Positions 1-64,000 of a DNA stretch of 64,000 nt are shown here, one piece after another. The notes below the pieces were generated by a model. It saw nothing but the letters and a program-made list of their open reading frames with translations. It made no database searches and had not been told where the DNA came from. How positions within the stretch are numbered: the first letter of the stretch is position 1; every line of letters starts with the position of its first letter. The DNA is from Natrinema ejinorense (GTDB lineage Archaea; Halobacteriota; Halobacteria; Halobacteriales; Natrialbaceae), in the NCBI RefSeq assembly GCF_002494345.1, contig NZ_NXNI01000001.1, forward strand, positions 3,596,001 to 3,660,000, given 5' to 3'. A program made the position numbers and the translations under genes.

Positions 1-336
1 GACGAGCGTCCCGCCGTTCTCGACGAACGTCCTGATCCGCGCGGCTTCCGCGTCGGTGTAGGGGTCCGCCGGTGCGACGACGAACGCGACCGTTCCGTTG
101 GCGGCGGATGCGTCGGAAAACGCCTCGTACCTCGTCGAATCCCGGACGAGTTCGCTCTCGACGCCGGAGTCGGACTCGATCTCGTTGCGGAGGTCGGTCC
201 CGCCGTCCCAGGCGGGGTTGTGCGGGCTGAACGCCGCCGTGGACGTCGCCGCGACGACCATCAGCGCGACGACGGTCACCAGCGTGAGCGCGAACAGGAG
301 GACGCGGGGCCAGACGAGTTCGCCGTCGTCGACCAT
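1..336 (-). CDS. DUF4350-type membrane-anchored protein (partial, 3' end outside window)
   Basis: Only the N-terminal 112 codons are inside the window. The reading frame starts at an ATG at 336, 14 bases after the stop of the upstream gene. It has a short N-region, one membrane segment (VLLFALTLVTVVALMVV), then an NPAWDGGTDLR stretch and a VAFVVAPADPYTDAEAARIR stretch ending in VENGGTLV. This layout, one helix followed by a GATase-like extracytoplasmic domain, is what I know of the DUF4350 family, which in haloarchaea usually sits with MoxR/DUF58 genes. Those neighbours would lie beyond the left edge. The ATG at 349 in another frame gives an Arg-only translation and was rejected. Function is unknown. 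Confidence 0.75.
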   Translation of the reverse strand, partial: MVDDGELVWPRVLLFALTLVTVVALMVVAATSTAAFSPHNPAWDGGTDLRNEIESDSGVESELVRDSTRYEAFSDASAANGTVAFVVAPADPYTDAEAARIRTFVENGGTLV

Positions 337-350
337 GCCGGCGTCCCATC

Positions 351-629
351 TCACGGGATCACCTCCGGTGGAACCACCGCGAGAAGTCGGCGGGCGACGA
401 GCGAGGCGAACCCGACGAGCCCGAGTACCGTGAGCCACTTCAGCCGCGACCGCCACGTCGGCGTCACGTTGCCTGGCGCGATGAGTTCGGTGACGACGAG
501 CAACCCGATCAGCGAACACGCGAAGAACAACTCGGCGGAGAGCGAACCGAACACCGACAGGAGGAGCACCGTCGCTACCATCCAGGCGAGCTGTCCACGG
601 ACGAACCGCATCCGACGCGGGGTCGCCAT
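351..629 (-). CDS. Small two-helix membrane protein upstream of the DUF4350 gene
   Basis: This 92-residue protein starts at the ATG at 629 and has two hydrophobic segments (AWMVATVLLLSVFGSL and FACSLIGLLVVTELI), followed by a basic stretch (RSRLKW) and a third, weaker hydrophobic segment. Its stop is 14 bases before the start of the DUF4350-type gene, so the two are probably one transcript. A short membrane protein in this position is usual in haloarchaeal MoxR/DUF58/DUF4350 clusters. DUF7269 is a possible family, recalled rather than tested. No catalytic motif is visible. Confidence 0.7.
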   Translation of the reverse strand: MATPRRMRFVRGQLAWMVATVLLLSVFGSLSAELFFACSLIGLLVVTELIAPGNVTPTWRSRLKWLTVLGLVGFASLVARRLLAVVPPEVIP

Positions 630-1611
630 TCAGCGTCCCTTCGCCCTCGAGAGCTCTAACTATGTGGTGAGTACCGAGCGATAGGAGGAAACTATTCCCA
701 TCGGGTGCGACGCTGTCCGGGGTCCGAACGGGTGCGATTGCGACGCTGCCCGGAGCCTACCGGGTGCGATATCCCCCAGCGTGGTTTGTCACCACGGACC
801 GTCTCGCATACTGACCGTGAGAAGATCACGGATAATACATCGATAATACTATATGAAACTTCAAACCCGTTTCCGGACGACTCGCTGCTGAACGGGGTCG
901 ACCGATCGGATCGACCGAATGGTATTACGACCATATGGCTGTAATTACGATGCGGATTGTCGTCCGTCAGGTTCGCCTCGAGACTGGTCCGCGGGACTCG
1001 CCGGAACTTCCCCGCGCCGATAGAGCGGATCGAAAGTCAGTGATGTGGGGGCTCGTCTATATTATATGTAGTCTGGTCATTCAGAAGAAGTAGACTATAT
1101 ATTATGCTTCCGCTATCGGCTTCCGGTCGGCTCCGATTCGGAGTTGGCGGCGACCGCGCCGGAACTGCGTGGCCCGGCCGACGGCAAACATCGTCGGGAT
1201 GCTCTCATATCGAGAACGGACGGATCGAGGCTATACGATGGGTCCCATCGATCGGCTTCAACCCCGTTTTTGCCGGCGCTTCCGTTCGGTGGCGAACGGA
1301 GACGGCTCCGTTCATTTTCCTGAATATCGGGCGATGCTCCTATACCCGGTGGTGCTCCCGATTACACCGTATAGTCTGTAGCTATCCACTACTGTATGAA
1401 TAGTGAGTATCATTCTATTTTGGTAGTACTGTGGCGACTCGCCCTTTGGATCGGTGATGGCTCGTTGCCCTCGTTGCCGCGATGGCGACACCGCCGAGCG
1501 CGGGGCGAGCGTCGGCCTCCGCTACGGGATCGCACACCTCTCCGTGGTGTCCTGCGAGTCGACTCGAGCGGACCCGAAAACGATACGAGCCTCTTCTCCC
1601 TAGGACAACCA
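630..1611. other. Long intergenic region without a convincing gene
   Basis: Nearly 1 kb separates two divergently oriented genes. Open frames here have poor codon use for this genome and no recognisable motifs. The first part holds a degenerate direct repeat in which GGGTGCGA recurs near 709, 730 and 761. AT-rich islands lie at 834-870 and 1056-1105. Two related tracts containing TAGTCT or its complement sit at 1066-1076 and 1090-1100 and could be regulatory. I see no tRNA or other structured RNA. Confidence 0.6.
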
Positions 1612-2652
1612 ATGAGTACCCTGTCGGGGAACTGGCGTGAGGCCATCGACGACGTGGACGCGGCACTGATCGACGGCTATCAGAGCGGCTTTCCGGTCAC
1701 GGAGCGGCCGTTCCGTCGTCTCGCGGCCGACCTCGAGATCGACGAATCGGCTGCCGTCGACCGGGTCCGCGCGCTTCGGGAAGCGGGGATCGTCCGCCGG
1801 TTCGGTGCCGTCCTCAATCCGCCCGTCATCGGCTCGTCGACGCTCGCCGCGGTTCAGGCACCGGCGGATCGCTTCGACGAGATCGCGGGGATCATCAACG
1901 ACTACCGGCAGGTCAACCACAACTACGCCCGCGACCACGAGTGGAACATGTGGTTCGTCGTCACCGCCGGCTCGCAGGCGGCTCGCGACGAGATCCTCGC
2001 CGATATCGAAGACCGCACCGGCTGTGACGTGCTGAACCTGCCGATGCTGACCGATTACTACATCGATCTCGAGTTTCCCGTCGTCAACGGCGATCGGTTC
2101 GCACGTGAATCCCTCGCGGAGCGCACCGACTCCTCGGCGACCCGGATCAGCGAGGCGGCGACTGGGGATCTCTCGACGCTCGAGGCCGAACTGCTCCTCG
2201 AGATCCAGGACGGGTTCCCGCTGTCGGCTACGCCCTACCGGGATATCGCCGGCGAACTCGGCTACGCCGTCACGGACGTGCTCGGGGCCGTCGAACGCCT
2301 GCTCGAGACGGGCTGTCTCAAGCGGATCGGCTGTGTGATCAACCACGTCGTGACCGGCTTCGACGCCAACTGCATGGTCGTCTGGGACGTCCCCGACGAC
2401 GAACTCGACGTGCGGGGTGAGCGGGCCGGTGGACTGCCCTACGTCACGCTGTGTTACCACCGACCCCGCCGGCCCGATCAGGACTGGCCGTACAACCTGT
2501 TCACGATGATCCACGGGCGCGACCCCGAGGCCGTCGACGCCAAAATCGACGAACTCGCCGCCGACTACCTCCCCGTCGACCACGAGCGGCTCTACTCGAC
2601 CGAGACGCTGAAACAGACCGGCGCGCGCTACGACGATTTGGTCGGACCGTAG
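1612..2652 (+). CDS. Fused siroheme decarboxylase (AhbA/AhbB type; Lrp/AsnC-like fold)
   Basis: The 346-residue protein is two tandem Lrp/AsnC-like halves, each with a winged-helix part and an alpha-beta part (residues ~10-165 and ~185-346). The halves carry the motifs of AhbB/AhbA (NirD/L-like) proteins rather than plain regulators: NHNYARDHEWNMWFVV in the first and CYHRPRRPDQDWPYNLF in the second, both with the His/Tyr pattern of the decarboxylase pocket. These enzymes convert siroheme to 12,18-didecarboxysiroheme in the siroheme-dependent haem pathway of archaea. I chose the ATG at 1612 because conservation begins there. The frame extends upstream to 1396, but that part reads as noise. It may be annotated elsewhere as a transcription regulator. 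Confidence 0.8.
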   Translation: MSTLSGNWREAIDDVDAALIDGYQSGFPVTERPFRRLAADLEIDESAAVDRVRALREAGIVRRFGAVLNPPVIGSSTLAAVQAPADRFDEIAGIINDYRQVNHNYARDHEWNMWFVVTAGSQAARDEILADIEDRTGCDVLNLPMLTDYYIDLEFPVVNGDRFARESLAERTDSSATRISEAATGDLSTLEAELLLEIQDGFPLSATPYRDIAGELGYAVTDVLGAVERLLETGCLKRIGCVINHVVTGFDANCMVVWDVPDDELDVRGERAGGLPYVTLCYHRPRRPDQDWPYNLFTMIHGRDPEAVDAKIDELAADYLPVDHERLYSTETLKQTGARYDDLVGP

Positions 2653-2708
2653 CGTCGCTCGCGGGCTGGGAAACGTATTTCACCTTCCGTCGCTTACGAA
2701 AGGTCACG

Positions 2709-3308
2709 ATGATGGCGACAACCCACGCGCTGATAGGGCTGGTGCTCGCGCTTCCCGTGCTGACGGTCGCCCCGGAACTCGCACCGGTCGCGTTCGTCGC
2801 GGGGTTCGTCGGCGGACTGGCTCCCGACCTCGACCTCTATACCGGCCACCGGAAGACGCTTCACTACCCCGTGTACGCGTCGGTCGCGACGGCTCCGGCA
2901 CTGGCCCTCGCAGCGCTCGTGCCCACTCCGATAACGGTCGCGCTCGCCGTCGGGCTTGCGGCCGCGGCCCTTCACGCCGTCGCGGACGTCTTCGGGAGCG
3001 GTCTCGAGCTACGGCCTTGGAACGGTGCCTCCGAGCGGGCGGTGTTCAGTCACTATCACGGCCGCTGGATCCGCCCCCGGCGGTGGATCCGGTACGACGG
3101 GTCCCCCGAAGACCTCCTCCTGACCGGGCTCGCGGCGGTGCCACTCGTCGCGCTCGGCGGCGACCGCGTGGCCGCGCTCGCGATCGCCTTCGTCGCGGTG
3201 TCTGCCGTCTACGTCCTGTTGCGAAAATCGCTGGCGACCGTCGCGGAGCGGCTGGTCGCCCTCCTCCCGGCGTCGGCTCGCCCCTACGTCCCGGCGCGGT
3301 ATCTGTAG
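2709..3308 (+). CDS. Membrane metal-dependent hydrolase, YdjM/LexA-binding type
   Basis: The protein has 199 residues. After the start (ATG at 2709; a second ATG at 2712 is equally possible) comes TTHALIGLVLALP, then GFVGGLAPDLDL, HRKTLHYP and LHAVADVFGSGLELRPW. The scattered His and Asp residues between hydrophobic helices match the YdjM-like inner-membrane hydrolase family (DUF457 clan), which is thought to bind a metal at the membrane. Five or six hydrophobic segments are visible. The gene begins 56 bases after the siroheme decarboxylase stop on the same strand, but no functional link is known. Substrate is unknown. Confidence 0.75.
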   Translation: MMATTHALIGLVLALPVLTVAPELAPVAFVAGFVGGLAPDLDLYTGHRKTLHYPVYASVATAPALALAALVPTPITVALAVGLAAAALHAVADVFGSGLELRPWNGASERAVFSHYHGRWIRPRRWIRYDGSPEDLLLTGLAAVPLVALGGDRVAALAIAFVAVSAVYVLLRKSLATVAERLVALLPASARPYVPARYL

Positions 3309-3416
3309 CCGCGACCGGTCACGGCTCGCGGCGGACTCTATTTCCACGGATCGAACGCGGCGCGAACACGGCATCTTTATGCGCGACGAACAGTATCGGT
3401 ATCAAACGATTCCGCA

Positions 3417-3980
3417 ATGACACGAGAGCAGACGGCCGAACGCGGCGTTCGATGGGCGCTCGTCGCCGTGTTCGTCGCCGGCGTTCGCCGACGCGATCCG
3501 GGTGCGATCGTCAACACCGTCGTGGCGTTCGCGGCGACGTACGTGCCTCGGATCGTCGAACGCGTCTACGGACTCGAGTTCCGACCGTGGCAACGCGCGT
3601 ACGTCGCGGTCGCGATGCTCACCCACGCGATCGGAATGCTCGGTCCCTACGACGACGTCTGGTGGTGGGACCACCTGACACACGCCCACTCGGCGACGCT
3701 CGTGGGCAGCGCAGCGTTCGTGGCTGCTCGTCGCCGCGGCGACGACCCTCGCCCGCGCGTCGTCGCCGTCGTCGCCGTCGCCGGCCTCTGCTGGGAACTC
3801 CTCGAGTACACGATCCACGCGATAGCGAACCGTCTCGGACTCGAACCGGTACTGGTCACCTACGGCAAGACTGACACCGCGCTCGATCTCCTCTTCAACC
3901 TCATCGGTGCCGTTCTCGTCCTCCTGCTTGGCGATTACGCCCTCGAGAACGTCGTCCGCCCGCCCCGTACCGACCGATGA
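3417..3980 (+). CDS. Multi-helix membrane protein, DUF2238/YjdF-like
   Basis: This is a 187-residue integral membrane protein with about five hydrophobic segments. Conserved-looking polar residues sit at the helix ends: LTHAIGMLGPYDDVWWWDHL, THAHSATL, CWELLEYTIH and TALDLLFNLIGA. The His/Asp/Glu pattern (DHLTH, WELLEY, DLLFN) is like that of YjdF/DUF2238 membrane proteins, whose function is unknown. The start is the ATG at 3417, and the frame ends 45 bases before the convergent oxidase gene. The residues suggest metal binding, but that is inference. Confidence 0.65.
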   Translation: MTREQTAERGVRWALVAVFVAGVRRRDPGAIVNTVVAFAATYVPRIVERVYGLEFRPWQRAYVAVAMLTHAIGMLGPYDDVWWWDHLTHAHSATLVGSAAFVAARRRGDDPRPRVVAVVAVAGLCWELLEYTIHAIANRLGLEPVLVTYGKTDTALDLLFNLIGAVLVLLLGDYALENVVRPPRTDR

Positions 3981-4025
3981 GACGCCGCCGCTCGCCTCGT
4001 TGACCCGCTCGACGGTGCCCGGGTC

Positions 4026-7000
4026 TCACTCCAAGGCCTCGGCGACGACTTCGATCGGCGTCGGGGGCTCCTCGGATGCACCGGGTCTGTTCTCGAGTTG
4101 GGTCCGACAGGAGGCACCGGGAGCGACGACGCGCTCGCCGTCGCTGTCGTCGACCTGCCCGTAGAGGATCTGAGCGATCGCGTCGCTCATCGAGGCGTGT
4201 TCGGACTCGTACCCGAACGAGCCCGCCATCCCACAGCAGCCCGAATCGAGCGGGTCGACGGCGTACCCCGCTCGTCGAAGCACGCCGACGGCGTGGTGGT
4301 CCTTCGCGACCGATTTCTGGTGGCAGTGACCGTGATAGACGAGGTCCGCCGTCGCCGCGCGCTCGTCGAAGGCGATCGCTTCGTCCAGCCGGAAGGTGTC
4401 GATGTACTCGCAGACGCCGTAGGTGGCGTTCGCGAGGGTTTCGGCGGCCTCGGTCGAGAGCAGATCGAGGTAATCGGACTGGAACATGACCGCGTCGGAG
4501 GGTTCGATGACGACGACGTCCCAGCCCTCCGCGACCCGCGGCGCGAGCGCAGTGACGTTCTCCCGGGCCGCGTCCCTGGCCTTCTCGAGGAACCCTTTCG
4601 AGAACGCCGGCCGGCCCGTGTCGCCGAGCCCGTCGGGGACGGCGACGTGGACGCCGGCGGCCTCGAGGGTGCGGACGGCCGCCTTCCCGGCGTCGGGGTG
4701 GCTGTAGTTGGTGTAGGTGTCGGGATAGAGGACGGCCTTGCGGGTGGCCTCGCCCTCGCCGATGCGAGCGCCGCCTCGCTCTGCTTGCGCCGCCGCCGCT
4801 CGCTTTTTCGAGGCGGCTTCGCCGCCTCGCTCGTGAAACCAATCTCGAAACGTCTTCGCGTGGAACGTCGGCAGCGCTCGGTCGGCATCGATCCCGACGG
4901 CCACCTCGAGCGCCTTTCGTGCACCCGGCAGCTTCGGCAGGGCGTTGGACAGCGGCGCGAGCCGGGAGCCCCACTTCGAGAGCGTCCCGACGTTGGCGAA
5001 GAGGCGATCCCGGAGGCTCGCGCCGTTTCGCTGGTGGTACTCGTGGGTGACCTCGGCTTTGAGCTTCGCCATGTCGACCTCGCTCGGGCAGTCGATCGCA
5101 CAGCCCTTGCAGCCGATACAGAGGTCCATCACTTCCTCGACGAACTCGTCGGAGACGGCTTCGTCGGGCTCGAGATCGCCGCTCATGGCCTGGCGGAGCG
5201 CGTTCGCCCGGCCCCGGGTGGCCGTGATCTCCTCCCGACTCGCCCGGTAGGTCGGACACATCACGCCGCCCGTGGTCGACTGCTCGCCGCGACAGCCGCC
5301 ACAGCCGTGACAGAGCTCGACCATCCCCTGCATGCCGTTGTCGTTCTCCCACTCGAGGGCGGGCTCGAAGCCGGCCTCGAACTCGTAGTCGGGGTCGAAT
5401 CGCAGGTGCTCCCGCAGATCCGTCGGATCGTCGTCGCGGAAGACGACCTGCCCCGGATTGAGGATCCGGTCGGGGTCGAAGGCGGTCTTGAGGTCCTGGA
5501 ACGTTTCCCAGAGTTCGTCCCCGTAGAGCTTCCGATTCCACTGCGTGCGGGCGCGGCCGTCGCCGTGTTCGCCCGAGACGGATCCGCCGAGGTCGACGAC
5601 GAGGTCCGTCACGTCGTCCGCGATCCCGTGGAGTTGCTCGAGGCCCACCTCGGTCTTCGTATTTACGAGCGGCCGCACGTGGAGCACGCCGGGGCCGGCG
5701 TGGGCGTAGAAACTGGCGTAGGTGTCGTGGCTCTCGAGGATCTCCTCGAACCCCTCGACGAATTCGGGGAGCTTCGCGGGCGGGATCGCGGTGTCCTCGA
5801 TGAACGAGATGTGCTTCGCGTCGGTCGTCCGCGAGAGCAGGATCGGGAGGCCGGACTTGCGCAGCTTCCACAGCTTCGCGCGCTCAGTGTCGTCGTAGGC
5901 CTCCAGCGCCTCGATCGCGACCGTCTCGGATTCGCTGCTCGGGGCGTCGTCGGCTGGCTCGCCCGCCGGCGTGGCCGACGGCACGCGGTCGGCCAGGAGC
6001 CCGGCGACCTGCTCCTTCCCGTGGTCTTCGTCCGCGGCGTAGAACTCCACGAGCAACACGGCGTTGGTCCCCTCGGGGAGCATCTCGGTGACGGGACCGA
6101 ACTCCGCGGTGTCGCGAGCGAGGTCGATCAACACGTCGTCTAACACTTCGACCGCCGCGGGGTCGTGTGCGAGGATCGGCTCGATGTCCCGCATCGCCTC
6201 GTGGAGGTCCGGGTAGCACAACAGGGAGACCGCCTTCGTCTCGGGCACCGGCTCGAGCGCGACGGTCGCCTCGGTGACGATCGCCAGCGTCCCCTCGCTG
6301 CCGGCCAGCAGGCGCGCGAGGTTGACGGTTCCGGGTTCGCCGGTGTCCTCCCCGCCCGGCAGTTCCTCGCCGCGAGCCTCGGCGACGAGCCGGTCGAGGT
6401 TGTACCCCGAGACGTTGCGCTTGAGGTCGGGATAGGTCTCCTCGATGCGGTCCGCGTCCGCCTCGAGGATTCGCTCGACTTCCGCGTAGATCCGGGCCTC
6501 GAGGTCGCCGTCGGGATCGGCCCGTTCGGTGATCTCCTCGAGCGTGACCTCGCCGAACCGGGTGACGGTGCCGTCGGCGAGGACGGCCTCGACCGCCTCG
6601 ATGTAGGCGTCGGTCTTGCCGTATTTCAGCGAGTGTGCGCCCGTCGAGTTGTTCCCGATCGCGCCGCCGATGGCGCTCTTGTCGCCCCACGCGGGGTCGG
6701 GGGCGAATTTGAGATCGTGGGATTCGAGTGCCTCGTTCAGCGTCCCGAGGACCGTCCCGGGCTGGACCGTCGCGGTCCGTTCGTCGGGATCGATCTCACG
6801 GATCGCGTTCATGTGCCGGGTGAAATCCAACACGACGGCCCGGTTGACCGTCTGGCCGGCGAGGCTCGTCCCACCACCCCGCGGGAGGACCGGAATCTCC
6901 CGCTTGGCACAGTACTCGAGGATCCCCGCGACGTCGGCCGTCGATTCGGGGAAGGCGACGGCGATCGGGGTCATCTCGTAGGCGCTCGCGTCCGTAGCGT

Positions 7001-7151
7001 ACAGTTCGCGGGAGTAGGAATCGGCACGGACCTCGCAGTCGACGAGCGCCTCGATGTCCGCGACCAGCGCCGGACGGTCGAGTTCGTCGCTCCGATAGTC
7101 GTAGTTCGCTCGCCCGTCGGCGGCCGGGTCGGCGCTCGGTTCCAGTGACAT
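4026..7151 (-). CDS. FAD- and Fe-S-containing oxidoreductase, GlcD-GlcF fusion (D-lactate/glycolate dehydrogenase-like)
   Basis: This is a 1,041-residue fusion. The N-terminal half is a PCMH-type FAD domain (PRGGGTSLAGQTV near residue 100, GGAIGNNSTGAHS near 170) followed by the FAD-linked oxidase C-terminal domain (SGEHGDGRART). The second half has two cysteine clusters (CHGCGGC near 612 and CIGCKGCAIDCP near 675), as in 4Fe-4S proteins, and CCG-type motifs (HCHQKS and SGCCGMAGSFG near 970). Family members oxidise D-2-hydroxyacids such as D-lactate or glycolate and pass electrons to the respiratory chain. The substrate cannot be read from the sequence. The ATG at 7151 is where the family pattern begins; the frame runs on upstream without recognisable sequence. 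Confidence 0.88.
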   Translation of the reverse strand: MSLEPSADPAADGRANYDYRSDELDRPALVADIEALVDCEVRADSYSRELYATDASAYEMTPIAVAFPESTADVAGILEYCAKREIPVLPRGGGTSLAGQTVNRAVVLDFTRHMNAIREIDPDERTATVQPGTVLGTLNEALESHDLKFAPDPAWGDKSAIGGAIGNNSTGAHSLKYGKTDAYIEAVEAVLADGTVTRFGEVTLEEITERADPDGDLEARIYAEVERILEADADRIEETYPDLKRNVSGYNLDRLVAEARGEELPGGEDTGEPGTVNLARLLAGSEGTLAIVTEATVALEPVPETKAVSLLCYPDLHEAMRDIEPILAHDPAAVEVLDDVLIDLARDTAEFGPVTEMLPEGTNAVLLVEFYAADEDHGKEQVAGLLADRVPSATPAGEPADDAPSSESETVAIEALEAYDDTERAKLWKLRKSGLPILLSRTTDAKHISFIEDTAIPPAKLPEFVEGFEEILESHDTYASFYAHAGPGVLHVRPLVNTKTEVGLEQLHGIADDVTDLVVDLGGSVSGEHGDGRARTQWNRKLYGDELWETFQDLKTAFDPDRILNPGQVVFRDDDPTDLREHLRFDPDYEFEAGFEPALEWENDNGMQGMVELCHGCGGCRGEQSTTGGVMCPTYRASREEITATRGRANALRQAMSGDLEPDEAVSDEFVEEVMDLCIGCKGCAIDCPSEVDMAKLKAEVTHEYHQRNGASLRDRLFANVGTLSKWGSRLAPLSNALPKLPGARKALEVAVGIDADRALPTFHAKTFRDWFHERGGEAASKKRAAAAQAERGGARIGEGEATRKAVLYPDTYTNYSHPDAGKAAVRTLEAAGVHVAVPDGLGDTGRPAFSKGFLEKARDAARENVTALAPRVAEGWDVVVIEPSDAVMFQSDYLDLLSTEAAETLANATYGVCEYIDTFRLDEAIAFDERAATADLVYHGHCHQKSVAKDHHAVGVLRRAGYAVDPLDSGCCGMAGSFGYESEHASMSDAIAQILYGQVDDSDGERVVAPGASCRTQLENRPGASEEPPTPIEVVAEALE

Positions 7152-7440
7152 ACCCCACCATTGTACAGGAGCGGCTAAAAGCATCCGCATTACCGACCGT
7201 TCGACCGGAACGGGGCGCGGAATCGACCGCGCGGCGGATCTCGAACCGCCCGGCCGGCACGTGGGGTCCGCTGTCGGGAGTGGCAGCTGAACGGAAAAGT
7301 GGCCCCGTCGTTTTCCCACGTGCGCCCCCGGGGCCGCCGTCCGTGGTATCGGACGGTAGCAGTCAGTAGCAGGGGAGGCGAAACAAGCGGTATGCCTACC
7401 TAGTAAGGTATCCCTGCGGGGGTACTCCTCGCGTCCCGCG

Positions 7441-8328
7441 TTACTCGTCTCCGCCCCACTCGCCGCTCATGCCGACGCGTTCGCCGTCTTCCCAGACGTA
7501 GTAGCCCTCGCCGGTCTTCTTTCCGAGGTTGCCGGCACGGACCTTCCGGCGCAGGGACTGGGGCGGCTTGAACCGTTCGCCCAGCTCCTCGCGGAGGTGT
7601 TCGGCGATGTGCAGGCGCACGTCGAGTCCGACGTGGTCGGTCAACTCCAGTGGCCCCATCGGATGCCCGTAACCGATCTCCATTCCCTCGTCGATGTCGG
7701 CCGGGCTGGCGACGCCCTGCTCGACCATCCGGATCGCTTCCAGTCCCAGCGCGAGCCCCAGCCGCGAGGTGGCGAAGCCGGCCGTGTCCCGGACGACGAC
7801 GTCCTCCTTCTCGATGCCCCGGACGTAGTCGACGGCGAACTCCTCGGTCCGATCGTCGGTCTGTTCGGCGATGACGATCTCCACCAGATCCATGATGTGG
7901 GGCGGGTTGAAGAAGTGGAGCCCGACGGCGCGTTCGGGGTGCTCGAGCGCGCTGGCCATCTCGGTCACCGACAGCGAGGAGGTGTTCGAGGCGATGACGG
8001 TGTCCTCGTCGGTCGCCGCTTCGACGTCCGCGAAGACCTCCTGTTTGAGGTCCATGTCCTCGGGCACCGCCTCGACGACCAGCTCGGCGTCTTCGACCGC
8101 CCCTGCGAGATCCGTCGTCCCTTCGATGCGCTCGAGGGTCGCTTCCATCTCGTCCTCGCTGATTTTGTCCCGGTCGACGCCGCCCTGAAGGTTGGCGCGG
8201 ATCCCCTCGAGGCCGTCCTCGACGAACTCCGCCTCGATGTCACGGAGGACGATGTCGTGACCCGCCATCGCGGAGACCTGTGCGATTCCGTGTCCCATAC
8301 TGCCGGCTCCGAGGACTGCGATTTGCAT
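7441..8328 (-). CDS. 3-hydroxyacyl-CoA dehydrogenase
   Basis: The 295-residue enzyme starts at the ATG at 8328 with the NAD-binding Rossmann loop GAGSMGHGIAQ. It continues with SNTSSLSVTEMA and the catalytic segment GLHFFNPPHIMDLVEIV, which holds the active-site His. The C-terminal part has GFATSRLGLALGLEAIRM and GYGHPMGPLELTDHVGLD. It oxidises (S)-3-hydroxyacyl-CoA to 3-oxoacyl-CoA in beta-oxidation. The divergent neighbour is a thiolase that would take the product. The upstream extension of the frame beyond 8328 lacks family similarity. Confidence 0.92.
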   Translation of the reverse strand: MQIAVLGAGSMGHGIAQVSAMAGHDIVLRDIEAEFVEDGLEGIRANLQGGVDRDKISEDEMEATLERIEGTTDLAGAVEDAELVVEAVPEDMDLKQEVFADVEAATDEDTVIASNTSSLSVTEMASALEHPERAVGLHFFNPPHIMDLVEIVIAEQTDDRTEEFAVDYVRGIEKEDVVVRDTAGFATSRLGLALGLEAIRMVEQGVASPADIDEGMEIGYGHPMGPLELTDHVGLDVRLHIAEHLREELGERFKPPQSLRRKVRAGNLGKKTGEGYYVWEDGERVGMSGEWGGDE

Positions 8329-8767
8329 GTGCGAACCCACAGACGAAGCGATCAAAAGCGTTCCCTTTCGAACAATCCGGCCCAGTGTTGGTTCGGGGGC
8401 CAATACTTCGAAACTCGATTCCATCACACGGCGCGCGCTGTCGATACCCCGTGCGAGGACCGCAGTCGGTTGGGGAGGACGTGGTGCTGTGTCGGGCGGG
8501 ATTGAAAGAGGCAGGGGCTTTCTGAGTGTGCTCGAACAATATTGTGCTACCTTCTTACAGCGGCAACTGGGGATTTCCACACCCTCCCCAGCCGATTCGC
8601 TCACTCATTCCATTCGTTCGCTCATCCCTCGCGCATAGTCGTGCCGCGGCTCACACTGTTCGCCGCGGCCCAGCGCGCGCCACCTCAACGTATCCCGACA
8701 CACTAACACGGTTCCATGGCGAAGAACGGAGCTACTTTAGTTCAGGAGCGCGAGTCAATCAGTATCA
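8329..8767. promoter_or_regulatory. Divergent promoter region of the 3-hydroxyacyl-CoA dehydrogenase and thiolase genes
   Basis: This 439-base gap separates two divergent fatty-acid genes and holds no gene I can support. On the thiolase side an AT-rich ACTTTAG element at 8734-8740 is 28-34 bases before the ATG at 8768, the spacing expected for a leaderless haloarchaeal transcript. No clear operator palindrome was found. Confidence 0.5.
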
Positions 8768-9910
8768 ATGAGCGATCGCCAGCCAGTTATCGTCCAGGCA
8801 GTCCGCACTCCGCAGGGAAAACACGGCGGCGTCTTCGCCGAGACCGGCAGCGAGGAGCTGTCGGTCCCGCTCGTCGACGAGATGCTCGAGCGCACGGGCC
8901 TCTCGGGCGAGGACGTCGACGACATCCGATGGGGCTGTGCGAAGCAGGTCAACGAACAGAGCAACAACATCGCGCGGGTCATCGCGCTGTGTTCGGAACT
9001 CGGCGAGTCGGTGCCGGGCACCACCATCGACCGGCTCTGTGCGTCCTCGGCGGAGGCGATCATGAGCGCGAGCGATGCTATACGGGCTGGTCAGCGCGAG
9101 GTCATCGTCGCGGGCGGCGTCGAGAACATGTCCCGCAACGAGCGCCGGAAGGGGATCGACTCCTACGACGGCATCGCCGAGCAGTACGACGCGGCCGGCC
9201 TCGCGATGGGCCAGACCGCCGAGACGGTCGCCCGCGAGTACGACATCAGCAGGGACGAACAAGACGAGTACGGCGCTCGCAGCCAGCAGCGGGCCTGCGA
9301 GGCCACCGACGACGGAAAGTTCGACGACGAGATCGTCCCCATCGAGACCGAGGACGGCACTGTCGAGGAGGACGAGGGCCTTCGCCCGGGTACCACGAAA
9401 GAGAAGATCGCCGGCCTGCCGCCCGCGTTCCAGGACGACGGCACCGTCACCGCCGCCAACGCCTCGCAGGTCTCCGACGGCGCTGCGGGCGTCCTCATCA
9501 CGAGCCGGGAGGTCGCCGAAGCGGAGGGCCTCGAGATCATGGCCGAGATCGAGGACCACAACGTCGCGGGCGTCGACCCCACGGTCATGGGCATCGGACC
9601 CGTTCCCGCAGTCCGGGGCATCTGGGAGCGAAACGGCCGGTCGGCGGACGACTACGACCTCGTGGAACTCAACGAGGCCTTCGCCAGTCAGACGATCTAC
9701 TGCCGGGACGAACTCGGCTTCGACGACGACCGGTTCAACGTCAACGGCGGCGCGATCGCCATCGGCCACCCGCTTGGCGCGTCGGGCGCTCGCCTCCCCG
9801 TCACCCTGATCCATGAACTGCAGCGCCGGGGCGGCGGCCTCGGCCTCTCGACGATGTGCGTCGGCTACGGGCAGGGCGCGGCACTCGAGCTTCGGGTGCC
9901 CGAGCAGTAG
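8768..9910 (+). CDS. Acetyl-CoA acetyltransferase / 3-ketoacyl-CoA thiolase
   Basis: The 380-residue thiolase carries the nucleophilic Cys in [13 protein letters not shown], the NEAFA motif ([10 protein letters not shown]), the active-site His in [17 protein letters not shown] and the C-terminal [10 protein letters not shown], which fits CxGxG. All catalytic positions of a degradative or acetoacetyl-CoA thiolase are present, and the length is normal. It cleaves 3-ketoacyl-CoA, or condenses two acetyl-CoA in the reverse direction. It lies divergent from the 3-hydroxyacyl-CoA dehydrogenase, the preceding step of beta-oxidation. Confidence 0.93.
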
Positions 9911-10135
9911 ACGATCGGGCAACTCCCGAGTGACTCGCGGCCCGTCTCCGCCGGCGCGTTCCGGCTTTCTCGCGTCGCTCCGTCCGTCCCCGTACACGGA
10001 TGTGTGGGAGAAAATAAATTCGAACCCGAGTAATTCTTCGTTCGGTGAGAAACTGCTCGAACAGTCCCGGACGGCCGACAAGCTATCGAGGGCGCAACTG
10101 CAAAAATACCGAGTGGTTTCGCGGTCGACGCCGGG

Positions 10136-11275
10136 TTAGAGGATCTGGTCGGCGATGATGTTCTTCTGGATCTCGCTGGTGCCCTCGTAAATCTTCGTGA
10201 TGCGGGCGTCGCGGTAGTAGCGCTCGGCGGGGTAGTCCGTGACGTAGCCCGAGCCACCGTGGACCTGGATACCTTCGTCGGCGACTTCGACCGAAATTTC
10301 GGACGCGAAGTACTTCGCCATGCTCGAGTACTGCGCGGCGATGTCCTGGTTCTCCTGCTCGACCTGGGTCGCCGCACGATAGGTCAGCGAGCGGGCGGCC
10401 TCGACCTTGGTCGCCATCTCCGCGATCTTGTGCTGGATGGCCTGGAACTCGGAGATCTGCTGGTCGAACTGCTCGCGCTGGTTGGCGTACTCGATGGCGG
10501 CGTCGAGTGCACCCTGGGCGGCACCGACGGCCTGGGCGGCGACGCTGGTGCGGCCGGAGGCGAAGAACTCCATCAGCTGGTAGAAGCCCTTGTCGACCTC
10601 GCCGATGACGTTCTTCTCGGGAACGCGGACGTCGTCGATGACGACCTCCGCGAGGTCGGAGGCGCGGATGCCCAGCTTGTTGGTGATCTTGTCCGTCGAG
10701 ACGCCGTCGCGGTCCATCTCGACGAGGAAGGCGGTGATGCCCTTGTGGCCCTCGCCGGGGCTGGTCTTGGCCATCAGGACGCCGACGTCGGCGACGGTCC
10801 CGTTGGTGATCCACATCTTGTTGCCGTTGAGGACGTACTCGTCGCCGTCCTTCTCGGCGACCGTCTCGATGCCGGCGACGTTCGAGCCGTGTGCGGGCTC
10901 GGAGATCATCGAACAGGAAGCGGTCTCGCCGTTGGCGATCTTGGGCAGCCACTCCTCTTTCATCCACTCGTCGCCGAACTCGATGATCATGTCCGAGCCG
11001 AATCCGGCGGAGCCGACGGCGGAGCCGATCCCGGGGTCGGCGCGCCAGAGTTCCTCGGTGACGATCGTCGAGGAGATCTTGTTCATCCCGGCACCGTCGT
11101 ACTCGGTCGGGATGTTCGGCGCGACGAAGTCGTACTCGGCGGCCTTCTTGCGGAGCTCTTCCGGATACTTGTGTTCTCGGTCGTGTTCCTCGGCGACCGG
11201 CACCATCTCGTTTTCGCCGAATTCGCGGACGGCGTCACGGATCGCCTCGTGCTCGGCGGATAACTGGAATGCCAT
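10136..11275 (-). CDS. Acyl-CoA dehydrogenase
   Basis: The 379-residue flavoprotein has full-length family structure: N-terminal helical domain, middle beta domain with SMISEPAHGSNVA and KMWITNGTVADV, and C-terminal helices with FGRTSVA-like FASGRTSVAAQAVG, QFDQQISEFQAIQ and the catalytic region RITKIYEGTSEIQ, where the Glu of YEGTSE is the usual base of short/medium-chain enzymes. It introduces the alpha-beta double bond of acyl-CoA. An AT-rich element lies about 30 bases upstream of the start on the minus strand. The next gene on this strand is an acyl-CoA ligase 145 bases downstream. Confidence 0.92.
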   Translation of the reverse strand: MAFQLSAEHEAIRDAVREFGENEMVPVAEEHDREHKYPEELRKKAAEYDFVAPNIPTEYDGAGMNKISSTIVTEELWRADPGIGSAVGSAGFGSDMIIEFGDEWMKEEWLPKIANGETASCSMISEPAHGSNVAGIETVAEKDGDEYVLNGNKMWITNGTVADVGVLMAKTSPGEGHKGITAFLVEMDRDGVSTDKITNKLGIRASDLAEVVIDDVRVPEKNVIGEVDKGFYQLMEFFASGRTSVAAQAVGAAQGALDAAIEYANQREQFDQQISEFQAIQHKIAEMATKVEAARSLTYRAATQVEQENQDIAAQYSSMAKYFASEISVEVADEGIQVHGGSGYVTDYPAERYYRDARITKIYEGTSEIQKNIIADQIL

Positions 11276-11420
11276 GATTGTTTACTAGGAGTCGTCTTAC
11301 AAAGTAGCTTCGGATATGCTCGAAATCTGTTTTTGTTAATGCATCACCGGCCGAATCTCGAGCATGGAAACGGTGAGCCGATCGCCGCTGATTACCGGCC
11401 GACTGGGTCGGCGACGGCGA

Positions 11421-12983
11421 TCACTCCTCGTCTTCGTCGCGAAGTTCGAACTTCTGGACCTTGCCGGTCGTCGTCCGGGGCAGTTCCTGGACGAATTCGA
11501 CTTCGCGGGGGTGTTTGTACTCCGCGAGGTTGGTCAGACAGTACTGCTTGATGTCTTCGGGCGTCGCTTCGGCGTCGGGTGTGGGAACGACGAAGGCCTT
11601 GACCGTCTCGCCCCGGCGCTCGTCCGGAACCCCGACCACTGCGGCGTCGGCGATGTCCTCGTGCTCGAAGAGCAACTCTTCGACCTCGCGCGGGTAGACG
11701 TTGTAGCCGCCGGTGACGATCATGTGCTTCTCGCGGTCGACGACGTAGTAGAAGTCGTCCTCGTCCCAGTAGCCGATGTCGCCGGTGTGGAACCAGCGCT
11801 TGCCGCCGTCCTCGGTGAAGGCCTCCTCGTTGGCCTCGGGGAGCCCGTAGTACTCCTTCATCACGTTCGGCCCGTGGATGACCAGCTCGCCGGTGATATC
11901 GTGCAGGTCGGCCTCCTCCTCGTCGATCGGGCCTTCCTCGACGCGCGGGACCGCCTCGAAATCGTCGTCGACGATCTTCGCCTCGACGCCCTCGAGTGGC
12001 TGGCCGATACTTCCCTTCCGACGGTTTTCGTTCGTGTTGGCGTGGGTGACCGGACTGGTTTCGGTCAGGCCGTAGCCCTCGTTGAGCTGGACGCCCCAGA
12101 GGTCCTCGAATCGGTCGAGGACCTCTAGGGGCAGACTCGAGCCCCCGGAGTTGGCAAAGCGCAGGGACTCGAACTCGTACTCGGCGGCGTCGGGCTGGTT
12201 GATCATGTCGTTGAACATCGCGGGGACGGCGAACATGATCGTGATCTCGTCGTCCTCGAGTTGCTGCATCACCGCCGGCGCGTCCCACTCGGGGACGGGG
12301 TAGTAGGTGCCGCCGCTGTACATCGCGCCGTTCATGACGACGGACATGCCGTAGATGTGGAACAGCGGGAGCGTCCCGATGAGTCGGTCGGAGGCCTGGA
12401 AGCCCCCCGGCGGGATGACGGCGTTGGCCCGCGTCGTAAAGGCCAGGTTGTGGTGGGTCAGCAGGACGCCCTTGGGCGTGCCGGTCGTCCCCGACGTGTA
12501 GGGCTGGACCGCGACGTCGTCGTCCGCGCGGTCGACGACGTCCTTGGTCTCCCCCGCGAGGAAGTCGCCGAATTCCGTCGCGCCTTCGACGTCCGCCCCG
12601 ACGCTGACGACCTGTTCGACGTCCGTGTCGTCCTGTACCTCGAGGACGTTGGGAACGAGGTCGGCCAGTGCGACGACGGCCTTCGCCCCGCTGTCGCCCA
12701 GCATGTGGCTGATCTCACGGGACTTGTACTGGGGGTTCATCGGGACGATGATCCCGCCGGCGCGCAACGTGCCGTAGAAGGCCGTGACGAACTGGGGCAG
12801 GTTCGGCAGGTAGATGCCGACGCGGTCGCCCTCGCCGATGCCGCGGTTCTCGAGGGCCTGTGCGAACTGGCCGGCCTGTTCCCAGAACTCCGCGTAGCTC
12901 AGTTCGGTCCCTTCGTAAGCGATCGCGGGCGATTCCGGGTTCGCGTTGACGGTCTCTTCGACCTCCGTCACGAGGTTTGTCAT
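11421..12983 (-). CDS. Fatty acid / organic acid CoA ligase (AMP-forming)
   Basis: The 520-residue adenylate-forming ligase shows the P-loop-like AMP motif (YTSGTTGTPKGVLLTHHN), the A5 motif (EGYGLTETSPVTH), the hinge region (WFHTGDIGYW, VVDREKHMIVTGGYNVYPRE) and the C-terminal catalytic Lys in LPRTTTGKVQKFEL. It activates a carboxylic acid to its CoA thioester, giving substrate to the acyl-CoA dehydrogenase that lies next to it. Chain length cannot be told from the sequence. The ATG at 12983 begins the family match; 18 further codons upstream do not look conserved. Confidence 0.9.
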   Translation of the reverse strand: MTNLVTEVEETVNANPESPAIAYEGTELSYAEFWEQAGQFAQALENRGIGEGDRVGIYLPNLPQFVTAFYGTLRAGGIIVPMNPQYKSREISHMLGDSGAKAVVALADLVPNVLEVQDDTDVEQVVSVGADVEGATEFGDFLAGETKDVVDRADDDVAVQPYTSGTTGTPKGVLLTHHNLAFTTRANAVIPPGGFQASDRLIGTLPLFHIYGMSVVMNGAMYSGGTYYPVPEWDAPAVMQQLEDDEITIMFAVPAMFNDMINQPDAAEYEFESLRFANSGGSSLPLEVLDRFEDLWGVQLNEGYGLTETSPVTHANTNENRRKGSIGQPLEGVEAKIVDDDFEAVPRVEEGPIDEEEADLHDITGELVIHGPNVMKEYYGLPEANEEAFTEDGGKRWFHTGDIGYWDEDDFYYVVDREKHMIVTGGYNVYPREVEELLFEHEDIADAAVVGVPDERRGETVKAFVVPTPDAEATPEDIKQYCLTNLAEYKHPREVEFVQELPRTTTGKVQKFELRDEDEE

Positions 12984-13083
12984 ACCTTGTGTATGGCTGC
13001 CTGGGTGGTCAAAAGGGTTGTTACTCGGCGAGCCCATTTATTTCGGTTGTCATGAGAGTCGAGAGGAGTGACGGTGGAATCAG

Positions 13084-15234
13084 CTAGTCGCTCTGGAGCG
13101 AGGCCGACTCGGTCCGATCCATTGCCGCCTCGTGATCGTAGCCGATGACGAGGTTCGCGTACCCGAGCGCGGCAGCGATCACGAGTCCACCGATGAGTTG
13201 GATTCCGAGATCGACCGTGGGAGTCATGGGCAGGAGCGGGGCGAAGGCCGCCCCACCGAACATCGCGGCGAGGGCGGCAACGAGATAGAGTACCCGGACA
13301 GGAACTGAGAGCCAGTGCGCGCCGTCAAACCCGATCGTCGCGACAACCAGTGCCGTCGTCCCTGCCAGGACGAGCGGAAGCGCGATGATCGTCTCGGGGA
13401 TCGACCAGTAGATGAGGCTATTGTTCGTGATGAACGCGAATGGGATCACGAAGCCGGGCGCGCCGATCCGAAGCGCCTGCACGCACGACCGGGGGAAACT
13501 CGAGTCAGCGATGCTCGAACCGATCGCGACGGAGACTGCGACCGGCGGCGTAATCGCCGACAGCATCGCGAAGTAGAACACGAACATGTGAGCGGTGATC
13601 GGCGGGATACCGATGGCGATGACGCTTGGGACGATCAGCATGGCGACGAGGATGTACGCCGCCGGCGTCGGCATGCCGAGTCCAAAGAGGATGCTCGAGA
13701 TCATGGCCATCACGAGCAAGAAGAAGAGGACTCCGCCAGCGAGAGACACCATCTGCTGGCTGATCGCGCCCGCGAGACCGGTGCCCTCGACCATCCGCAA
13801 GATGATTCCGAGCGAGCCCAGAATGCCGACCAGCGGTGCCATCTCCACGCCGCCCTGCTTGAAGCCGTCGAGCGTCTGCTTGGTCGTTCCGAGAACGTTC
13901 CAGCCGATATCGCCGAGCGACACACCGTCAGTGTTGGCCTCGAGAGAGCCGTTCGAGATCCCGACGCCCAGGACATCGACGAGGACGTTCCGGACGTACA
14001 TCACGCCGACGATGGTAATGATCGTATACAGTCCCGCCGCCAGCGGCGTGTACCGAAGGACGACGAGCGTGTACATCAGGACGGCAAGCGGGATCACGAA
14101 GTGCAGTCCGCCCAGTAGGACGGTGTAGTCGAACGGTTGGATCTCGTCGGTCGTCCAGCCGAACTTCAACACGAGGAGGTAGACGGCGACTCCGACGCTG
14201 AGATAGAATAGCGCCGCGGGAATAATCCCGGCGCGGATGATCGTCAGATAGGAGACGTTGAGGATGTCGGCCATCAGGAACGCCGCCACGCCCATCACCG
14301 GCGGGAGCATCTGTCCGCCGCTCGAGGCGACGGCTTCGATGGCGGCCGCGAAGTCCTTGCGGATGCCCTGATCTTTGATCATCGGGATGGTAAAGGAGCC
14401 GGTCGTTGCCGTGTTCGCTGCGGCACTGCCGGTGATCGATCCCATAATCATGCTGGCGACGACGGCGATCTGGACGACGCCGGTCCGGAGGCTCGTCCCC
14501 ATTTCCCGGCCGACGCCGAGTACGTAGTCGAGCGCCCCGTAGGCCTTCGCGATGCCGGCGAACATGATGAAGATCGCTACCCAGGTTGAGCCGATACGCA
14601 GGATGAAACTGTACGTCCCCATCAGTCCGATCGCCCCCTCGCGGGAGATCCGGGCGATGCTCATGCCGCTGTGATTGAAGATGCCGGGTAGCAGTGGGCC
14701 GATGAACGCATAAATAAGCGAGAGCACGATGACGGAGGTAAAGATGTACCCGAAGGCTCGGCGCGTTGCGTCGGTCAAAATGAGGATGATACCCAGCCCA
14801 ACGAAGATATCCAGCGTCGTGTAACCGACCGTGTAGGCGGACTGGAGTCTGCCGAAGTTGGAATGCACGTACCCGGTCACGAGCAGCGATGCGATCGCGA
14901 TCGCGACGGCGATCACTGCGAGGAGTCGAGCGCCGTTGCGTCGGACGGCCGGCGAGTCGGGAACGATTGCGTCCGAGACGCGTCCCGTGAACGGTTCCTT
15001 GACGAGATACTCTTTGGCCTGCATCAAATAATACAGGGTCAACCCGATACCGAGGAAGATGTTCGCGTATACCATCGGCTCCGGGAACCGAAGCGTCCGC
15101 GCGTAGTCGATAGTCAGGACCGTCAGCGCGACGCCGAAGAGATAGATGAGTCCGGTCAGGACGTCGACGGCGCTGAGTTCACGCGGGGATGGGAGGGCGT
15201 CCCGAAGCCGGTCCCGTGGTGTGGCAGCACTCAT
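13084..15234 (-). CDS. TRAP transporter fused permease (DctQ-DctM type)
   Basis: This 716-residue membrane protein has about 18 hydrophobic segments. The N-terminal four-helix part (DctQ-like) leads into a DctM-like part containing MGSITGSAAANTATTGSFTI, SSGGQMLPPVMG and FGLGMPTPAAYILVAM, motifs of TRAP 4TM/12TM fusion permeases. With the TAXI binding protein whose gene lies immediately upstream (12 bases), it forms an ion-driven uptake system, usually for dicarboxylates or similar organic acids. Its place beside acyl-CoA catabolic genes suggests an organic-acid substrate that is then activated to a CoA ester. Confidence 0.92.
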   Translation of the reverse strand: MSAATPRDRLRDALPSPRELSAVDVLTGLIYLFGVALTVLTIDYARTLRFPEPMVYANIFLGIGLTLYYLMQAKEYLVKEPFTGRVSDAIVPDSPAVRRNGARLLAVIAVAIAIASLLVTGYVHSNFGRLQSAYTVGYTTLDIFVGLGIILILTDATRRAFGYIFTSVIVLSLIYAFIGPLLPGIFNHSGMSIARISREGAIGLMGTYSFILRIGSTWVAIFIMFAGIAKAYGALDYVLGVGREMGTSLRTGVVQIAVVASMIMGSITGSAAANTATTGSFTIPMIKDQGIRKDFAAAIEAVASSGGQMLPPVMGVAAFLMADILNVSYLTIIRAGIIPAALFYLSVGVAVYLLVLKFGWTTDEIQPFDYTVLLGGLHFVIPLAVLMYTLVVLRYTPLAAGLYTIITIVGVMYVRNVLVDVLGVGISNGSLEANTDGVSLGDIGWNVLGTTKQTLDGFKQGGVEMAPLVGILGSLGIILRMVEGTGLAGAISQQMVSLAGGVLFFLLVMAMISSILFGLGMPTPAAYILVAMLIVPSVIAIGIPPITAHMFVFYFAMLSAITPPVAVSVAIGSSIADSSFPRSCVQALRIGAPGFVIPFAFITNNSLIYWSIPETIIALPLVLAGTTALVVATIGFDGAHWLSVPVRVLYLVAALAAMFGGAAFAPLLPMTPTVDLGIQLIGGLVIAAALGYANLVIGYDHEAAMDRTESASLQSD

Positions 15235-15246
15235 GATGTGTTCTCG

Positions 15247-16302
15247 CTATTCCTCACCGCGAACGAAGTCATCGGACCACATTCCTTTTTCTTCGTAGAA
15301 GTCGGCCGCGGCCGGGTGGAACGGGAAGTCGTCGTACATCCGCGTCGTCCACCACTCGTCGTCCATGTAGTACCCGAGGTACGGATGGTCTTCTTTCATC
15401 GACTCGCGGTACTCGTACATCGTCTCGAGGAAGCTGTAGATGTAGTCGTACTCGTGATCGTTACGGACGATGAAGTTGTACGGAATGTTGACCCCCATCG
15501 CCTCGTCGGGCGCGTGTGCGTACCCACTCAAGCTGTCCCGGGTCATGTCGATGGGCTCCATCGGAACGCCGGTGTTGTCTTCGAGTTCGCTCAGGGCGTC
15601 CTCGGGCCACTCGAGGATCCGGGTGTCGACGGTCTGTTTCATCTCCTGAATCCAGGAGGCTTCGAAGTCGAAGTTCGAGATCGTCACGACGCCGACATCG
15701 AGCTGGCCTTCCTGCATCGCCCCGGCCTGCTCGCCGTAGCTGACGCTGATCTGTTCGTAGTCATCGGTAACGGTCCCGAGGGCCTCGGTAAGCGTCTCTC
15801 GGGTACCCGATTTACCCGGCGTCGGAGAAACCCGGGCATCGGATCCGATGTCGGCGATCGACGTCCAGTCGTTGTTGGTCACGAACAACCACGGGAGGTC
15901 GTTGTAGTGGAAGATCTGATTGGGGGTGTAGTCGAGGGATCCGTAGGGCTCGTCCCCGTTCAGGATCTTCTGAGCCGATCGATGCTGGATCATCCCGATA
16001 TCGGCCTCACCGCGACCGAGTCGACCGATGTTGTCTTCGGTACCCTGGCTCGGCTGTGCCTCGACATCGATATCGTCGGCGTTCTTGTCGACCGTCGCGG
16101 CGATCCCCTGACTGGCCGCGTAGGTTCCCGTTTCCGATGACGCCGTGACGATCGTGAGCTGTGAATCATCGCTACTGCCGCCACTGACTCCCTCGTCGAG
16201 GGAGTCCAGACAGCCTGCGAGTGCGGCCGTGGTGCCGAGTCCAGCGGCGAGGAGTGTTCGACGATTCGTGCGGCTACCAATTTGGTTGCTGCTGTCTACC
16301 AT
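15247..16302 (-). CDS. TAXI-family TRAP solute-binding lipoprotein
   Basis: The 351-residue protein starts here at the ATG at 16302 (ATGs at 16311 and 16326 are alternatives). It has a twin-arginine-type N terminus (NRRTLLAAG) and a lipobox whose Cys is residue 31 (LAGC). The mature part begins with LTIVTASSETGTYAASQGIA, the hallmark of TAXI proteins, and has GEADIGMIQH and GQLDVGVVTI. It would capture solute outside the cell and deliver it to the adjacent fused TRAP permease. The two genes are 12 bases apart and surely cotranscribed. Confidence 0.92.
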   Translation of the reverse strand: MVDSSNQIGSRTNRRTLLAAGLGTTAALAGCLDSLDEGVSGGSSDDSQLTIVTASSETGTYAASQGIAATVDKNADDIDVEAQPSQGTEDNIGRLGRGEADIGMIQHRSAQKILNGDEPYGSLDYTPNQIFHYNDLPWLFVTNNDWTSIADIGSDARVSPTPGKSGTRETLTEALGTVTDDYEQISVSYGEQAGAMQEGQLDVGVVTISNFDFEASWIQEMKQTVDTRILEWPEDALSELEDNTGVPMEPIDMTRDSLSGYAHAPDEAMGVNIPYNFIVRNDHEYDYIYSFLETMYEYRESMKEDHPYLGYYMDDEWWTTRMYDDFPFHPAAADFYEEKGMWSDDFVRGEE

Positions 16303-16656
16303 GGCGTACATTGTTATAGCAGCCACTCATAAGGATAACGATATGAGGCAATACCTGTGTTTGAACTTTCATCTGTAATTTCACCTATGTGCAAAACCAC
16401 TACCACATTGTTCAAGCCAAGAGTACGTGACAAAAAATACACTGGCCCGGTTTGACGGAGTTGCCGATCGGTTGGGCCTCCCAACAGCGCCTTCACCATG
16501 GTCGCCTCCAATACGAGCGGCCGTTCAAGCGGATCTGACCGCGCTGATTCCATCGACTGCTGTCCGTCGAAAGTGCTGACGTTCCGTTGCTCCGGCGCTC
16601 GTTCACGTGATAATCAGTATCGCAATACCTATTGTGCTATTCCCATAGGTATAGGT
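16303..16656. promoter_or_regulatory. Divergent control region with an inverted repeat next to the glutaryl-CoA dehydrogenase-like gene
   Basis: The region lies between the minus-strand TRAP-TAXI operon and the plus-strand acyl-CoA dehydrogenase. A perfect 8-base inverted repeat, ATACCTAT at 16625-16632 and ATAGGTAT at 16645-16652, ends four bases before the ATG at 16657. The nine-mer GCAATACCT occurs at both sides of the region, at 16348-16356 and 16622-16630. An IclR regulator gene follows downstream and is the obvious candidate to bind here. That is inference from position. Confidence 0.5.
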
Positions 16657-17820
16657 ATGCTGGATTTCGTTCAGCTCGAGGAAGACCTCGACCAGGAAGA
16701 GCGGATGATCCGGGATACGGCCCGGGAGTTCGTCGAAGAACACGTCAAACCCGATATCGGGGAGCACTTCGAGAACGGGACCTTCCCGAAAGAGCTCATC
16801 CCGAAAATGGGGGAGCTTGGATTTTACGCCCCGAATCTCGAGGGCTACGGCTCGCCCAACGTCTCGGAGACGGCCTACGGACTCCTGATGCAGGAACTCG
16901 AGGCGGGCGACTCGGGGCTGCGATCGATGGCGTCGGTTCAGGGTGCGCTCGTCATGTACCCGATCCACGCCTACGGGAGCGAGGAACAGAAAGCGGAGTG
17001 GCTGCCGGACATGGGACGAGGCGAGGCGATCGGTTGTTTCGGACTGACCGAACCCGAACACGGCTCGAACCCGTCGGCGATGGAGACTCGCGCCGAAGCC
17101 GACGGCGACGGCTACGTCCTGAACGGCTCGAAGACGTGGATTACGAACTCGCCGATCGCTGACGTGGCTATCGTCTGGGCGCGCGACAAATCGGCCGATG
17201 ACAACCCCGTTCGCGGGTTCCTCGTCGAAACCGACCGTGACGGGATTACGACCAACAAGATCGACGACAAACTCTCGCTGCGCGCCTCGATCACGGGCGA
17301 GATCGGGCTCAACGACGTCTACGTTCCCCAGGAGAACGTCCTGCCCGGCGTCGAGGGCATGAAGGGCCCGCTCTCCTGTCTCACGCAGGCCCGCTACGGC
17401 ATCGCCTGGGGTGCCGTCGGTGCCGCTCGCGACTGCTTCGAGGAGGCTCGCCAGTACGCGAAAGACCGCGACCAGTTCGGCGGGCCGATCGGCCGGTTCC
17501 AGCTCCAACAGCGCAAGCTCGCGGAGATGGGGACCCAGATCACGCTGGCCCAACTGCTGGCCCACCGGCTCGCCGAACTCAAAGAGCGCGGCGAGATGCG
17601 GCCACAGCACGTCTCGATGTCGAAGCGGAACAACGTCCGGATGGCTCGCAATCAGTCCCGCATCGCCCGCGAGATGCTCGGCGGGAACGGCATCACCACC
17701 GACTACTCGCCGATGCGCCACATGGCTAACCTCGAGACCGTCTACACCTACGAGGGGACCCACGACATCCACACGCTCGTCCTCGGCGAGGAATTCACCG
17801 GGATCCCCGCCTACCAGTAA
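16657..17820 (+). CDS. Acyl-CoA dehydrogenase, glutaryl-CoA dehydrogenase-like
   Basis: The 387-residue enzyme has ACAD features: CFGLTEPEHGSNPSAMETRA, KTWITNSPIADVAIVWA, LTQARYGIAWGAVGAARDC, DRDQFGGPIGRFQLQQRKLA and VYTYEGTHDIHTLVLGEEFT. The pattern RYGIAWGA plus YEGTHD is that of glutaryl-CoA dehydrogenase; the catalytic Glu would be residue 366. That enzyme oxidises and decarboxylates glutaryl-CoA to crotonyl-CoA. The neighbouring organic-acid transporter and IclR regulator fit a dicarboxylate or aromatic-derived substrate. The ATG at 16657 starts the conserved sequence; the open frame upstream to 16498 is not conserved-looking and overlaps the control region. Confidence 0.88.
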   Translation: MLDFVQLEEDLDQEERMIRDTAREFVEEHVKPDIGEHFENGTFPKELIPKMGELGFYAPNLEGYGSPNVSETAYGLLMQELEAGDSGLRSMASVQGALVMYPIHAYGSEEQKAEWLPDMGRGEAIGCFGLTEPEHGSNPSAMETRAEADGDGYVLNGSKTWITNSPIADVAIVWARDKSADDNPVRGFLVETDRDGITTNKIDDKLSLRASITGEIGLNDVYVPQENVLPGVEGMKGPLSCLTQARYGIAWGAVGAARDCFEEARQYAKDRDQFGGPIGRFQLQQRKLAEMGTQITLAQLLAHRLAELKERGEMRPQHVSMSKRNNVRMARNQSRIAREMLGGNGITTDYSPMRHMANLETVYTYEGTHDIHTLVLGEEFTGIPAYQ

Positions 17821-17949
17821 CCCGCGATTCGACCCTTCGCGGCCTTTTTTCGCCGACTCGCGTTCGCGACCGGAGACGGACGTTTCGCTCACCAGCACTC
17901 TCGTTTCAGTGTCCGGAACATTGATTGCGTTCGATGAGTAGTAACGGAC

Positions 17950-18720
17950 ATGGGAACGGATCGGGACGGGACCGAGACGGACGAGGTGGGTGTTGCGACG
18001 ACTCGGAAGACGTTCGCACTCCTCGAGGCGCTCAAAGACGAGGAGGGGCTCACGATTGCGGAGTTTACCCAGCGGACGGGTCTCCCGAAGAGCACCGTCT
18101 ACCGCCATCTGCAGACGCTGACCGATCTGGGGTACGTCATCGAACGTGATGGCGACTACTACGTCGGGTTTCGCTTCGTCGAACTCGGTGAACAGGCCCG
18201 CTCCCGGAGAGTAGGATACACGGCTGCCAAACGAGCGGTGTTCGAACTCGGCCAGGAGACCGACGAACGCGCGGTGTTCATCGTCGAAGAGGACGACGAG
18301 GCCGTCTACGTCCACCGCTATGGCAGCCTCTCGAACACGATGATCGGGCACCGGCGGCCGCTCCACTCGATGGCCTCTGGCAAAATCATTCTCGCAGAGT
18401 GGGACGACGCCGCAGTTACCCGCTACGTCGACGACGTGGGTCTCGAGGCGATCACGTCGAACACGATCACCGACCCCGACGAACTATTCGACGAACTCGA
18501 GGGAATCCGCGAGCGGGGGTATGCGGTGAACAATCAGGAACACATGGACGGGCTTCGTGGGGTCGCCGTCCCCGTCTACACGCCCGACGACGAGTTCCTC
18601 GGGTCGCTGGCCGTATTCGGACCGACCAGCCGATTCACCGACGAGTACGTTCACGACGACCTTCCGACCCGGCTTCGGGACAAGGCCGGCGAAATCAGGG
18701 TCACGCTCGCGTACGGCTGA
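17950..18720 (+). CDS. IclR-family transcriptional regulator
   Basis: The 256-residue protein has an N-terminal winged helix (RKTFALLEALKDEEGLTIAE then TGLPKSTVYRHLQTLTDLGY, residues ~18-75) and a C-terminal IclR effector domain with HSMASGKIILAEWDD, YAVNNQEHMDGLRGVAVPVY and GSLAVFGPTSRF. IclR proteins bind palindromes in divergent promoters and respond to small organic acids. It follows the glutaryl-CoA dehydrogenase-like gene on the same strand, 129 bases away, and probably controls that gene and the divergent TRAP-TAXI operon. Confidence 0.9.
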   Translation: MGTDRDGTETDEVGVATTRKTFALLEALKDEEGLTIAEFTQRTGLPKSTVYRHLQTLTDLGYVIERDGDYYVGFRFVELGEQARSRRVGYTAAKRAVFELGQETDERAVFIVEEDDEAVYVHRYGSLSNTMIGHRRPLHSMASGKIILAEWDDAAVTRYVDDVGLEAITSNTITDPDELFDELEGIRERGYAVNNQEHMDGLRGVAVPVYTPDDEFLGSLAVFGPTSRFTDEYVHDDLPTRLRDKAGEIRVTLAYG

Positions 18721-19273
18721 CGAACGGTAACGGAGTGCGTTTCACCAGACGAAACGCTCGTTTCGAGAGCCGACAAGGCGAACGAGCCATCGGCGATCGA
18801 CCGAACACTCGATCGCCGGACGGGGTATCCGGCCTACGCTCCGGGACACTCCGTTCGCCGGTTGGACGATCGTGTCCGGATGCTGAACCGATCGTGGACG
18901 GTCGACGAAACGATGCCTCTCCGTTTTCGCGTGCTCCCAGTCGGTGACCCGACGACGGTCCCTGCCGGAAGACCATGGCGAGTGATCGATCAATGAACGT
19001 GACGATCGTATGGCTGTAATGTTGGTCTCCCCCTCGGTTCTCATACGGTTACATATTCATAGATCTACTGTCTAGGAAATCCATCCTATTGTCGGGTTCT
19101 TCGTGGAAGAAATCGTGCACGGGACCAGCGTACGACTTCGCTGCTCCTCCCAACGAGATCGTCGATCGTGGGCCCAAGAACCCATCTGGCCGGCATCGTC
19201 TCGAGATCTACTGTTCGCTCACCGTCGCCGATTCTGGCTTCGATTCGACCTCGATACTATTGTCGAATAACTT
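18721..19273. other. Intergenic region without a supported gene
   Basis: No frame in this 550-base stretch has recognisable sequence. Plus- and minus-strand open frames around 18700-19050 are Arg/Ser-rich shadows. AT-rich tracts occur at 19041-19075 and 19255-19275. I see no RNA gene. Confidence 0.5.
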
Positions 19274-19711
19274 GTGTGTAGCTCCATCTATCGACGTTTG
19301 GGTCGTTCTGCGCGTGGAACAGTCGTCGGAACGGAATCGAACGAGACCCAGCCGATCCGACGCACCGTCCGAGGATTTGTCCGACGGTCCGCAGCCAACG
19401 GCGGTACGTCGGACCCGGATCCACTGTCGCGGCGAACGGTCGTGGTCGCTATCTCGGGAACGAACGGTGCTGCCGCGAGCGGTAGTGCACGTCCCGGCGA
19501 GTCGGCTGAGCGAGCCGACCGGGACGACGTTCCGACCGGGTCGGCCTCGAGTCGAGTAGCCATCGGCGAGCGGCCCGACGGAGCGACCCGGTACGTCGGC
19601 GTCGTCGCTCGGACCGTCGACGGCCGGCACGTCGTCGTCCGCGGCGACGAACTACTCGCGGCTCGACGTCTCCGGTCGGCATCCGTCGACGGGCCGGCGT
19701 TCGGAGACTGA
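19274..19711 (+). CDS. Possible hypothetical protein (weak)
   Basis: A GTG-started frame of 145 codons. The C-terminal third (TRYVGVVARTVDGRHVVVRG followed by DELLAARRL) reads like a real haloarchaeal protein, with hydrophobic beta-type alternation and G/C-rich third positions. The N-terminal half is low-complexity Ser/Arg/Thr-rich and may not be translated. A minus-strand frame overlaps but would run through the next real gene. I do not recognise a family. The true start could be further in. Confidence 0.3.
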   Translation: MCSSIYRRLGRSARGTVVGTESNETQPIRRTVRGFVRRSAANGGTSDPDPLSRRTVVVAISGTNGAAASGSARPGESAERADRDDVPTGSASSRVAIGERPDGATRYVGVVARTVDGRHVVVRGDELLAARRLRSASVDGPAFGD

Positions 19712-19894
19712 CCACGTCCGTTCTGTCCACTCCGCGAGGGTGCGCCGTCGGCTACTGTTCGGGGCGGCCCCTTCGTCACCGATCCCGAACCGCGGGCCGA
19801 CGCGACGAGTCGCCCCCTCGTATATCGGTACCGATCCACACTGCCATAATCCGCAAGTAGCAGTCCTACCCCTTCGGATCCCGTCCGTTGTCGT

Positions 19895-20254
19895 ATGGTG
19901 ACTGCAACTGCGCCCGACCGAGGATTGAATCGACCGGGGTCTCCCGGACTGCGGACCGCGTTCTTCGGCGTCTGGTTCGTCGATCTCGTCGCGACGATCC
20001 TGTTTTTCTCCGTCCCGTATGCCACCGAGATCAATCCCGTGACGGTCTTCCTTCACGACGTCTTCGGAGTCGCCGGCGTGGTTCTCGCCGCGCTCATCTA
20101 CGCTGGACTCGTCGTCGTGATCGGCTTGCTTCTGCCGACCCCGTTTGACGTCGGCTTCGTGATGTCCGTCGTCGTCATGTATGCCCTCTTCGCGAGCAAC
20201 AACGTCGTTCTCCTGGTGGCTCGGGAGCCGTTACTCGCGCCGTTCGTCCCGTAA
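19895..20254 (+). CDS. Small membrane protein (three to four helices), DUF5658-like
   Basis: The 119-residue protein starts at an ATG at 19895 with a short polar N terminus. Hydrophobic segments follow: FFGVWFVDLVATILFFSVP, VTVFLHDVFGVAGVVLAALI and YAGLVVVIGLLLP, then VGFVMSVVVMYALFASNNVV. The arrangement is like the small DUF5658-type membrane proteins of haloarchaea. No catalytic motif is seen. Its neighbour at 20421 is also a small membrane protein on the same strand. Confidence 0.65.
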   Translation: MVTATAPDRGLNRPGSPGLRTAFFGVWFVDLVATILFFSVPYATEINPVTVFLHDVFGVAGVVLAALIYAGLVVVIGLLLPTPFDVGFVMSVVVMYALFASNNVVLLVAREPLLAPFVP

Positions 20255-20420
20255 CCCAGCGACGGAACCGAACCGGATCGTCCTCGAATCGGACTGAAAA
20301 ACGGCTGTCGGTCGTGATCCGTTCAGTTCCGTCGCGGACGCGTGCGGCATGTTTTAATACTAACCGGTGAACACGGATAGCTATGTCTTCACGGACGACT
20401 CAGCGATCGGTGGTGAAGCG

Positions 20421-20648
20421 ATGAACACGTACGACGGGTTCTGGGACGTCATGTCCGCGTATGCCCCGTACTTCTATCTCATGCTCGTGATCGTCACGCT
20501 GATGGCCGTCCTGAACGCGGTCGCGATGGTACTCGGGGACCAATCCGAGGGAGCGTTCGCGATATCGATGGTCGTCTTCGGGATCCTCGGACTCACTGGA
20601 CTCGGCCTCGCAATCGTCCTGTGGCAGTGCAAGCGTCGGTCACAATAG
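20421..20648 (+). CDS. Small two-helix membrane protein
   Basis: A 75-residue protein starting at the ATG at 20421. It has two hydrophobic segments (YFYLMLVIVTLMAVLNAVAM and AISMVVFGILGLTGLGLAIV) and a basic tail (CKRRSQ). An upstream GTG at 20367 would add a polar stretch with no clear role. An AT-rich TTTTAATACTAA tract lies at 20352-20362. Function is unknown. Confidence 0.65.
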   Translation: MNTYDGFWDVMSAYAPYFYLMLVIVTLMAVLNAVAMVLGDQSEGAFAISMVVFGILGLTGLGLAIVLWQCKRRSQ

Positions 20649-20815
20649 CCCTCCCGTTCACCTACCCGACCCGTCCGTCCGCGCTGAACCCCTCGGTGGC
20701 GGTAGGGCGTGCTGGAGTCGAGCGAGTCGTCCAAGCACTTCAATTACCGATGGGTGGCGCACAATTAATCGTCGAACCGTGAGATTCTTTTACCCGTGGC
20801 TGTTGTCCGCTAGTT

Positions 20816-21742
20816 ATGTCTCCACATGCCCCGGACGACGAGGCACTCCTCGAGACTGCTCGGACCGCTCCCGAGAACGTCGATCTCGACGCGGTCGTCG
20901 CGCTGTTCGACGCCGAACGGGGGCACGTTCGCAACGTCGCGTTGCGGTGTGCGCTCTTCGTCGCGGTCGACGACCCGGATCGCGTCGCTGCGATCAGCGA
21001 GCGGGTCATCGAACGCCTCGAGGACGAGTTTCCCGTCGCGAGGAGTACTGCCGCCGCCGTCCTCGCGACTATTGCCAACGAGCACCCCGAGGCAGTCCGT
21101 CCGGGGCTCCCGGCGCTCGTCGACACGCTCGACCAACACCCACCCCGGACCGGCTATCGGGCGGCGCGAGCACTGGGGCCGGTACTCGAGGCGGAGCCGG
21201 CCGGGTTCGTGCCGGAGGCGGATGCCCTCCTCGACGTGCTGGCCGACCCGCCGACGGTGTGGGCACCCGGTCCCTCGGAGTTGGCGGAATTCCCCGCCGG
21301 AAAGCGGGATTCGGTGGCGGACTGCCTGGAATCCCGCCGGGACGAAATCGAAACGGACAGGGCACGTGCACGCGGGATCCGAGAGTTTACCGCACACGCA
21401 CTCGTCGAGGTCACGGCGAGAGCGCCCGAGGCCGTTGCCGACCGCCTCGAGGAATTCGTGCCGGCGCTCTCGAACGAGCCGCCGCTCGCCCGCGCGGCGA
21501 CCATCGACGCGATCGCGAACGTCGCACGGGCCGACCCGGCGGCCGCCGAGCCGACGATCGACGCGGTGATCGACCGGCTCGAGGACGAGGCCGAGTACGT
21601 CCGCGCACACGCGGTGCGTGCGCTCGGGTTTGCCGAAGCGACGGACGCGGTCGAGCCGCTTCGGACGGTGGCGGAGGAGGCCGACGGCGAAGTCGGGGAG
21701 CTGGCAGCGGACACTGCCGAGTGGCTCGTCGATGCGGACTGA
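20816..21742 (+). CDS. HEAT-repeat protein
   Basis: The 308-residue protein is almost entirely alpha-helical and made of repeated ~40-residue units, with ends such as VRNVALRCALFVAV, ARSTAAAVLATIANEHPEAV, RAATIDAIANVARADPAAAE and VRAHAVRALGFAEATDAVEP. This is the pattern of PBS-lyase-type HEAT repeats. Such proteins act as protein-binding scaffolds in the cytoplasm. It is acidic, as expected in a halophile. No neighbour suggests its partner. The start ATG at 20816 has no strong competitor. Confidence 0.82.
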   Translation: MSPHAPDDEALLETARTAPENVDLDAVVALFDAERGHVRNVALRCALFVAVDDPDRVAAISERVIERLEDEFPVARSTAAAVLATIANEHPEAVRPGLPALVDTLDQHPPRTGYRAARALGPVLEAEPAGFVPEADALLDVLADPPTVWAPGPSELAEFPAGKRDSVADCLESRRDEIETDRARARGIREFTAHALVEVTARAPEAVADRLEEFVPALSNEPPLARAATIDAIANVARADPAAAEPTIDAVIDRLEDEAEYVRAHAVRALGFAEATDAVEPLRTVAEEADGEVGELAADTAEWLVDAD

Positions 21743-21944
21743 GCGCGAGTGCGGTCGGTGTGTTCGGTGGCCGTGTGACAGGCTCTGATTCCCTCGGGCG
21801 AGGCCGGCAGGCTCGTACCCTGCGGGCGTGCCACCGGGAAGTCGTCTCTGGCTTGGCGGACGTGAACCGGCGTTCCCAATCAGATAGAAAAGCTACTTTT
21901 ACGCCTCGAATTTATCCAGGCCATCATTACACTTATGTATGATA

Positions 21945-21960
21945 AACCTTGATTAAGGTT
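21945..21960. promoter_or_regulatory. Inverted repeat before the ABC transporter operon
   Basis: AACCTT and AAGGTT form a perfect six-base inverted repeat with a four-base spacer, ending three bases before the ATG of the solute-binding protein at 21964. AT-rich sequence lies just upstream (21909-21944). The position suits an operator that blocks transcription start. The TrmB regulator at the end of the same gene block is a candidate binder, by position only. Confidence 0.45.
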
Positions 21961-21963
21961 CGT

Positions 21964-23673
21964 ATGGTTCGAAGTTCAGCAAGTGGGGACTATAGCGATG
22001 TCGTGTCCCGACGGGAGTTCGTATCGCTTGCAGGTGCGACGGGTGCCGCGGCGGTTGCCGGCTGTCTCAGTGGTGACAGCGACGACGGCGACTGGTTCGT
22101 TGGCACACAGACCGACTTTCCGGCCAGTAATTATCACTGGAATCTCCTTCAGGGGTGGAAGATCCCCCACGACCGGTTCGGGCTGTTCGCACAGTGGACG
22201 CAGTACCTGATCGAGGACGACGAGTTCCATCCCCACCTCGTTCGGGAGTGGGAGCACGACGACGGCGAGATGACGCTGACGCTCTCCGAGGAATTCACGT
22301 GGGGCAGCGGTGACGATATCACCGCCGACGACCTCGCCTTCCAACTCGAGATTCTCGAGGCGGCCCAGCAGCCGATCTGGCAGTTCATCGAGGACGTCGA
22401 AGCGACCGACGAGTACGAATTGACCGTCTCCTACCCCGCGGAAACGAATCCTGACCTCATCGAGTACGCGCTGTTGGCCGAGCAGGCCGCCTACTCGCCC
22501 GCGGACTGGGAGGGCGAGAACTGGGAGGACGACCCTGCCGGCGTCGAGATCAAAGACCCCGATCCGTCGGGTCCCATCGCACTGACGGAACACAACGACG
22601 ATTACTCCCAGACCGAGCCCCGCGACGGGCTCGAGGAGTACGCCGACCACCATTTGGCCGATCACTACAACTGGGACGGCTACCGGACCGAGAACCGTTC
22701 GAAAAACAACAACGTCTACGAGTCGCTGAAACGCGGTGAAGCCCACGGGCAACACAGCCTGTATGCACCGCCGGAGATCCTGGAAACGTTCCCGGAGCAC
22801 ATCCGCAATTTCCAGGTCCCCGGTGGCTTCGGGATGGCGATCTGGTTCGATCACGAGGCCGAACCCTGGGATCAGCGTGAGGTCCGCCAGGCCCTGTATC
22901 ACTCGATCGACCGCGAAGCAGTGATCTCGACCGTCGGCGAGAGTACGAAGGTCGGCCCACATCCAGCTCCGACCGGACTCACGTGGGCTACCGTCGACGA
23001 CTGGCTCGGTTCGTCCGAGCCGGATGGCTTTACCGTCTACGATCACGATCCCGATCGAGCCGAAGCACTGCTCGAGGAGGCCGGCTACGAGATGGGTGAG
23101 ATCGAAGTCGAGCTGGCGTATCCGGAAGGGTGGTCCGACTGGGCGGACGCATCCCAGACCATCGTCGACCACCTCAACGAAGCCGGCTGGGACGCGGCGG
23201 GCGACCCTCGAGGTGGCGGGCCCGGGAGCTACGCGGGGTCCGGTCCCGACGTCTTCGTCGACCAGCATACGGAGGGCGGTGCACCGCGCATGAACCACCC
23301 GTACTTCTCGCTGGACTACATCCTTCGCAACCGGCTGCGCGACACCGAGGGCCACTTCGCGAACTACCCGACAGAGATCGAACTCGACGGGGAGACGATC
23401 GACATCGAAGCGGCGCTTCAGGAGCTGGCCACGACGAGCGACCGATCCGAGCAGGAGGAAATCGTCGAACGGCTGGCGCGCGTCGTCAACGAGGACGTCC
23501 CCTGCATCTACGTGATGGAGAAGTACGAGCAGTCGTTCATCAACGGCGATCGCTTCGAGATCCCCGACGACTCGCCGCACTTCTACTCCTACTGGCCGAT
23601 GTGGTGGCTTCCCAAGGTCGACGAGAGCCTCGAGGGGTACGATACGCCCGGCCTGATGAAACTCGACGATTGA
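21964..23673 (+). CDS. ABC transporter solute-binding lipoprotein, Opp/Dpp (family 5)
   Basis: The 569-residue protein starts at the ATG at 21964 (a TTG at 21949 is possible but lies inside the inverted repeat). It has a twin-arginine motif (SRREFVSLAG) and a lipobox with Cys34 (AVAGC). The mature part is a periplasmic-type family 5 binding protein with WEHDDGEMTLTLSEEFTWGS, a helical segment WDQREVRQALYHSIDREAVI and VYDHDPDRAEALLEEAGY. Family 5 proteins bind peptides but also nickel, opines and oligosaccharides. The downstream glycosidase and TrmB regulator suggest an oligosaccharide. Confidence 0.9.
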   Translation: MVRSSASGDYSDVVSRREFVSLAGATGAAAVAGCLSGDSDDGDWFVGTQTDFPASNYHWNLLQGWKIPHDRFGLFAQWTQYLIEDDEFHPHLVREWEHDDGEMTLTLSEEFTWGSGDDITADDLAFQLEILEAAQQPIWQFIEDVEATDEYELTVSYPAETNPDLIEYALLAEQAAYSPADWEGENWEDDPAGVEIKDPDPSGPIALTEHNDDYSQTEPRDGLEEYADHHLADHYNWDGYRTENRSKNNNVYESLKRGEAHGQHSLYAPPEILETFPEHIRNFQVPGGFGMAIWFDHEAEPWDQREVRQALYHSIDREAVISTVGESTKVGPHPAPTGLTWATVDDWLGSSEPDGFTVYDHDPDRAEALLEEAGYEMGEIEVELAYPEGWSDWADASQTIVDHLNEAGWDAAGDPRGGGPGSYAGSGPDVFVDQHTEGGAPRMNHPYFSLDYILRNRLRDTEGHFANYPTEIELDGETIDIEAALQELATTSDRSEQEEIVERLARVVNEDVPCIYVMEKYEQSFINGDRFEIPDDSPHFYSYWPMWWLPKVDESLEGYDTPGLMKLDD

Positions 23674-23695
23674 ACGACGTTCCTGTTACCCGTCT

Positions 23696-24718
23696 ATGAA
23701 CTGGTATCTCAAACGGACCGGACAAGCACTGTTCACGCTCTGGGCGGTCGTCACCATCGCGTTCGTCCTGGCGTGGAGCGTTCCAGGATCCCTGGTCGAT
23801 CACATCGTCGACCAGATCGTCCAGAGCAGCAGTATCGAGCCAGCAGTCGTTCGAGAATCGATCGAAAGCCGACTGATGTTCGACCCGGATGCGTCGGTCA
23901 CCGAGGCGTACGTTACGTACATGACGGAGTTGCTCAACGGCAATCTCGGCTACTCCTTCGTGGCCAGTGACGACGTCAGTACGATACTCGCCGAAGCCGT
24001 CCCGTGGACGCTGCTCGTGATGTCGCTGGCGACCCTCGGAATGTTCGCCATCTCCCTGGCGCTGGGTGCGATCATGGCCTACCGAGAAGGGTCGTGGTTC
24101 GATATCGCGAACACGATCGTGGGAACCGTCACGACCTCGATCCCCTACTTCGTCGCGGCGTTCCTGTTGATCCTCTGGATCGGCTACAGCGACGCGCCGA
24201 TCCTGGAACTGTTTCCGCCACGCGGACAGAAACCGCCTGCCCACGAAGTCGAACCCGGCTTCACCGTCGCGTTCGTCTGGGGTGCACTCAGACACGCGAC
24301 GCTGCCGGCCCTGTCGTATATCGTCACTGGATACGGATTGCTCGCGCTCTCGATGCGGGGCAACAGCATCCAGACTCTCGGCGAGGACTACGTCAGGGTC
24401 GCCGAGCTTCGCGGGCTCCCCTCGCGACGGATCGCGCTCCGATACGTCGGGCGAAACGCCGTCCTTCCACTCTACACCAGCCTGTTGCTCTCGATCGGGT
24501 TCATGCTGGGGTCGTCGGTGGTACTCGAGCAGATCTTCCAGTACCGCGGCGTCGGCTACTGGATGTACGAGGCGATCGACGCCAACGATGTCCCGCTGAT
24601 GATGGGGACGTTCATCGTCATTACGGTGTGTGTGGTGATCGCGACCTTCGTCGCGGACGTGACCTACAGCATGCTGGATCCGCGGATCAAATCGGGTGAT
24701 CAGGGTGAAGCGTACTGA
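23696..24718 (+). CDS. ABC transporter permease, DppB type
   Basis: The 340-residue protein has six membrane segments and the EAA-type coupling loop DYVRVAELRGLPSRRIALRY, which contacts the ATPase. The N-terminal segment LKRTGQALFTLWAVVTIAFV is that of DppB/OppB permeases. It starts 22 bases after the binding-protein gene and overlaps the next permease by 23 bases, so all are one operon. It forms half of the membrane channel. Confidence 0.93.
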   Translation: MNWYLKRTGQALFTLWAVVTIAFVLAWSVPGSLVDHIVDQIVQSSSIEPAVVRESIESRLMFDPDASVTEAYVTYMTELLNGNLGYSFVASDDVSTILAEAVPWTLLVMSLATLGMFAISLALGAIMAYREGSWFDIANTIVGTVTTSIPYFVAAFLLILWIGYSDAPILELFPPRGQKPPAHEVEPGFTVAFVWGALRHATLPALSYIVTGYGLLALSMRGNSIQTLGEDYVRVAELRGLPSRRIALRYVGRNAVLPLYTSLLLSIGFMLGSSVVLEQIFQYRGVGYWMYEAIDANDVPLMMGTFIVITVCVVIATFVADVTYSMLDPRIKSGDQGEAY

Positions 24719-25832
24719 GGACGACCGTCCCGACCGCGACGGTCCAAACGACTGCGGCCTCCGTACCGACGGCGGGACCGGCGGGATGTTCGGCGAGTCG
24801 GCCGTCACGGAGGTGACCCGCCGTCAACAGGTCCGGGAAACGCTCGAGGAGTCGGTCGTCGCTCCGTTCACGGTGGCGTGGTCGGACTGGCGAACGAAGG
24901 TCGCGCTGATTCTCATCAGTGGCTTCGTCGCGACGGCGATCCTCGTCTGGCTCCATCAGCTCGGCTACACCGTGTTGAACGACGTGCTTCGAGTGGGTGG
25001 ATCGCCCTGGCAACTCGAGGCACCACGGAGCCCGGCGGGGCTCGAGCAAGACCGGATCGCCGTCCGACCGTTTCGGACCTGGCGGTACCCGCTCGGAACG
25101 TTCAAAAACGGCGTCGGCGTTCTGTCGGCGATGCTCTGGGCGACGCCCGGAATGGTACAGATGATCGTCGCCGGCGGGATCTTCTCGACGGTGATGGCGA
25201 CCGTCGTCGGGACGGTCTCGGGATACAAGGGCGGCACCGTCGAGTCGGTGCTCAACACGATCGTCGACGTCGCGATGTCGATCCCCGGACTGCCACTCGT
25301 CGTCGTGCTCGTGGCGATCATCCAGCCGTCGTCGCCGTACGTGATCGGGATCCTCATCACGATCAACATCTGGGCCGGGCTCGCACGGACGATCCACTCG
25401 CAGGTGCTCTCCTTGCGCGAGGAATCCTACGTCGAGGCCTCGCGGACGATGGGAATCTCCACGCCACAGATCATTCGGAAGGACATCCTGCCGAACCTGA
25501 TGCCGTATATCTCCGTCAACTTCGTCTACGCGGCCCGACGGGTCGTCTACGACAGCATCGCGCTGTACTACCTGGGGCTGCTCGGCGGCGCGACGGCCGA
25601 GAACTGGGGCGTGATGCTCGACTGGGCGCACAATGCGAACTACGCCCTCTCCGTCTCCGGTCGGTCGTACATGCTGCTCTTCCCGATGCTCCCCATCGTC
25701 CTGTTGTCGATGGCACTGATCCTCCTCTCGCAGGGGACTGACAAACTGTTCAACCCGCGTGTCCGAACGCGCCACGCGGGGGAGACGGTTCAGGACGACG
25801 ACGCCGACACCGCAATCAATCCACCCGCGTAA
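24696..25832 (+). CDS. ABC transporter permease, DppC type
   Basis: The 378-residue permease begins at a GTG at 24696 (a GTG at 24705 is also possible), overlapping the end of the DppB-type gene, which suggests translational coupling. After a polar N-terminal extension of about 60 residues come six membrane segments and the coupling loop SYVEASRTMGISTPQIIRKD then ILPNLMP. It pairs with the DppB-type protein to make the channel. The N-terminal extension is acidic and not part of the transport fold. Confidence 0.92.
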   Translation: MIRVKRTEDDRPDRDGPNDCGLRTDGGTGGMFGESAVTEVTRRQQVRETLEESVVAPFTVAWSDWRTKVALILISGFVATAILVWLHQLGYTVLNDVLRVGGSPWQLEAPRSPAGLEQDRIAVRPFRTWRYPLGTFKNGVGVLSAMLWATPGMVQMIVAGGIFSTVMATVVGTVSGYKGGTVESVLNTIVDVAMSIPGLPLVVVLVAIIQPSSPYVIGILITINIWAGLARTIHSQVLSLREESYVEASRTMGISTPQIIRKDILPNLMPYISVNFVYAARRVVYDSIALYYLGLLGGATAENWGVMLDWAHNANYALSVSGRSYMLLFPMLPIVLLSMALILLSQGTDKLFNPRVRTRHAGETVQDDDADTAINPPA

Positions 25833-25835
25833 CCA

Positions 25836-26939
25836 ATGACCGAGCAAGACACACACTTCACGCAGACGGACACGCACAGCACGGACACCGCGACCGATCG
25901 CGTCCTCGAGATACGGGACGCAGAGGTCTACTTCGAGATGGACCGGGGCGTCTCTCGCGTCCTCGACACCGTCGACCTCGACGTCGAACGCGGCGAGATA
26001 CTCGGCGTCGTCGGCGAGAGCGGCAGCGGCAAGTCGATGCTCGCCTCGTCGATGCTCGATGCGGTGGTCGATCCCGGCGTTCTCTCCGGCGAGATAACCT
26101 ACTACCCCGAGGACGGCGAGCCCGTCGACGTCCTCGGACTCTCCGAGCGCGAACTGAAGGGACTGCGCTGGGAGGAGATCTCCATGGTGTTCCAGGGGGC
26201 GATGAGTTCGTTCAACCCGACGATGGGCGTCCGCGAACACTTCGAGGAGACCCTCGCGGCTCACGACGCCGACGTCGAGGCCGGTATGGACCGCGCCCGT
26301 GAGCTGCTCGCCGACCTGCACCTCGAGCCCGAGCGCGTGCTCGATTCGTACCCCCACGAGCTCAGCGGCGGCATGCAACAGCGGGCGTTGATCGCCCTCT
26401 CGCTGATCCTCGAGCCGGACGTGCTCGTGATGGACGAGCCGACGGCGGCGCTGGACCTGCTGATGCAGCGATCGATCCTCGCCCTGCTCGAGGAGCTACA
26501 GGAGAAGTACGACCTGACGATGGTGTTCATCACGCACGACCTGCCGCTGGTCGCCGAACTGGCCGACCGCATCGCCGTGATGTACGCCTTCGAACTGATC
26601 GAGCTGGGACCGACCGAGGAGATCCTCCACCACGCCGCACACCCCTACACGCGGGCCCTGCTGAACGCGACGCCGAACCTCGACGCGCCACTCGAGGAGA
26701 TGCGACCGATCGAGGGGTCGGCACCGGACCCGGTCGACGTTCCGGCGGGCTGTACGTACAACCCGCGGTGTCCCCTCGCCGACGAAACCTGCGTCGGGGA
26801 CGACCCTCCCTTCGAGACGGTCAGCGGCGAGCACGAGGTCACGTGTTTCCACTGGCAGGACGCGGCCGAGGCGGTCCCGTTTACCGCCGAAGCCGCCCAC
26901 GAGGAACGCTCGGCGTCGGCCGCGGGGGAGGGTCAATGA
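25836..26939 (+). CDS. ABC transporter ATP-binding protein, DppD type
   Basis: The 367-residue ATPase has Walker A GESGSGKSMLASS, a Q-loop (MVFQGAMSSFNP), signature LSGGMQQRALIAL, Walker B VLVMDEPTAALDLL and the switch His in VFITHDLPLVAEL. The C terminus has the oligopeptide-transporter tail with a Cys pattern (CTYNPRCPLADETC). It powers the adjacent permeases, working as a heterodimer with the next protein. Its stop overlaps the start of the next gene by four bases (ATGA). Confidence 0.94.
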   Translation: MTEQDTHFTQTDTHSTDTATDRVLEIRDAEVYFEMDRGVSRVLDTVDLDVERGEILGVVGESGSGKSMLASSMLDAVVDPGVLSGEITYYPEDGEPVDVLGLSERELKGLRWEEISMVFQGAMSSFNPTMGVREHFEETLAAHDADVEAGMDRARELLADLHLEPERVLDSYPHELSGGMQQRALIALSLILEPDVLVMDEPTAALDLLMQRSILALLEELQEKYDLTMVFITHDLPLVAELADRIAVMYAFELIELGPTEEILHHAAHPYTRALLNATPNLDAPLEEMRPIEGSAPDPVDVPAGCTYNPRCPLADETCVGDDPPFETVSGEHEVTCFHWQDAAEAVPFTAEAAHEERSASAAGEGQ

Positions 26940-28024
26940 GCGGGGACCCCCTCGTCTCGCTGGACGGCGTCGAGGTCCACTTCGAGGAGAGTCAGGGCTT
27001 GCTCGAGTTCGGCGATCCCGACGTCGTCAGAGCCGTCGACGGCGTCTCGCTGGAGATCGAGGAAAACGACGTCGTCGCCTTCGTCGGGGAGTCGGGCTGT
27101 GGCAAGACCACGCTCGGGAAGACGGCGATCGGGCTTCAGCGGCCAACCGGCGGGAGCGTCCGGTATCGCGGACAGGACGTCTGGGACGCGAAGGATGGTC
27201 GCGGCGACGTCGACATTCCCCACGACGAGATCCGGCGGTCGCTCCAGATCATCCATCAGGATCCCGGCAGCGCGCTCAACCCGAACCGCCGGGTGATGAA
27301 GATACTCGAGGCTCCCCTCAAGCGCTGGCAGTCCGGGATGAGTGCCGGCGATCGCCGCCGGGAGGTGCTCTCGATGCTCGAGCGGGTCGGGATGACGCCC
27401 CCGGAGGACTACGCCGGCCGCTACCCACACCAGCTCTCGGGTGGCGAGCAACAGCGGGTCGCGCTCGTCCGCGCACTGTTGATGGATCCCGATCTGATCC
27501 TGGCCGACGAGGCCATCTCGGCGCTGGACGTCTCGCTGCGCGTCGAGATGATGGACCTGTTGCTCGAGTTGCAGAGCCAGTTCGATACGTCGTTCGTCTT
27601 CGTCTCCCACGACCTCTCGAACGCGCGGTATCTGGCCGCACACGCCGGTGGCCGCATCGGCGTGATGTATCTCGGCCGACTGGTCGAGATCGGTCCCGCG
27701 GAGCGGATCATCAACGACCCGAAACACCCCTACACGAAGGTGCTCCGGTGGGCGACGCCGGATCTCCACGGTGACACGGACGCTGCGGAGCCCCCGGTCC
27801 GAACGATCGACGTGCCCGATCCGAAGGACCCACCCAGCGGCTGCCGGTTTCACACCCGGTGTCCCGAGGCGCGCGAAGCGTGTCGTCGGGCCGATCCCGA
27901 GCGCGTCGCCGTGGGTGAGCGACACGAGGCGGCCTGCTTCCGCGAGGGTGACGACCAGGAGTACTGGTCGTCGCCATCGCTGACCGACGAGAGCGAGTCG
28001 GCCGACACCGCGTCCACGGACTGA
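26936..28024 (+). CDS. ABC transporter ATP-binding protein, DppF type
   Basis: The 362-residue second ATPase has Walker A GESGCGKTTLGKTA, signature LSGGEQQRVALVRA, Walker B LILADEAISALDVS (Ala in place of the common Pro after the catalytic Glu) and VSHDLSNARYLA. The C terminus carries the same Cys-containing oligopeptide tail (CRFHTRCPEAREAC). The ATG at 26936 overlaps the preceding stop, so translation is coupled. It completes a five-gene transporter. Confidence 0.94.
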   Translation: MSGDPLVSLDGVEVHFEESQGLLEFGDPDVVRAVDGVSLEIEENDVVAFVGESGCGKTTLGKTAIGLQRPTGGSVRYRGQDVWDAKDGRGDVDIPHDEIRRSLQIIHQDPGSALNPNRRVMKILEAPLKRWQSGMSAGDRRREVLSMLERVGMTPPEDYAGRYPHQLSGGEQQRVALVRALLMDPDLILADEAISALDVSLRVEMMDLLLELQSQFDTSFVFVSHDLSNARYLAAHAGGRIGVMYLGRLVEIGPAERIINDPKHPYTKVLRWATPDLHGDTDAAEPPVRTIDVPDPKDPPSGCRFHTRCPEAREACRRADPERVAVGERHEAACFREGDDQEYWSSPSLTDESESADTASTD

Positions 28025-28051
28025 GGTCCCGTCGACCCGCCGGTGACCACC

Positions 28052-28066
28052 TAGTTTTAAGAACTA
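28052..28066. promoter_or_regulatory. TATA-like element with overlapping inverted repeat before the GH3 gene
   Basis: TAGTT and AACTA form an inverted repeat with a five-base centre, and the TTTTAAGA core at 28055-28062 is 26-33 bases before the ATG at 28088. This suggests that the glycosidase has its own promoter, with an operator lying over the TATA element, in addition to read-through from the transporter operon. Confidence 0.45.
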
Positions 28067-28087
28067 ACCGCACGATTGAAAACTACG

Positions 28088-30307
28088 ATGACCAGCCAAG
28101 AGACCCCCTCCGAGAGCGGTGGATGTCCAGTACCGGATCTCGACGAGATGACGCTTCGCGAAAAGGTCGGCCAGCTCGTCGGCGCGTTCGTCGGCTCGAT
28201 GGGAGACGTCGAGTTGAGCGTCGACGACGCGGCGGCGCTCGTCCGCGAGGAGGGCGTCGGGACGATCGCAGCGTTCGGGATCGGCGTCTCAACGTATCAC
28301 GATCCCGAACGCGTCGCCGAGATCGCGAACCGACTCCAGCGGGTCGCACTCGAGGAGACGCGTCACGGAATCCCGCTGTTGCTCCCCGTGGACGCCGTTC
28401 ACGGCCACGCGTACGTCGACGGGGCGACGGTGTTTCCTCACGGCCTGGGGCTCGCCGCGACCCGGAACCCCGCGAACGCGCGGACGGCCGGCGAGGTGAC
28501 GGCCGCGGAGATGCGGGCGACCGGCGCGACCCTGAACTACGGACCGACTTGCGACGTGGCCCGCGATCCGCGCTGGGGTCGTACCTTCGAGACCCACGGC
28601 GAGAGTCCGCTGTTGTGCGGTGCGTTCGCGGGGGCAGCCGTTCGCGGGCTCGAGGACGACAGGGTCAGCCCCCGCGTCGCCGCGACGGCGAAACACTTCC
28701 CCGCGTACGGCGATCCGACGGGCGGCGAGGACGCCGCGCCGGTGGATCGCTCCGCGAGCACGGTCCACCAGCTGTTCGTCCCGCCGTTCGTCGACGCCAT
28801 CGAGGCCGGTGCATCGGTCGTGATGCCGTGTTACAACTCCATCGACGGCGAACCGGCCCACGGCTCGCACCGCTATCTCACCGAACTGCTGCGCGAACGG
28901 CTCGGGTTCGACGGTGCGGTGATCTCCGACTGGGGTGGTATCGACCACCTCAACGAGGACCACAGCGTGACCGCCTCCCAGCGGGGCTCGGCGCGGCTAG
29001 CCATCGACGCGGGACTGGACCTGATCTCGATCGGTCGCGACGAGTACGCGGCGAACCTGCGTGATCTCGTCGAATCCGGTGATCTGTCCGAAGCGCGCAT
29101 CGACGACGCGGTCGCCAGGATACTCGAGTTGAAGGCGTCGCTGGGGCTCTTCGAGGATCCCTACGTCGACGTCGAGACGGTCCGATCGACGGTCGGTGTA
29201 CGACCTCATCGGTCGGCCGCGGCACAGGCGGCCCGCGAATCGCAGACGCTCCTCGAGAACGACGGCGTACTGCCGCTGTCGGATACCGTCGACTCGATCC
29301 TCGTCGCGGGACCGAACGCGGCGTCGCTTCGCAGCCAGTATGGCGGGTGGAGCGTCCGGGATCCCGGGCCGGACGCCGGGACGACGGTCCTCGATGGGAT
29401 CACGGACCGCGCTCGCGACGGAACGACGGTCCGCTACGAGCAGGGGACGACACTCCGGGAGCGACGGGACCTCGAGGCGGTCGCGGACGCGGCGGCGGAC
29501 GCGGACGTGGTCGTCGTCGCCGTCGGCGAGGGGTGGTACTATCACGAGTTCGGCCCCAAGCAACTCGTCGGGCCGACTGGGGAGTTCCCGACCCGAGCGC
29601 AACTCGAGTTGCCCGACGCACAGCGGGAACTGCTCGAGACGGTCCACGAAACCGGAACGCCGCTGGTGGTCGTCGCGATTGCGGGGCGACCGCTGGCGCT
29701 TTCCTGGACCGCCGACAACGCCGACGCGCTGTTGTTCTCGTATTATCCGGGGAGCGAAGGCGGGGACGCCATCGCGGACGTGCTGTTCGGGGACCACAAT
29801 CCGGCGGGCCGACTGCCGATCAGCGTCCCACGCTCGACGAGCGAGCTGCCGTCGGCGTTCAATCGGTTCGCGCATCCGACGCCGATCGGTGCCGACGAAC
29901 ACCCCGAGACGTACGACCCCCTCTACGAGTTCGGCCACGGAGAGAGCTACACCGACTTTCGGACGTCCGACCTGTCGGTCGACGACCCACGGATCGGTCC
30001 GGCCGAATCGATCACCGCCTCGATCGACGTCGAAAACGTCGGCGACCGGGCGGGCGACCGGGCGGTCGATTTCTTCCTCCGGGACGAAGTGAGTTCCCGG
30101 GTTCGGCCGGTCCGCGAACACGTCGGGTTCGAACGTGTCAGCCTCGAGCCCGGCGAATCGAAGACGGTGTCGGTGACGATTCCCAACGACGCACTCGCCG
30201 TCACCGACTCCCGTGGTCGAACGACGGTCGAGCCTGGTGCGTTCGAACTCTCCTGTGAGGGGTGTTCGACGACGGTCGTGGTCGAACGGACGAGCGACGG
30301 GGACTGA
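28088..30307 (+). CDS. Glycoside hydrolase family 3 beta-glycosidase
   Basis: The 739-residue enzyme has the GH3 N-terminal barrel: LMPVDAVHG-like LLPVDAVHGHAYVDGATVFP, ATAKHFPAYGDP, and GAVISDWGGIDHLNED with the nucleophile Asp281 in SDW. It is followed by the GH3 C-terminal alpha/beta domain (DADVVVVAVGEGWYYHEFG and YYPGSEGGDAIADVLFGDHN) and a fibronectin-III-like domain (SIDVENVGDRAGDRAVDFF). GH3 enzymes release beta-linked glucose, xylose or related sugars from oligosaccharides. There is no export signal, so it acts inside the cell on what the neighbouring transporter brings in. The ATG at 28088 matches its promoter spacing. Confidence 0.92.
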   Translation: MTSQETPSESGGCPVPDLDEMTLREKVGQLVGAFVGSMGDVELSVDDAAALVREEGVGTIAAFGIGVSTYHDPERVAEIANRLQRVALEETRHGIPLLLPVDAVHGHAYVDGATVFPHGLGLAATRNPANARTAGEVTAAEMRATGATLNYGPTCDVARDPRWGRTFETHGESPLLCGAFAGAAVRGLEDDRVSPRVAATAKHFPAYGDPTGGEDAAPVDRSASTVHQLFVPPFVDAIEAGASVVMPCYNSIDGEPAHGSHRYLTELLRERLGFDGAVISDWGGIDHLNEDHSVTASQRGSARLAIDAGLDLISIGRDEYAANLRDLVESGDLSEARIDDAVARILELKASLGLFEDPYVDVETVRSTVGVRPHRSAAAQAARESQTLLENDGVLPLSDTVDSILVAGPNAASLRSQYGGWSVRDPGPDAGTTVLDGITDRARDGTTVRYEQGTTLRERRDLEAVADAAADADVVVVAVGEGWYYHEFGPKQLVGPTGEFPTRAQLELPDAQRELLETVHETGTPLVVVAIAGRPLALSWTADNADALLFSYYPGSEGGDAIADVLFGDHNPAGRLPISVPRSTSELPSAFNRFAHPTPIGADEHPETYDPLYEFGHGESYTDFRTSDLSVDDPRIGPAESITASIDVENVGDRAGDRAVDFFLRDEVSSRVRPVREHVGFERVSLEPGESKTVSVTIPNDALAVTDSRGRTTVEPGAFELSCEGCSTTVVVERTSDGD

Positions 30308-30682
30308 TACGGTCACCTGTCCGTCAGTGCCGGCGGGATCGGGACACCGGGACAGCCAACCGTATGAATCGTCGTCGGCTCTCCCGATCGGAGCCGACCT
30401 GCCCTGATATTCGCCGCATCGGTCGGTGGGACCGGCTTCTCACTGCGTTCCGATTGGCCGTCTCGAGTTGCGAACGGGGCCCTGCAGGGAATACCGGGAG
30501 ACGTACCTAACGGATAGTTTGTGTATCGCCGGGACAGAAACGAGAGAGCACGCGAAAACCGGACGACATCGCGGTGACCTGGCCGATAGCTGTATGTTTT
30601 CGTATACTTCAATACGACTAGTTATATTAATATCACTATCGATCGTACATACGTTTTTATAGTATCGATGGTAGTAGAAGGT
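30308..30682. promoter_or_regulatory. Promoter region of the TrmB regulator gene
   Basis: This gap of 375 bases holds no gene. Its last 90 bases are strikingly AT-rich. The TTTTTATA element at 30653-30660 is 23-30 bases before the ATG at 30683, which supports a leaderless transcript starting there. Confidence 0.5.
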
Positions 30683-31744
30683 ATGGACACAGAGACGCTC
30701 CGACGGGCGCTCGAGGAGGCCGGACTGACCGGCCAACAGGCCGAGGCGTACCTGACGTTGCTCGAGTCGGGCTCGTCGCCGGTCGTCGACATCGCACAGC
30801 AGTCGTCGATTTCGTCCTCGCGGATCTACGACGTGGTTCGCTCGCTGGCGGAGGAAGGGTTCGTCGAGACCCTCGACCGCGATCGATTGCATGCACGGCC
30901 GCGCGAACCGGTCGACGTCCTCAATCGGCTGCGGCAAAAAAGCGAGATGCTCGCGGACGCCGCCGGGGAGATCGAAGACCGATGGGAGCGGCCGGATCCC
31001 AAGGAATCCCGGATCAGCGTCCTCAAACGGACGGAAACGGTACTCCGGAGCACTGCCGACGCGATCGCCGAGGCGACCGTTTCCGTCGCGCTGGCCGCCA
31101 CCCCCGACCAGCTCGAGGAGTTACGGCCGACGATCGAGACTGCAGCCGACAACGGGATCCTGATTCAGATCGCGGTCTACGAGGCCGAGGGGGCCGACGT
31201 TCCCGAAATCGATGGCGTCCTCGAGATCCGACGCTGTCCCATTCCGGGGCCGTTCCTGGCGATCGTCGACCGTCGGTACGCGTTCTTCGCGCCGACCGTC
31301 CACAGCGACCGTTCCTATGGCATCACGATCGGCGACGAGATCCTCTCGTTTATCATGCACTGGTACTTCCGGACGTGTCTGTGGGCACACAACCCCCGCC
31401 TCCAGATCGATCGGGACCAGCCGCCGACGTACGTGAGCATCGAGGGCTTCGTCCACGACACCGCATCGTTGCTCCGCGACGGAACGGAAATGACGTTGGA
31501 AGTGATCGGCCACCGTACCGAAACCGGCGAGCGCGTCGATCTCCGTGGCGACCTCGTCCGGGCGACGTGGGGCGGCCAACTCGAGCCACCACGGAACCCC
31601 ACCTACACGGACCTCGCCGGGCAAGTCACGCTGTTCCTCGAGACCGACGAGGGAATCGTTTCGATCGGCGCGTGGGGCGCGCTGTTCGAGGACGTCGAGG
31701 CCGAGATCATTCGCGTCGAGGGAGTCGAATTCCCCGAACCGTGA
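30683..31744 (+). CDS. TrmB-family transcriptional regulator
   Basis: The 353-residue protein has the N-terminal TrmB winged helix (LRRALEEAGLTGQQAEAYLT then SISSSRIYDVVRSLAEEGFV, residues ~5-65), a short coiled segment, and a large C-terminal effector domain (EATVSVALAATPDQLEELRP, ending VSIGAWGALFEDVEAEIIRV). TrmB proteins are archaeal regulators of sugar uptake and metabolism that bind sugars directly. It follows the transporter and glycosidase genes on the same strand. I prefer the ATG at 30683 over 30668 because of TATA spacing. Confidence 0.9.
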   Translation: MDTETLRRALEEAGLTGQQAEAYLTLLESGSSPVVDIAQQSSISSSRIYDVVRSLAEEGFVETLDRDRLHARPREPVDVLNRLRQKSEMLADAAGEIEDRWERPDPKESRISVLKRTETVLRSTADAIAEATVSVALAATPDQLEELRPTIETAADNGILIQIAVYEAEGADVPEIDGVLEIRRCPIPGPFLAIVDRRYAFFAPTVHSDRSYGITIGDEILSFIMHWYFRTCLWAHNPRLQIDRDQPPTYVSIEGFVHDTASLLRDGTEMTLEVIGHRTETGERVDLRGDLVRATWGGQLEPPRNPTYTDLAGQVTLFLETDEGIVSIGAWGALFEDVEAEIIRVEGVEFPEP

Positions 31745-32599
31745 GCGGCCGCCCGGTGGCTCTTCCTCGCCGACGGGAGTGGAATGGCTCGCAGCTATCG
31801 CGACCCTTCGCGGGTTCGGTCAGCACTCCTTTACTATCATATGTGTGTAATCCTCGCTGTTTCGAGACGGTCGTCACGACGCGCTCGAGACCGGCAGCGA
31901 TCGGGTGCTACTCGATGCTTCAAACGGTAATCGCGTTAGGTAATCACGATGGCAGCGTGAACGGTGGACGACGCCGGGATAGCCGCTCCGTAAAAAGTAT
32001 AATATATATGGTCGTTCTGGGTTACTATATGATCTGTTAGTACTTGATCACAGGATTCGGTCCGCATCTGCTGCGGTCCCCTAGCCACTCCTCTCAGGCG
32101 GAGTTTCACGGCATTGTAGCGGATCTCGGTGGTTTTCCGTCATCGAGAAGGCGAAGAATCGAGTCCCGATGCACAGCATCGGTCCGACTGCGGACCGTAG
32201 ATGGGCGATGCGACGGATCCGCGGTAAATCCGGCGAAATCGCTCTTCGACGGACCCGATCGATGATAGCAACTTCGACTGGTCGTTTCCGAGGCATCGCC
32301 ACAACCGATCCGGATACTCACTTCGATATATGTTTGATCTAGAAACCGTATCTATATGTGGTGTTTATCGACGACTCGTGATCGTTTCCGATCGGTGGAT
32401 CGACGGTGATCGCTCGGTGCCGGACAGGAACTGGGCGACCGATGCCGTCGGGACCTGACTCACCACGCTGGCGGTCCGAGACGCTGATCGATAGGAGTAC
32501 GGGACGTCGCGTCAGAACACTGTTAGCCCGACCCCAGTCCGAACGTGGGCGTACGACGGTGGCGTTTCTCGAGGCCGTGGTCGAGAAACGCCACCCGAA
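31745..32599. other. Noncoding region of 855 bases
   Basis: No frame is convincing. AT-rich tracts lie at 31995-32046 and 32325-32365. The segment 32055-32080 contains an imperfect hairpin (GGTCCGCA / TGCGGTCC). Short frames in this region are Arg/Ser-rich and lack conserved motifs. It may be the remains of a degraded gene, but nothing can be named. Confidence 0.5.
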
Positions 32600-33322
32600 T
32601 TAGGGTCCGTTTCGGGGCGGTCCGGAGCTGCTCGCGTTCTCCGGTCTCCCCGCATCGTCCGGTCGCGATCCGGTGTCGGGAGCCCCGTCCGGCGTCCGGT
32701 CGGCTCCGACGGGCGGCCGATCGGCCCCGACGGAACGGCCGACGTCGTCGCCGGCGATCGACCGCGCGACTGCCGCGGTCTCCGGCCCGCCGAGCTCGCC
32801 CGCTCGTTCTCGCAGCGTTCGGATCGACTCGCGGTCGACCCCGCGGTCGGCGAACGCGCCGTCAGGCAACTCCACCGCAGTCCGCTCCGCGAGTGCCGCC
32901 TGTCGTTCGATCGTCCGCATCTCGGCGACGGTTTTGGCGACCTCCGCGCGATAGCGACCCTCGCTGAGTTCGCCCGCCGTCCGGGATTCGTTCAGCTCCG
33001 CGAGTCTGGCCTCGAGCGTCCCGAGACGCCGTTCACTCTCCGCGAACTGCTCGGCGACGACGGTCGCCTTCGTCTCGTTGCTCTCGGCGGTTGCGATCCT
33101 GATGCCGAAGGCCCGTTCCGAGACGTCGCCCTCGAGCTCGGCGTTCTGAACGCCGACGGCGGCGCTGAGCTGCTCGCCGGGTTCGATCGATTCGGCCCCG
33201 TCGTCCGGTTCGGGATCGTCCTGTACAGCTCCACTCGAGACGACGCTCGCCGCGGCGATGGGAACTGCGACCATCGCGACGACGAGAAGCGCCGTCAGTG
33301 TGATCGAGGTGGTTCGGTTCAT
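32600..33322 (-). CDS. Secreted coiled-coil protein, DUF7096-like
   Basis: The 240-residue protein starts at the ATG at 33322 with a signal sequence (SITLTALLVVAMVAVPIAAA). The mature part is acidic and helical: LSAAVGVQNAELEGDVSERA, AEQFAESERRLGTLEARLAE and YRAEVAKTVAEMRTIERQAA. A Pro/Asp/Gly-rich unstructured tail follows from residue ~200. This resembles haloarchaeal secreted proteins often found with membrane-anchored HTH proteins (DUF7096, from memory). It lies downstream of such a gene on the same strand, 163 bases away. Confidence 0.7.
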   Translation of the reverse strand: MNRTTSITLTALLVVAMVAVPIAAASVVSSGAVQDDPEPDDGAESIEPGEQLSAAVGVQNAELEGDVSERAFGIRIATAESNETKATVVAEQFAESERRLGTLEARLAELNESRTAGELSEGRYRAEVAKTVAEMRTIERQAALAERTAVELPDGAFADRGVDRESIRTLRERAGELGGPETAAVARSIAGDDVGRSVGADRPPVGADRTPDGAPDTGSRPDDAGRPENASSSGPPRNGP

Positions 33323-33485
33323 TGGTCGGGTGTTGTATTTGCGTCCTGATATACGCTCGAGACGATGGCCCGGGTTCAACGACGATTAACGCCATTCAAC
33401 GCGATTTTCGATCCGGTCCCGTCCGCCGATTTCGATGATTTTGGGGCCCGCGTCCCGTCGCCACTCCCGTCTCGACGAGCCGGCC

Positions 33486-34637
33486 TCATTGCGTCTCCTC
33501 ACCGTCGGTGTTCGTCGCGGCCCCGTCGTCCGCCTCGGGCAGCGAGAGCACGTTTTCGCGACCGAGCCGGAACGACTCGAGGTCCCCGTCCTCGCGCAGT
33601 CCGCTGACGACCTTGCTGGTCTTCGCGTCGGTCCAGCCCAGTTCCTCGACGACCGCCTGTTGTTTCAGTCGGCCGCCGTTGTCTCTGACGAGGCGGAGGA
33701 CCTGCTCTTCGTTGCTGAGCAGGTCCATGTCAGGTGGCCCGGTCGCGCCGGCTGCCGCCGACTCTCCCGTCGCCCCGTCGCTCGTCCCCGGCCCCGACGC
33801 CGTGGAACTGGAACCGGACGCGGGTTCGGGGCCGGAGCCGCGATCGGCCGTCCCGTCTCCGCTGGCCGTTTGGTTCCCCGTCGACGGACGGTTGCGGTAC
33901 CACCACACGCCGAAGGCACCGAGGCCGACCGCGACGAGCGCCGCCACCGCGATCGTCGCCGTGTTCGGTCCGCTTCCCGCGGCGGTGACGACGACCCGCG
34001 GTTCCGACGAGACGAAGTCGGTCTCGCCGCCCCGCCAGATCACTGCGTGGTCGCGTTCGTCGTCCGGGTCGGGCGTGACCGACGTTCGCTCGTATTCTTC
34101 CGGCCACTCGATCAGCAGTCGCGTTCCGTCGTCGAGGTAAATCCCCTCGATGGCATCGCCCGCCCTGAGTTCCTCGCCCTCGACGGCGGCGAACCCGTGC
34201 CAGCGAAACGTGTACCTGACGACGCCGTACTCGCGAGCGAGCGACTGGCGTTCGGTACTCACGCTGAATCCCTCGGCGGACATCTCTCGGCCCGTCGCGT
34301 TGCTCGCCGCACCGACCGTCTCGTCCATCCGGTCGGCGAGATTCTGCGTGTAATTGTCGGGATCGTCCCGAACGTCCGATTGCAGCGATTCGAACGCCGT
34401 CGTACTCTCGTTGTTGTCGAGGCGAACCCAGAACTCGAGGGTCCATTCGGCGCTTCCGTTTGGCTGGACTGCGACGTCCATCCGGACCTCGTCCGCGTCG
34501 ATCTGGTCCTGCTGGAGTGCAAACGGATTCGGTTGTGGCTGTCCAGTGGCCGTCGCTCCAGTGGCGGTTCCCACTGGTCCCGTTCCGAGGAGGAGCACCG
34601 CGACGACGACGGCCGTCAAGCCGGCGCGACCGTTCAT
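33486..34637 (-). CDS. Membrane-anchored winged-helix protein with extracellular sensor domain (DUF7345/DUF7343 type)
   Basis: The 383-residue protein has a signal sequence (AGLTAVVVAVLLLGTGPVG), an extracellular beta-rich domain (WTLEFWVRLDNNESTTAFES, RYTFRWHGFA and LLIEWPEEYERTSVTPD), one membrane helix (IAVAALVAVGLGAFGVWWY, around residue 240), a Gly/Ser/Thr linker and a C-terminal winged helix (SNEEQVLRLVRDNGGRLKQQ then LGWTDAKTSKVVSGL). This is the layout of haloarchaeal one-component membrane regulators: an outside signal, an inside DNA-binding domain. Its targets are probably the adjacent secreted and membrane genes, by position only. Confidence 0.82.
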   Translation of the reverse strand: MNGRAGLTAVVVAVLLLGTGPVGTATGATATGQPQPNPFALQQDQIDADEVRMDVAVQPNGSAEWTLEFWVRLDNNESTTAFESLQSDVRDDPDNYTQNLADRMDETVGAASNATGREMSAEGFSVSTERQSLAREYGVVRYTFRWHGFAAVEGEELRAGDAIEGIYLDDGTRLLIEWPEEYERTSVTPDPDDERDHAVIWRGGETDFVSSEPRVVVTAAGSGPNTATIAVAALVAVGLGAFGVWWYRNRPSTGNQTASGDGTADRGSGPEPASGSSSTASGPGTSDGATGESAAAGATGPPDMDLLSNEEQVLRLVRDNGGRLKQQAVVEELGWTDAKTSKVVSGLREDGDLESFRLGRENVLSLPEADDGAATNTDGEETQ

Positions 34638-34748
34638 ACGAATTCGTACTTGCCACCTCGCTTAAAACATGCGAAAGTAGAAGATGGGGCTATAGCGGCA
34701 CTATAGCGTCATATTCGACGGGTCTCTTCAGAAATGGTCAATCAGTTA

Positions 34749-35027
34749 TCACGGCCCGAATCCGTTCGATCCGGCTGCGTTACCGGCGGGGGTGAGTCCC
34801 CGAACGACGTCACCGAGGAAGTCGACGGTGCCGTCGATGAACTCGGTTATCGCTCCGAGTATGTCGGAGACGAACCCCGGAACTGGCTCCGGGAGGTCGT
34901 CCGGGGGACCCTGGGCTGGCTGTGCCGTCGCAGCACCCGTTGCGCCGACGAGGAGTGCCACCGCGACCGCGATCGTCAGTATCGTTTGTCTCTGTATCAC
35001 GATCGATCGGTGACGGCCTCCCCTCAT
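34749..35027 (-). CDS. Small secreted protein, paralogue of the acidic-tail protein at 36584
   Basis: The 92-residue protein begins at 35027 and has a signal peptide (TILTIAVAVALLVGATGAAT). The mature part contains DLPEPVPGFVSDILGAITEF followed by IDGTVDFLGDVVRGLTP. It aligns with DLPDQVPDHVSAVHDRISSF then VSGTLDGSLGDAVSDATPG of the protein encoded at 36584-37153, so the two are paralogues that differ in their tails. A short gap separates it from the small membrane protein gene at 35103. Function unknown. Confidence 0.65.
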   Translation of the reverse strand: MRGGRHRSIVIQRQTILTIAVAVALLVGATGAATAQPAQGPPDDLPEPVPGFVSDILGAITEFIDGTVDFLGDVVRGLTPAGNAAGSNGFGP

Positions 35028-35102
35028 TAACTGGCTAATCGGTCGACTGGATTTTCCTGGATTTACGCCGAATATCGGTCGGATGCTATCGACTGGAGAC
35101 CG

Positions 35103-35453
35103 CTACGCGCCGGGGACGCCGAACGCGCCGACGCCGAGCCCCAGGACGCTGTTGAGGACGAAGAGGATGCCGAGCGCGGCGAGCCAGGCGACGACTCCGA
35201 TGACTGCGGCTGTCCCCCAGTCGCCGGGGTAGCGCCACTTGATGACCCAGACCCAGGCGATCAGTGCGATGATCGGGCCAAGTAGCGGTATCCACGAGGT
35301 CAGCGCCCATGCGACCGCACCGAGAAGACCTGTGATAACCGCGTGCGAATAGTCGTCGACACCGACGACGAGCTTCGCGCTGATGAAAATAGCCAACCCG
35401 CCGACAAGTAGTGCGACGAGGAAAGCAACGAGAGATCCGGTGAAAGGAGCCAT
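35103..35453 (-). CDS. Small four-helix membrane protein ending in VPGA (paralogue of 36194)
   Basis: The 116-residue membrane protein has hydrophobic segments GSLVAFLVALLVGGLAIFIS, AVITGLLGAVAWALTSWIP, LLGPIIALIAWVWVIKW and AAVIGVVAWLAALGILFVL, and ends GVGAFGVPGA. It matches the protein at 36194-36562 along its length (HAV-TALLGALVWAL, LLAIVAWIGVVKWRY, LGVPGA). I chose the ATG at 35453 because a CTATAT element lies 28-33 bases upstream. An ATG at 35495 would add 14 residues. The tail VPGA is shared and may be functional. Confidence 0.75.
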   Translation of the reverse strand: MAPFTGSLVAFLVALLVGGLAIFISAKLVVGVDDYSHAVITGLLGAVAWALTSWIPLLGPIIALIAWVWVIKWRYPGDWGTAAVIGVVAWLAALGILFVLNSVLGLGVGAFGVPGA

Positions 35454-35542
35454 TTTATACGTATCTGTTTCGCGGACAGATATAGATTGTGTCATACTCG
35501 ACCGGTCCGTTTTCGACCGCTCGGCTCGAGCGAGGGTGGTAA

Positions 35543-35890
35543 TTACACGTCGTCTTCGAAATCGTTCTCGGAGCTGTCGTCGTCACTGGCGCTGTCCTCG
35601 TCGGTACGCGGTTTGACCCGGATTTCCTGAATCGTCCGACGCAGGGCTCGAAATCGGTGATGTCGCCGGGCTGATCGGTAATCTGGGTCCCGAGCCCTTC
35701 AGTACCTCCGTTCCCGCCGAGACGGCCGCTGAGTCCAACGGTACTGCCAGCCACACCACCAGCTATAGTAGCCACTGAAACGATGGACACATTCATCGAA
35801 ACGTCGTCGTGCGATGAGGTGTGCAGTGACTTTCAGTGGCTACTATAGTTTGAGATAATTGCGTCGATCGACCCCGTCGATTGACTGCAT
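35543..35890 (-). pseudogene. Small Tat-exported protein gene disrupted by an 80-bp inserted element
   Basis: From the ATG at 35890 the frame reads MQSIDGVDRRNYLKL and then hits TAG inside the inserted element (35766-35845). Beyond the element the sequence continues AGGVAGSTVGLSGRLGGNGG then TEGLGTQITDQPGDITDF. Deleting the element and one TA gives a continuous RRNYLKLAGGVAG, a textbook haloarchaeal twin-arginine signal. A second fault, a frameshift near 35645-35660, separates this from a plausible C terminus (ALRRTIQEIRVKPRTDEDSA, then an acidic end with a TAA at 35543). A TATATG element lies 26-31 bases upstream of the ATG, as expected for a once-active gene. Confidence 0.7.
35766..35845. 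mobile_element. 80-bp MITE-like element with 15-bp terminal inverted repeats and TA target duplication
   Basis: The ends are TAGTAGCCACTGAAA (35766-35780) and its exact complement TTTCAGTGGCTACTA (35831-35845). TA dinucleotides flank both sides (35764-35765 and 35846-35847). Weaker complementarity continues inward (ACACATTCATCG against CGATGAGGTGTG), so the whole element can fold into a long hairpin. Size, lack of coding capacity and TA duplication are those of a miniature inverted-repeat element mobilised by an IS630/Tc1-mariner-type transposase. No transposase is in the window. It sits inside the signal-peptide codons of a small gene. Confidence 0.75.
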
Positions 35891-35904
35891 TACGATTACT
35901 CCAC

Positions 35905-35932
35905 CATCGCTGGCTCATATACTCCAGCGATG
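35905..35932. promoter_or_regulatory. TATA element flanked by a 9-bp perfect inverted repeat
   Basis: CATCGCTGG at 35905-35913 and CCAGCGATG at 35924-35932 flank the CATATA/TATATG core (35916-35921), which lies 26-31 bases upstream of the pseudogene start at 35890. A palindrome that brackets the TATA element is a likely operator. The regulator is unknown; the membrane-anchored winged-helix protein nearby is one candidate. Confidence 0.55.
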
Positions 35933-36120
35933 ATTGGCCCGCTTCCCCCGTTGATTTCGTTTACTGTCGGTTCAATCCCCCGCAACTGTCCATGTATTTC
36001 GGCGAAAACTACCCACAATAGACAAATATGAAACGAGAAGGCTCGCCTCGTCGATCAGTATCGGATAGTCGCAGTATGAGTGATCCCGAGAGCGGAGAAC
36101 GGCAGCGGAGAAGTAGTAGC

Positions 36121-36182
36121 GGGAGTGGTGTGGGTGGAGGGATGCGTCAGCGGGAGCGGTGTCTGTGGAGGGATGCGTCAGC
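36121..36182. repeat. Tandem duplication of a 31-base unit
   Basis: Two copies, 36121-36151 and 36152-36182, differ at only a few positions; the core GTGGAGGGATGCGTCAGC is identical in both. The unit lies just downstream of the small membrane protein gene stop at 36194 (minus strand) and is noncoding. Confidence 0.65.
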
Positions 36183-36193
36183 GGGGAGTCGAT

Positions 36194-36562
36194 TCAGGCA
36201 CCCGGCACGCCGAGTGCCGAGACCGAGCCGATGCCGAGCAACTCGAGGGCGGCGAGGACGACCACGGCGGCCGCCCAGGCGGCGACGCCGACTCCGACGG
36301 AGCGGAGCCAGCCAAGCCGATATCGCCACTTGACGACGCCGATCCACGCGACGATCGCCAACAGCCCGCCCAGCAGCGGGACCGGCTCGAGGAGCGCCCA
36401 GACCAGCGCGCCAAGTAGCGCGGTCAACACCGCGTGACCGTAGGTCCGGGCGTCCGAGACGATGTAGGTGCCCGCGTAGAGGGCACCGCCCCCAACCAGC
36501 AGGCTCACGGCGAACGTCAGGAGCCGATCCTCGAGTCCGACCGGCCCAGCGAGTGGGAGCAT
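36194..36562 (-). CDS. Small four-helix membrane protein ending in VPGA (paralogue of 35103)
   Basis: The 122-residue protein has segments RLLTFAVSLLVGGGALYAG, HAVLTALLGALVWALLEPVP, LLGGLLAIVAWIGVVKW and VGVGVAAWAAAVVVLAALEL, and ends SALGVPGA. It is a paralogue of the protein at 35103-35453. Its start is 21 bases after the stop of the acidic-tail secreted protein, so they are one transcript. The pairing of a secreted and a membrane paralogue occurs twice in this region. Confidence 0.75.
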   Translation of the reverse strand: MLPLAGPVGLEDRLLTFAVSLLVGGGALYAGTYIVSDARTYGHAVLTALLGALVWALLEPVPLLGGLLAIVAWIGVVKWRYRLGWLRSVGVGVAAWAAAVVVLAALELLGIGSVSALGVPGA

Positions 36563-36583
36563 GGATTGGTGGGGTGTGTCGGA

Positions 36584-37153
36584 TTACTCGTCGGTGTCGG
36601 TCTGTTCGTCGTCGGTCTGTTCGTCGTCGGTCTGTTCGTCGTCGGTCTGTTCGTCGTCGGTCTGTTCGTCGTCGGTCTGTTCGTCGTCGGTCTGTTCGTC
36701 GTCGGTCTGTTCGTCGTCGTTTTCGGTGGTGTCGTCGGTACTATCCTCAGCCGTTTCGTCGTCGGCTTCGTCGTCGCTCTCGGCTTCGTCCTCGTCACCC
36801 GGTGTGGCGTCGCTGACTGCGTCACCGAGCGAGCCGTCGAGGGTTCCGCTCACGAACGACGAAATCCGGTCGTGGACAGCGGAGACGTGATCGGGGACCT
36901 GGTCGGGGAGATCGACGTTCGGTCCCTGTCCGTTTCGTTCGTCGGCAGCTGCGCCGTTCTCGCTTCGATCGTCGCGTTCGTCAGCGTGTCCGTTCGCCTG
37001 CTGGTCGTTAGCGTGTCCGTTTGCCTGCCGTTCGTCGGTACTATCCGCGCCCGTATCGACGGAGACGGGGGCGTTTCCGGGCGCTGCGGCAGCGAAGCCG
37101 GTCGCCGCGATCAGTGCCGCCAGTGCGACTGCGATGAGCGTTGTTCGTTTCAT
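36584..37153 (-). CDS. Secreted acidic protein with DDEQT tandem repeats
   Basis: The 189-residue protein starts at the ATG at 37153 with a signal peptide (TLIAVALAALIAATGFAAAA). An Asn/Asp/Gln-rich segment (ANGHANDQQANGHADERD) follows, then the core DLPDQVPDHVSAVHDRISSF shared with the protein at 34749, and an acidic C-terminal tail of about 80 residues that ends in eight DDEQT repeats. A strongly acidic repeat tail suggests a cation-binding or spacer role at the cell surface. The frame extends upstream of 37153, but that part has the wrong codon use. The plus strand of the repeat gives a Ser/Cys-rich shadow frame. Confidence 0.78.
   Translation of the reverse strand: MKRTTLIAVALAALIAATGFAAAAPGNAPVSVDTGADSTDERQANGHANDQQANGHADERDDRSENGAAADERNGQGPNVDLPDQVPDHVSAVHDRISSFVSGTLDGSLGDAVSDATPGDEDEAESDDEADDETAEDSTDDTTENDDEQTDDEQTDDEQTDDEQTDDEQTDDEQTDDEQTDDEQTDTDE
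36601..36720. repeat. Eight tandem copies of a 15-base unit
   Basis: The plus-strand unit TCTGTTCGTCGTCGG is repeated eight times without interruption; only the last copy differs (final G to T). On the minus strand it encodes DDEQT in the tail of the secreted acidic protein. Because the unit is a multiple of three, copy number can change without breaking the frame, as in contingency-type repeat tails. Confidence 0.9.
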
Positions 37154-37469
37154 AGCTCGCATCCGACTCTCGGTGGCTGCCTCCCCTTGAAGGGGGGATG
37201 CCGTGACCTCGAGTTTCGGGTATTTGAAGCCATTTGACGGACGTTTTCGCGGGTTTGTCTCCCGTTTAACGCGGATCGAACGGGGTTGGGTCGCCCCGGA
37301 CCGACACGTCCTACTCGACTCGGTGGCGGGCGGACCGACGCGCCGCGCGCTCGGCGCGGGACACCGGCCGTGGCATCGGATCGCTCCTCTTTCACACGGC
37401 AGTTCTGCTCCGAACACGGTTCGAATCCACATTCTTTTCACCGATTCGTGACAACCTCGCACCTGACCG
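37154..37469. other. Divergent intergenic region, no gene seen
   Basis: The gap separates the minus-strand acidic protein and the plus-strand winged-helix gene. It has no supported reading frame. A GGTTCGAATCC tract at 37425-37435 resembles a tRNA T-loop, but the flanking bases cannot form the stem. Confidence 0.5.
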
Positions 37470-37745
37470 ATGGAGAAGGCGTTGTGGTACCTCATCGCCG
37501 GCACGCGCGGCGGCGAGAACAGAGCACGGATCATCCGGGCCCTCGAGGACAAACCTCGCAACGCCAACCAGCTGGCCGGAACGCTCGAGGTCGATTACAA
37601 CACGATCCGCCACCACCTCGAGATGCTCGCGGACCATGATGTCGTCGAGCGCGGCGGACAGAGCTACGGCGAGTTGTACTTCCTGACTGACCAGTTCATG
37701 CATCACTGGGACGAGTTCGAAACGATCACGGAGCACTTGGAGTGA
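37470..37745 (+). CDS. Winged-helix DNA-binding protein (ArsR-like)
   Basis: A 91-residue single-domain winged helix: TRGGENRARIIRALEDKPRN, then ANQLAGTLEVDYNTIRHHLE (recognition helix) and MLADHDVVERGGQSYGELYF (wing). It ends in a Trp/Phe-rich stretch, HHWDEFETITEHLE. This is the common small haloarchaeal ArsR-type regulator that is cotranscribed with a membrane protein. Its stop overlaps or nearly touches the next gene (GTG at 37742, ATG at 37751). Confidence 0.85.
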   Translation: MEKALWYLIAGTRGGENRARIIRALEDKPRNANQLAGTLEVDYNTIRHHLEMLADHDVVERGGQSYGELYFLTDQFMHHWDEFETITEHLE

Positions 37746-37750
37746 TACCG

Positions 37751-38047
37751 ATGGCAATGTCAACCGAAATCACGGCGGCAGCGGTCCTCTCGGGTGGGAA
37801 TCTGCTCTTGCTCGCAGCCCTCACCTACGTCTGGGTGCAAAACTACCGGCGGTTCAAGACCCCGCTCGTCGCCGGCTTGCTGGCCTTCAGCGTCGTCCTC
37901 GCCCTCGAGAACGCGGTGGCGATCTACTTCTTTTTCAGTTCGGGCATGTTCTACGCCTCGGACCCGATGGTACAGCAAGTCGTTGCCCTGCTGCGGGGCC
38001 TGCAGTTCGTCGCGCTGACGTTTCTCGCCTACGTGACGCTGCGGTAG
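37751..38047 (+). CDS. Three-helix membrane protein, DUF7521-like
   Basis: The protein of 98 residues (ATG at 37751; GTG at 37742 and ATG at 37757 are alternatives) has segments TAAAVLSGGNLLLLAALTYV, PLVAGLLAFSVVLALENAVA and LLRGLQFVALTFLAYVTL. It is tightly linked to the winged-helix gene before it. This pair is common in haloarchaea (DUF7521, from memory). A damaged homologous copy lies just downstream on the other strand (38054-38221). The role is probably as a partner or signal input of the regulator, by inference. Confidence 0.75.
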   Translation: MAMSTEITAAAVLSGGNLLLLAALTYVWVQNYRRFKTPLVAGLLAFSVVLALENAVAIYFFFSSGMFYASDPMVQQVVALLRGLQFVALTFLAYVTLR

Positions 38048-38053
38048 CAGCCC

Positions 38054-38221
38054 TCATCGCAGCGTCGCCCAGGTGAGAAAGCAGAGGGCGACGAACTGCA
38101 GCCCTCGCAACCCCGTCGCGACGAGAATCGCGCCGGGGGCGTCGGTATACAGCATCCCCATACTGAGGTGGAACGCGACCGTAGCGACGACGGACCGGTC
38201 ATCGGTTCGCGCTCGGGCCAC
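38054..38221 (-). pseudogene. Remnant of a second DUF7521-like gene, N-terminal half missing
   Basis: On the minus strand the frame ending at 38054 reads VATVAFHLSMGMLYTDAPGA then ILVATGLRGLQFVALCFLTW and ATLR-stop. This matches the C-terminal half of the neighbour at 37751 (FFFSSGMFYASDPM, then LLRGLQFVALTFLAYVTLR). The only start is a GTG at 38221 in a non-conserved Arg-rich stretch, and an in-frame TGA lies further upstream, so the first half of the gene is absent. It is convergent with the intact copy, their stops only a few bases apart. Confidence 0.6.
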
Positions 38222-38299
38222 GGCGTCGTTGCGGTCGCCGACGCGCTCGCGGCCGGTAACACCGTCGACGCGTCGTGACCGAGCGTATCGACTCCTGGC

Positions 38300-39829
38300 T
38301 CATGCGTCGATCGTTCGCGAGACCCAGCCGGTCGCCCCGTCCGGTTTCGATCCCGAGGGCTCCTCGGTCTGGACCGCGCCGGTTCCGTCGATCGCTCGAG
38401 CGACGACCTCGTGGCTGTCGGCGGTCGGCTCGAAGCTGTATCGCCACTGTCGCCAGACGTCTCGGGGCTCGCCTTCGAGGGGTGCCGAGACCTCGGCTTC
38501 GGTCCAGGTGTCGCCGCCATCGATCGAGACGTCGACGGTCTCGACTCCCTCGAGGCCCGCGTACGCGTGGCCACCGACGGTGACCGTCCCGTCGTCGCCG
38601 TGGTCGACCGACCAGATCTTGGCGACGGTTTCGACCTCGCCGGTGCCGTCCCAGCCGCGTTCGTCCCAGTAGCCCGCCCGGCGCTCGTCGACGAGTTCGA
38701 TTTCGCTGATCCACTTGACGTTTACCTCGCCCCAGTTCCCCGGGACGAGCAGGCGGACGGGGTGACCGTGCTCGCGTGGCAGCACGCGGCCGTTCATCCC
38801 GTAGACGACGTACGAGCGCTCGAGGGCCTCGCGGCTGATCGTGTTCCAGTAATCGTCGACGGCGTGGACCACGGCGTACGTGGCCGACTCGTCGGGGCCG
38901 GCCTCCTCGAGCAAGTCCGTCACTGGCACGCCGGTCCAGACGGCGGTGTCCATCTCGCGGTCGTTGAGATCGTCGCCGACGCAGCGCAGCGTGCTGTAGA
39001 ACCGGTCTGCGGTCCGGTCCCGAAGCTCGTCGTACGAGAGGTCGAATTCGGCGTCGACGCTGCCGGTGATCGACAGCGACCAGTCCTCCTGCTCGACGAT
39101 CGGGTCGATGGTGTTGATGTCGACCGTGTAGAAGTCGCCGATCTCGCTGATCAGCCCCGGTGCGTTCGCGAGATCGAACGCGTCGTCGCCGGCCTGGGTC
39201 AACAGCGCCCGCTCGGCGACCGGCGGTCGGTTCCCGCCGTCGAGGTAGGGCACGCTCGAGTCGGGCGTTCGCCGCCGACCGGCGACGTAGGCGAGGCCCG
39301 ACAGCGAGAGCGTACCGAAGCCGGCCTGGAGCGTCGCCCGTTTCGAACGGTCGACGGTACGATCCCGGCGGACGCTCAGGGGGTCACGCGCGGCGGCGAC
39401 CTCGACGACTCCGACGATCGTCGCGGCCGGGACGCCGGCTGCGACTGCGGCGACCGGCACACCGGTCGCCAGCGCGGTGACCAGCCAGACGAGACCGCCG
39501 GAGAGCGAAACCGCGAGATACTGAACGTCTGCGACGGCCTCGAGCTGTAGCGCGCCGAAGACGACGATGGAGAGGCCGACAGTGACGAGCGTCAGCGCCA
39601 GCAGGAAGCTTGCGGGTTCCGCGAGCGAGCCAAGGGTATCGAGGACGGCGTTGACGATCGCGGCCGGCATGACGTCGACGACGAACGTTGCGGCCGGTTC
39701 GCCGACGAACTGGGGCGTTAACCCGGCGTAGGCGAACGAGCCAGCGACAGCGCCGACGGCAGCGATCGTCGCGGTGAGCATGCGCCAGGTCGCGCGTGCA
39801 CTCGAGAGTCGGGACAGGAACGGAATCAT
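38300..39829 (-). CDS. Membrane-anchored sulfite-oxidase-fold molybdopterin oxidoreductase
   Basis: The 509-residue protein has four or five N-terminal membrane helices (residues ~15-145) followed by the molybdopterin domain. This contains DFYTVDINTIDP, RFYSTLRCVGDDLNDREM with the predicted Mo-ligand Cys283, TAVWTGVPVTDLLEEAG and VLPREHGHPVRLLVPGNWG. A C-terminal dimerisation-type domain follows (GGHAYAGLEGVETVDVSIDG then GDTWTEAEV, and WRYSFEP). It probably oxidises or reduces a small oxo-compound, such as sulfite or a sulfoxide, outside the membrane. The gene upstream on this strand is a Met/Asp-rich membrane protein 39 bases away. Confidence 0.85.
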   Translation of the reverse strand: MIPFLSRLSSARATWRMLTATIAAVGAVAGSFAYAGLTPQFVGEPAATFVVDVMPAAIVNAVLDTLGSLAEPASFLLALTLVTVGLSIVVFGALQLEAVADVQYLAVSLSGGLVWLVTALATGVPVAAVAAGVPAATIVGVVEVAAARDPLSVRRDRTVDRSKRATLQAGFGTLSLSGLAYVAGRRRTPDSSVPYLDGGNRPPVAERALLTQAGDDAFDLANAPGLISEIGDFYTVDINTIDPIVEQEDWSLSITGSVDAEFDLSYDELRDRTADRFYSTLRCVGDDLNDREMDTAVWTGVPVTDLLEEAGPDESATYAVVHAVDDYWNTISREALERSYVVYGMNGRVLPREHGHPVRLLVPGNWGEVNVKWISEIELVDERRAGYWDERGWDGTGEVETVAKIWSVDHGDDGTVTVGGHAYAGLEGVETVDVSIDGGDTWTEAEVSAPLEGEPRDVWRQWRYSFEPTADSHEVVARAIDGTGAVQTEEPSGSKPDGATGWVSRTIDA

Positions 39830-39868
39830 GGTGTACTGATGTGGTGAGTGGTGGTCTCTCCGCTGTGA

Positions 39869-40312
39869 TCACTCGCGTCGGCGAACCGCAACGATCCCCA
39901 GGCCCCCCGCGGCTGCGAGGATTCCGACGATCGCTATGCCGGCGGAGCCGAGTTCGTCACCGTCGCTTTCGTCCATCTCGTCTGCTCCGTCCCCGTCGTC
40001 CATGGAGTCGTTTTCTTCCATCTCCTCCTCGTTGTCCATGCTATCGCCGTCGTCCATGGAATCGTCGCTCATGCTATCGCCGTCGTCCATGGAATCGTCG
40101 CTCATACTATCGCCGTCGTCCATGGAATCATCACCCATACTATCGCCGTCGTTCATATCGCTCTCGTTCGTTCCGTCGTCCATTCCATCGTTCTGTAGCG
40201 CCGCGTCGACCGCTGATCCAGTCGTCGCGCCGGCGGCTGCCGCCGCGCCGATGCTCGTCGCGAGCAGGACGGTCAGACACAGGACGCCGATTCGCGTTGG
40301 TGTTCGAACCAT
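39869..40312 (-). CDS. Secreted Met/Asp-rich repeat protein with C-terminal membrane anchor
   Basis: The 147-residue protein starts at the ATG at 40312 with a signal peptide (RIGVLCLTVLLATSIGAAAA). The middle is a repetitive acidic, Met-rich segment with a DDSMDDGDSMS unit repeated about three times. It ends in a single hydrophobic helix and basic tail (GIAIVGILAAAGGLGIVAVR), as in surface-anchored haloarchaeal proteins. Regular Met in an acidic chain suggests metal binding, perhaps Cu(I), but this is inference. It is cotranscribed with the molybdoenzyme downstream. The frame upstream of 40312 is not conserved-looking. Confidence 0.72.
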   Translation of the reverse strand: MVRTPTRIGVLCLTVLLATSIGAAAAAGATTGSAVDAALQNDGMDDGTNESDMNDGDSMGDDSMDDGDSMSDDSMDDGDSMSDDSMDDGDSMDNEEEMEENDSMDDGDGADEMDESDGDELGSAGIAIVGILAAAGGLGIVAVRRRE

Positions 40313-40580
40313 TGCATCCGAACCCACTCGAGACGCCCTCAAGGGCGTTTTTCGAACTCCGACGCAACTCCCTTCGAAGTCGGTTGTAACTCCGCTCGGT
40401 TCCCACTCAACTGCGTCCACCATCGGGTCCAACTCCGTTCAAAATTCGCCCCGCAGTCGTGCGGTTTGAGGGTGTAATTGCGTTGCTGGTTCGGCGGCGG
40501 ACGATCGGATCGGGCACCCATCCGCGAGGGTGCATCCGTCTCGACACAACGGCTTTCAGGATCCCCTGCGAGTATCGACT

Positions 40581-41177
40581 ATGAGCGAGACGACCGCGGA
40601 AATCGTGCTGTTCGATGGCTTCGACGAACTCGATGCGATCGGTCCCTACGAAGTTTTCCAGAACGGGGCCCAGGCCGGCGCACCCCTCGAGACGCGGCTG
40701 GTCACGCTCGCGGAGACCGATCGCGTGACCGCGGGCCACGGCCTCCGGGTCGAACCCGACGGGATCCTCGGCGAGCCCGATCTGTTGGTCGTCCCCGGCG
40801 GCGGGTGGACGACCGACGACGAGGGGGTCCGGGCCGCCGTCGACGACGGACGCCTGCCGGCGGCCGTCGGCGAGCGGTCGGGGGCCGGCACGACGATCGC
40901 GTCCGTCTGTACCGGGGCGATGGTGCTGGCGTCGGCGGGCGTTCTCGAGGGGCGACCCGCGATCACGCATCAGGTCGCCGTCGACGATCTCGAGGCGGCG
41001 GCCGGCTCCGTGGTCGACGCGCGCGTGGTGGACGACGGCAACGTCCTCACCGCTGGCGGCGTCACTGCGGGGATCGATCTGGCGCTGTGGGTGCTCGAGC
41101 GCGAATTCGGCGCGGAAATCGCCGCGGCGGTCGAAACGGAGATGGAACACGAGCGACGCGGCGAGGTCGTCCGCTGA
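40581..41177 (+). CDS. DJ-1/PfpI family protein
   Basis: The 198-residue protein starts at the ATG at 40581 with VLFDGFDELDAIGPYEVFQN, typical of the GATase1-like PfpI subgroup. It has LLVVPGGGW and the nucleophile elbow SVCTGAMVLASAG (Cys110), then a His-containing segment (AITHQVAVDDLE) and GGVTAGIDLALWVLE. This subgroup includes isonitrile hydratase-like and AraC-linked PfpI proteins. Substrate is not known. It lies 62 bases before a HAD phosphatase on the same strand. Confidence 0.85.
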   Translation: MSETTAEIVLFDGFDELDAIGPYEVFQNGAQAGAPLETRLVTLAETDRVTAGHGLRVEPDGILGEPDLLVVPGGGWTTDDEGVRAAVDDGRLPAAVGERSGAGTTIASVCTGAMVLASAGVLEGRPAITHQVAVDDLEAAAGSVVDARVVDDGNVLTAGGVTAGIDLALWVLEREFGAEIAAAVETEMEHERRGEVVR

Positions 41178-41239
41178 TCGATCGCCCATCCTTTCAGCCT
41201 GCCAAACGGCTATATGGGGCGATCGAATACCGGGGAGAC

Positions 41240-41893
41240 ATGACCGCTGTGTTGTTCGATATGGACGGCGTGCTGGTCGACAGCGAGGACTACTGGGTCG
41301 AGTTCCAGCGCGAGGAGATCTTCCCGGCGGCCGTCCCCGACCGGGACGTCGAGATCGCCGAGACGAGTGGGATGAACTTCCGCGAGATCTACGACTATCT
41401 CGACGCGGAGTACGGGGCTACCCTCTCCCGCGAGGAGTTCCTCGGGCGCTTCAATACGGCTGCCGAGGAGATCTACACCGACCGCGCCGAGTCGCTCGAT
41501 GGCCTCCACGACCTCCTCGCGGAACTGAACGACCGTGGCGTCCCCACCGCGCTCGTTTCGTCCTCGCCCCACGAGTGGATCGACATGGTCCTCGAGCGCT
41601 TCGACCTCGAGGGCGCGTTCGATCACGTCATCAGCGCCGACGATATCGACGCGGCGAGCAAGCCCGCGCCGGACGTCTTCGAGTACGCGGCCGCCGAGGT
41701 CGGGGTTCCAGCCGCGGAGTGTCTCGTCGTCGAGGACTCCGAAAACGGGATCGAGGCAGCGGCTCGAGCGGGCGCGTTCGTCGTCGCCTATCGGGTCGCC
41801 GCCCACGGCGACATCGACCGCTCGTCCGCGGACGAGGTCGTCGCTTCGCCCGCGGAACTCCGAGACCGCGTCCTCGCGTTGACGGCGCAGTAG
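41240..41893 (+). CDS. HAD-superfamily hydrolase, beta-phosphoglucomutase/phosphatase-like
   Basis: The 217-residue protein has all HAD motifs: LFDMDGVLVDSE with the nucleophile Asp7, TALVSSSPHEWID (motif II), a Lys in DAASKPAPDVFEYAA (motif III) and ECLVVEDSENGIEAAARAGA (motif IV). The cap is the helical C1 type of the phosphoglucomutase and phosphatase branch. It acts on a phosphorylated small molecule in the cytoplasm; the substrate cannot be assigned. Confidence 0.9.
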   Translation: MTAVLFDMDGVLVDSEDYWVEFQREEIFPAAVPDRDVEIAETSGMNFREIYDYLDAEYGATLSREEFLGRFNTAAEEIYTDRAESLDGLHDLLAELNDRGVPTALVSSSPHEWIDMVLERFDLEGAFDHVISADDIDAASKPAPDVFEYAAAEVGVPAAECLVVEDSENGIEAAARAGAFVVAYRVAAHGDIDRSSADEVVASPAELRDRVLALTAQ

Positions 41894-42002
41894 CGCACAC
41901 AGCGGCGTCGAAATCGAAGCCGACGGCTCCGTTTCCACGTTTTCTATGGGGGCAATTCGACGAACGGAGCGACCGACCTGGCGACGGTCGACGGGGACGT
42001 CG

Positions 42003-44387
42003 CTATCGAACCCGAACCGTCCGACTCGCCTCGATCGGGAGCAGTGGTTCTTCGGGGAAGGCCACGCTGACGGTAAACTCGAGTTCCTCGGCGTCCGCGC
42101 CGAAGACGCCGACCGGGACGGTCTCCGCGTCGCGCAGGTAGGTGTTCGTGCTCGTCATCTCCACGCCGTTGACCGTCACTCGGATGCCGGCGCGAGCCGG
42201 TTCGCCGACGTTTCGAACTGTGACCTCACGGACCTCGTTCTCGCCCGTCGCGACGGTCTCGGGGAACTGGCCCCACTCGAGTTCGATCGCGGGGAGCGAC
42301 CGGGCGCTCTTGGAGACGCGCTCGGCGACGCCCTCGGTCAGCCCTGCGTCGACGAGCCCCTCGACGCCCGCGTCGACGACGTCACCGGGGGTCGACAGCC
42401 CCTCCGTCGCGAGCTTGCTCGCACGGCCGGCCCCGACGCCGTCGATGGCCGTCAGCCCGACCGCGTCCTCGGCGACGCCGTTCTCGATGCGGGCCTCGAT
42501 CCGGCGCGCGAGGTTCGCGGCGTGGGGACCGACGAAGCGGTCGAGGAAGGCACCAAGCGCCGAGAGGAGCCGCGTCGCGTTCTGCCGGATGACCCAGGCG
42601 TCGCTACGGAGTTCCGAGGGCGTCGTCCCGCTGGCCCCGCTCCGGAGGATCGCGAGCACCTTCCGTTGGCCCGCCTCGAGGTCGTCGGTCTCTTCGCCGA
42701 CCAGCACGGCATCGATCGCGTCGCGTTCGTCCTGGCGTGCCGAGACGGAGTCGAACTCCGCGGCGGTCGCGACCGCCCGGAGGACGGCACCGGTCGTCAA
42801 CTCCTCGCTCCCGGTTCCCCCGCCGTCTCCGTCGCTTCCGACCCGATCGCACAGCCCCGCAAAGCGGGCCGCGGTGTCGAGTCGGAGATAGTACTTCGAG
42901 GTCAACACGCCCCGGGGCGTCGCCTCGATCGAGAGGTCCTCACCCGTCTCGACGAACCCGCGGTCGACTAAGCCCTCGAGACAGTCACGGATCCGCTGGC
43001 GGAGGTTCTGGAAGTCGTAGTCGTCGGGTCTGGACTGGCCGCGGACGTAGTAGAAGGTCGTCTCGAGCCAGTCCATCACGTCCTCGAGGTCGGTGATCGT
43101 CCCCATCGCGATCTCGGCGTTGAGGTGTGTCTCGAGGCTCTCCGCGAGGCGGGACTCGATTTCTTTCCCATCGCGGAGCAGCCGTCGATACTTGTCCGCC
43201 TCGGCGGTATCGCAGACGACCCAGCCGTAGCCGACGTCGTCGTAGCCCGGCCGCCCGGCCCGGCCGAGCATCTGGAGCACGTCGAGGGGACTCATGTCGA
43301 CTTCGCCCTCGAGGGGGTCGTGGTGTTTCGTGTCCCGGATGACCACACAGCGAGCGGGCAAGTTGACGCCCCAGGCCAGCGTCGAGGTCGAGAAGAGCAG
43401 TTCGATGTGGCCCTGCTTGAACCACTCCTCGACGAGATCGCGGTCGTTCTTCGAGAGCCCCGCGTGGTGGAAAGCGACGCCGTCGAGCACCGACTTGCGG
43501 AGGGTGGCGTCGTCGATCTCGTCTTTCGATTCCGTGTGGAAATCGTAGTCGCCGCGAGCCCCCATCGGAATATCCCGTTCGGCGATCTCGTCGCGAGCCT
43601 TCTTGGCGGCCTGAACGGTGTCCTGTCGGGAGGAGACGAAGACGAGCGACTGGCCGTCCTCGCGGAGGTGCGGTTCCGCGAGATCCAGCGCCCGGTAGAG
43701 GCGGCGGTACTTGTCGGCGAAGGAGTTGTCGCCGTGGGTGTAGGTCTTGACGCCGGCGTTGAGTTCGACGGGCCGGTACTCCTCGCCGAACTCGAAGGTC
43801 GTTTCCTCGGGAGCACCCAGCCACGCCGCCACGTCGTCGATGTTGGGCATCGTCGCCGAGAGCGCGACGATCCGGGGCTCACAGAGTCGGCGGAGGCGGG
43901 AAATCGTCACCTCGAGCACGGAGCCCCGCCGATCCGCGTCCAGCAAGTGGACTTCGTCGATGACGCAGACGTCGATATCCGTGACGAAGTCGTACCGGCG
44001 CGAATCGTGTTTCCGGGTCGCCGAGTCCAGTTTCTCGGGGGTCATCACGAGGATGTCCGCCCGGCGCGCGCGACGAGGATTCAGGTCGCGCTCGCCGGTG
44101 ACGACGTAGACCGAGTACTCCAGTTCCTCGAAGCGGTCCCAGTCGTCTTCCTTCTCGTTCGTGAGCGCACGCATCGGGGCGATAAAGAGCGCAGTGCCCC
44201 CCTCGGCGAGGGACTTACAGATCGCCAACTCCGCGAGCGCCGTCTTCCCCGAGGCGGTCGGCGCGCTCGCGACCACGTTGTCCTCGGACTCGAGTAATGC
44301 GGGCAGTGCCTCGCGTTGCATCCGGTTGAACTCCTCGAAGGCAAAGGCGTCGGCGAATTCGGGGAGAACCTCGGCGACCTCCATCAC
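42003..44387 (-). CDS. Ski2-type DEAD/DEAH helicase with C-terminal beta domain (ASH-Ski2-like; Hel308 relative)
   Basis: The 794-residue superfamily 2 helicase has Walker A APTASGKT (Lys48), motif Ib TPEKL, Walker B DEVH (144-147), motif III SATMPN, motif V TLAWGVNLPAR and motif VI QMLGRAGRPGYD. After the winged-helix and ratchet parts come helix-hairpin-helix stretches (AVGLTAIDGVGAGRASKLA). The final ~95 residues are a beta-rich Ig-like domain (VATGENEVREVTVRNVGEPA then RAGIRVTVNGVEM). Hel308 does not carry such a domain, whereas archaeal ASH-Ski2 helicases have one. I therefore favour an RNA-processing Ski2-like helicase, but a DNA repair role cannot be excluded. Starts at 44387 and 44384 are both ATG. 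Confidence 0.85.
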   Translation of the reverse strand: MMEVAEVLPEFADAFAFEEFNRMQREALPALLESEDNVVASAPTASGKTALAELAICKSLAEGGTALFIAPMRALTNEKEDDWDRFEELEYSVYVVTGERDLNPRRARRADILVMTPEKLDSATRKHDSRRYDFVTDIDVCVIDEVHLLDADRRGSVLEVTISRLRRLCEPRIVALSATMPNIDDVAAWLGAPEETTFEFGEEYRPVELNAGVKTYTHGDNSFADKYRRLYRALDLAEPHLREDGQSLVFVSSRQDTVQAAKKARDEIAERDIPMGARGDYDFHTESKDEIDDATLRKSVLDGVAFHHAGLSKNDRDLVEEWFKQGHIELLFSTSTLAWGVNLPARCVVIRDTKHHDPLEGEVDMSPLDVLQMLGRAGRPGYDDVGYGWVVCDTAEADKYRRLLRDGKEIESRLAESLETHLNAEIAMGTITDLEDVMDWLETTFYYVRGQSRPDDYDFQNLRQRIRDCLEGLVDRGFVETGEDLSIEATPRGVLTSKYYLRLDTAARFAGLCDRVGSDGDGGGTGSEELTTGAVLRAVATAAEFDSVSARQDERDAIDAVLVGEETDDLEAGQRKVLAILRSGASGTTPSELRSDAWVIRQNATRLLSALGAFLDRFVGPHAANLARRIEARIENGVAEDAVGLTAIDGVGAGRASKLATEGLSTPGDVVDAGVEGLVDAGLTEGVAERVSKSARSLPAIELEWGQFPETVATGENEVREVTVRNVGEPARAGIRVTVNGVEMTSTNTYLRDAETVPVGVFGADAEELEFTVSVAFPEEPLLPIEASRTVRVR

Positions 44388-44435
44388 ACGGACACGGGGA
44401 GCGGCAGGGCAAAGGCGTTTCCTTCGAGTCGCGGT

Positions 44436-45038
44436 CTATCGATCGGTGACCGCAGCGACGATCGCAGCACCGGCAGTGGCGAACACCAGCGGATAGAGGA
44501 CGCCGCCGAGCACGATCGCGGGCAGGAGCACCGGGCCGATCGACCCGGTCGCCTCGATCCCCAACGCGGACGCTTCGGTGTTCGCTTCGGCGACGACCGC
44601 GCCGAGACCGAGGACCACGGCGTAGCCGATCGTCACCGGCGCGCCGGCGACGACGGCGTCGCCGAGATCGGTAACGGACCAGCGGACGGCGAGAAACGCG
44701 CCGACCCCGACCAACACGAGCGGTGGAAGCACGTACAACAGGTCTACACCTGCGGCGCTCGAGTCGGCGATGAGCGAGAGGATACGCCGCCCGCCGAAGG
44801 AACCGACCTGACTGGTGGCCTCGATATCGACCATGTGTGCTTCGTAGAAGTACCAGGCGACAGCCTTCCACCCGGCGATGTCGTCACCGCTGACGGTCCC
44901 GCGAACCTCGCTCCCGACCACCAGGTACGTCACGAGATAGCCGATCACGGCGGCGAAGACGCCGAGTCCCGCACTCGCCGCGATGCTCGAGCCGCGCGAT
45001 ACCGTGGTCCGATCGGTCGCTGCCGGCTGCGGGGACAT
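44436..45038 (-). CDS. Multi-helix membrane protein of unknown function
   Basis: The 200-residue protein has five hydrophobic segments, among them GLGVFAAVIGYLVTYLVV, LLYVLPPLVLVGVGAFLAV and LPAIVLGGVLYPLVFATAGA, with a small extracellular loop carrying AWYFYEAHMVDIEAT. The general appearance is that of haloarchaeal DUF7978-like transport-associated membrane proteins (recalled family, not tested). It lies 48 bases upstream of the helicase gene on the same strand. Confidence 0.6.
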   Translation of the reverse strand: MSPQPAATDRTTVSRGSSIAASAGLGVFAAVIGYLVTYLVVGSEVRGTVSGDDIAGWKAVAWYFYEAHMVDIEATSQVGSFGGRRILSLIADSSAAGVDLLYVLPPLVLVGVGAFLAVRWSVTDLGDAVVAGAPVTIGYAVVLGLGAVVAEANTEASALGIEATGSIGPVLLPAIVLGGVLYPLVFATAGAAIVAAVTDR

Positions 45039-45095
45039 TGTATCGATTACGGACCGTCCTCGAATAATGGGTCTTGTGGTCCGCCCTCCGATCGG

Positions 45096-45611
45096 TCAGA
45101 CGGCCGTCCCGTCGTTCGCGACGGTCTCGAGTTGGTCGCTGAGCCGACTGCTCGCCCGCTCCGGTTTCGGGACTCGCTCGAAGGTCAACTCCGGGTCGCC
45201 GGAGCCGGCGGTGTAGACCGTCAGATCGCCATAGCCCAGCAGCCGTCCGATCCCGGTCTGACGCAGGCTGGTGTTCTGGACGCGCTCGAGTCGGAACTGG
45301 GTGACGTCCCGCGAGACGATCCCGCGTTTCTTGTAGAGTTCCGTGGAGGTGATGACGTAGCGGGTGTTCGTCCAGGCGAGGTAGCGGGCGAACGCGAGAC
45401 TCGTGCCGGCGACCGTCGTGAGGACCCCGAGGATCGTCAGGAGCCCGACGCCGTCGGTCCCGCTCCAGCCGGCGACGAGAAAGCCCGCGAGCGCGAGCCC
45501 GATTCCGACCGGAAGCCTGGTTCCCATCGTGATCGGATGGGGACGGCTCTCCCAGACGATGCTCTCATCGTCGCTGATGTGGAACCAGTCCGGCGTCGAG
45601 CCGAAAGCCAT
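45096..45611 (-). CDS. Membrane protein with bacterial PH (bPH2/YdbT-like) domain
   Basis: The 171-residue protein has an N-terminal strand region (DDESIVWESRPHP), two hydrophobic segments (RLPVGIGLALAGFLVAGW and VGLLTILGVLTTVAGTSLAF) and then the PH-like domain TNTRYVITSTELYKKRGIVS followed by RLERVQNTSLRQTGIGRLLG and YGDLTVYTAGSG. This is the classic YdbS/YdbT bPH2 arrangement. Its role is unknown; such proteins sit in the membrane and may sense or stabilise it. Confidence 0.82.
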   Translation of the reverse strand: MAFGSTPDWFHISDDESIVWESRPHPITMGTRLPVGIGLALAGFLVAGWSGTDGVGLLTILGVLTTVAGTSLAFARYLAWTNTRYVITSTELYKKRGIVSRDVTQFRLERVQNTSLRQTGIGRLLGYGDLTVYTAGSGDPELTFERVPKPERASSRLSDQLETVANDGTAV

Positions 45612-45772
45612 CGGCTCCGCCTATTCCATACCTGTCCGTAAAGCTATCGGGCGAATGGGCTGATTACTGGCCGTACGACGGATTCGCCACCGACACGAGG
45701 TGTCGATCGACCCAGCCGGTTCGGGCCGCTCGGAGCAGTACGGTTTTTCACCGTGCGGCCCGACGATGGCAT

Positions 45773-46753
45773 ATGAGCCGCGCGCGCAAACCCGACTGGC
45801 TGAAGAGTCGGCCACCCTCGGGTCGGGAGTTCGCCGGCATCCGGGAGACGCTGCGGGAATACGACCTGCACACCGTCTGCGAAGAGGCCAACTGTCCGAA
45901 TCTGGGCGAGTGCTGGTCGGGTCGGTCCGGTCCCGACGACACTGGCTCGGGCACCGACGGCGGTGGAACGGCCACGTTCATGCTGATGGGCGATCGGTGC
46001 TCTCGAGCCTGTAACTTCTGTGATGTCCAAACCGGCGGGATGGAACCGCTCGATCCCGACGAGCCCGAACACGTCGCGAGTGCTATCGCCGAGATCGGTC
46101 TCGATTACGTCGTCCTCACGAGCGTCGACCGTGACGATCTCCCCGATCAGGGTGCGGGTCACTTCGCGGAGACGATCCGCGAGATCAAGGCCCGCCATCC
46201 CGGTATCCTCGTCGAAGTGCTGATTCCGGACTTCCAGGGCGAACAGCGACTCGTCCGGAAGATCATCGACGCCGACCCGGACGTGATCGCCCACAACGTC
46301 GAGACCGTCGAGCGACTGCAATTCCCCGTGCGGGACCGCCGTGCGGGCTACGAACAGTCCCTGTCGGTGCTCGAGCAGGTCGACCGCGAGTCCGACATCT
46401 ACACCAAGACCTCGATCATGCTCGGTCACGGCGAGTACGACCACGAGGTCTACCAGACGCTGGCGGACTGCCGCGAGCACGGCGTCGACATCGTCACCCT
46501 GGGACAGTATCTCCGACCCTCGAGGGACCATCTCGAGGTGCAACGCTACGACCCGCCGGACAAGTACGAGACGTGGCGACGCGTCGCCGAGGACGAGTTG
46601 GGGTTCCTCTACTGTGCCAGCGGGCCGATGGTGCGTTCGTCGTACAAGGCCGGCGAACTGTTCGTCGACGCCGTCCTGCGGGAGGGCAAAAGCGTCGCAG
46701 CGGCGAGACGGGAGGCACGTACTGACCCGGACGAGGCGAGCGTCACGGACTAG
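45773..46753 (+). CDS. lipA: Lipoyl synthase
   Basis: The 326-residue radical SAM enzyme has both LipA cysteine motifs: CEEANCPNLGEC (CX4CX5C, auxiliary cluster) and CSRACNFCDV (CX3CX2C, SAM cluster). The C-terminal RSSYKAGE contains the conserved Ser ligand. It inserts two sulfur atoms into octanoyl chains to make the lipoyl cofactor. A Gly/Asp/Ser-rich insert (SGPDDTGSGTDGGG) lies between the two cysteine motifs. The next operon encodes an E2 protein with a lipoyl domain that needs this cofactor. The start is the ATG at 45773. Confidence 0.94.
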   Translation: MSRARKPDWLKSRPPSGREFAGIRETLREYDLHTVCEEANCPNLGECWSGRSGPDDTGSGTDGGGTATFMLMGDRCSRACNFCDVQTGGMEPLDPDEPEHVASAIAEIGLDYVVLTSVDRDDLPDQGAGHFAETIREIKARHPGILVEVLIPDFQGEQRLVRKIIDADPDVIAHNVETVERLQFPVRDRRAGYEQSLSVLEQVDRESDIYTKTSIMLGHGEYDHEVYQTLADCREHGVDIVTLGQYLRPSRDHLEVQRYDPPDKYETWRRVAEDELGFLYCASGPMVRSSYKAGELFVDAVLREGKSVAAARREARTDPDEASVTD

Positions 46754-47162
46754 CGACGGACGGTCATCAAAAATACGCGTACCACTGTCTCGTCTCCTCT
46801 CATCGCTCCTATTGCCCCCTCCACGTGGCCTAACGCGGACCTTTTGAGAGTCGTGAACGCTCTCAGACACCGAGGACGGTCATCATGGAAGCACACGTCG
46901 GCCGACGCCGTCGGCTCTCCGTTCCCACCGGGGACCAACCGTGGTCGAACTCGACTTTTGTCCAGTCGACCCTTCGATTTGACCTCTCCGATTGGACAAA
47001 TAAAAAGAAATAGCCACTTCCGCTCACTCCTGTCCAGAAGCGTCTGCCGTCGCACAGTAGTTCTACGGCTGATTGGCAAGAATCTCACTGATAGTAAACT
47101 ATTTGGGAAACTCCTTTACCCTGAGCGATAGTTACCCCGAGTATGTACAGGTGGGTCTCCCC
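46754..47162. promoter_or_regulatory. Upstream region of the 2-oxoacid dehydrogenase operon
   Basis: This 409-base gap has no gene. It contains a hairpin (TGAGAGT / GCTCTCA near 46846-46864), AT-rich ACAAATAAAAAGAAATAG at 46996-47013, and a palindromic GATAGTAAACTAT at 47089-47101 with a related GCGATAGTTACC at 47125-47136. The latter pair lies 27-74 bases before the E1 start, where an operator or promoter would be expected. Confidence 0.45.
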
Positions 47163-48269
47163 GTGAGTACGCTACAGCACGATCCCCGCGAACGAGTACA
47201 GGTCCTCGACGAGGCGGGTCGGGTCCGCGAAGGTGCCGACGTGCCGGATCTCTCCGAAGACCAACTCGTCGAGATGTACGAACAGATGCGGCTCGTGCGC
47301 CGCTTCGACGAGCGAGCCGTCAGCCTCCAGCGACAGGGGCGGATGGGTACCTATCCGCCGTTGTCGGGTCAGGAGGGCGCACAGGTTGGCAGCGCTCACG
47401 CGCTGGCCGAGGACGACTGGGTGTTCCCCAGCTACCGCGAACACGGCGTCGGGCTCGTTCGGGGGCTCTCCCTCGAGCGTACCCTGCTCTACTGGATGGG
47501 CCACGAGCAGGGCAATTACATCCCCGAGGACGTCAACATGTTCTCGGTCGCCGTCCCCATCGCGACCCAGATCCCCCACGCGACCGGCGCGGCCTGGGCC
47601 TCGAAACTGCGCGGCGAGGAGAAGGCCTTCGTCTGTTACTTCGGCGACGGCGCGACCTCCGAGGGGGACTTCCACGAGGGGTTGAACTTCGCGGGCGTGT
47701 TCGACACGCCGAACGTGTTCTTCTGTAACAACAACCAGTGGGCGATCTCCGTGCCCCGCGAGCGCCAGACGGCAAGCGAGACCCTCGCCCAGAAGGCGAC
47801 CGCCTACGGCTTCGAGGGGGTCCAGGTCGACGGGATGGACCCGCTTGCGGTGTATAAAGTCACCAGGGAGGCCGTCGAAAAGGCCAAAAACCCCGGTCAG
47901 GGCGAACTGCGCCCGACGCTCATCGAGGCGGTTCAGTACCGGTTTGGTGCCCACACCACCGCCGACGACCCCTCCGTCTATCGGAGCGACGAGGAGGTCG
48001 AACGCTGGAAGCAGAAAGACCCGATTCCGCGTCTCGAGACGTATCTGCGCTCGAACGGCATGCTCGACGACGAACGGGTGGACGCGATCGAATCCCGGAT
48101 CGAGGAGGCGGTCGCCGACGCCATCGACGGCGCGGAGTCGGTCGAACGGCCCGAGCCGGAGGAGATCTTCGCCCACGTTTACGAGGGGATGCCCAAACGA
48201 TTACGACGACAGCTCGAGTACTTCGAATCGATCCGCGAGGATCACGGCGACGACGCGCTGCTGGAGTGA
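47163..48269 (+). CDS. pdhA: 2-oxoacid dehydrogenase E1 component, alpha subunit (pyruvate dehydrogenase-like)
   Basis: The 368-residue protein has the thiamine diphosphate motif [17 protein letters not shown] ending in [11 protein letters not shown]. It also has [13 protein letters not shown] and the C-terminal [16 protein letters not shown] phosphorylation-loop region. With E1 beta it decarboxylates a 2-oxoacid and acylates the lipoyl arm of E2. I prefer the GTG at 47163 ([11 protein letters not shown]), with the GTG at 47151 as alternative; no ATG fits. Haloarchaea mostly oxidise pyruvate through a ferredoxin enzyme, so the true substrate may be another 2-oxoacid. Confidence 0.92.
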
Positions 48270-48273
48270 TACC

Positions 48274-49263
48274 ATGGCTGCAGACTCAGAAAACCTCACG
48301 CTGGTACAGGCGGTACGGGACGGATTGCACACCGAGATGGAACGCGACGACGACGTCGTCGTCATGGGCGAGGACGTCGGCAAGAACGGCGGCGTCTTCC
48401 GCGCGACCGAAGGGCTCTACGACGAGTTCGGCGAGAACCGGGTCGTCGACACCCCGCTCGCGGAGTCGGGCATCGTCGGGACGGCGATCGGGATGGCGGC
48501 CTACGGGATGCGGCCGGTTCCCGAAATCCAGTTCCTGGGGTTCATCTATCCCGCGTTCGATCAGATCGTCTCCCACGCGGCGCGCCTGCGGACGCGCTCG
48601 CGCGGGCGATTCACGTGTCCGATGGTCATCCGGGCCCCCTACGGCGGGGGCATCCGCGCGCCGGAACACCACTCCGAGTCGACGGAGGCGATGTTCGTCC
48701 ACCAGCCCGGACTCAAGGTCGTCATCCCGTCGACGCCCTCCGACACCAAGGGACTCCTGATCAGCGCGATTCGCAGTCCCGACCCGGTGATCTTCCTCGA
48801 GCCAAAGCTCATCTATCGGGCCTTCCGCGAGGAGGTCCCCGACGAGTCCTACGAGGTGCCGATCGGCGAGGCGGCCGTCCGCCGCGAGGGAAGCGATATC
48901 TCGGTCTACACCTGGGGCGCGATGACCCGACCGACGCTCGAGGCCGCGGAGAACCTCGAAGCAGAAGGGATCGACGCCGAGGTCGTCGACCTGCGGACTC
49001 TCTCGCCGTTAGACGAGGAGACCATCGTCGAGTCCTTCGAGAAGACCGGTCGCGCGGCGGTCGTCCACGAGGCACCCAAGACCGGCGGGCTGGGTGCGGA
49101 GATCACCGCGACCTTACAGGAAGAAGCGCTCCTCTATCAGGAAGCGCCGGTGGAGCGTATCACGGGTTTCGACACGCCGTTCCCGTTGTACGCGCTCGAG
49201 GACTACTACCTGCCCGAGGCGGCACGCATCGAGGACGGGATTCGAGACGCCGTGGAGTTCTAA
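48274..49263 (+). CDS. pdhB: 2-oxoacid dehydrogenase E1 component, beta subunit
   Basis: The 329-residue transketolase-like subunit has VMGEDVGKNGGVFRATEGLY, DTPLAESGIVGTAIGMAAYG, VPEIQF-like PVPEIQFLGFIYPAFDQIVS and the C-terminal DLRTLSPLDEETIVESFEKT. It completes the E1 heterotetramer. It begins four bases after the E1 alpha stop and ends one base before the E2 start, a tight operon. Confidence 0.94.
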   Translation: MAADSENLTLVQAVRDGLHTEMERDDDVVVMGEDVGKNGGVFRATEGLYDEFGENRVVDTPLAESGIVGTAIGMAAYGMRPVPEIQFLGFIYPAFDQIVSHAARLRTRSRGRFTCPMVIRAPYGGGIRAPEHHSESTEAMFVHQPGLKVVIPSTPSDTKGLLISAIRSPDPVIFLEPKLIYRAFREEVPDESYEVPIGEAAVRREGSDISVYTWGAMTRPTLEAAENLEAEGIDAEVVDLRTLSPLDEETIVESFEKTGRAAVVHEAPKTGGLGAEITATLQEEALLYQEAPVERITGFDTPFPLYALEDYYLPEAARIEDGIRDAVEF

Positions 49264-49264
49264 C

Positions 49265-50923
49265 ATGGTCAGAGAGTTCGAACTGCCGGACGTCGGCGAG
49301 GGAGTCGCGGAGGGCGAACTGGTCTCGTGGCTGGTCGAGGCGGGCGACGAGGTCACGGAGGACCAGCCGGTCGCGGAGGTCGAGACGGACAAGGCCCTCG
49401 TGGAGGTTCCCGCGCCGGTCGACGGCACCGTCCGCGAGTTACACGTCGAGGAAGGCGAGGTCGTCCCGGTCGGGACCGTGATCATCTCGTTCGACGTAGA
49501 GGGCGAGGAGAGCGAGGCACCGCGCGCCTCGGAAAACGCAAACGGCGAAGCCGTGAGCGAGGGCGCTGCGGCGCCGACCGAATCGGAGCAGGAGACGACG
49601 AGCGAACCCGCCGGCGACCCCGGCGCGACCGGGGCCGACACCGAGGCGGTCGCACCGCCGGACGATCGCGTCTTCGCTCCGCCGCGCGTGCGCCGCATGG
49701 CTCGCGAGGAGGGAGTCGACCTCTCGAGGATCCAGGGGAGCGGCCCCGGCGGCCGAATCACTGCGGCCGACGTGCAGGCGGCGACGGGCGACTCCAGCGG
49801 CGAACCGGCAGGGTCGCAGTCACAGAGCGCCGGCGCGGCGGCAAGCGAGGCCGCATCCGGGACGGCCGATTCGACCGGCCGCAGCGCTGGTGCCAGTGCC
49901 GCCGAGGAGACGACCCCCGAGGACGCGACTGCGTCCTCGAGCACCGGGCGACCCGAGACGCCGACGCGGGTCGAGTCGGCCGACCGCGAGCGGACGCTGG
50001 CCGCGCCGGCGACCCGACGAATCGCCCAGGAGGAAGGCGTCGACATCGACGCCGTCCCGGCGACCGAGGAGCGCGACGGTGAGGCGTTCGTCACGCCGGA
50101 AGCGATCCAGGAGTACGCCGACGCCCAGCGACAGGCCCAGGAAGCCGACAGGGAGGCGGTCGAGGCCGGCGAATCGGTCGGTACGAAAGGGGCCCAGTTC
50201 GCCGAGGGCGAGCGCGAACGCCGCGAGCCGTTCACGGGTGTGCGCAAGACGATCGCCGACGCGATGGTCGAGTCCAAGTACAGCGCGCCCCACGTCACTC
50301 ACCACGACGAGGTTGACGTGACTGAACTCGTCGCGGCCCGCGAGGACCTCAAACCGCGCGCCGAGGAACGGGGCATCCGGCTGACCTACATGCCGTTCAT
50401 CATGAAGGCCGTCGTCGCGGCGCTGAAAGAGTACCCCGAGATGAACGCGGTCATCGACGAGGAAAACGAGGAGATCGTCTACCGCGATTACTACAACATC
50501 GGGGTCGCCACCGCGACCGATGTCGGGCTGATGGTACCGGTCGTCGAAGACGCGGATCGGAAGGGGCTGTTACAGCTCTCCTCGGAGATGAACGAGGTCG
50601 TCCAGAAGGCTCGCGACCGGACGATTAGCCCCGACGAACTCCGAGGGTCGACGTTCACGATCACCAACGTCGGGGGCATCGGCGGCGAGTACGCGACGCC
50701 GATCATCAACTACCCCGAGGCGGGAATCCTCGCGATCGGCGAAATCAAGCGCAAACCGCGCGTGGTAACCGACGAAAACGGCTCCGAGTCGATCGAACCG
50801 CGATCCGTGCTGACCCTCTCGCTGTCGTTCGATCACCGGCTGATCGACGGGGCCGTCGGTGCAGCGTTTACGAACACGGTCATGGAGTACCTCGAGAACC
50901 CGAGCCTCCTCTTGCTCGAGTGA
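49265..50923 (+). CDS. pdhC: 2-oxoacid dehydrogenase E2 component (dihydrolipoyl acyltransferase)
   Basis: The 552-residue E2 has one N-terminal lipoyl domain (VETDKALVEVP, lipoylated Lys43), a long Ala/Glu/Ser/Thr-rich linker, two segments that look like peripheral-subunit binding domains (FAPPRVRRMAREEGVDLSRI then GSGPGGRITAADV, and APATRRIAQEEGVDIDAV), and the catalytic domain ending in FDHRLIDGAVGAAF with the HxxxDG active site. It transfers the acyl group to CoA. No E3 gene follows; the next gene is convergent and belongs to the CIS locus. Confidence 0.93.
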   Translation: MVREFELPDVGEGVAEGELVSWLVEAGDEVTEDQPVAEVETDKALVEVPAPVDGTVRELHVEEGEVVPVGTVIISFDVEGEESEAPRASENANGEAVSEGAAAPTESEQETTSEPAGDPGATGADTEAVAPPDDRVFAPPRVRRMAREEGVDLSRIQGSGPGGRITAADVQAATGDSSGEPAGSQSQSAGAAASEAASGTADSTGRSAGASAAEETTPEDATASSSTGRPETPTRVESADRERTLAAPATRRIAQEEGVDIDAVPATEERDGEAFVTPEAIQEYADAQRQAQEADREAVEAGESVGTKGAQFAEGERERREPFTGVRKTIADAMVESKYSAPHVTHHDEVDVTELVAAREDLKPRAEERGIRLTYMPFIMKAVVAALKEYPEMNAVIDEENEEIVYRDYYNIGVATATDVGLMVPVVEDADRKGLLQLSSEMNEVVQKARDRTISPDELRGSTFTITNVGGIGGEYATPIINYPEAGILAIGEIKRKPRVVTDENGSESIEPRSVLTLSLSFDHRLIDGAVGAAFTNTVMEYLENPSLLLLE

Positions 50924-51039
50924 TCGTTTCGAGGGCCGCGTTCGAGCCGACCGGCGTCTCAGACGGACTCCTGTGGATCAGCGCCGGCGCGCCCGCGACC
51001 TGCTGTGGGCGGGCCAGACCCCAGTGGTAGCAGACCGTC

Positions 51040-52287
51040 TCACTCGTTTGGAACGACGTCGACGAGCACGTCCAGCGAGTCGGCGGCCTCGCAGACCCGA
51101 TCCTGGATCTCGGCCAACTCGAGGACGGGGTCATCGTTCTCGAGTGCCGACTGGAGGTCGGAGACGGATTTGAGGTACCGTTCGAGGCTGGCTTCGGTCG
51201 TCGCACCCTCGAGATGGTCACCGAGGTCTATCAGGTGCTCGAGGATCTCCTGGAGGTGTCGGCGGTACGCGCCCTCGCTGTCACAGATCTCCTCGCCGTT
51301 CGTGCGGGAGACGGTGGCGATTTCGCGGGCGAGCCGACTCCCCTCGCGTGTCTGCTGTGCTAACCGATCGGCCAACTCGTCGAAGAACCGGGCTCTGTCC
51401 TTGAGCGTCTTCCGCATGACGTACTGGGTGAGCGCGGTCTGGTCCCGTTTGACCCGTCCCAGCTCGGTCTCCAGGGCGTCGAGTCGATCGGTGATCTCCC
51501 CGATACCGTCCGGGATGTCGGGGGGCTCCCGTTCGACCGGCGTCCGATGTGGATTGTCGGTGTCGGTGACGTGGTCGATGATCGTCGCGAAGAGCAGGTC
51601 GTGATCGTAGGCGAACTCCCGTGGAGCCGGCTCCGTGGATTCCGTCCAGACGCCGTCGGGCGTCCGTTCGAACGAGCCCAGGAAGACTGGCGTCTCCGTT
51701 TTAGGGGGCATCGAGGACCGGTACTGGTCGTGATACCGCTCGAGGAGCTGGCGGGATATGGTTTCGGCGTCGGGACCGTCGCTCCCGACGGACGGAATCT
51801 CGACGTCCGGCAGCTGTGGTCGCTCGTCTTCGGCCGTCTCTCGATACGTCAGTTCGAAGACCTCGACGGTCCGGTTCGACGTCGACTCCGCGTCGATGGC
51901 GTCGTCCGTGTTCGGGACGGGAACGGTTTCCAGCGAGACCTCCTCGTACTCGATATAGAGCGATAGCTCGTTCGCCGAGGGACGCGGGAGCGACTTCGTC
52001 GTCACCTGTTCGACGACGATGGGACGACCACGCCCGTCCAGCGCCAACCCCGGTTCGATCGTCACCTCGAGTCCGTCGTCGGTCTCGTCGATCGATCGAA
52101 TCTCGAGGCCGTGGACGATTCCGCTCCCAACCACGAACCGGGAGAGGGCGTGCAATCGCTCGGCGTGATACTCCTGTTCCGCTTCCATATCGCGGGGGGT
52201 CATCAGTTTCCCGCTGAAGAACCGATTCTTCCGAAACTGCGATAGATCGCCCCGCTCCCCCGTACTGTGGTCCGAGTCCTGGGCCAT
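51040..52287 (-). CDS. CIS-associated protein with RFFSGKLMTPRD motif
   Basis: The 415-residue protein opens with FRKNRFFSGKLMTPRDMEAE then QEYHAERLHALSRFVVGSGI and VHGLEIRS. This N-terminal signature (FFxGKxLxxxD, then a helix and GIVxGL) occurs in proteins of bacterial extracellular contractile injection loci, as far as I recall. The middle is beta-rich (GLEVTIEPGLALDGRGRPIV), and the C-terminal half (residues ~265-410) is helical with heptad-like runs (ITDRLDALETELGRVKRDQT). It could be a baseplate or fibre-attachment component. It is transcribed divergently from the sheath gene across a 320-base control region and convergently with the E2 gene. Confidence 0.65.
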   Translation of the reverse strand: MAQDSDHSTGERGDLSQFRKNRFFSGKLMTPRDMEAEQEYHAERLHALSRFVVGSGIVHGLEIRSIDETDDGLEVTIEPGLALDGRGRPIVVEQVTTKSLPRPSANELSLYIEYEEVSLETVPVPNTDDAIDAESTSNRTVEVFELTYRETAEDERPQLPDVEIPSVGSDGPDAETISRQLLERYHDQYRSSMPPKTETPVFLGSFERTPDGVWTESTEPAPREFAYDHDLLFATIIDHVTDTDNPHRTPVEREPPDIPDGIGEITDRLDALETELGRVKRDQTALTQYVMRKTLKDRARFFDELADRLAQQTREGSRLAREIATVSRTNGEEICDSEGAYRRHLQEILEHLIDLGDHLEGATTEASLERYLKSVSDLQSALENDDPVLELAEIQDRVCEAADSLDVLVDVVPNE

Positions 52288-52607
52288 GGCGTAGTGGTGT
52301 TGTTTATTGCGCCGCTATTCCATTTAATTATGTCTATTTCCGGAACTGGGTATCACCCGTGACCGCGAGCGAACGCTTCCGGTAACCAGGGTGGTCTCCG
52401 GCCGGTGTCGCTCGCGTGCGGTGGCGTCACCCGATCCAGTCTCAGCCGACTCGGTCGCAATTTAGACTCGATCTAAACAGAACTAACCTACTACGACAAA
52501 TAATATATCCATTTCTAGTTGATTTCAGATCCGGCTAAGGAATAAGTTTTATATCACTTGTGTATAAATACAGTACTGCTATACCAGCGATTGGAGGAAC
52601 GACATCA
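52288..52607. promoter_or_regulatory. Divergent promoter region of the contractile injection locus
   Basis: The gap between the RFFSGK-protein gene and the sheath gene is AT-rich for this genome from 52457 on. TTTAGA (52461-52466) and TCTAAA (52472-52477) form an inverted repeat with a five-base centre. TATA-like cores lie at 52500-52508 (AATAATATA) and 52547-52553 (TTTTATA). A purine-rich GGAGGAAC at 52593-52600, 8-15 bases before the ATG at 52608, is a good Shine-Dalgarno sequence, unusual in a genome where most starts look leaderless. Confidence 0.55.
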
Positions 52608-54347
52608 ATGCCAGAGTACCTATCACCAGGCGTGTACGTCGAAGAGGTCGACAGCGGTACCAAATCCGTCGAAGGAGTCAGCACCAGTACCGCTGGCTTC
52701 CTCGGCGAAACGGAGCGGGGTCCCGTCGAACCGAAGCTCATCACGAGCTTCGCCGAGTTCAAACGAACGTTCGGCTCGAGCCCGCAGTCGTCGGATCTCG
52801 ACGTGGCCGTGGACGGCTTCTTCAAGAACGGGGGGAGTCGCTGTTACGTCGGTCGCGTTGCAGCCGCCGACGCGACCGACGTCGCGACGACGACGCTCGT
52901 CGACGAGGATCGAAACGACGTTCTCAAAGTCGAAGCGACCGGTCCGGGCCAGTGGGGCTGTTCGGTCGCCGCGATCGTCGAGGACGGACCGCTCTACGAG
53001 GAGGGAGAAAACGAGTACTTCAAGCTGACGCTGCGATACTGGTCCTGTGACATCGAGGAGGTCAGCAAACCCACCTCCGACCAGCCCGACCCGGCTCCCG
53101 ACGTGGAAGAAGTCTACGAGGACATGTCGGCCGATCCGGAGTCCAGCAAGTTCTACGAGAAACAGATCCCGGGCTCTGCGCTCGTCGATCTCGAACAGCT
53201 CGGAGCCGGACGACCCGCCGAAGGGCTCTCCTGGCTGTCGCGAGACGTCCCCGAGGAGTACTCCGACGGCGGACTACTCCAGCTCGACGGCGAATCGGAG
53301 ACTGCAGCCTACATCCCGGATGATCTCGAGGATCGAGCGTACAACGAGCTCCAGGGAATCGCCGAGCCGTTCGAGATCGACGCCTCTCAGTCCCAGGACG
53401 ATCTCCAGGCGGATCTCGAGGCAGTTCGCGACGGCGAGTTGGAGGTCGACGTCGACGTCGTCTCCGATCTCTCGCAGAAACCCGAAAACGAGGAGGTAAC
53501 GCTCAGCGACTACGAGGGCGTCAACAAGCCCGGTATGCGGACCGGTCTCTCGGCGTTCCGGGAACTCGATGGCGTCTCGCTCATGTGTATTCCCGACGAG
53601 AACGATATCGAAGGGCTCACCGAGGCCCTCGTCGCCCACTGTGAGAACATGGGCGAGCGGTTTGCGGTCCTACAGGCACCGCAGAACGCGGGAGCGATCT
53701 CGGATATGGAGACGCCGGTCGACTCCTCCTATGCTGCCTACTACTATCCGTGGATCGAGACGAAGGATCCGTTCACTAACCGGAAGAAGCTCGTTCCGCC
53801 GGGCGGTCACATCACCGGAATCTTCGCCCGCAGCGACGCCGAACACGGCGTCCACAAGGCACCCGCGAACGAAGTCGTGCGCGGTATTCTCGGCGTGCAA
53901 CACAACATCACGAAAGGCGAACAGGACATCCTCAATCCGCGGGGCGTCAACTGCATTCGGAGCTTCCAGGGCCGCGGAATCCGTCTCTGGGGCGCTCGAA
54001 CCGCATCCAGCGATCCGTCCTGGAAGTACGTGAACGTCCGACGGCTGTTCCTCTACATCGAGCAGTCGATCGACGAAGGCACCCAGTGGGCGGTCTTCGA
54101 ACCCAACGACGAGGACCTGTGGGCCCGCGTGCGCCAGTCGGCGGAGAACTTCCTGACGACGGTTTGGCGAGACGGCGGCCTCCAGGGCAGCACCGCCGAC
54201 GAAGCGTTCTACGTCAAGTGCGGCGAGGAAACGATGACACAGGACGACATCGACAACGGTCGCCTCATCGTCGAGATCGGTATCGCGCCGGTCAAGCCTG
54301 CCGAGTTCGTCGTCTTCCGGATCAGCCAGGACGCCGGCGACGCGTAA
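52608..54347 (+). CDS. Contractile tail sheath protein of a CIS
   Basis: The 579-residue protein begins YLSPGVYVEEVDSGTKSVEG then VSTSTAGFLGETERGP, the standard sheath N terminus, and has a tail-sheath C-terminal domain (KGEQDILNPRGVNCIRSFQG then RGIRLWGARTASSDPSWKYV and NVRRLFLYIEQSIDEGTQWA). Residues ~145-310 form an acidic insertion domain that would face outward on the particle. Sheath monomers polymerise around the tube and contract to drive it through a membrane. There is one sheath gene, where Afp/PVC loci have several. The ATG at 52608 has a clear ribosome-binding site. Confidence 0.93.
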   Translation: MPEYLSPGVYVEEVDSGTKSVEGVSTSTAGFLGETERGPVEPKLITSFAEFKRTFGSSPQSSDLDVAVDGFFKNGGSRCYVGRVAAADATDVATTTLVDEDRNDVLKVEATGPGQWGCSVAAIVEDGPLYEEGENEYFKLTLRYWSCDIEEVSKPTSDQPDPAPDVEEVYEDMSADPESSKFYEKQIPGSALVDLEQLGAGRPAEGLSWLSRDVPEEYSDGGLLQLDGESETAAYIPDDLEDRAYNELQGIAEPFEIDASQSQDDLQADLEAVRDGELEVDVDVVSDLSQKPENEEVTLSDYEGVNKPGMRTGLSAFRELDGVSLMCIPDENDIEGLTEALVAHCENMGERFAVLQAPQNAGAISDMETPVDSSYAAYYYPWIETKDPFTNRKKLVPPGGHITGIFARSDAEHGVHKAPANEVVRGILGVQHNITKGEQDILNPRGVNCIRSFQGRGIRLWGARTASSDPSWKYVNVRRLFLYIEQSIDEGTQWAVFEPNDEDLWARVRQSAENFLTTVWRDGGLQGSTADEAFYVKCGEETMTQDDIDNGRLIVEIGIAPVKPAEFVVFRISQDAGDA

Positions 54348-54393
54348 CACCGCCCACGCACCGTTTCCGACTATCACCTAACCCGATACGATA

Positions 54394-54852
54394 ATGCCAG
54401 ACTCACACGGACCACTCCGACAAACCGAATTCAAGGTCGAACTCGACGGCGTCGGCATCCCCGGCTTCGTCGAGATCGAACTGCCAGCGATGCGAACCGA
54501 ACAGGTCGAATACCGCGAAGGCAACGATCCGTCGCACAATCGAAAGCTCTGGGGCGACACCCAGTACGACGATCTCATCCTCGTTCGTGGGGCCAACGAG
54601 AAAAACAAAGCACTCTACGACTGGCGGAAATCCGTCAACGAAGGGAAGATGGACGACGGTGGCCGGAAGAACATCGCCGTCATCGTCATGAACGAGGTCG
54701 GTGACTCGGTCCTCCGATTCGAGTTCACGAAGGCGTGGATCAAGGAATACCGACCACCAACGCTCAACTCCCACGGCGGCGGCGGCCAGGGGAACCTCGC
54801 CACCGAGGAGTACGTCATCACGTTCGACGAGATGGAACGGAAGAACGTATGA
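54394..54852 (+). CDS. CIS inner tube protein 1 (gp19/T4-like)
   Basis: The 152-residue protein has the gp19-type fold pattern: TEFKVELDGVGIPGFVEIEL, QVEYREGNDPSHNRKLWG, DDLILVRGANEKNKALYDWR and FTKAWIKEYRPPTLNSHG, ending EEYVITFDEMERKNV. Tube hexamers stack inside the sheath. It resembles the Afp1/Afp5 group. It follows the sheath gene and overlaps the next small gene by four bases (ATGA). Confidence 0.92.
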   Translation: MPDSHGPLRQTEFKVELDGVGIPGFVEIELPAMRTEQVEYREGNDPSHNRKLWGDTQYDDLILVRGANEKNKALYDWRKSVNEGKMDDGGRKNIAVIVMNEVGDSVLRFEFTKAWIKEYRPPTLNSHGGGGQGNLATEEYVITFDEMERKNV

Positions 54853-55013
54853 CACGACCGTCGAACTCGTCTCCGGACGCGTTCACCGTCCCGCGCCATC
54901 GGTTCGATGCGGAGTGGCGCGTCGACGACGAGGGTGTCCTCCACACCGGCGACTCGGCACCCTTCGCCAACCGCGTCGTCGTCGCCTGTGACAGTGGGGG
55001 GACTCGACCATGA
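54849..55013 (+). CDS. Small protein between tube and chaperone genes (54 residues)
   Basis: This short frame starts at an ATG overlapping the tube gene stop by four bases and ends at a TGA that overlaps the ATG of the next gene (ATGA at 55010). It encodes 54 residues including FTVPRHRFDAEWRVDDEGVL and HTGDSAPFANRVVVACD. The double overlap and G/C-rich third positions argue that it is translated as part of the operon. I do not recognise the family. It could be a small tube- or sheath-capping component. Confidence 0.65.
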   Translation: MTRPSNSSPDAFTVPRHRFDAEWRVDDEGVLHTGDSAPFANRVVVACDSGGTRP

Positions 55014-55570
55014 CCGGGGAGACGCTCCAGACCGAGTTCGAGTTCACCCTCCCACAGGGATACGTCGACGACGACGGTACCCTCCACAAGGAGGGCCGAA
55101 TGCGCCTCGCGACCGCGGCCGACGAAATCGAGCCCCTGCAAAACCCCCGCGTCCAGACGAACTCCTCGTACCTGACGATCGTCTTGCTCTCGCGGGTCGT
55201 GACTGAACTCGGCGACCTCGAGACGATCGATGCAACCGTCATCGAGGAACTGTTCGTCACGGACCTCGAGTACCTGCAGGCGCTATACGAGCGGGTCAAC
55301 AACCAGGGGATGAACGCCGTCGAGACGGCCTGTCCGGACTGCGGCGAGGTCTTCGAGATCGACGCCGAGAGCGGCACGCACGTGACCACCGACGGACCGA
55401 ACGGCGCGATGAATGCCGCCGCCATGGACGCCGGGGGCGCCGGTGTCGGCGGCGACATCGGCGAACTCGGTGGGGCGGAATCAGCGGGATTCGAATCCGC
55501 CGACATGCGTGCAGCCGATACCGAACCGAACGACGGTGAGGGATCGGAGTCGGGAAATCCAGCGGAGTAG
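55010..55570 (+). CDS. CIS tail-assembly chaperone (0-frame product)
   Basis: The 186-residue protein begins TEFEFTLPQGYVDDDGTLHK, then RMRLATAADEIEPLQNPRVQ, SYLTIVLLSRVVTELGDLET and VTDLEYLQALYERVNNQGMN. A CPDCGEVF motif near residue 110 may bind zinc or simply be structural. The start overlaps the previous stop. This pattern is that of the phage-tail assembly proteins of eCIS loci. The last ~60 residues are low-complexity Gly/Ala/Asp/Glu. The stop is a TAG at 55568-55570, ten bases after a slippery heptamer in the correct phase, so part of the product is predicted to be extended in the -1 frame. Confidence 0.85.
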   Translation: MTGETLQTEFEFTLPQGYVDDDGTLHKEGRMRLATAADEIEPLQNPRVQTNSSYLTIVLLSRVVTELGDLETIDATVIEELFVTDLEYLQALYERVNNQGMNAVETACPDCGEVFEIDAESGTHVTTDGPNGAMNAAAMDAGGAGVGGDIGELGGAESAGFESADMRAADTEPNDGEGSESGNPAE

Positions 55571-55590
55571 TCCGGCTGTACGAACCGGAC
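55552..55590 (+). promoter_or_regulatory. Predicted programmed -1 ribosomal frameshift signal
   Basis: The heptamer GGGAAAT at 55552-55558 has the X XXY YYZ form and is in phase with the chaperone frame (codons TCG GGA AAT). GTCCGG (55570-55575) and CCGGAC (55585-55590) form a perfect six-base GC stem with a nine-base loop, starting 11 bases after the heptamer. Slippage by -1 leads into the open frame that ends at 55809. The lambda G/GT tail chaperone uses GGGAAAG, one base different. Confidence 0.75.
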
Positions 55591-55809
55591 CGCCTCTACG
55601 AGGAGGTCGCGTTCGTGGCCTACCACTTCGGGTGGAGCCACGATACGGTATTGAACATGCCCCACTGGGAACGCCAGCGCTGGTGTGAGGAGATCAGCAC
55701 GATCAACGATCGTATGTCCGACTCGCCGTCCGACCAGTCCCGTGGCCGACGCGGACGCGACGGCGCCGGTGGAGGTATCGTGCTCCGGCAACCGCCGGAT
55801 TCCGAGTAA
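55558..55809 (+). CDS. -1 frame extension of the tail-assembly chaperone (DUF6760-like)
   Basis: This frame reads SSGVVRLYEPDRLYEEVAFV then AYHFGWSHDTVLNMPHWERQ and RWCEEISTINDRM. It matches the small eCIS family known to me as DUF6760 (LYEEVAFxAYxFxW and HWERxRWxxEIxxIN). There is no ATG, GTG or TTG between the preceding in-frame stop (55537) and the GTG at 55615, which would cut off the conserved LYEEVAF start. It is therefore most simply made by frameshift at 55552-55558, giving a fusion of about 266 residues with the protein starting at 55010. The C-terminal tail is Asp/Arg/Gly-rich. Confidence 0.75.
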   Translation, partial: SSGVVRLYEPDRLYEEVAFVAYHFGWSHDTVLNMPHWERQRWCEEISTINDRMSDSPSDQSRGRRGRDGAGGGIVLRQPPDSE

Positions 55810-55857
55810 CCACGGCATCCGGCGTTCGGAGACAGTCGAGAACGCAGTAGTGAGACG

Positions 55858-56313
55858 ATGACGACATATACGCACGAAAACGATCCGTACGCACAGTACA
55901 ATTTCGAGGTCGAGGTAGACGGCGAGACCGTCGCCGGGTTCGCCGAGGTCGCCGGAATCACGATGGAACTCGAAACCGTCCAGTACCGCGAGGGGGGCGT
56001 CAACGATCACGTCCATCAGTTACCCGGCCAGTTCGCTCACGCGAATCTCGTCCTTCAACGGGGCCTGACGAAAAACACGACCTTCTGGGAGTGGATCCAG
56101 ACGGTCATGAGCGGCACCATCTCTCGGAAGAACATCGTCGTCAAAGTAAAAGACAGCTTCAAAGGCGAGAGTCAGTGGGGGTGGGAATTCGTGAACGCGT
56201 ATCCGACGAAATGGTCCGGTCCGGACCTGGTCAGCAACGAACGGGGCATGGCGATCGAGTCGATCGAGTTGGCATACGAGCGGTTCTCCAAGATGTCCGG
56301 TATGCCGGAGTAA
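55858..56313 (+). CDS. CIS inner tube protein 2 (gp19-like)
   Basis: The 151-residue protein has the second-tube pattern: YAQYNFEVEVDGETVAGFAE, TVQYREGGVNDHVHQLPGQF, LVLQRGLTKNTTFWEWIQTV and WEFVNAYPTKWSGPDLVSNE, ending AYERFSKMSGMP. In Afp-like particles a second tube protein forms the ring that joins the tube to the hub. It starts 48 bases after the chaperone extension on the same strand. Confidence 0.92.
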   Translation: MTTYTHENDPYAQYNFEVEVDGETVAGFAEVAGITMELETVQYREGGVNDHVHQLPGQFAHANLVLQRGLTKNTTFWEWIQTVMSGTISRKNIVVKVKDSFKGESQWGWEFVNAYPTKWSGPDLVSNERGMAIESIELAYERFSKMSGMPE

Positions 56314-56405
56314 CGGTCACGAATACCCGTTCCGACCTCGATACTCTTTCAGGAAACAGGATACCTTATCTTTAAGAGCATTCGACAAACATCATACGAA
56401 AAACT

Positions 56406-56513
56406 ATGCGCAATCGATCCGAACCGGAGACGAAACAACCGATCCGAGCGGGTGCCATCGTCGCTGGTCGACCGGCGTTCGAGGAGGGGGCTGACGGGGT
56501 GGGGCTGCGATGA
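56406..56513 (+). CDS. Short leader ORF coupled to the CIS membrane protein (35 residues)
   Basis: The ATG at 56406 lies 27-33 bases after a TTTAAGA element (56373-56379), as in a leaderless transcript. It encodes 35 residues (MRNRSEPETKQPIRAGAIVA, then GRPAFEEG). Its TGA overlaps the ATG of the membrane protein gene (ATGA at 56510). It may be a translated leader that couples translation, or a very small CIS component. The sequence is not recognised. Confidence 0.5.
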   Translation: MRNRSEPETKQPIRAGAIVAGRPAFEEGADGVGLR

Positions 56514-57637
56514 GGCGCGTCGCGTCGAAGGCGACAAAAACCGTCAAAAAGAAAGTCTCACCGGTCTTGCGGCCGCTGGCCGCGGCACTGATTTTCGCGG
56601 TGGTTGTGACTGCCGTGGCCGTCGTGACGGGGCTCGTCGACTACGTCCCGGAGTCAACCGTTCCCGTCACGGACTGGGTACTCTCCCCGCGAGTCGTTCT
56701 GTTGATCACGGTGTTCGTCCTCGCGGTCGTCGTGATCGGCGTCCGTCTGTTGTATCTCCAGTACAAGGATGCGATCGCCGATCAGTGGGATCAGCTGTCG
56801 ATCTGGGCACAGGCGACGATCGCGGGCGCGGTCTGTGGCCTACTCGTCGCGACCGGACTCGGTATCGCGACCCTCGTGGGGGTCGTTTCCCCGGTGTCCG
56901 TTCTCGCCGGGTCGCTGATCGCGTGGCCGGTCGCGACCGTCCTTACGCTCCGCCAGCGTCGGGAACCGGATACGGACGACTCTCCGTCCGCGTTACGGTC
57001 GGTACTCATCAGAACCGGCTACGCGCAGGTCAAACATCTCCAGACCCGCACGCTTGCTGGAATCGTCGGCTTCGTCGGCGCGGTTCTCGCGAGCGTCGGG
57101 ACCCGTGCACTCGTTTCGTGGCTGCCGTGGTTCGATGGAACGCTCACCCAACTCCAGACGGTCGTCCTCGCGGCAGTCCTGTGGCTGATCGCGACGGTGC
57201 TCGTCTACAACCGCTACGAGTCCACGATCAGCGACCGGACGGACCTCCGAATCGTGGCGGTCTCGAGGTTGGAGTCACGGGACGGCCGCGAACTGATGGT
57301 CAAAAACACCGGCATTACCCCCGTCGAACTGACGCAGGCGAAGATCCGTGATACGAAACACGACCTCTATCAGTTCGACGTCGGCGTCACGCTCGAGCCC
57401 GGCGAGCGCTGTAGCTTCGAACTCCCGGCGACGTTCCTGCTCGAGTCCAACGAGGCGGCGATGGATCTCCCGCTTGGGTACACGCTCAAACAGGGCGGTG
57501 AGCACCCGATCGTCTACACGCGGACCGGCGATCAGTTCGTCCTGCAGGGGAGCAGCGACGCCCTCGATCGCGAGTCGGTCCGCGCCGGGACCCGATCGAC
57601 GATCGGGATCGGTGCCGAGCCGACGCCACAGGAGTAG
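56510..57637 (+). CDS. Membrane protein inside the CIS locus, with C-terminal beta domain
   Basis: The 375-residue protein has a Lys/Arg-rich N terminus (SKATKTVKKKVSPVLRPL) and six hydrophobic segments, such as LIFAVVVTAVAVVTGLV, VVLLITVFVLAVVVIGVRLL, ATIAGAVCGLLVATGLGIAT, GIVGFVGAVLASVGTRALV and TVVLAAVLWLIATVLVY. From residue ~240 it has a soluble Ig-like part (LRIVAVSRLESRDGRELMVK then NTGITPVELTQAKIRDT). No known Afp/PVC core protein has this layout. A membrane protein within the operon suggests an anchor for the particle, or an export/docking or immunity factor. That is inference. Confidence 0.7.
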   Translation: MRRVASKATKTVKKKVSPVLRPLAAALIFAVVVTAVAVVTGLVDYVPESTVPVTDWVLSPRVVLLITVFVLAVVVIGVRLLYLQYKDAIADQWDQLSIWAQATIAGAVCGLLVATGLGIATLVGVVSPVSVLAGSLIAWPVATVLTLRQRREPDTDDSPSALRSVLIRTGYAQVKHLQTRTLAGIVGFVGAVLASVGTRALVSWLPWFDGTLTQLQTVVLAAVLWLIATVLVYNRYESTISDRTDLRIVAVSRLESRDGRELMVKNTGITPVELTQAKIRDTKHDLYQFDVGVTLEPGERCSFELPATFLLESNEAAMDLPLGYTLKQGGEHPIVYTRTGDQFVLQGSSDALDRESVRAGTRSTIGIGAEPTPQE

Positions 57638-57742
57638 TCGATCCCGGCCCTCGAAAACGGGTGTCTCGTGAGAGAGCGCTCGTTTAGAGCGCCTCTGGCG
57701 CACAAACATTAAGTACTGTCTTTGTAATATCAAAACGAGATC

Positions 57743-57829
57743 GTGTACCGACACGTCGATCCGTCTTTCGAACTGCGAAAGCCCGTCGAATCGTCCCTCG
57801 AGTACCGACAGCGATTCACCGGGCCGTGA
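57743..57829 (+). CDS. Possible 28-residue leader ORF overlapping the giant disordered-protein gene
   Basis: A GTG at 57743 opens a 28-codon frame (YRHVDPSFELRKPVESSLEY then RQRFTGP) whose TGA overlaps the GTG start at 57826 (GTGA). An AT-rich tract lies at 57707-57735. The arrangement copies that of the leader ORF at 56406 before the membrane protein gene. Evidence is only the overlap, codon use and promoter position. Confidence 0.35.
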   Translation: MYRHVDPSFELRKPVESSLEYRQRFTGP

Positions 57830-60800
57830 TCGGGGAGTCTACCGACCTCGATCGCGTGCCGTCGGTACGGCAGATCGGCGTGACCCACCGGGCGGCAGCC
57901 GAGTCGTCGATGGGGGTCGACTCGAGTGGCCCGTCGACGGTTGCTCGCCTCCAGCCCAGCGTCACGGCGATCGCGACGCTGACTCCCGACCGACTGGTCG
58001 GTGGACTCGGCGTCCGGATCGCACGGAGGCGGAGCCCGGTCCAGCTATCGTTTCTCTCGTCCCTCGACGCTCCCCTCGACGACGCGGCGACCGACGAGCC
58101 CGGGGTTTCGATCGTCCCTCCGCCGACGTTCGACCGGTCGACGGATCACGACGATGCGTTTACCTACCGCACGAAATCCGGTCGTTCGGACCGGACCGGA
58201 CCGGCCGATCGATCGTTCGCGACGGCGAACGGATCGCCCTCCCCGCCGTCGACGGAACGGGCGTCGATGACGGCCCATGGGGTTCGATCGGGCGGGCCGA
58301 GTCGTCCCGACCGGTCGCAGTCGTCGGCGCTCGAGGGGACCGCCACCCACGGACAAGCGGCGTCTTCACGAGGAGGCGAGACGCCCAACGGGTCCGATGG
58401 AACGCGGCGACGGGGGGAGCCCGACCCGACGGCTGTCGGTCGAGCACCTGTCGCGACGGGACGGGCCTGGCGAACGCCCGCACGGCGATCGCCCGACCGA
58501 TCCGGATCGAGCAGTACGGGCCGGCTGGGCCGTCTCCAGCGACGCGCCAGCGCGGTTCCGATGGGAGCGGCGGCGACCGGTTCCGACACGGATCGGACAT
58601 CGGCGTTCGAGCCGGGGGCTTCGAGTGCGTCGCCCTCCGGCGTCGGCGATCCGCTCGAACGCGAGACGCCGTCGCTGCTCGTCTCGGAACGGTCGGTCGA
58701 TCGGACCACGTCGGCCGGCTCGATGGCGTCCCGACCGAATCGGACCCACGCTCGAGGGCGATCCCTGCCGACGCTCGTTACCCGGAGTGGGCTACCCACC
58801 GCGGGGACTCGGGGGCCGGAATCCAAGTCACCGGAGACCGTGACACGACGGTCGGGGCAGCCGGTCAAGCACCCCAATGCGGACGGACGGTTCGCGTCGC
58901 CGATCGATCCTCGAACCCGACAGACGGCAAGCGCCTCGTCCACTCGCGGTGTGCAGGCGAATCGCAACGGGGAGCCCACGGAAACCCGTGTCGGGACCGG
59001 TCACGACGGCTCTCCCGCCCTCTCGTCGTCCCGGCCAACCGGGGACGCAACCACGAATGCGGGGGCACACTCGAGCGTGGCGACCTTGGGTGCCGACGTC
59101 GACCGACGAGCGACTCCGAGCGATCCCACCGTCCGGCCGATCGGGATCCGGAGCCGAGAACCGGACCCGATCGGTCGGCACACGCGGACACCGACTTCAC
59201 GGGCAATGGCCCACGGGGGCGGACGGACGCGACACGCGGCCGCCGACTCACACGACGGCACGACGATGCAGTATGCCAGCTCTCGGCGAGTCGACGGGAC
59301 GAACGGGCAGACGGCCGCCCCCACACGGGACGTGGTCGTCGCTCACACCCGGCGCGATCGGACGGACCGGCCACGCAGAACCGGCCACGGCGGGCGAGAT
59401 ACCGACCCGTTCGCCGGCCACACCGACCGCCCGCACGTGCCGACACCACGGCACCGCTCAGTCGAACTCGGAGCCGGCGACGAAACCGACGACCACACCG
59501 GCGAGAGCGCCGGCTTCGATCGTGCGTCCGGTCGATCCCGCCCGACCCGATCGCCCCTTATCGAGTCGATCGGCCGCCGTCGACGACCGCCGCTCACCAC
59601 GGTCACCGATCGGGTTCCGAGACGATCGGCGCTGGCACCGACCGCCTCGACCGTAATCGAGGGGCCGCCAGCGGCCTCGCGGAGCGACTCCTCGTCGATC
59701 GCATCTCGAGTGTCCCACGCGTCGGACCGGGACGGAGCGGTGGCCCGCGACCAGCCGCCTCGAACGCCCCGCTCGTTGCCGTCGATCCCCCCTGTGACGG
59801 TGTCACCGTCGCCCCTCTCACAGCGGACGGCTCCCCAGGCGACGGCCTCACACCCGACAGCGTCGCTGCGACTGCCGACGCCTGCTGGTGACACAGACGA
59901 GCCCGGCGATCGGTCGCCGACGATCGACCGTCGGGACGGCTCCGATTCGGGGCCGATCGCTGGCACCCGAGGCCCTCGCTCACGACGCGGTGCCACGGTC
60001 GAACGGCCGCCCCCATCCGGAACGCCGTCGCCGTTCGAGTCACCTCCCCGTGCGGTCGGCGACGAGTCGACCGCGATCGGGACCGGCGCGAGGCCGTCCG
60101 GGTCGGTCGAGCCGGCGGGATCGGCTATCCGTGCGTTCTCGAGCATCCGGTCGACTGACCACGGACGCTCTCGCGGCGATCGTGGGAGGGAGACGCCGGC
60201 CACCGGTGTTCGCGGGTCGCGGTCGCGGCCTGCCGTGACCAACCGTCGTCCGCCGGCGTCCCGAGTCCTCGATCGTGGCAGTGAGGGCGGTTCCAGCGCC
60301 GTCCCGTTGGGCGACGGGCAGCCGGAACAGTTCGGCAGCCACGGACGCTCGGGCGGTCGGGAGCCGGCGCTCGTCGTTCGGCGCCGGTCGTCTGCGGCGA
60401 CGGTCGCGCCGTCGAACGCGGGGGAACCGACGCCGGCCGACCGGTCGAGTCGCTCGCGTGGGCTATCGTCGACGCGGTCCGATAGCCCACCGTCCCGGCC
60501 GCGCTCTCGACCCGAGAGCGACGGTCCAACTGGACGGTCCGTGGGCCGTCCGGAAACCGACAGCACGACGGAGCGACACACGTCCGAATCGGCCCGCTCG
60601 ACCCGGCTTCGATCGCTGGCCGCCGCCGTCACCTCCCAGTCGGCGGGCGAGCGGCCGGCCGCCGACGCGAATCGACGGCTATCGGGAACTGCCGGCGCGG
60701 AGAGGAGCCCGGTCGGAACGGACGTCCCCTCCGCCCGAACGGGGACGCGGTCGCAGCCAGTGCTGTGGTCGTCACGACCGACGGACCGACCGCGACGAGG

Positions 60801-63525
60801 TGTCGAGACCGGGGTACGTTCCGGAGGGGACGTGAGATCGACCCGGTCGTCGCCACGCGACAGCGTGAACCCGGATGGACTCGACGCACGTGCGGACACG
60901 CCTGACGTCGCGTCTCGACCGGAATCGGCCGACGTTCCGACCGGCGTCCGCGCTTTTGATCGTCGCCGGCCGATCGCAGCGGCCGGATCGCCGGTTCCCA
61001 CCATTACCACGCCACCGACGGTGGCGAGTCGTCGCGGATCCACGATCGCTCACTCGGTCTCGGCGCTCGGTCGCGACACCTCGTCGGCGATCGAGGCCGA
61101 CGCCCCGTCACGTCCTCGGCGACTCGGCGACCCCGAGCCCGAAACGGGACGCGGCGTCGGCCAGGGGGCGCCACGCCGCGATCGATCCGGACCGAACGCG
61201 CTCGAGTCGGCGACCCGACTGTCGGTGCGCAGGACGGCGACCGAACGTTCGTCGCCAGAGTCGACCCTGGCGACCGCAACGACCGGATCGAAACCGATCC
61301 GGCGGCCGTCGGAGTTTCCAGCCTCGAGTCGCGGGCGCGAATCGAGCGGGGAGCGGCGGCGTCGGAAGCGACGTTCCGAGCCCGGCCGATCGCGCTCCCG
61401 TCGGACCGACCCGACGACCCGGAGAGAGCGCCCGTCGTGGACGGAACGGGAGCGACCGGGGACGACCCGATCGCCGACACACGACGACCCGTCACTGCGA
61501 TCCGACTCGAGGGCTCCCTCGGCGGTCGGTTCGGATTCGGTCTCGATGGCATCACGGCCGATAGCTGATCCGCGTTCGGGGTCGAGTACGGTCGCGTCGC
61601 CCCCCTCGAGACCGCGGGCCGAACGCGGTGGCCTTCCGACCGGTAACGACGAGGCCGAGCGAGCGATGCCGAACGCGATGTCACCGCCGGTGGTGTCGTC
61701 GACCGCAGCCGAATCGCTGGCCCGAGCCACGGCCGCTCGCCCACGGACGGCTCGCTCGGGATCGATCGCCTCGGGAGCCGGAGCGGACGGGTCCCGCCGG
61801 ACGGTTCGCCAGTATCGGCCGTCGACGGTGACTGATTCGCTCGGATCGGGGTCGGTTCCGGCGCGAGACGAGACGCCGTCGACCGCCCCCGAGCGCCGAG
61901 GATCACGGCAGAACGGTCCGAGTGGCTCCGTGGGGACTGCGAGTACGGTGGACCGGCAGCGACCGGGCCGGTCCGACGGGGATCGCCGCCGTGATCGAGT
62001 CGCTCGATCGACGGCCTCCGATTCGCCTTCCACGACGGAGTCGATCACGATCCACCGTCTCTCGACGAGTCAGGAGGGCGGTAGTGGCGGTCCACGCCCG
62101 AGCAGGGGCGAATCCGCTCGAGGCCCGGCCCCACCCACACCCGTCGGAGCGGAGGCGACGACGGCCGGATCCGACACGACCGCGACGGGGAACCCGGACG
62201 CGACCGGGACGGTCGGATCGCCGGGGGCGGCGACGAATCGGGCGCGATGGACGAACCGCTCGCCGCGGACGAGCCACCTGCCGTCGCTTTCGGTTCCCCG
62301 GACGACGGCTCCCCACGCACCCGGCGCGTCGCCGCCGGTTCGTTCGTCGGACCACACCGAGGGCGACGCTGCGAGCGCCGCGGCGACGACCCGCTCGAGT
62401 GTGGCTCGCTCCTCGAGCATCGCGACCGAACCCCGATCGGCGGCGGGGATCGATCGGCGGGCCGATACCGCCCCGTCCCTCGAGCGGACCGTCGTCCGCT
62501 CGGACCGGCGGCCGGTCCAACCGCCGACGCTCGCCGTTCGGTCGGGCTCGTCGACGGAGCGGGTCGACGGGCGGTCGGCGACTGGTAGTCAGCCGTCGAT
62601 CGATCCCGTCGGCTCGGGTCGGGGGCGTATCGCGGCGGCCGTGGATGCGCTCGACGACGGTGACGGCCCCGTCGGTTCCGATGGGGAGGATTCGATCGTA
62701 ACGCCTTCGCTCCGGTCCTCGACCGGAAACGCGGCCGTTATCGGCGGGCAACGGCTCCAGTCTCGTCTCCGTTCGCGAGGGCAGTCGCCGGCGGGTCCCT
62801 CAGTGACTCGATCGGCGGCCGCAACCGAGCGCGGTTGGGATCGGGCGGCTGGGCCCTCGCTCACGGTCCCGACGCGAGCGGACCGGCCGGAACCGACGCC
62901 GGGGACGCCGGGAGAGTCCTCCCGACAGCAGTCGCCGATATCGACCGCGAGCCGGCAGCATAAACCAACAACTAATACCATTGAATCAACAGGGTCTAAC
63001 ACGGGTGTGAACGGGATGCAAACGAGTACAGCGTCGGGGCGTCCATCGCTGACGTACCGGACGACATCGACGGCAGCCCCGACCGTCGATCGGGGCGGAC
63101 CGAATCGTTCGAACGCAGCGTCGCCGCGCCCGACGACCGGGTCGACGGGCGCGTCGCGAAAGCAACATCGCCCACCAGCCGACCGGGTGGCCGAGAGCGA
63201 CGACCGTCCGCAGGCCGGCTCGGGGTCGGGAATCGGTTCGGAGACGAGACCGCCACAGCACGGGCCGTCGCCCGGTCGCGATGCGGGGCGACCGCAGCCG
63301 AGGAATCCACAGCCGTCGTCGGGCGGACCGTCCGGTCGACCGTCGGGTCGCACCACCGGACACGCCCCAGAGTCGGACTCTCACCGGGGGAACCGCTTCG
63401 ATGGCGTCGACGTTTCCTCGCGGACGGACCCGCGCTTCGACGCCGACGTCGATCGGGCCGTCCAGGAGCTTTATCGCAAACTCGAGCGGAAGATCCGGAT
63501 CGAACGCGAACGGAGGGGACTGTAG
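57826..63525 (+). CDS. Giant disordered Arg/Ser/Thr/Pro-rich CIS protein (1,899 residues)
   Basis: An uninterrupted 5.7-kb frame starting at a GTG. Only the first ~90 residues (LQPSVTAIATLTPDRLVGGL, VQLSFLSSLDAP) and the last ~45 look ordered. The rest is Arg, Ser, Thr, Pro, Gly, Asp and Ala, with almost no aromatic residues, few Lys and no Cys. By eye Arg is at least as abundant as Asp plus Glu, unusual in a halophile. The C terminus (DADVDRAVQELYRKLERKIR then IERERRGL) is an amphipathic helix like the C-terminal tails of proteins next to Afp7/LysM hub genes in eCIS loci (from memory). It touches the hub gene directly. Function is unknown: tether, hub-docking linker and nucleic-acid or cargo binding are all possible. 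Confidence 0.75.
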   Translation: MIGESTDLDRVPSVRQIGVTHRAAAESSMGVDSSGPSTVARLQPSVTAIATLTPDRLVGGLGVRIARRRSPVQLSFLSSLDAPLDDAATDEPGVSIVPPPTFDRSTDHDDAFTYRTKSGRSDRTGPADRSFATANGSPSPPSTERASMTAHGVRSGGPSRPDRSQSSALEGTATHGQAASSRGGETPNGSDGTRRRGEPDPTAVGRAPVATGRAWRTPARRSPDRSGSSSTGRLGRLQRRASAVPMGAAATGSDTDRTSAFEPGASSASPSGVGDPLERETPSLLVSERSVDRTTSAGSMASRPNRTHARGRSLPTLVTRSGLPTAGTRGPESKSPETVTRRSGQPVKHPNADGRFASPIDPRTRQTASASSTRGVQANRNGEPTETRVGTGHDGSPALSSSRPTGDATTNAGAHSSVATLGADVDRRATPSDPTVRPIGIRSREPDPIGRHTRTPTSRAMAHGGGRTRHAAADSHDGTTMQYASSRRVDGTNGQTAAPTRDVVVAHTRRDRTDRPRRTGHGGRDTDPFAGHTDRPHVPTPRHRSVELGAGDETDDHTGESAGFDRASGRSRPTRSPLIESIGRRRRPPLTTVTDRVPRRSALAPTASTVIEGPPAASRSDSSSIASRVSHASDRDGAVARDQPPRTPRSLPSIPPVTVSPSPLSQRTAPQATASHPTASLRLPTPAGDTDEPGDRSPTIDRRDGSDSGPIAGTRGPRSRRGATVERPPPSGTPSPFESPPRAVGDESTAIGTGARPSGSVEPAGSAIRAFSSIRSTDHGRSRGDRGRETPATGVRGSRSRPAVTNRRPPASRVLDRGSEGGSSAVPLGDGQPEQFGSHGRSGGREPALVVRRRSSAATVAPSNAGEPTPADRSSRSRGLSSTRSDSPPSRPRSRPESDGPTGRSVGRPETDSTTERHTSESARSTRLRSLAAAVTSQSAGERPAADANRRLSGTAGAERSPVGTDVPSARTGTRSQPVLWSSRPTDRPRRGVETGVRSGGDVRSTRSSPRDSVNPDGLDARADTPDVASRPESADVPTGVRAFDRRRPIAAAGSPVPTITTPPTVASRRGSTIAHSVSALGRDTSSAIEADAPSRPRRLGDPEPETGRGVGQGAPRRDRSGPNALESATRLSVRRTATERSSPESTLATATTGSKPIRRPSEFPASSRGRESSGERRRRKRRSEPGRSRSRRTDPTTRRERPSWTERERPGTTRSPTHDDPSLRSDSRAPSAVGSDSVSMASRPIADPRSGSSTVASPPSRPRAERGGLPTGNDEAERAMPNAMSPPVVSSTAAESLARATAARPRTARSGSIASGAGADGSRRTVRQYRPSTVTDSLGSGSVPARDETPSTAPERRGSRQNGPSGSVGTASTVDRQRPGRSDGDRRRDRVARSTASDSPSTTESITIHRLSTSQEGGSGGPRPSRGESARGPAPPTPVGAEATTAGSDTTATGNPDATGTVGSPGAATNRARWTNRSPRTSHLPSLSVPRTTAPHAPGASPPVRSSDHTEGDAASAAATTRSSVARSSSIATEPRSAAGIDRRADTAPSLERTVVRSDRRPVQPPTLAVRSGSSTERVDGRSATGSQPSIDPVGSGRGRIAAAVDALDDGDGPVGSDGEDSIVTPSLRSSTGNAAVIGGQRLQSRLRSRGQSPAGPSVTRSAAATERGWDRAAGPSLTVPTRADRPEPTPGTPGESSRQQSPISTASRQHKPTTNTIESTGSNTGVNGMQTSTASGRPSLTYRTTSTAAPTVDRGGPNRSNAASPRPTTGSTGASRKQHRPPADRVAESDDRPQAGSGSGIGSETRPPQHGPSPGRDAGRPQPRNPQPSSGGPSGRPSGRTTGHAPESDSHRGNRFDGVDVSSRTDPRFDADVDRAVQELYRKLERKIRIERERRGL

Positions 63526-64000
63526 ATGAGCGGCGGCAAACTCGAGAAAGCCCAGATCATGATTTTGAACGGGAAACAGAAGGGCGACACCATCGAGTGC
63601 AAGTTCAACCCAAACGCCTATACGCTCGAGAAAAGCGTCAACTACGGCGAACTGAAAGCCACCGGCTCGGGGGCGTCGATCATGCAGTTCGTCGACGGGA
63701 ACGCGGAGACGCTGTCGATGGAGCTGTTTTTCGACACTTCCGACCAACTCGACTCGAAGGGGTCGCCCGATCCGTCGAAAGTCGACGTCCGCGAACGATA
63801 CACTAAACACATCGATACGCTCCTCTCCGTCGACGGAGAGCTACACGCACCGCCGGTGTGTCGGTTCGTCTGGGGCGATGGGATCGACTTTACCGCGTTG
63901 CTCCAGCGGGCGAACAAGCAGTTCACGAAGTTCCTGCCAAGCGGCATTCCCGTCCGTGCCCGGGTGAACGTCGTGTTCAAGGAGTACAAGACGGCCGACT
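63526..64000 (+). CDS. Afp7/LysM-type CIS hub protein (partial, runs off the right edge)
   Basis: The first 158 residues are present, starting at an ATG immediately after the giant gene's stop. They read LEKAQIMILNGKQKGDTIEC then KFNPNAYTLEKSVNYGEL, MQFVDGNAETLSMELFFDTS, RYTKHIDTLLSVDGELHAPP and VRARVNVVFKEYKTAD. The FNPxxY start and ELFFDTxD motif identify the tube-capping/hub-proximal family represented by Afp7, which often has a C-terminal LysM domain; that part would be outside. It links the inner tube to the spike. Confidence 0.88.
   Translation, partial: MSGGKLEKAQIMILNGKQKGDTIECKFNPNAYTLEKSVNYGELKATGSGASIMQFVDGNAETLSMELFFDTSDQLDSKGSPDPSKVDVRERYTKHIDTLLSVDGELHAPPVCRFVWGDGIDFTALLQRANKQFTKFLPSGIPVRARVNVVFKEYKTAD

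Follow-up and report, generated by a model that had tools for sequence, protein, structure and literature searches.

The contractile injection system (CIS) gene cluster of Natrinema ejinorense encodes a membrane protein among its structural components, and the question raised by this locus is whether that protein anchors the particle to the archaeal membrane. The window (the whole 64,000-nucleotide stretch analysed here, positions 3,596,001-3,660,000 of the main contig in a genome of 4.48 Mb) contains the following features.

51040-52287, minus strand: 415-aa CIS-associated protein, with homologues in haloarchaeal CIS clusters (both clades) and in Paenibacillus
52560-54347, plus strand: sheath (Cis2); Phage_sheath_1 at E 3e-23, best PDB match 9ezm (H. 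borinquense Cis2)
54394-54852, plus strand: tube protein, gp19-like; PF06841 at E 4.4e-28
55010-55570, plus strand: conserved 186-aa CIS protein, found in both clades and in bacterial relatives
55615-55809, plus strand: DUF6760 protein; PF20546 at E 1.2e-21
55858-56313, plus strand: second tube protein, gp19-like; PF06841 at E 1.8e-41
56371-56376, plus strand: TATA-like element TTTAAG, possible anchor promoter, at the same position in seven Natrinema upstream regions
56406-56513, plus strand: upstream ORF of 35 codons; its stop and the anchor ATG overlap as ATGA
56510-57637, plus strand: putative CIS/T6SS membrane anchor (Hbor_38620-like), 375 aa, from the ORF and homologues in 35 haloarchaeal genomes
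56582-57208, plus strand: six predicted transmembrane helices, from hydropathy and loop charges; also six in the AlphaFold model
57230-57553, plus strand: predicted cytoplasmic Ig/lamin-tail-like beta domain (residues 241-348), from AlphaFold, the LTD profile and structure alignment
57620-57634, plus strand: conserved C-terminal tail PTPQE-COOH, terminating in the family motif Q[DE]
57826-63525, plus strand: 1,899-aa low-complexity R/S/P-rich protein, candidate tape measure, directly before cis7 in haloarchaeal CIS clusters
63526-64000, plus strand, continuing beyond the window end: Cis7 (CIS_tube and LysM); PF19266 at E 9.1e-34 for the whole gene (stretch L004)

The gene block thereby comprises the sheath, two gp19 tube proteins, the DUF6760 protein, the putative anchor, the giant low-complexity protein and Cis7 with its LysM module, followed in L004 by the hub, an OB-fold spike, PAAR, gp25, two Baseplate_J proteins and Tail_P2_I. 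Only one protein of the window cluster, the putative anchor, has two or more predicted helices. Neither the AAA ATPase (Cis15) nor the DUF4255 cap (Cis16) was identified in the cluster (52560-64000 and L004), and their genes may lie elsewhere in the genome; both are annotated in the Haloferax larsenii cluster (L019). The block sits between genes for the pyruvate (2-oxoacid) dehydrogenase E2 (49094-50923) and the E3 dihydrolipoamide dehydrogenase (L004:12183-13715), and the 415-aa protein at its upstream edge is without a confident family.

A first, sequence-only reading had described a six-helix membrane protein within the cluster, starting at position 56406. The protein is real, and six helices and a C-terminal beta sandwich are predicted in it; its start has been corrected, as position 56406 is offset by 104 nt from the anchor frame, and the true coding sequence spans 56510-57637. 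Values of dN/dS between 0.11 and 0.31, obtained against four relatives, indicate that the gene is under purifying selection. The ATG at 56406 belongs to the 35-codon upstream ORF, which lies closely 3' of the promoter-like TATA; similar short ORFs occur in congeners, with weak significance. As a functional leader this ORF is a weak candidate, because ATGA overlaps arise easily.

The supposition that the gene is transcribed with the tube and hub genes was not confirmed. Intergenic gaps of 196 and 188 nt separate the anchor gene from its neighbours on either side, and the TATA-like element (TTTAAG in the window, TTTTAATA in congeners), together with the sequence that follows it, is kept upstream in all seven of the Natrinema sequences compared, in a stretch that is among the most AT-rich of the CIS cluster. 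These gaps and the conserved element suggest that the anchor begins a transcript of its own with the baseplate module, rather than being carried along by the tube genes. Such a promoter, a new detail of this analysis, is likely to exist, and the conserved element speaks in part against the earlier reading, in which a shared promoter had been expected. A scan for sigma-70 promoters and terminators, which does not cover archaeal promoters, yielded nothing above shuffled sequences.

The membrane part of the protein was located by hydropathy to residues 25-43, 62-80, 108-126, 129-147, 184-202 and 215-233. From the basic loops, according to the positive-inside rule, both ends are predicted to be cytoplasmic, and the C-terminal part inside the cell would amount to 142 residues. 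Six hydropathy segments were counted in 23 of 34 homologues (the window protein included), five segments in 5 and seven or eight in 6. An AlphaFold model of the full protein, built on the 34-sequence alignment, has a mean pLDDT of 64.6; its six helices are modelled with moderate confidence, and the C-terminal part is rich in beta structure. A fold search with the full-length model returned weak and mixed matches (e.g., Kir channels, with TM below 0.2), which were disregarded. By sequence, no solved relative was found at E<=1, and no characterised family, including any known channel or holin, was matched at curated cut-offs.

The latter result bears on the idea of a membrane seal or channel for passage of the tube, which would limit damage to the firing cell. 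Such a role would suit a six-helix protein that is firmly linked with membrane-docked particles, but the lack of similarity to known channels and holins at curated cut-offs counts against it. No such seal or channel is known to be needed by bacterial T6SSs and other CISs to puncture membranes, and this role is considered quite improbable.

The C-terminal part holds the Ig-like domain that had been noticed from the sequence. Modelled alone, it gave a mean pLDDT of 80.9 and nine strands, and is predicted to be an Ig/lamin-tail-like beta domain. The lamin tail domain profile (LTD, PF00932) matches 28 of the 34 family members at E<=0.1, with a best E of 3.6e-7, and the window copy scores 20.9 bits, below the Pfam gathering cut-off of 34.3. 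In structure alignments, lamin Ig domains, archaeal FlaF/FlaG and pilus chaperones all scored a Z of ∼7 against the domain, and similarity at this level need not mean more than a shared Ig-like arrangement. Beyond a linker that varies in both length and sequence, the protein ends in the motif Q[DE], which forms the extreme C-terminus in 29 of the 34 homologues, while the last residue is acidic in 32; the set includes several close relatives, and the effective number is therefore smaller. This conserved Q[DE]-COOH tail is a new detail of this analysis.

The distribution of the family was examined in 391 haloarchaeal genomes sampled across the class, which were searched with the anchor family profile and for the sheath. 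The anchor profile matched 37 genomes, of which 35 were clear; the other two were matches of ∼44 residues to the Ig-like part. A sheath was found in 48 genomes, among them all 35 clear anchor carriers, and no clear anchor homologue was detected in any of the 343 sheath-negative genomes, so that the search for homologues away from CIS loci came out in favour of the sequence-only reading. The remaining 13 sheath-positive genomes, which lack the anchor, carry divergent sheaths (best stretch <=440 bits versus the window sheath). The family is consequently restricted both to CIS-bearing genomes and to one of the two haloarchaeal CIS clades (35/35, 0/13, 0/343). In a Cis11 tree of 17 clusters, nine anchor carriers and eight non-carriers were split by a branch with 100/99 support, which repeats, on another set of genomes, the published division of haloarchaeal CISs into 29 versus 12 clusters (PMC11566945).

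No match to the anchor was obtained in the phage records and viral contigs searched, and a phage or viral origin of the gene was rejected on that account. In 227 genomes sampled across the phylum, none outside Halobacteria carried the anchor; the Ig-like part was matched weakly, over a short length, in one haloarchaeon. In one genome, weak matches to this part fall in other ORFs (G427 C5:283578-286070; L065, L068), ∼25 kb from a sheath gene of the anchor-less type, and may represent lamin-tail domains of no relation to the anchor. That the gene encodes an ordinary membrane protein, lying in the cluster by chance, is favoured by the lack of a characterised family matching at curated cut-offs; the survey of 391 genomes contradicts this explanation, however, by the strict co-occurrence with the sheath even where the two genes are unlinked. 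The absences from phages, viral contigs and the rest of the phylum as sampled also count against it, and its likelihood is negligible.

In most carriers the genes follow the order anchor, giant, cis7, cis8a, cis8b, PAAR, gp25 and Cis11, such that the anchor is usually the first gene of the baseplate module. In many genomes the giant-cis7-baseplate module, headed by the anchor, is distant from the sheath and tube genes, and in three genomes (L081, L082, L083) the anchor adjoins the giant on the opposite strand. In two genomes (G089 and G139) anchor and sheath are hundreds of kb apart, the baseplate genes of G089 staying with the anchor, while in a third (G194) the anchor stands alone, with a sheath present yet unlinked. 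That the co-occurrence holds in all three of these genomes supports a role as an anchor. The anchor-less clade displays the same gene order minus the anchor, and no other multi-helix protein was found in 16 of the 17 anchor-less stretches; in the exception (L096), an ORF of 262 aa on the opposite strand has three segments.

Gene order also bears on whether the protein is an immunity factor, guarding the producer from the toxins of its own CIS. T6SS clusters often carry immunity genes, some of whose products reside in membranes. Toxin-immunity pairs are known from H. borinquense as well (PMC11566945). The window protein, however, belongs to a single conserved family located beside structural genes, whereas no variable toxin gene adjoins it, and it is missing from entire CIS lineages. 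An immunity role thus appears highly improbable, and the earlier suggestion that the protein protects the host cell is left without support.

The closest published description is that of Hbor_38620, a protein with six helices and a cytoplasmic domain of ∼150 residues, which has been proposed as the anchor of an archaeal T6SS (Zachs 2024, PMC11566945). By GFP fusion it was located at the cell envelope/membrane, and in cryo-ET the CISs of H. borinquense and H. elongans were seen standing on the cytoplasmic membrane; extended haloarchaeal particles were always seen docked (PMC11566945). Killing by these CISs requires contact and, in H. borinquense, also an intact sheath gene, while anchoring by Hbor_38620 was proposed and not proven (PMC11566945). 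The window protein is likened to Hbor_38620 by this published description, not by sequence: both have six helices and a cytoplasmic domain of about the same size, and both are tied to one haloarchaeal CIS clade and absent from CIS-negative haloarchaea. The arrangement of the genes differs: in H. borinquense and H. elongans the gene is placed upstream of the core cluster, whereas in the window it comes downstream of the sheath and tube genes, with the second tube gene on one side and the giant gene on the other.

The proposed homology draws on the description, on the shared distribution and on elimination in H. larsenii, where the anchor is the only protein of the cluster with more than one segment, a single DUF4157 protein having one and all others none. 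In addition, the window sheath is closest in the PDB to Cis2 of H. borinquense, whose particle has been seen docked on the membrane. Because it fits the published description of Hbor_38620, the window protein is read as its Natrinema counterpart, a membrane anchor that holds the CIS baseplate for outward firing, with a probability of about 0.72. The best reading is that of a docking, and possibly firing, platform for the baseplate, docking itself being putative.

According to this proposal, the six helices would hold the protein in the cytoplasmic membrane with both ends inside; the Ig/lamin-tail-like domain and the flexible, conserved tail would hold the baseplate; and the extended particle would stand on the membrane and fire outward into a touching cell. 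Contact of the Ig-like domain and tail with the baseplate is probable, and we infer that the window protein binds the baseplate. Two points count against the anchor: an anchor protein could not be resolved in the published averages (PMC11566945), and the particles could dock by means of Cis11/12/13 alone. Extensions of Cis11/12/13 in the anchored clade were sought as an alternative anchor and none was evident, the proteins of the other clade tending to be longer. The earlier idea that the particle is anchored to the archaeal membrane is therefore likely for its main part, in view of the docking and envelope location seen in related species (PMC11566945) and the 35/35 co-occurrence; it had already been published in 2024.

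In Gram-negative bacteria, the T6SS uses a multi-protein trans-envelope complex, TssJLM, as the membrane platform for its baseplate. The likeness to the window protein lies in this function, and no homologue of the latter was named as TssJLM in the family scans. In the thylakoid CIS of Anabaena, which likewise has a membrane-anchored baseplate, the anchor is formed by a helix inside the fibre protein Cis13 and an extension of Cis12 (PMC8894136); no such segment is predicted in the Cis13 of H. larsenii.

The Streptomyces protein CisA provides a further comparison, being a CIS-encoded membrane protein that is thought to link the particle with the membrane, is needed for contraction and is found outside the purified complex (PMC12237407). 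By analogy, the window protein might act mainly as a firing trigger or stress sensor that licenses contraction, the particles docking otherwise or transiently; sensing or signalling would be an equally conceivable task for its tail and Ig-like domain. However, extended haloarchaeal particles are always docked, whereas those of Streptomyces are cytoplasmic. The topologies differ as well: CisA has one helix, a disordered cytoplasmic N-terminus and an extracytoplasmic C-terminal domain, and its gene lies downstream of the baseplate genes (PMC12237407), in contrast to the six helices and the C-terminal domain predicted inside in the window protein. A function predominantly as a trigger is thus unlikely, and that of an anchor is preferred.

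The slot directly before cis7 corresponds to the tape-measure position in phage tails. The giant protein occupies this slot in every haloarchaeal cluster in which both genes were located, the anchor-less ones included, and terminates in a conserved helix, ADVDRxVERLYRKLERKxRIERERRG. Its profile was found in 43 of the 391 genomes, all of them sheath-positive, comprising 34 of the 35 genomes with a clear anchor and 9 of the 13 sheath-positive genomes without one. In the anchored clade its open frame spans 1,097-2,388 codons, against 450-639 in anchor-less clusters. Since the latter also fill the slot, with a shorter version of the protein, the giant was rejected as an anchor-specific partner. 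In a Paenibacillus cluster, cis7 is preceded by a 534-codon frame (L089:20532-22136) that weakly matches the C-terminal helix (E 3e-4). A 1,383-codon frame of Streptomyces clavuligerus is a doubtful counterpart, having no codon-position signal.

We hypothesise that this giant disordered protein is a candidate for the "missing" tape measure, a proposal that is new here and is kept hypothetical because its disordered composition is unlike that of the usual, helical tape measures. A tape measure was reported as missing from the CIS clusters of both H. borinquense (PMC11566945) and S. coelicolor (PMC12237407). It is conceivable, though on balance doubtful, that the Ig-like domain with its near-invariant Q[DE]-COOH tail serves as a baseplate docking peptide and that the giant is the missing tape measure, which would be long in the docked clade but short in the anchor-less one.

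The present findings extend the proposed archaeal T6SS anchor to a Natrinema genome. They also enlarge the set of genomes over which its presence and absence split equally cleanly. The conserved C-terminal tail and the Ig-like domain, both open to cutting or mutation, offer a testable handle on docking. Finally, the giant protein provides a tape-measure candidate for clusters that had been reported without one, both in archaea (PMC11566945) and in Streptomyces (PMC12237407).
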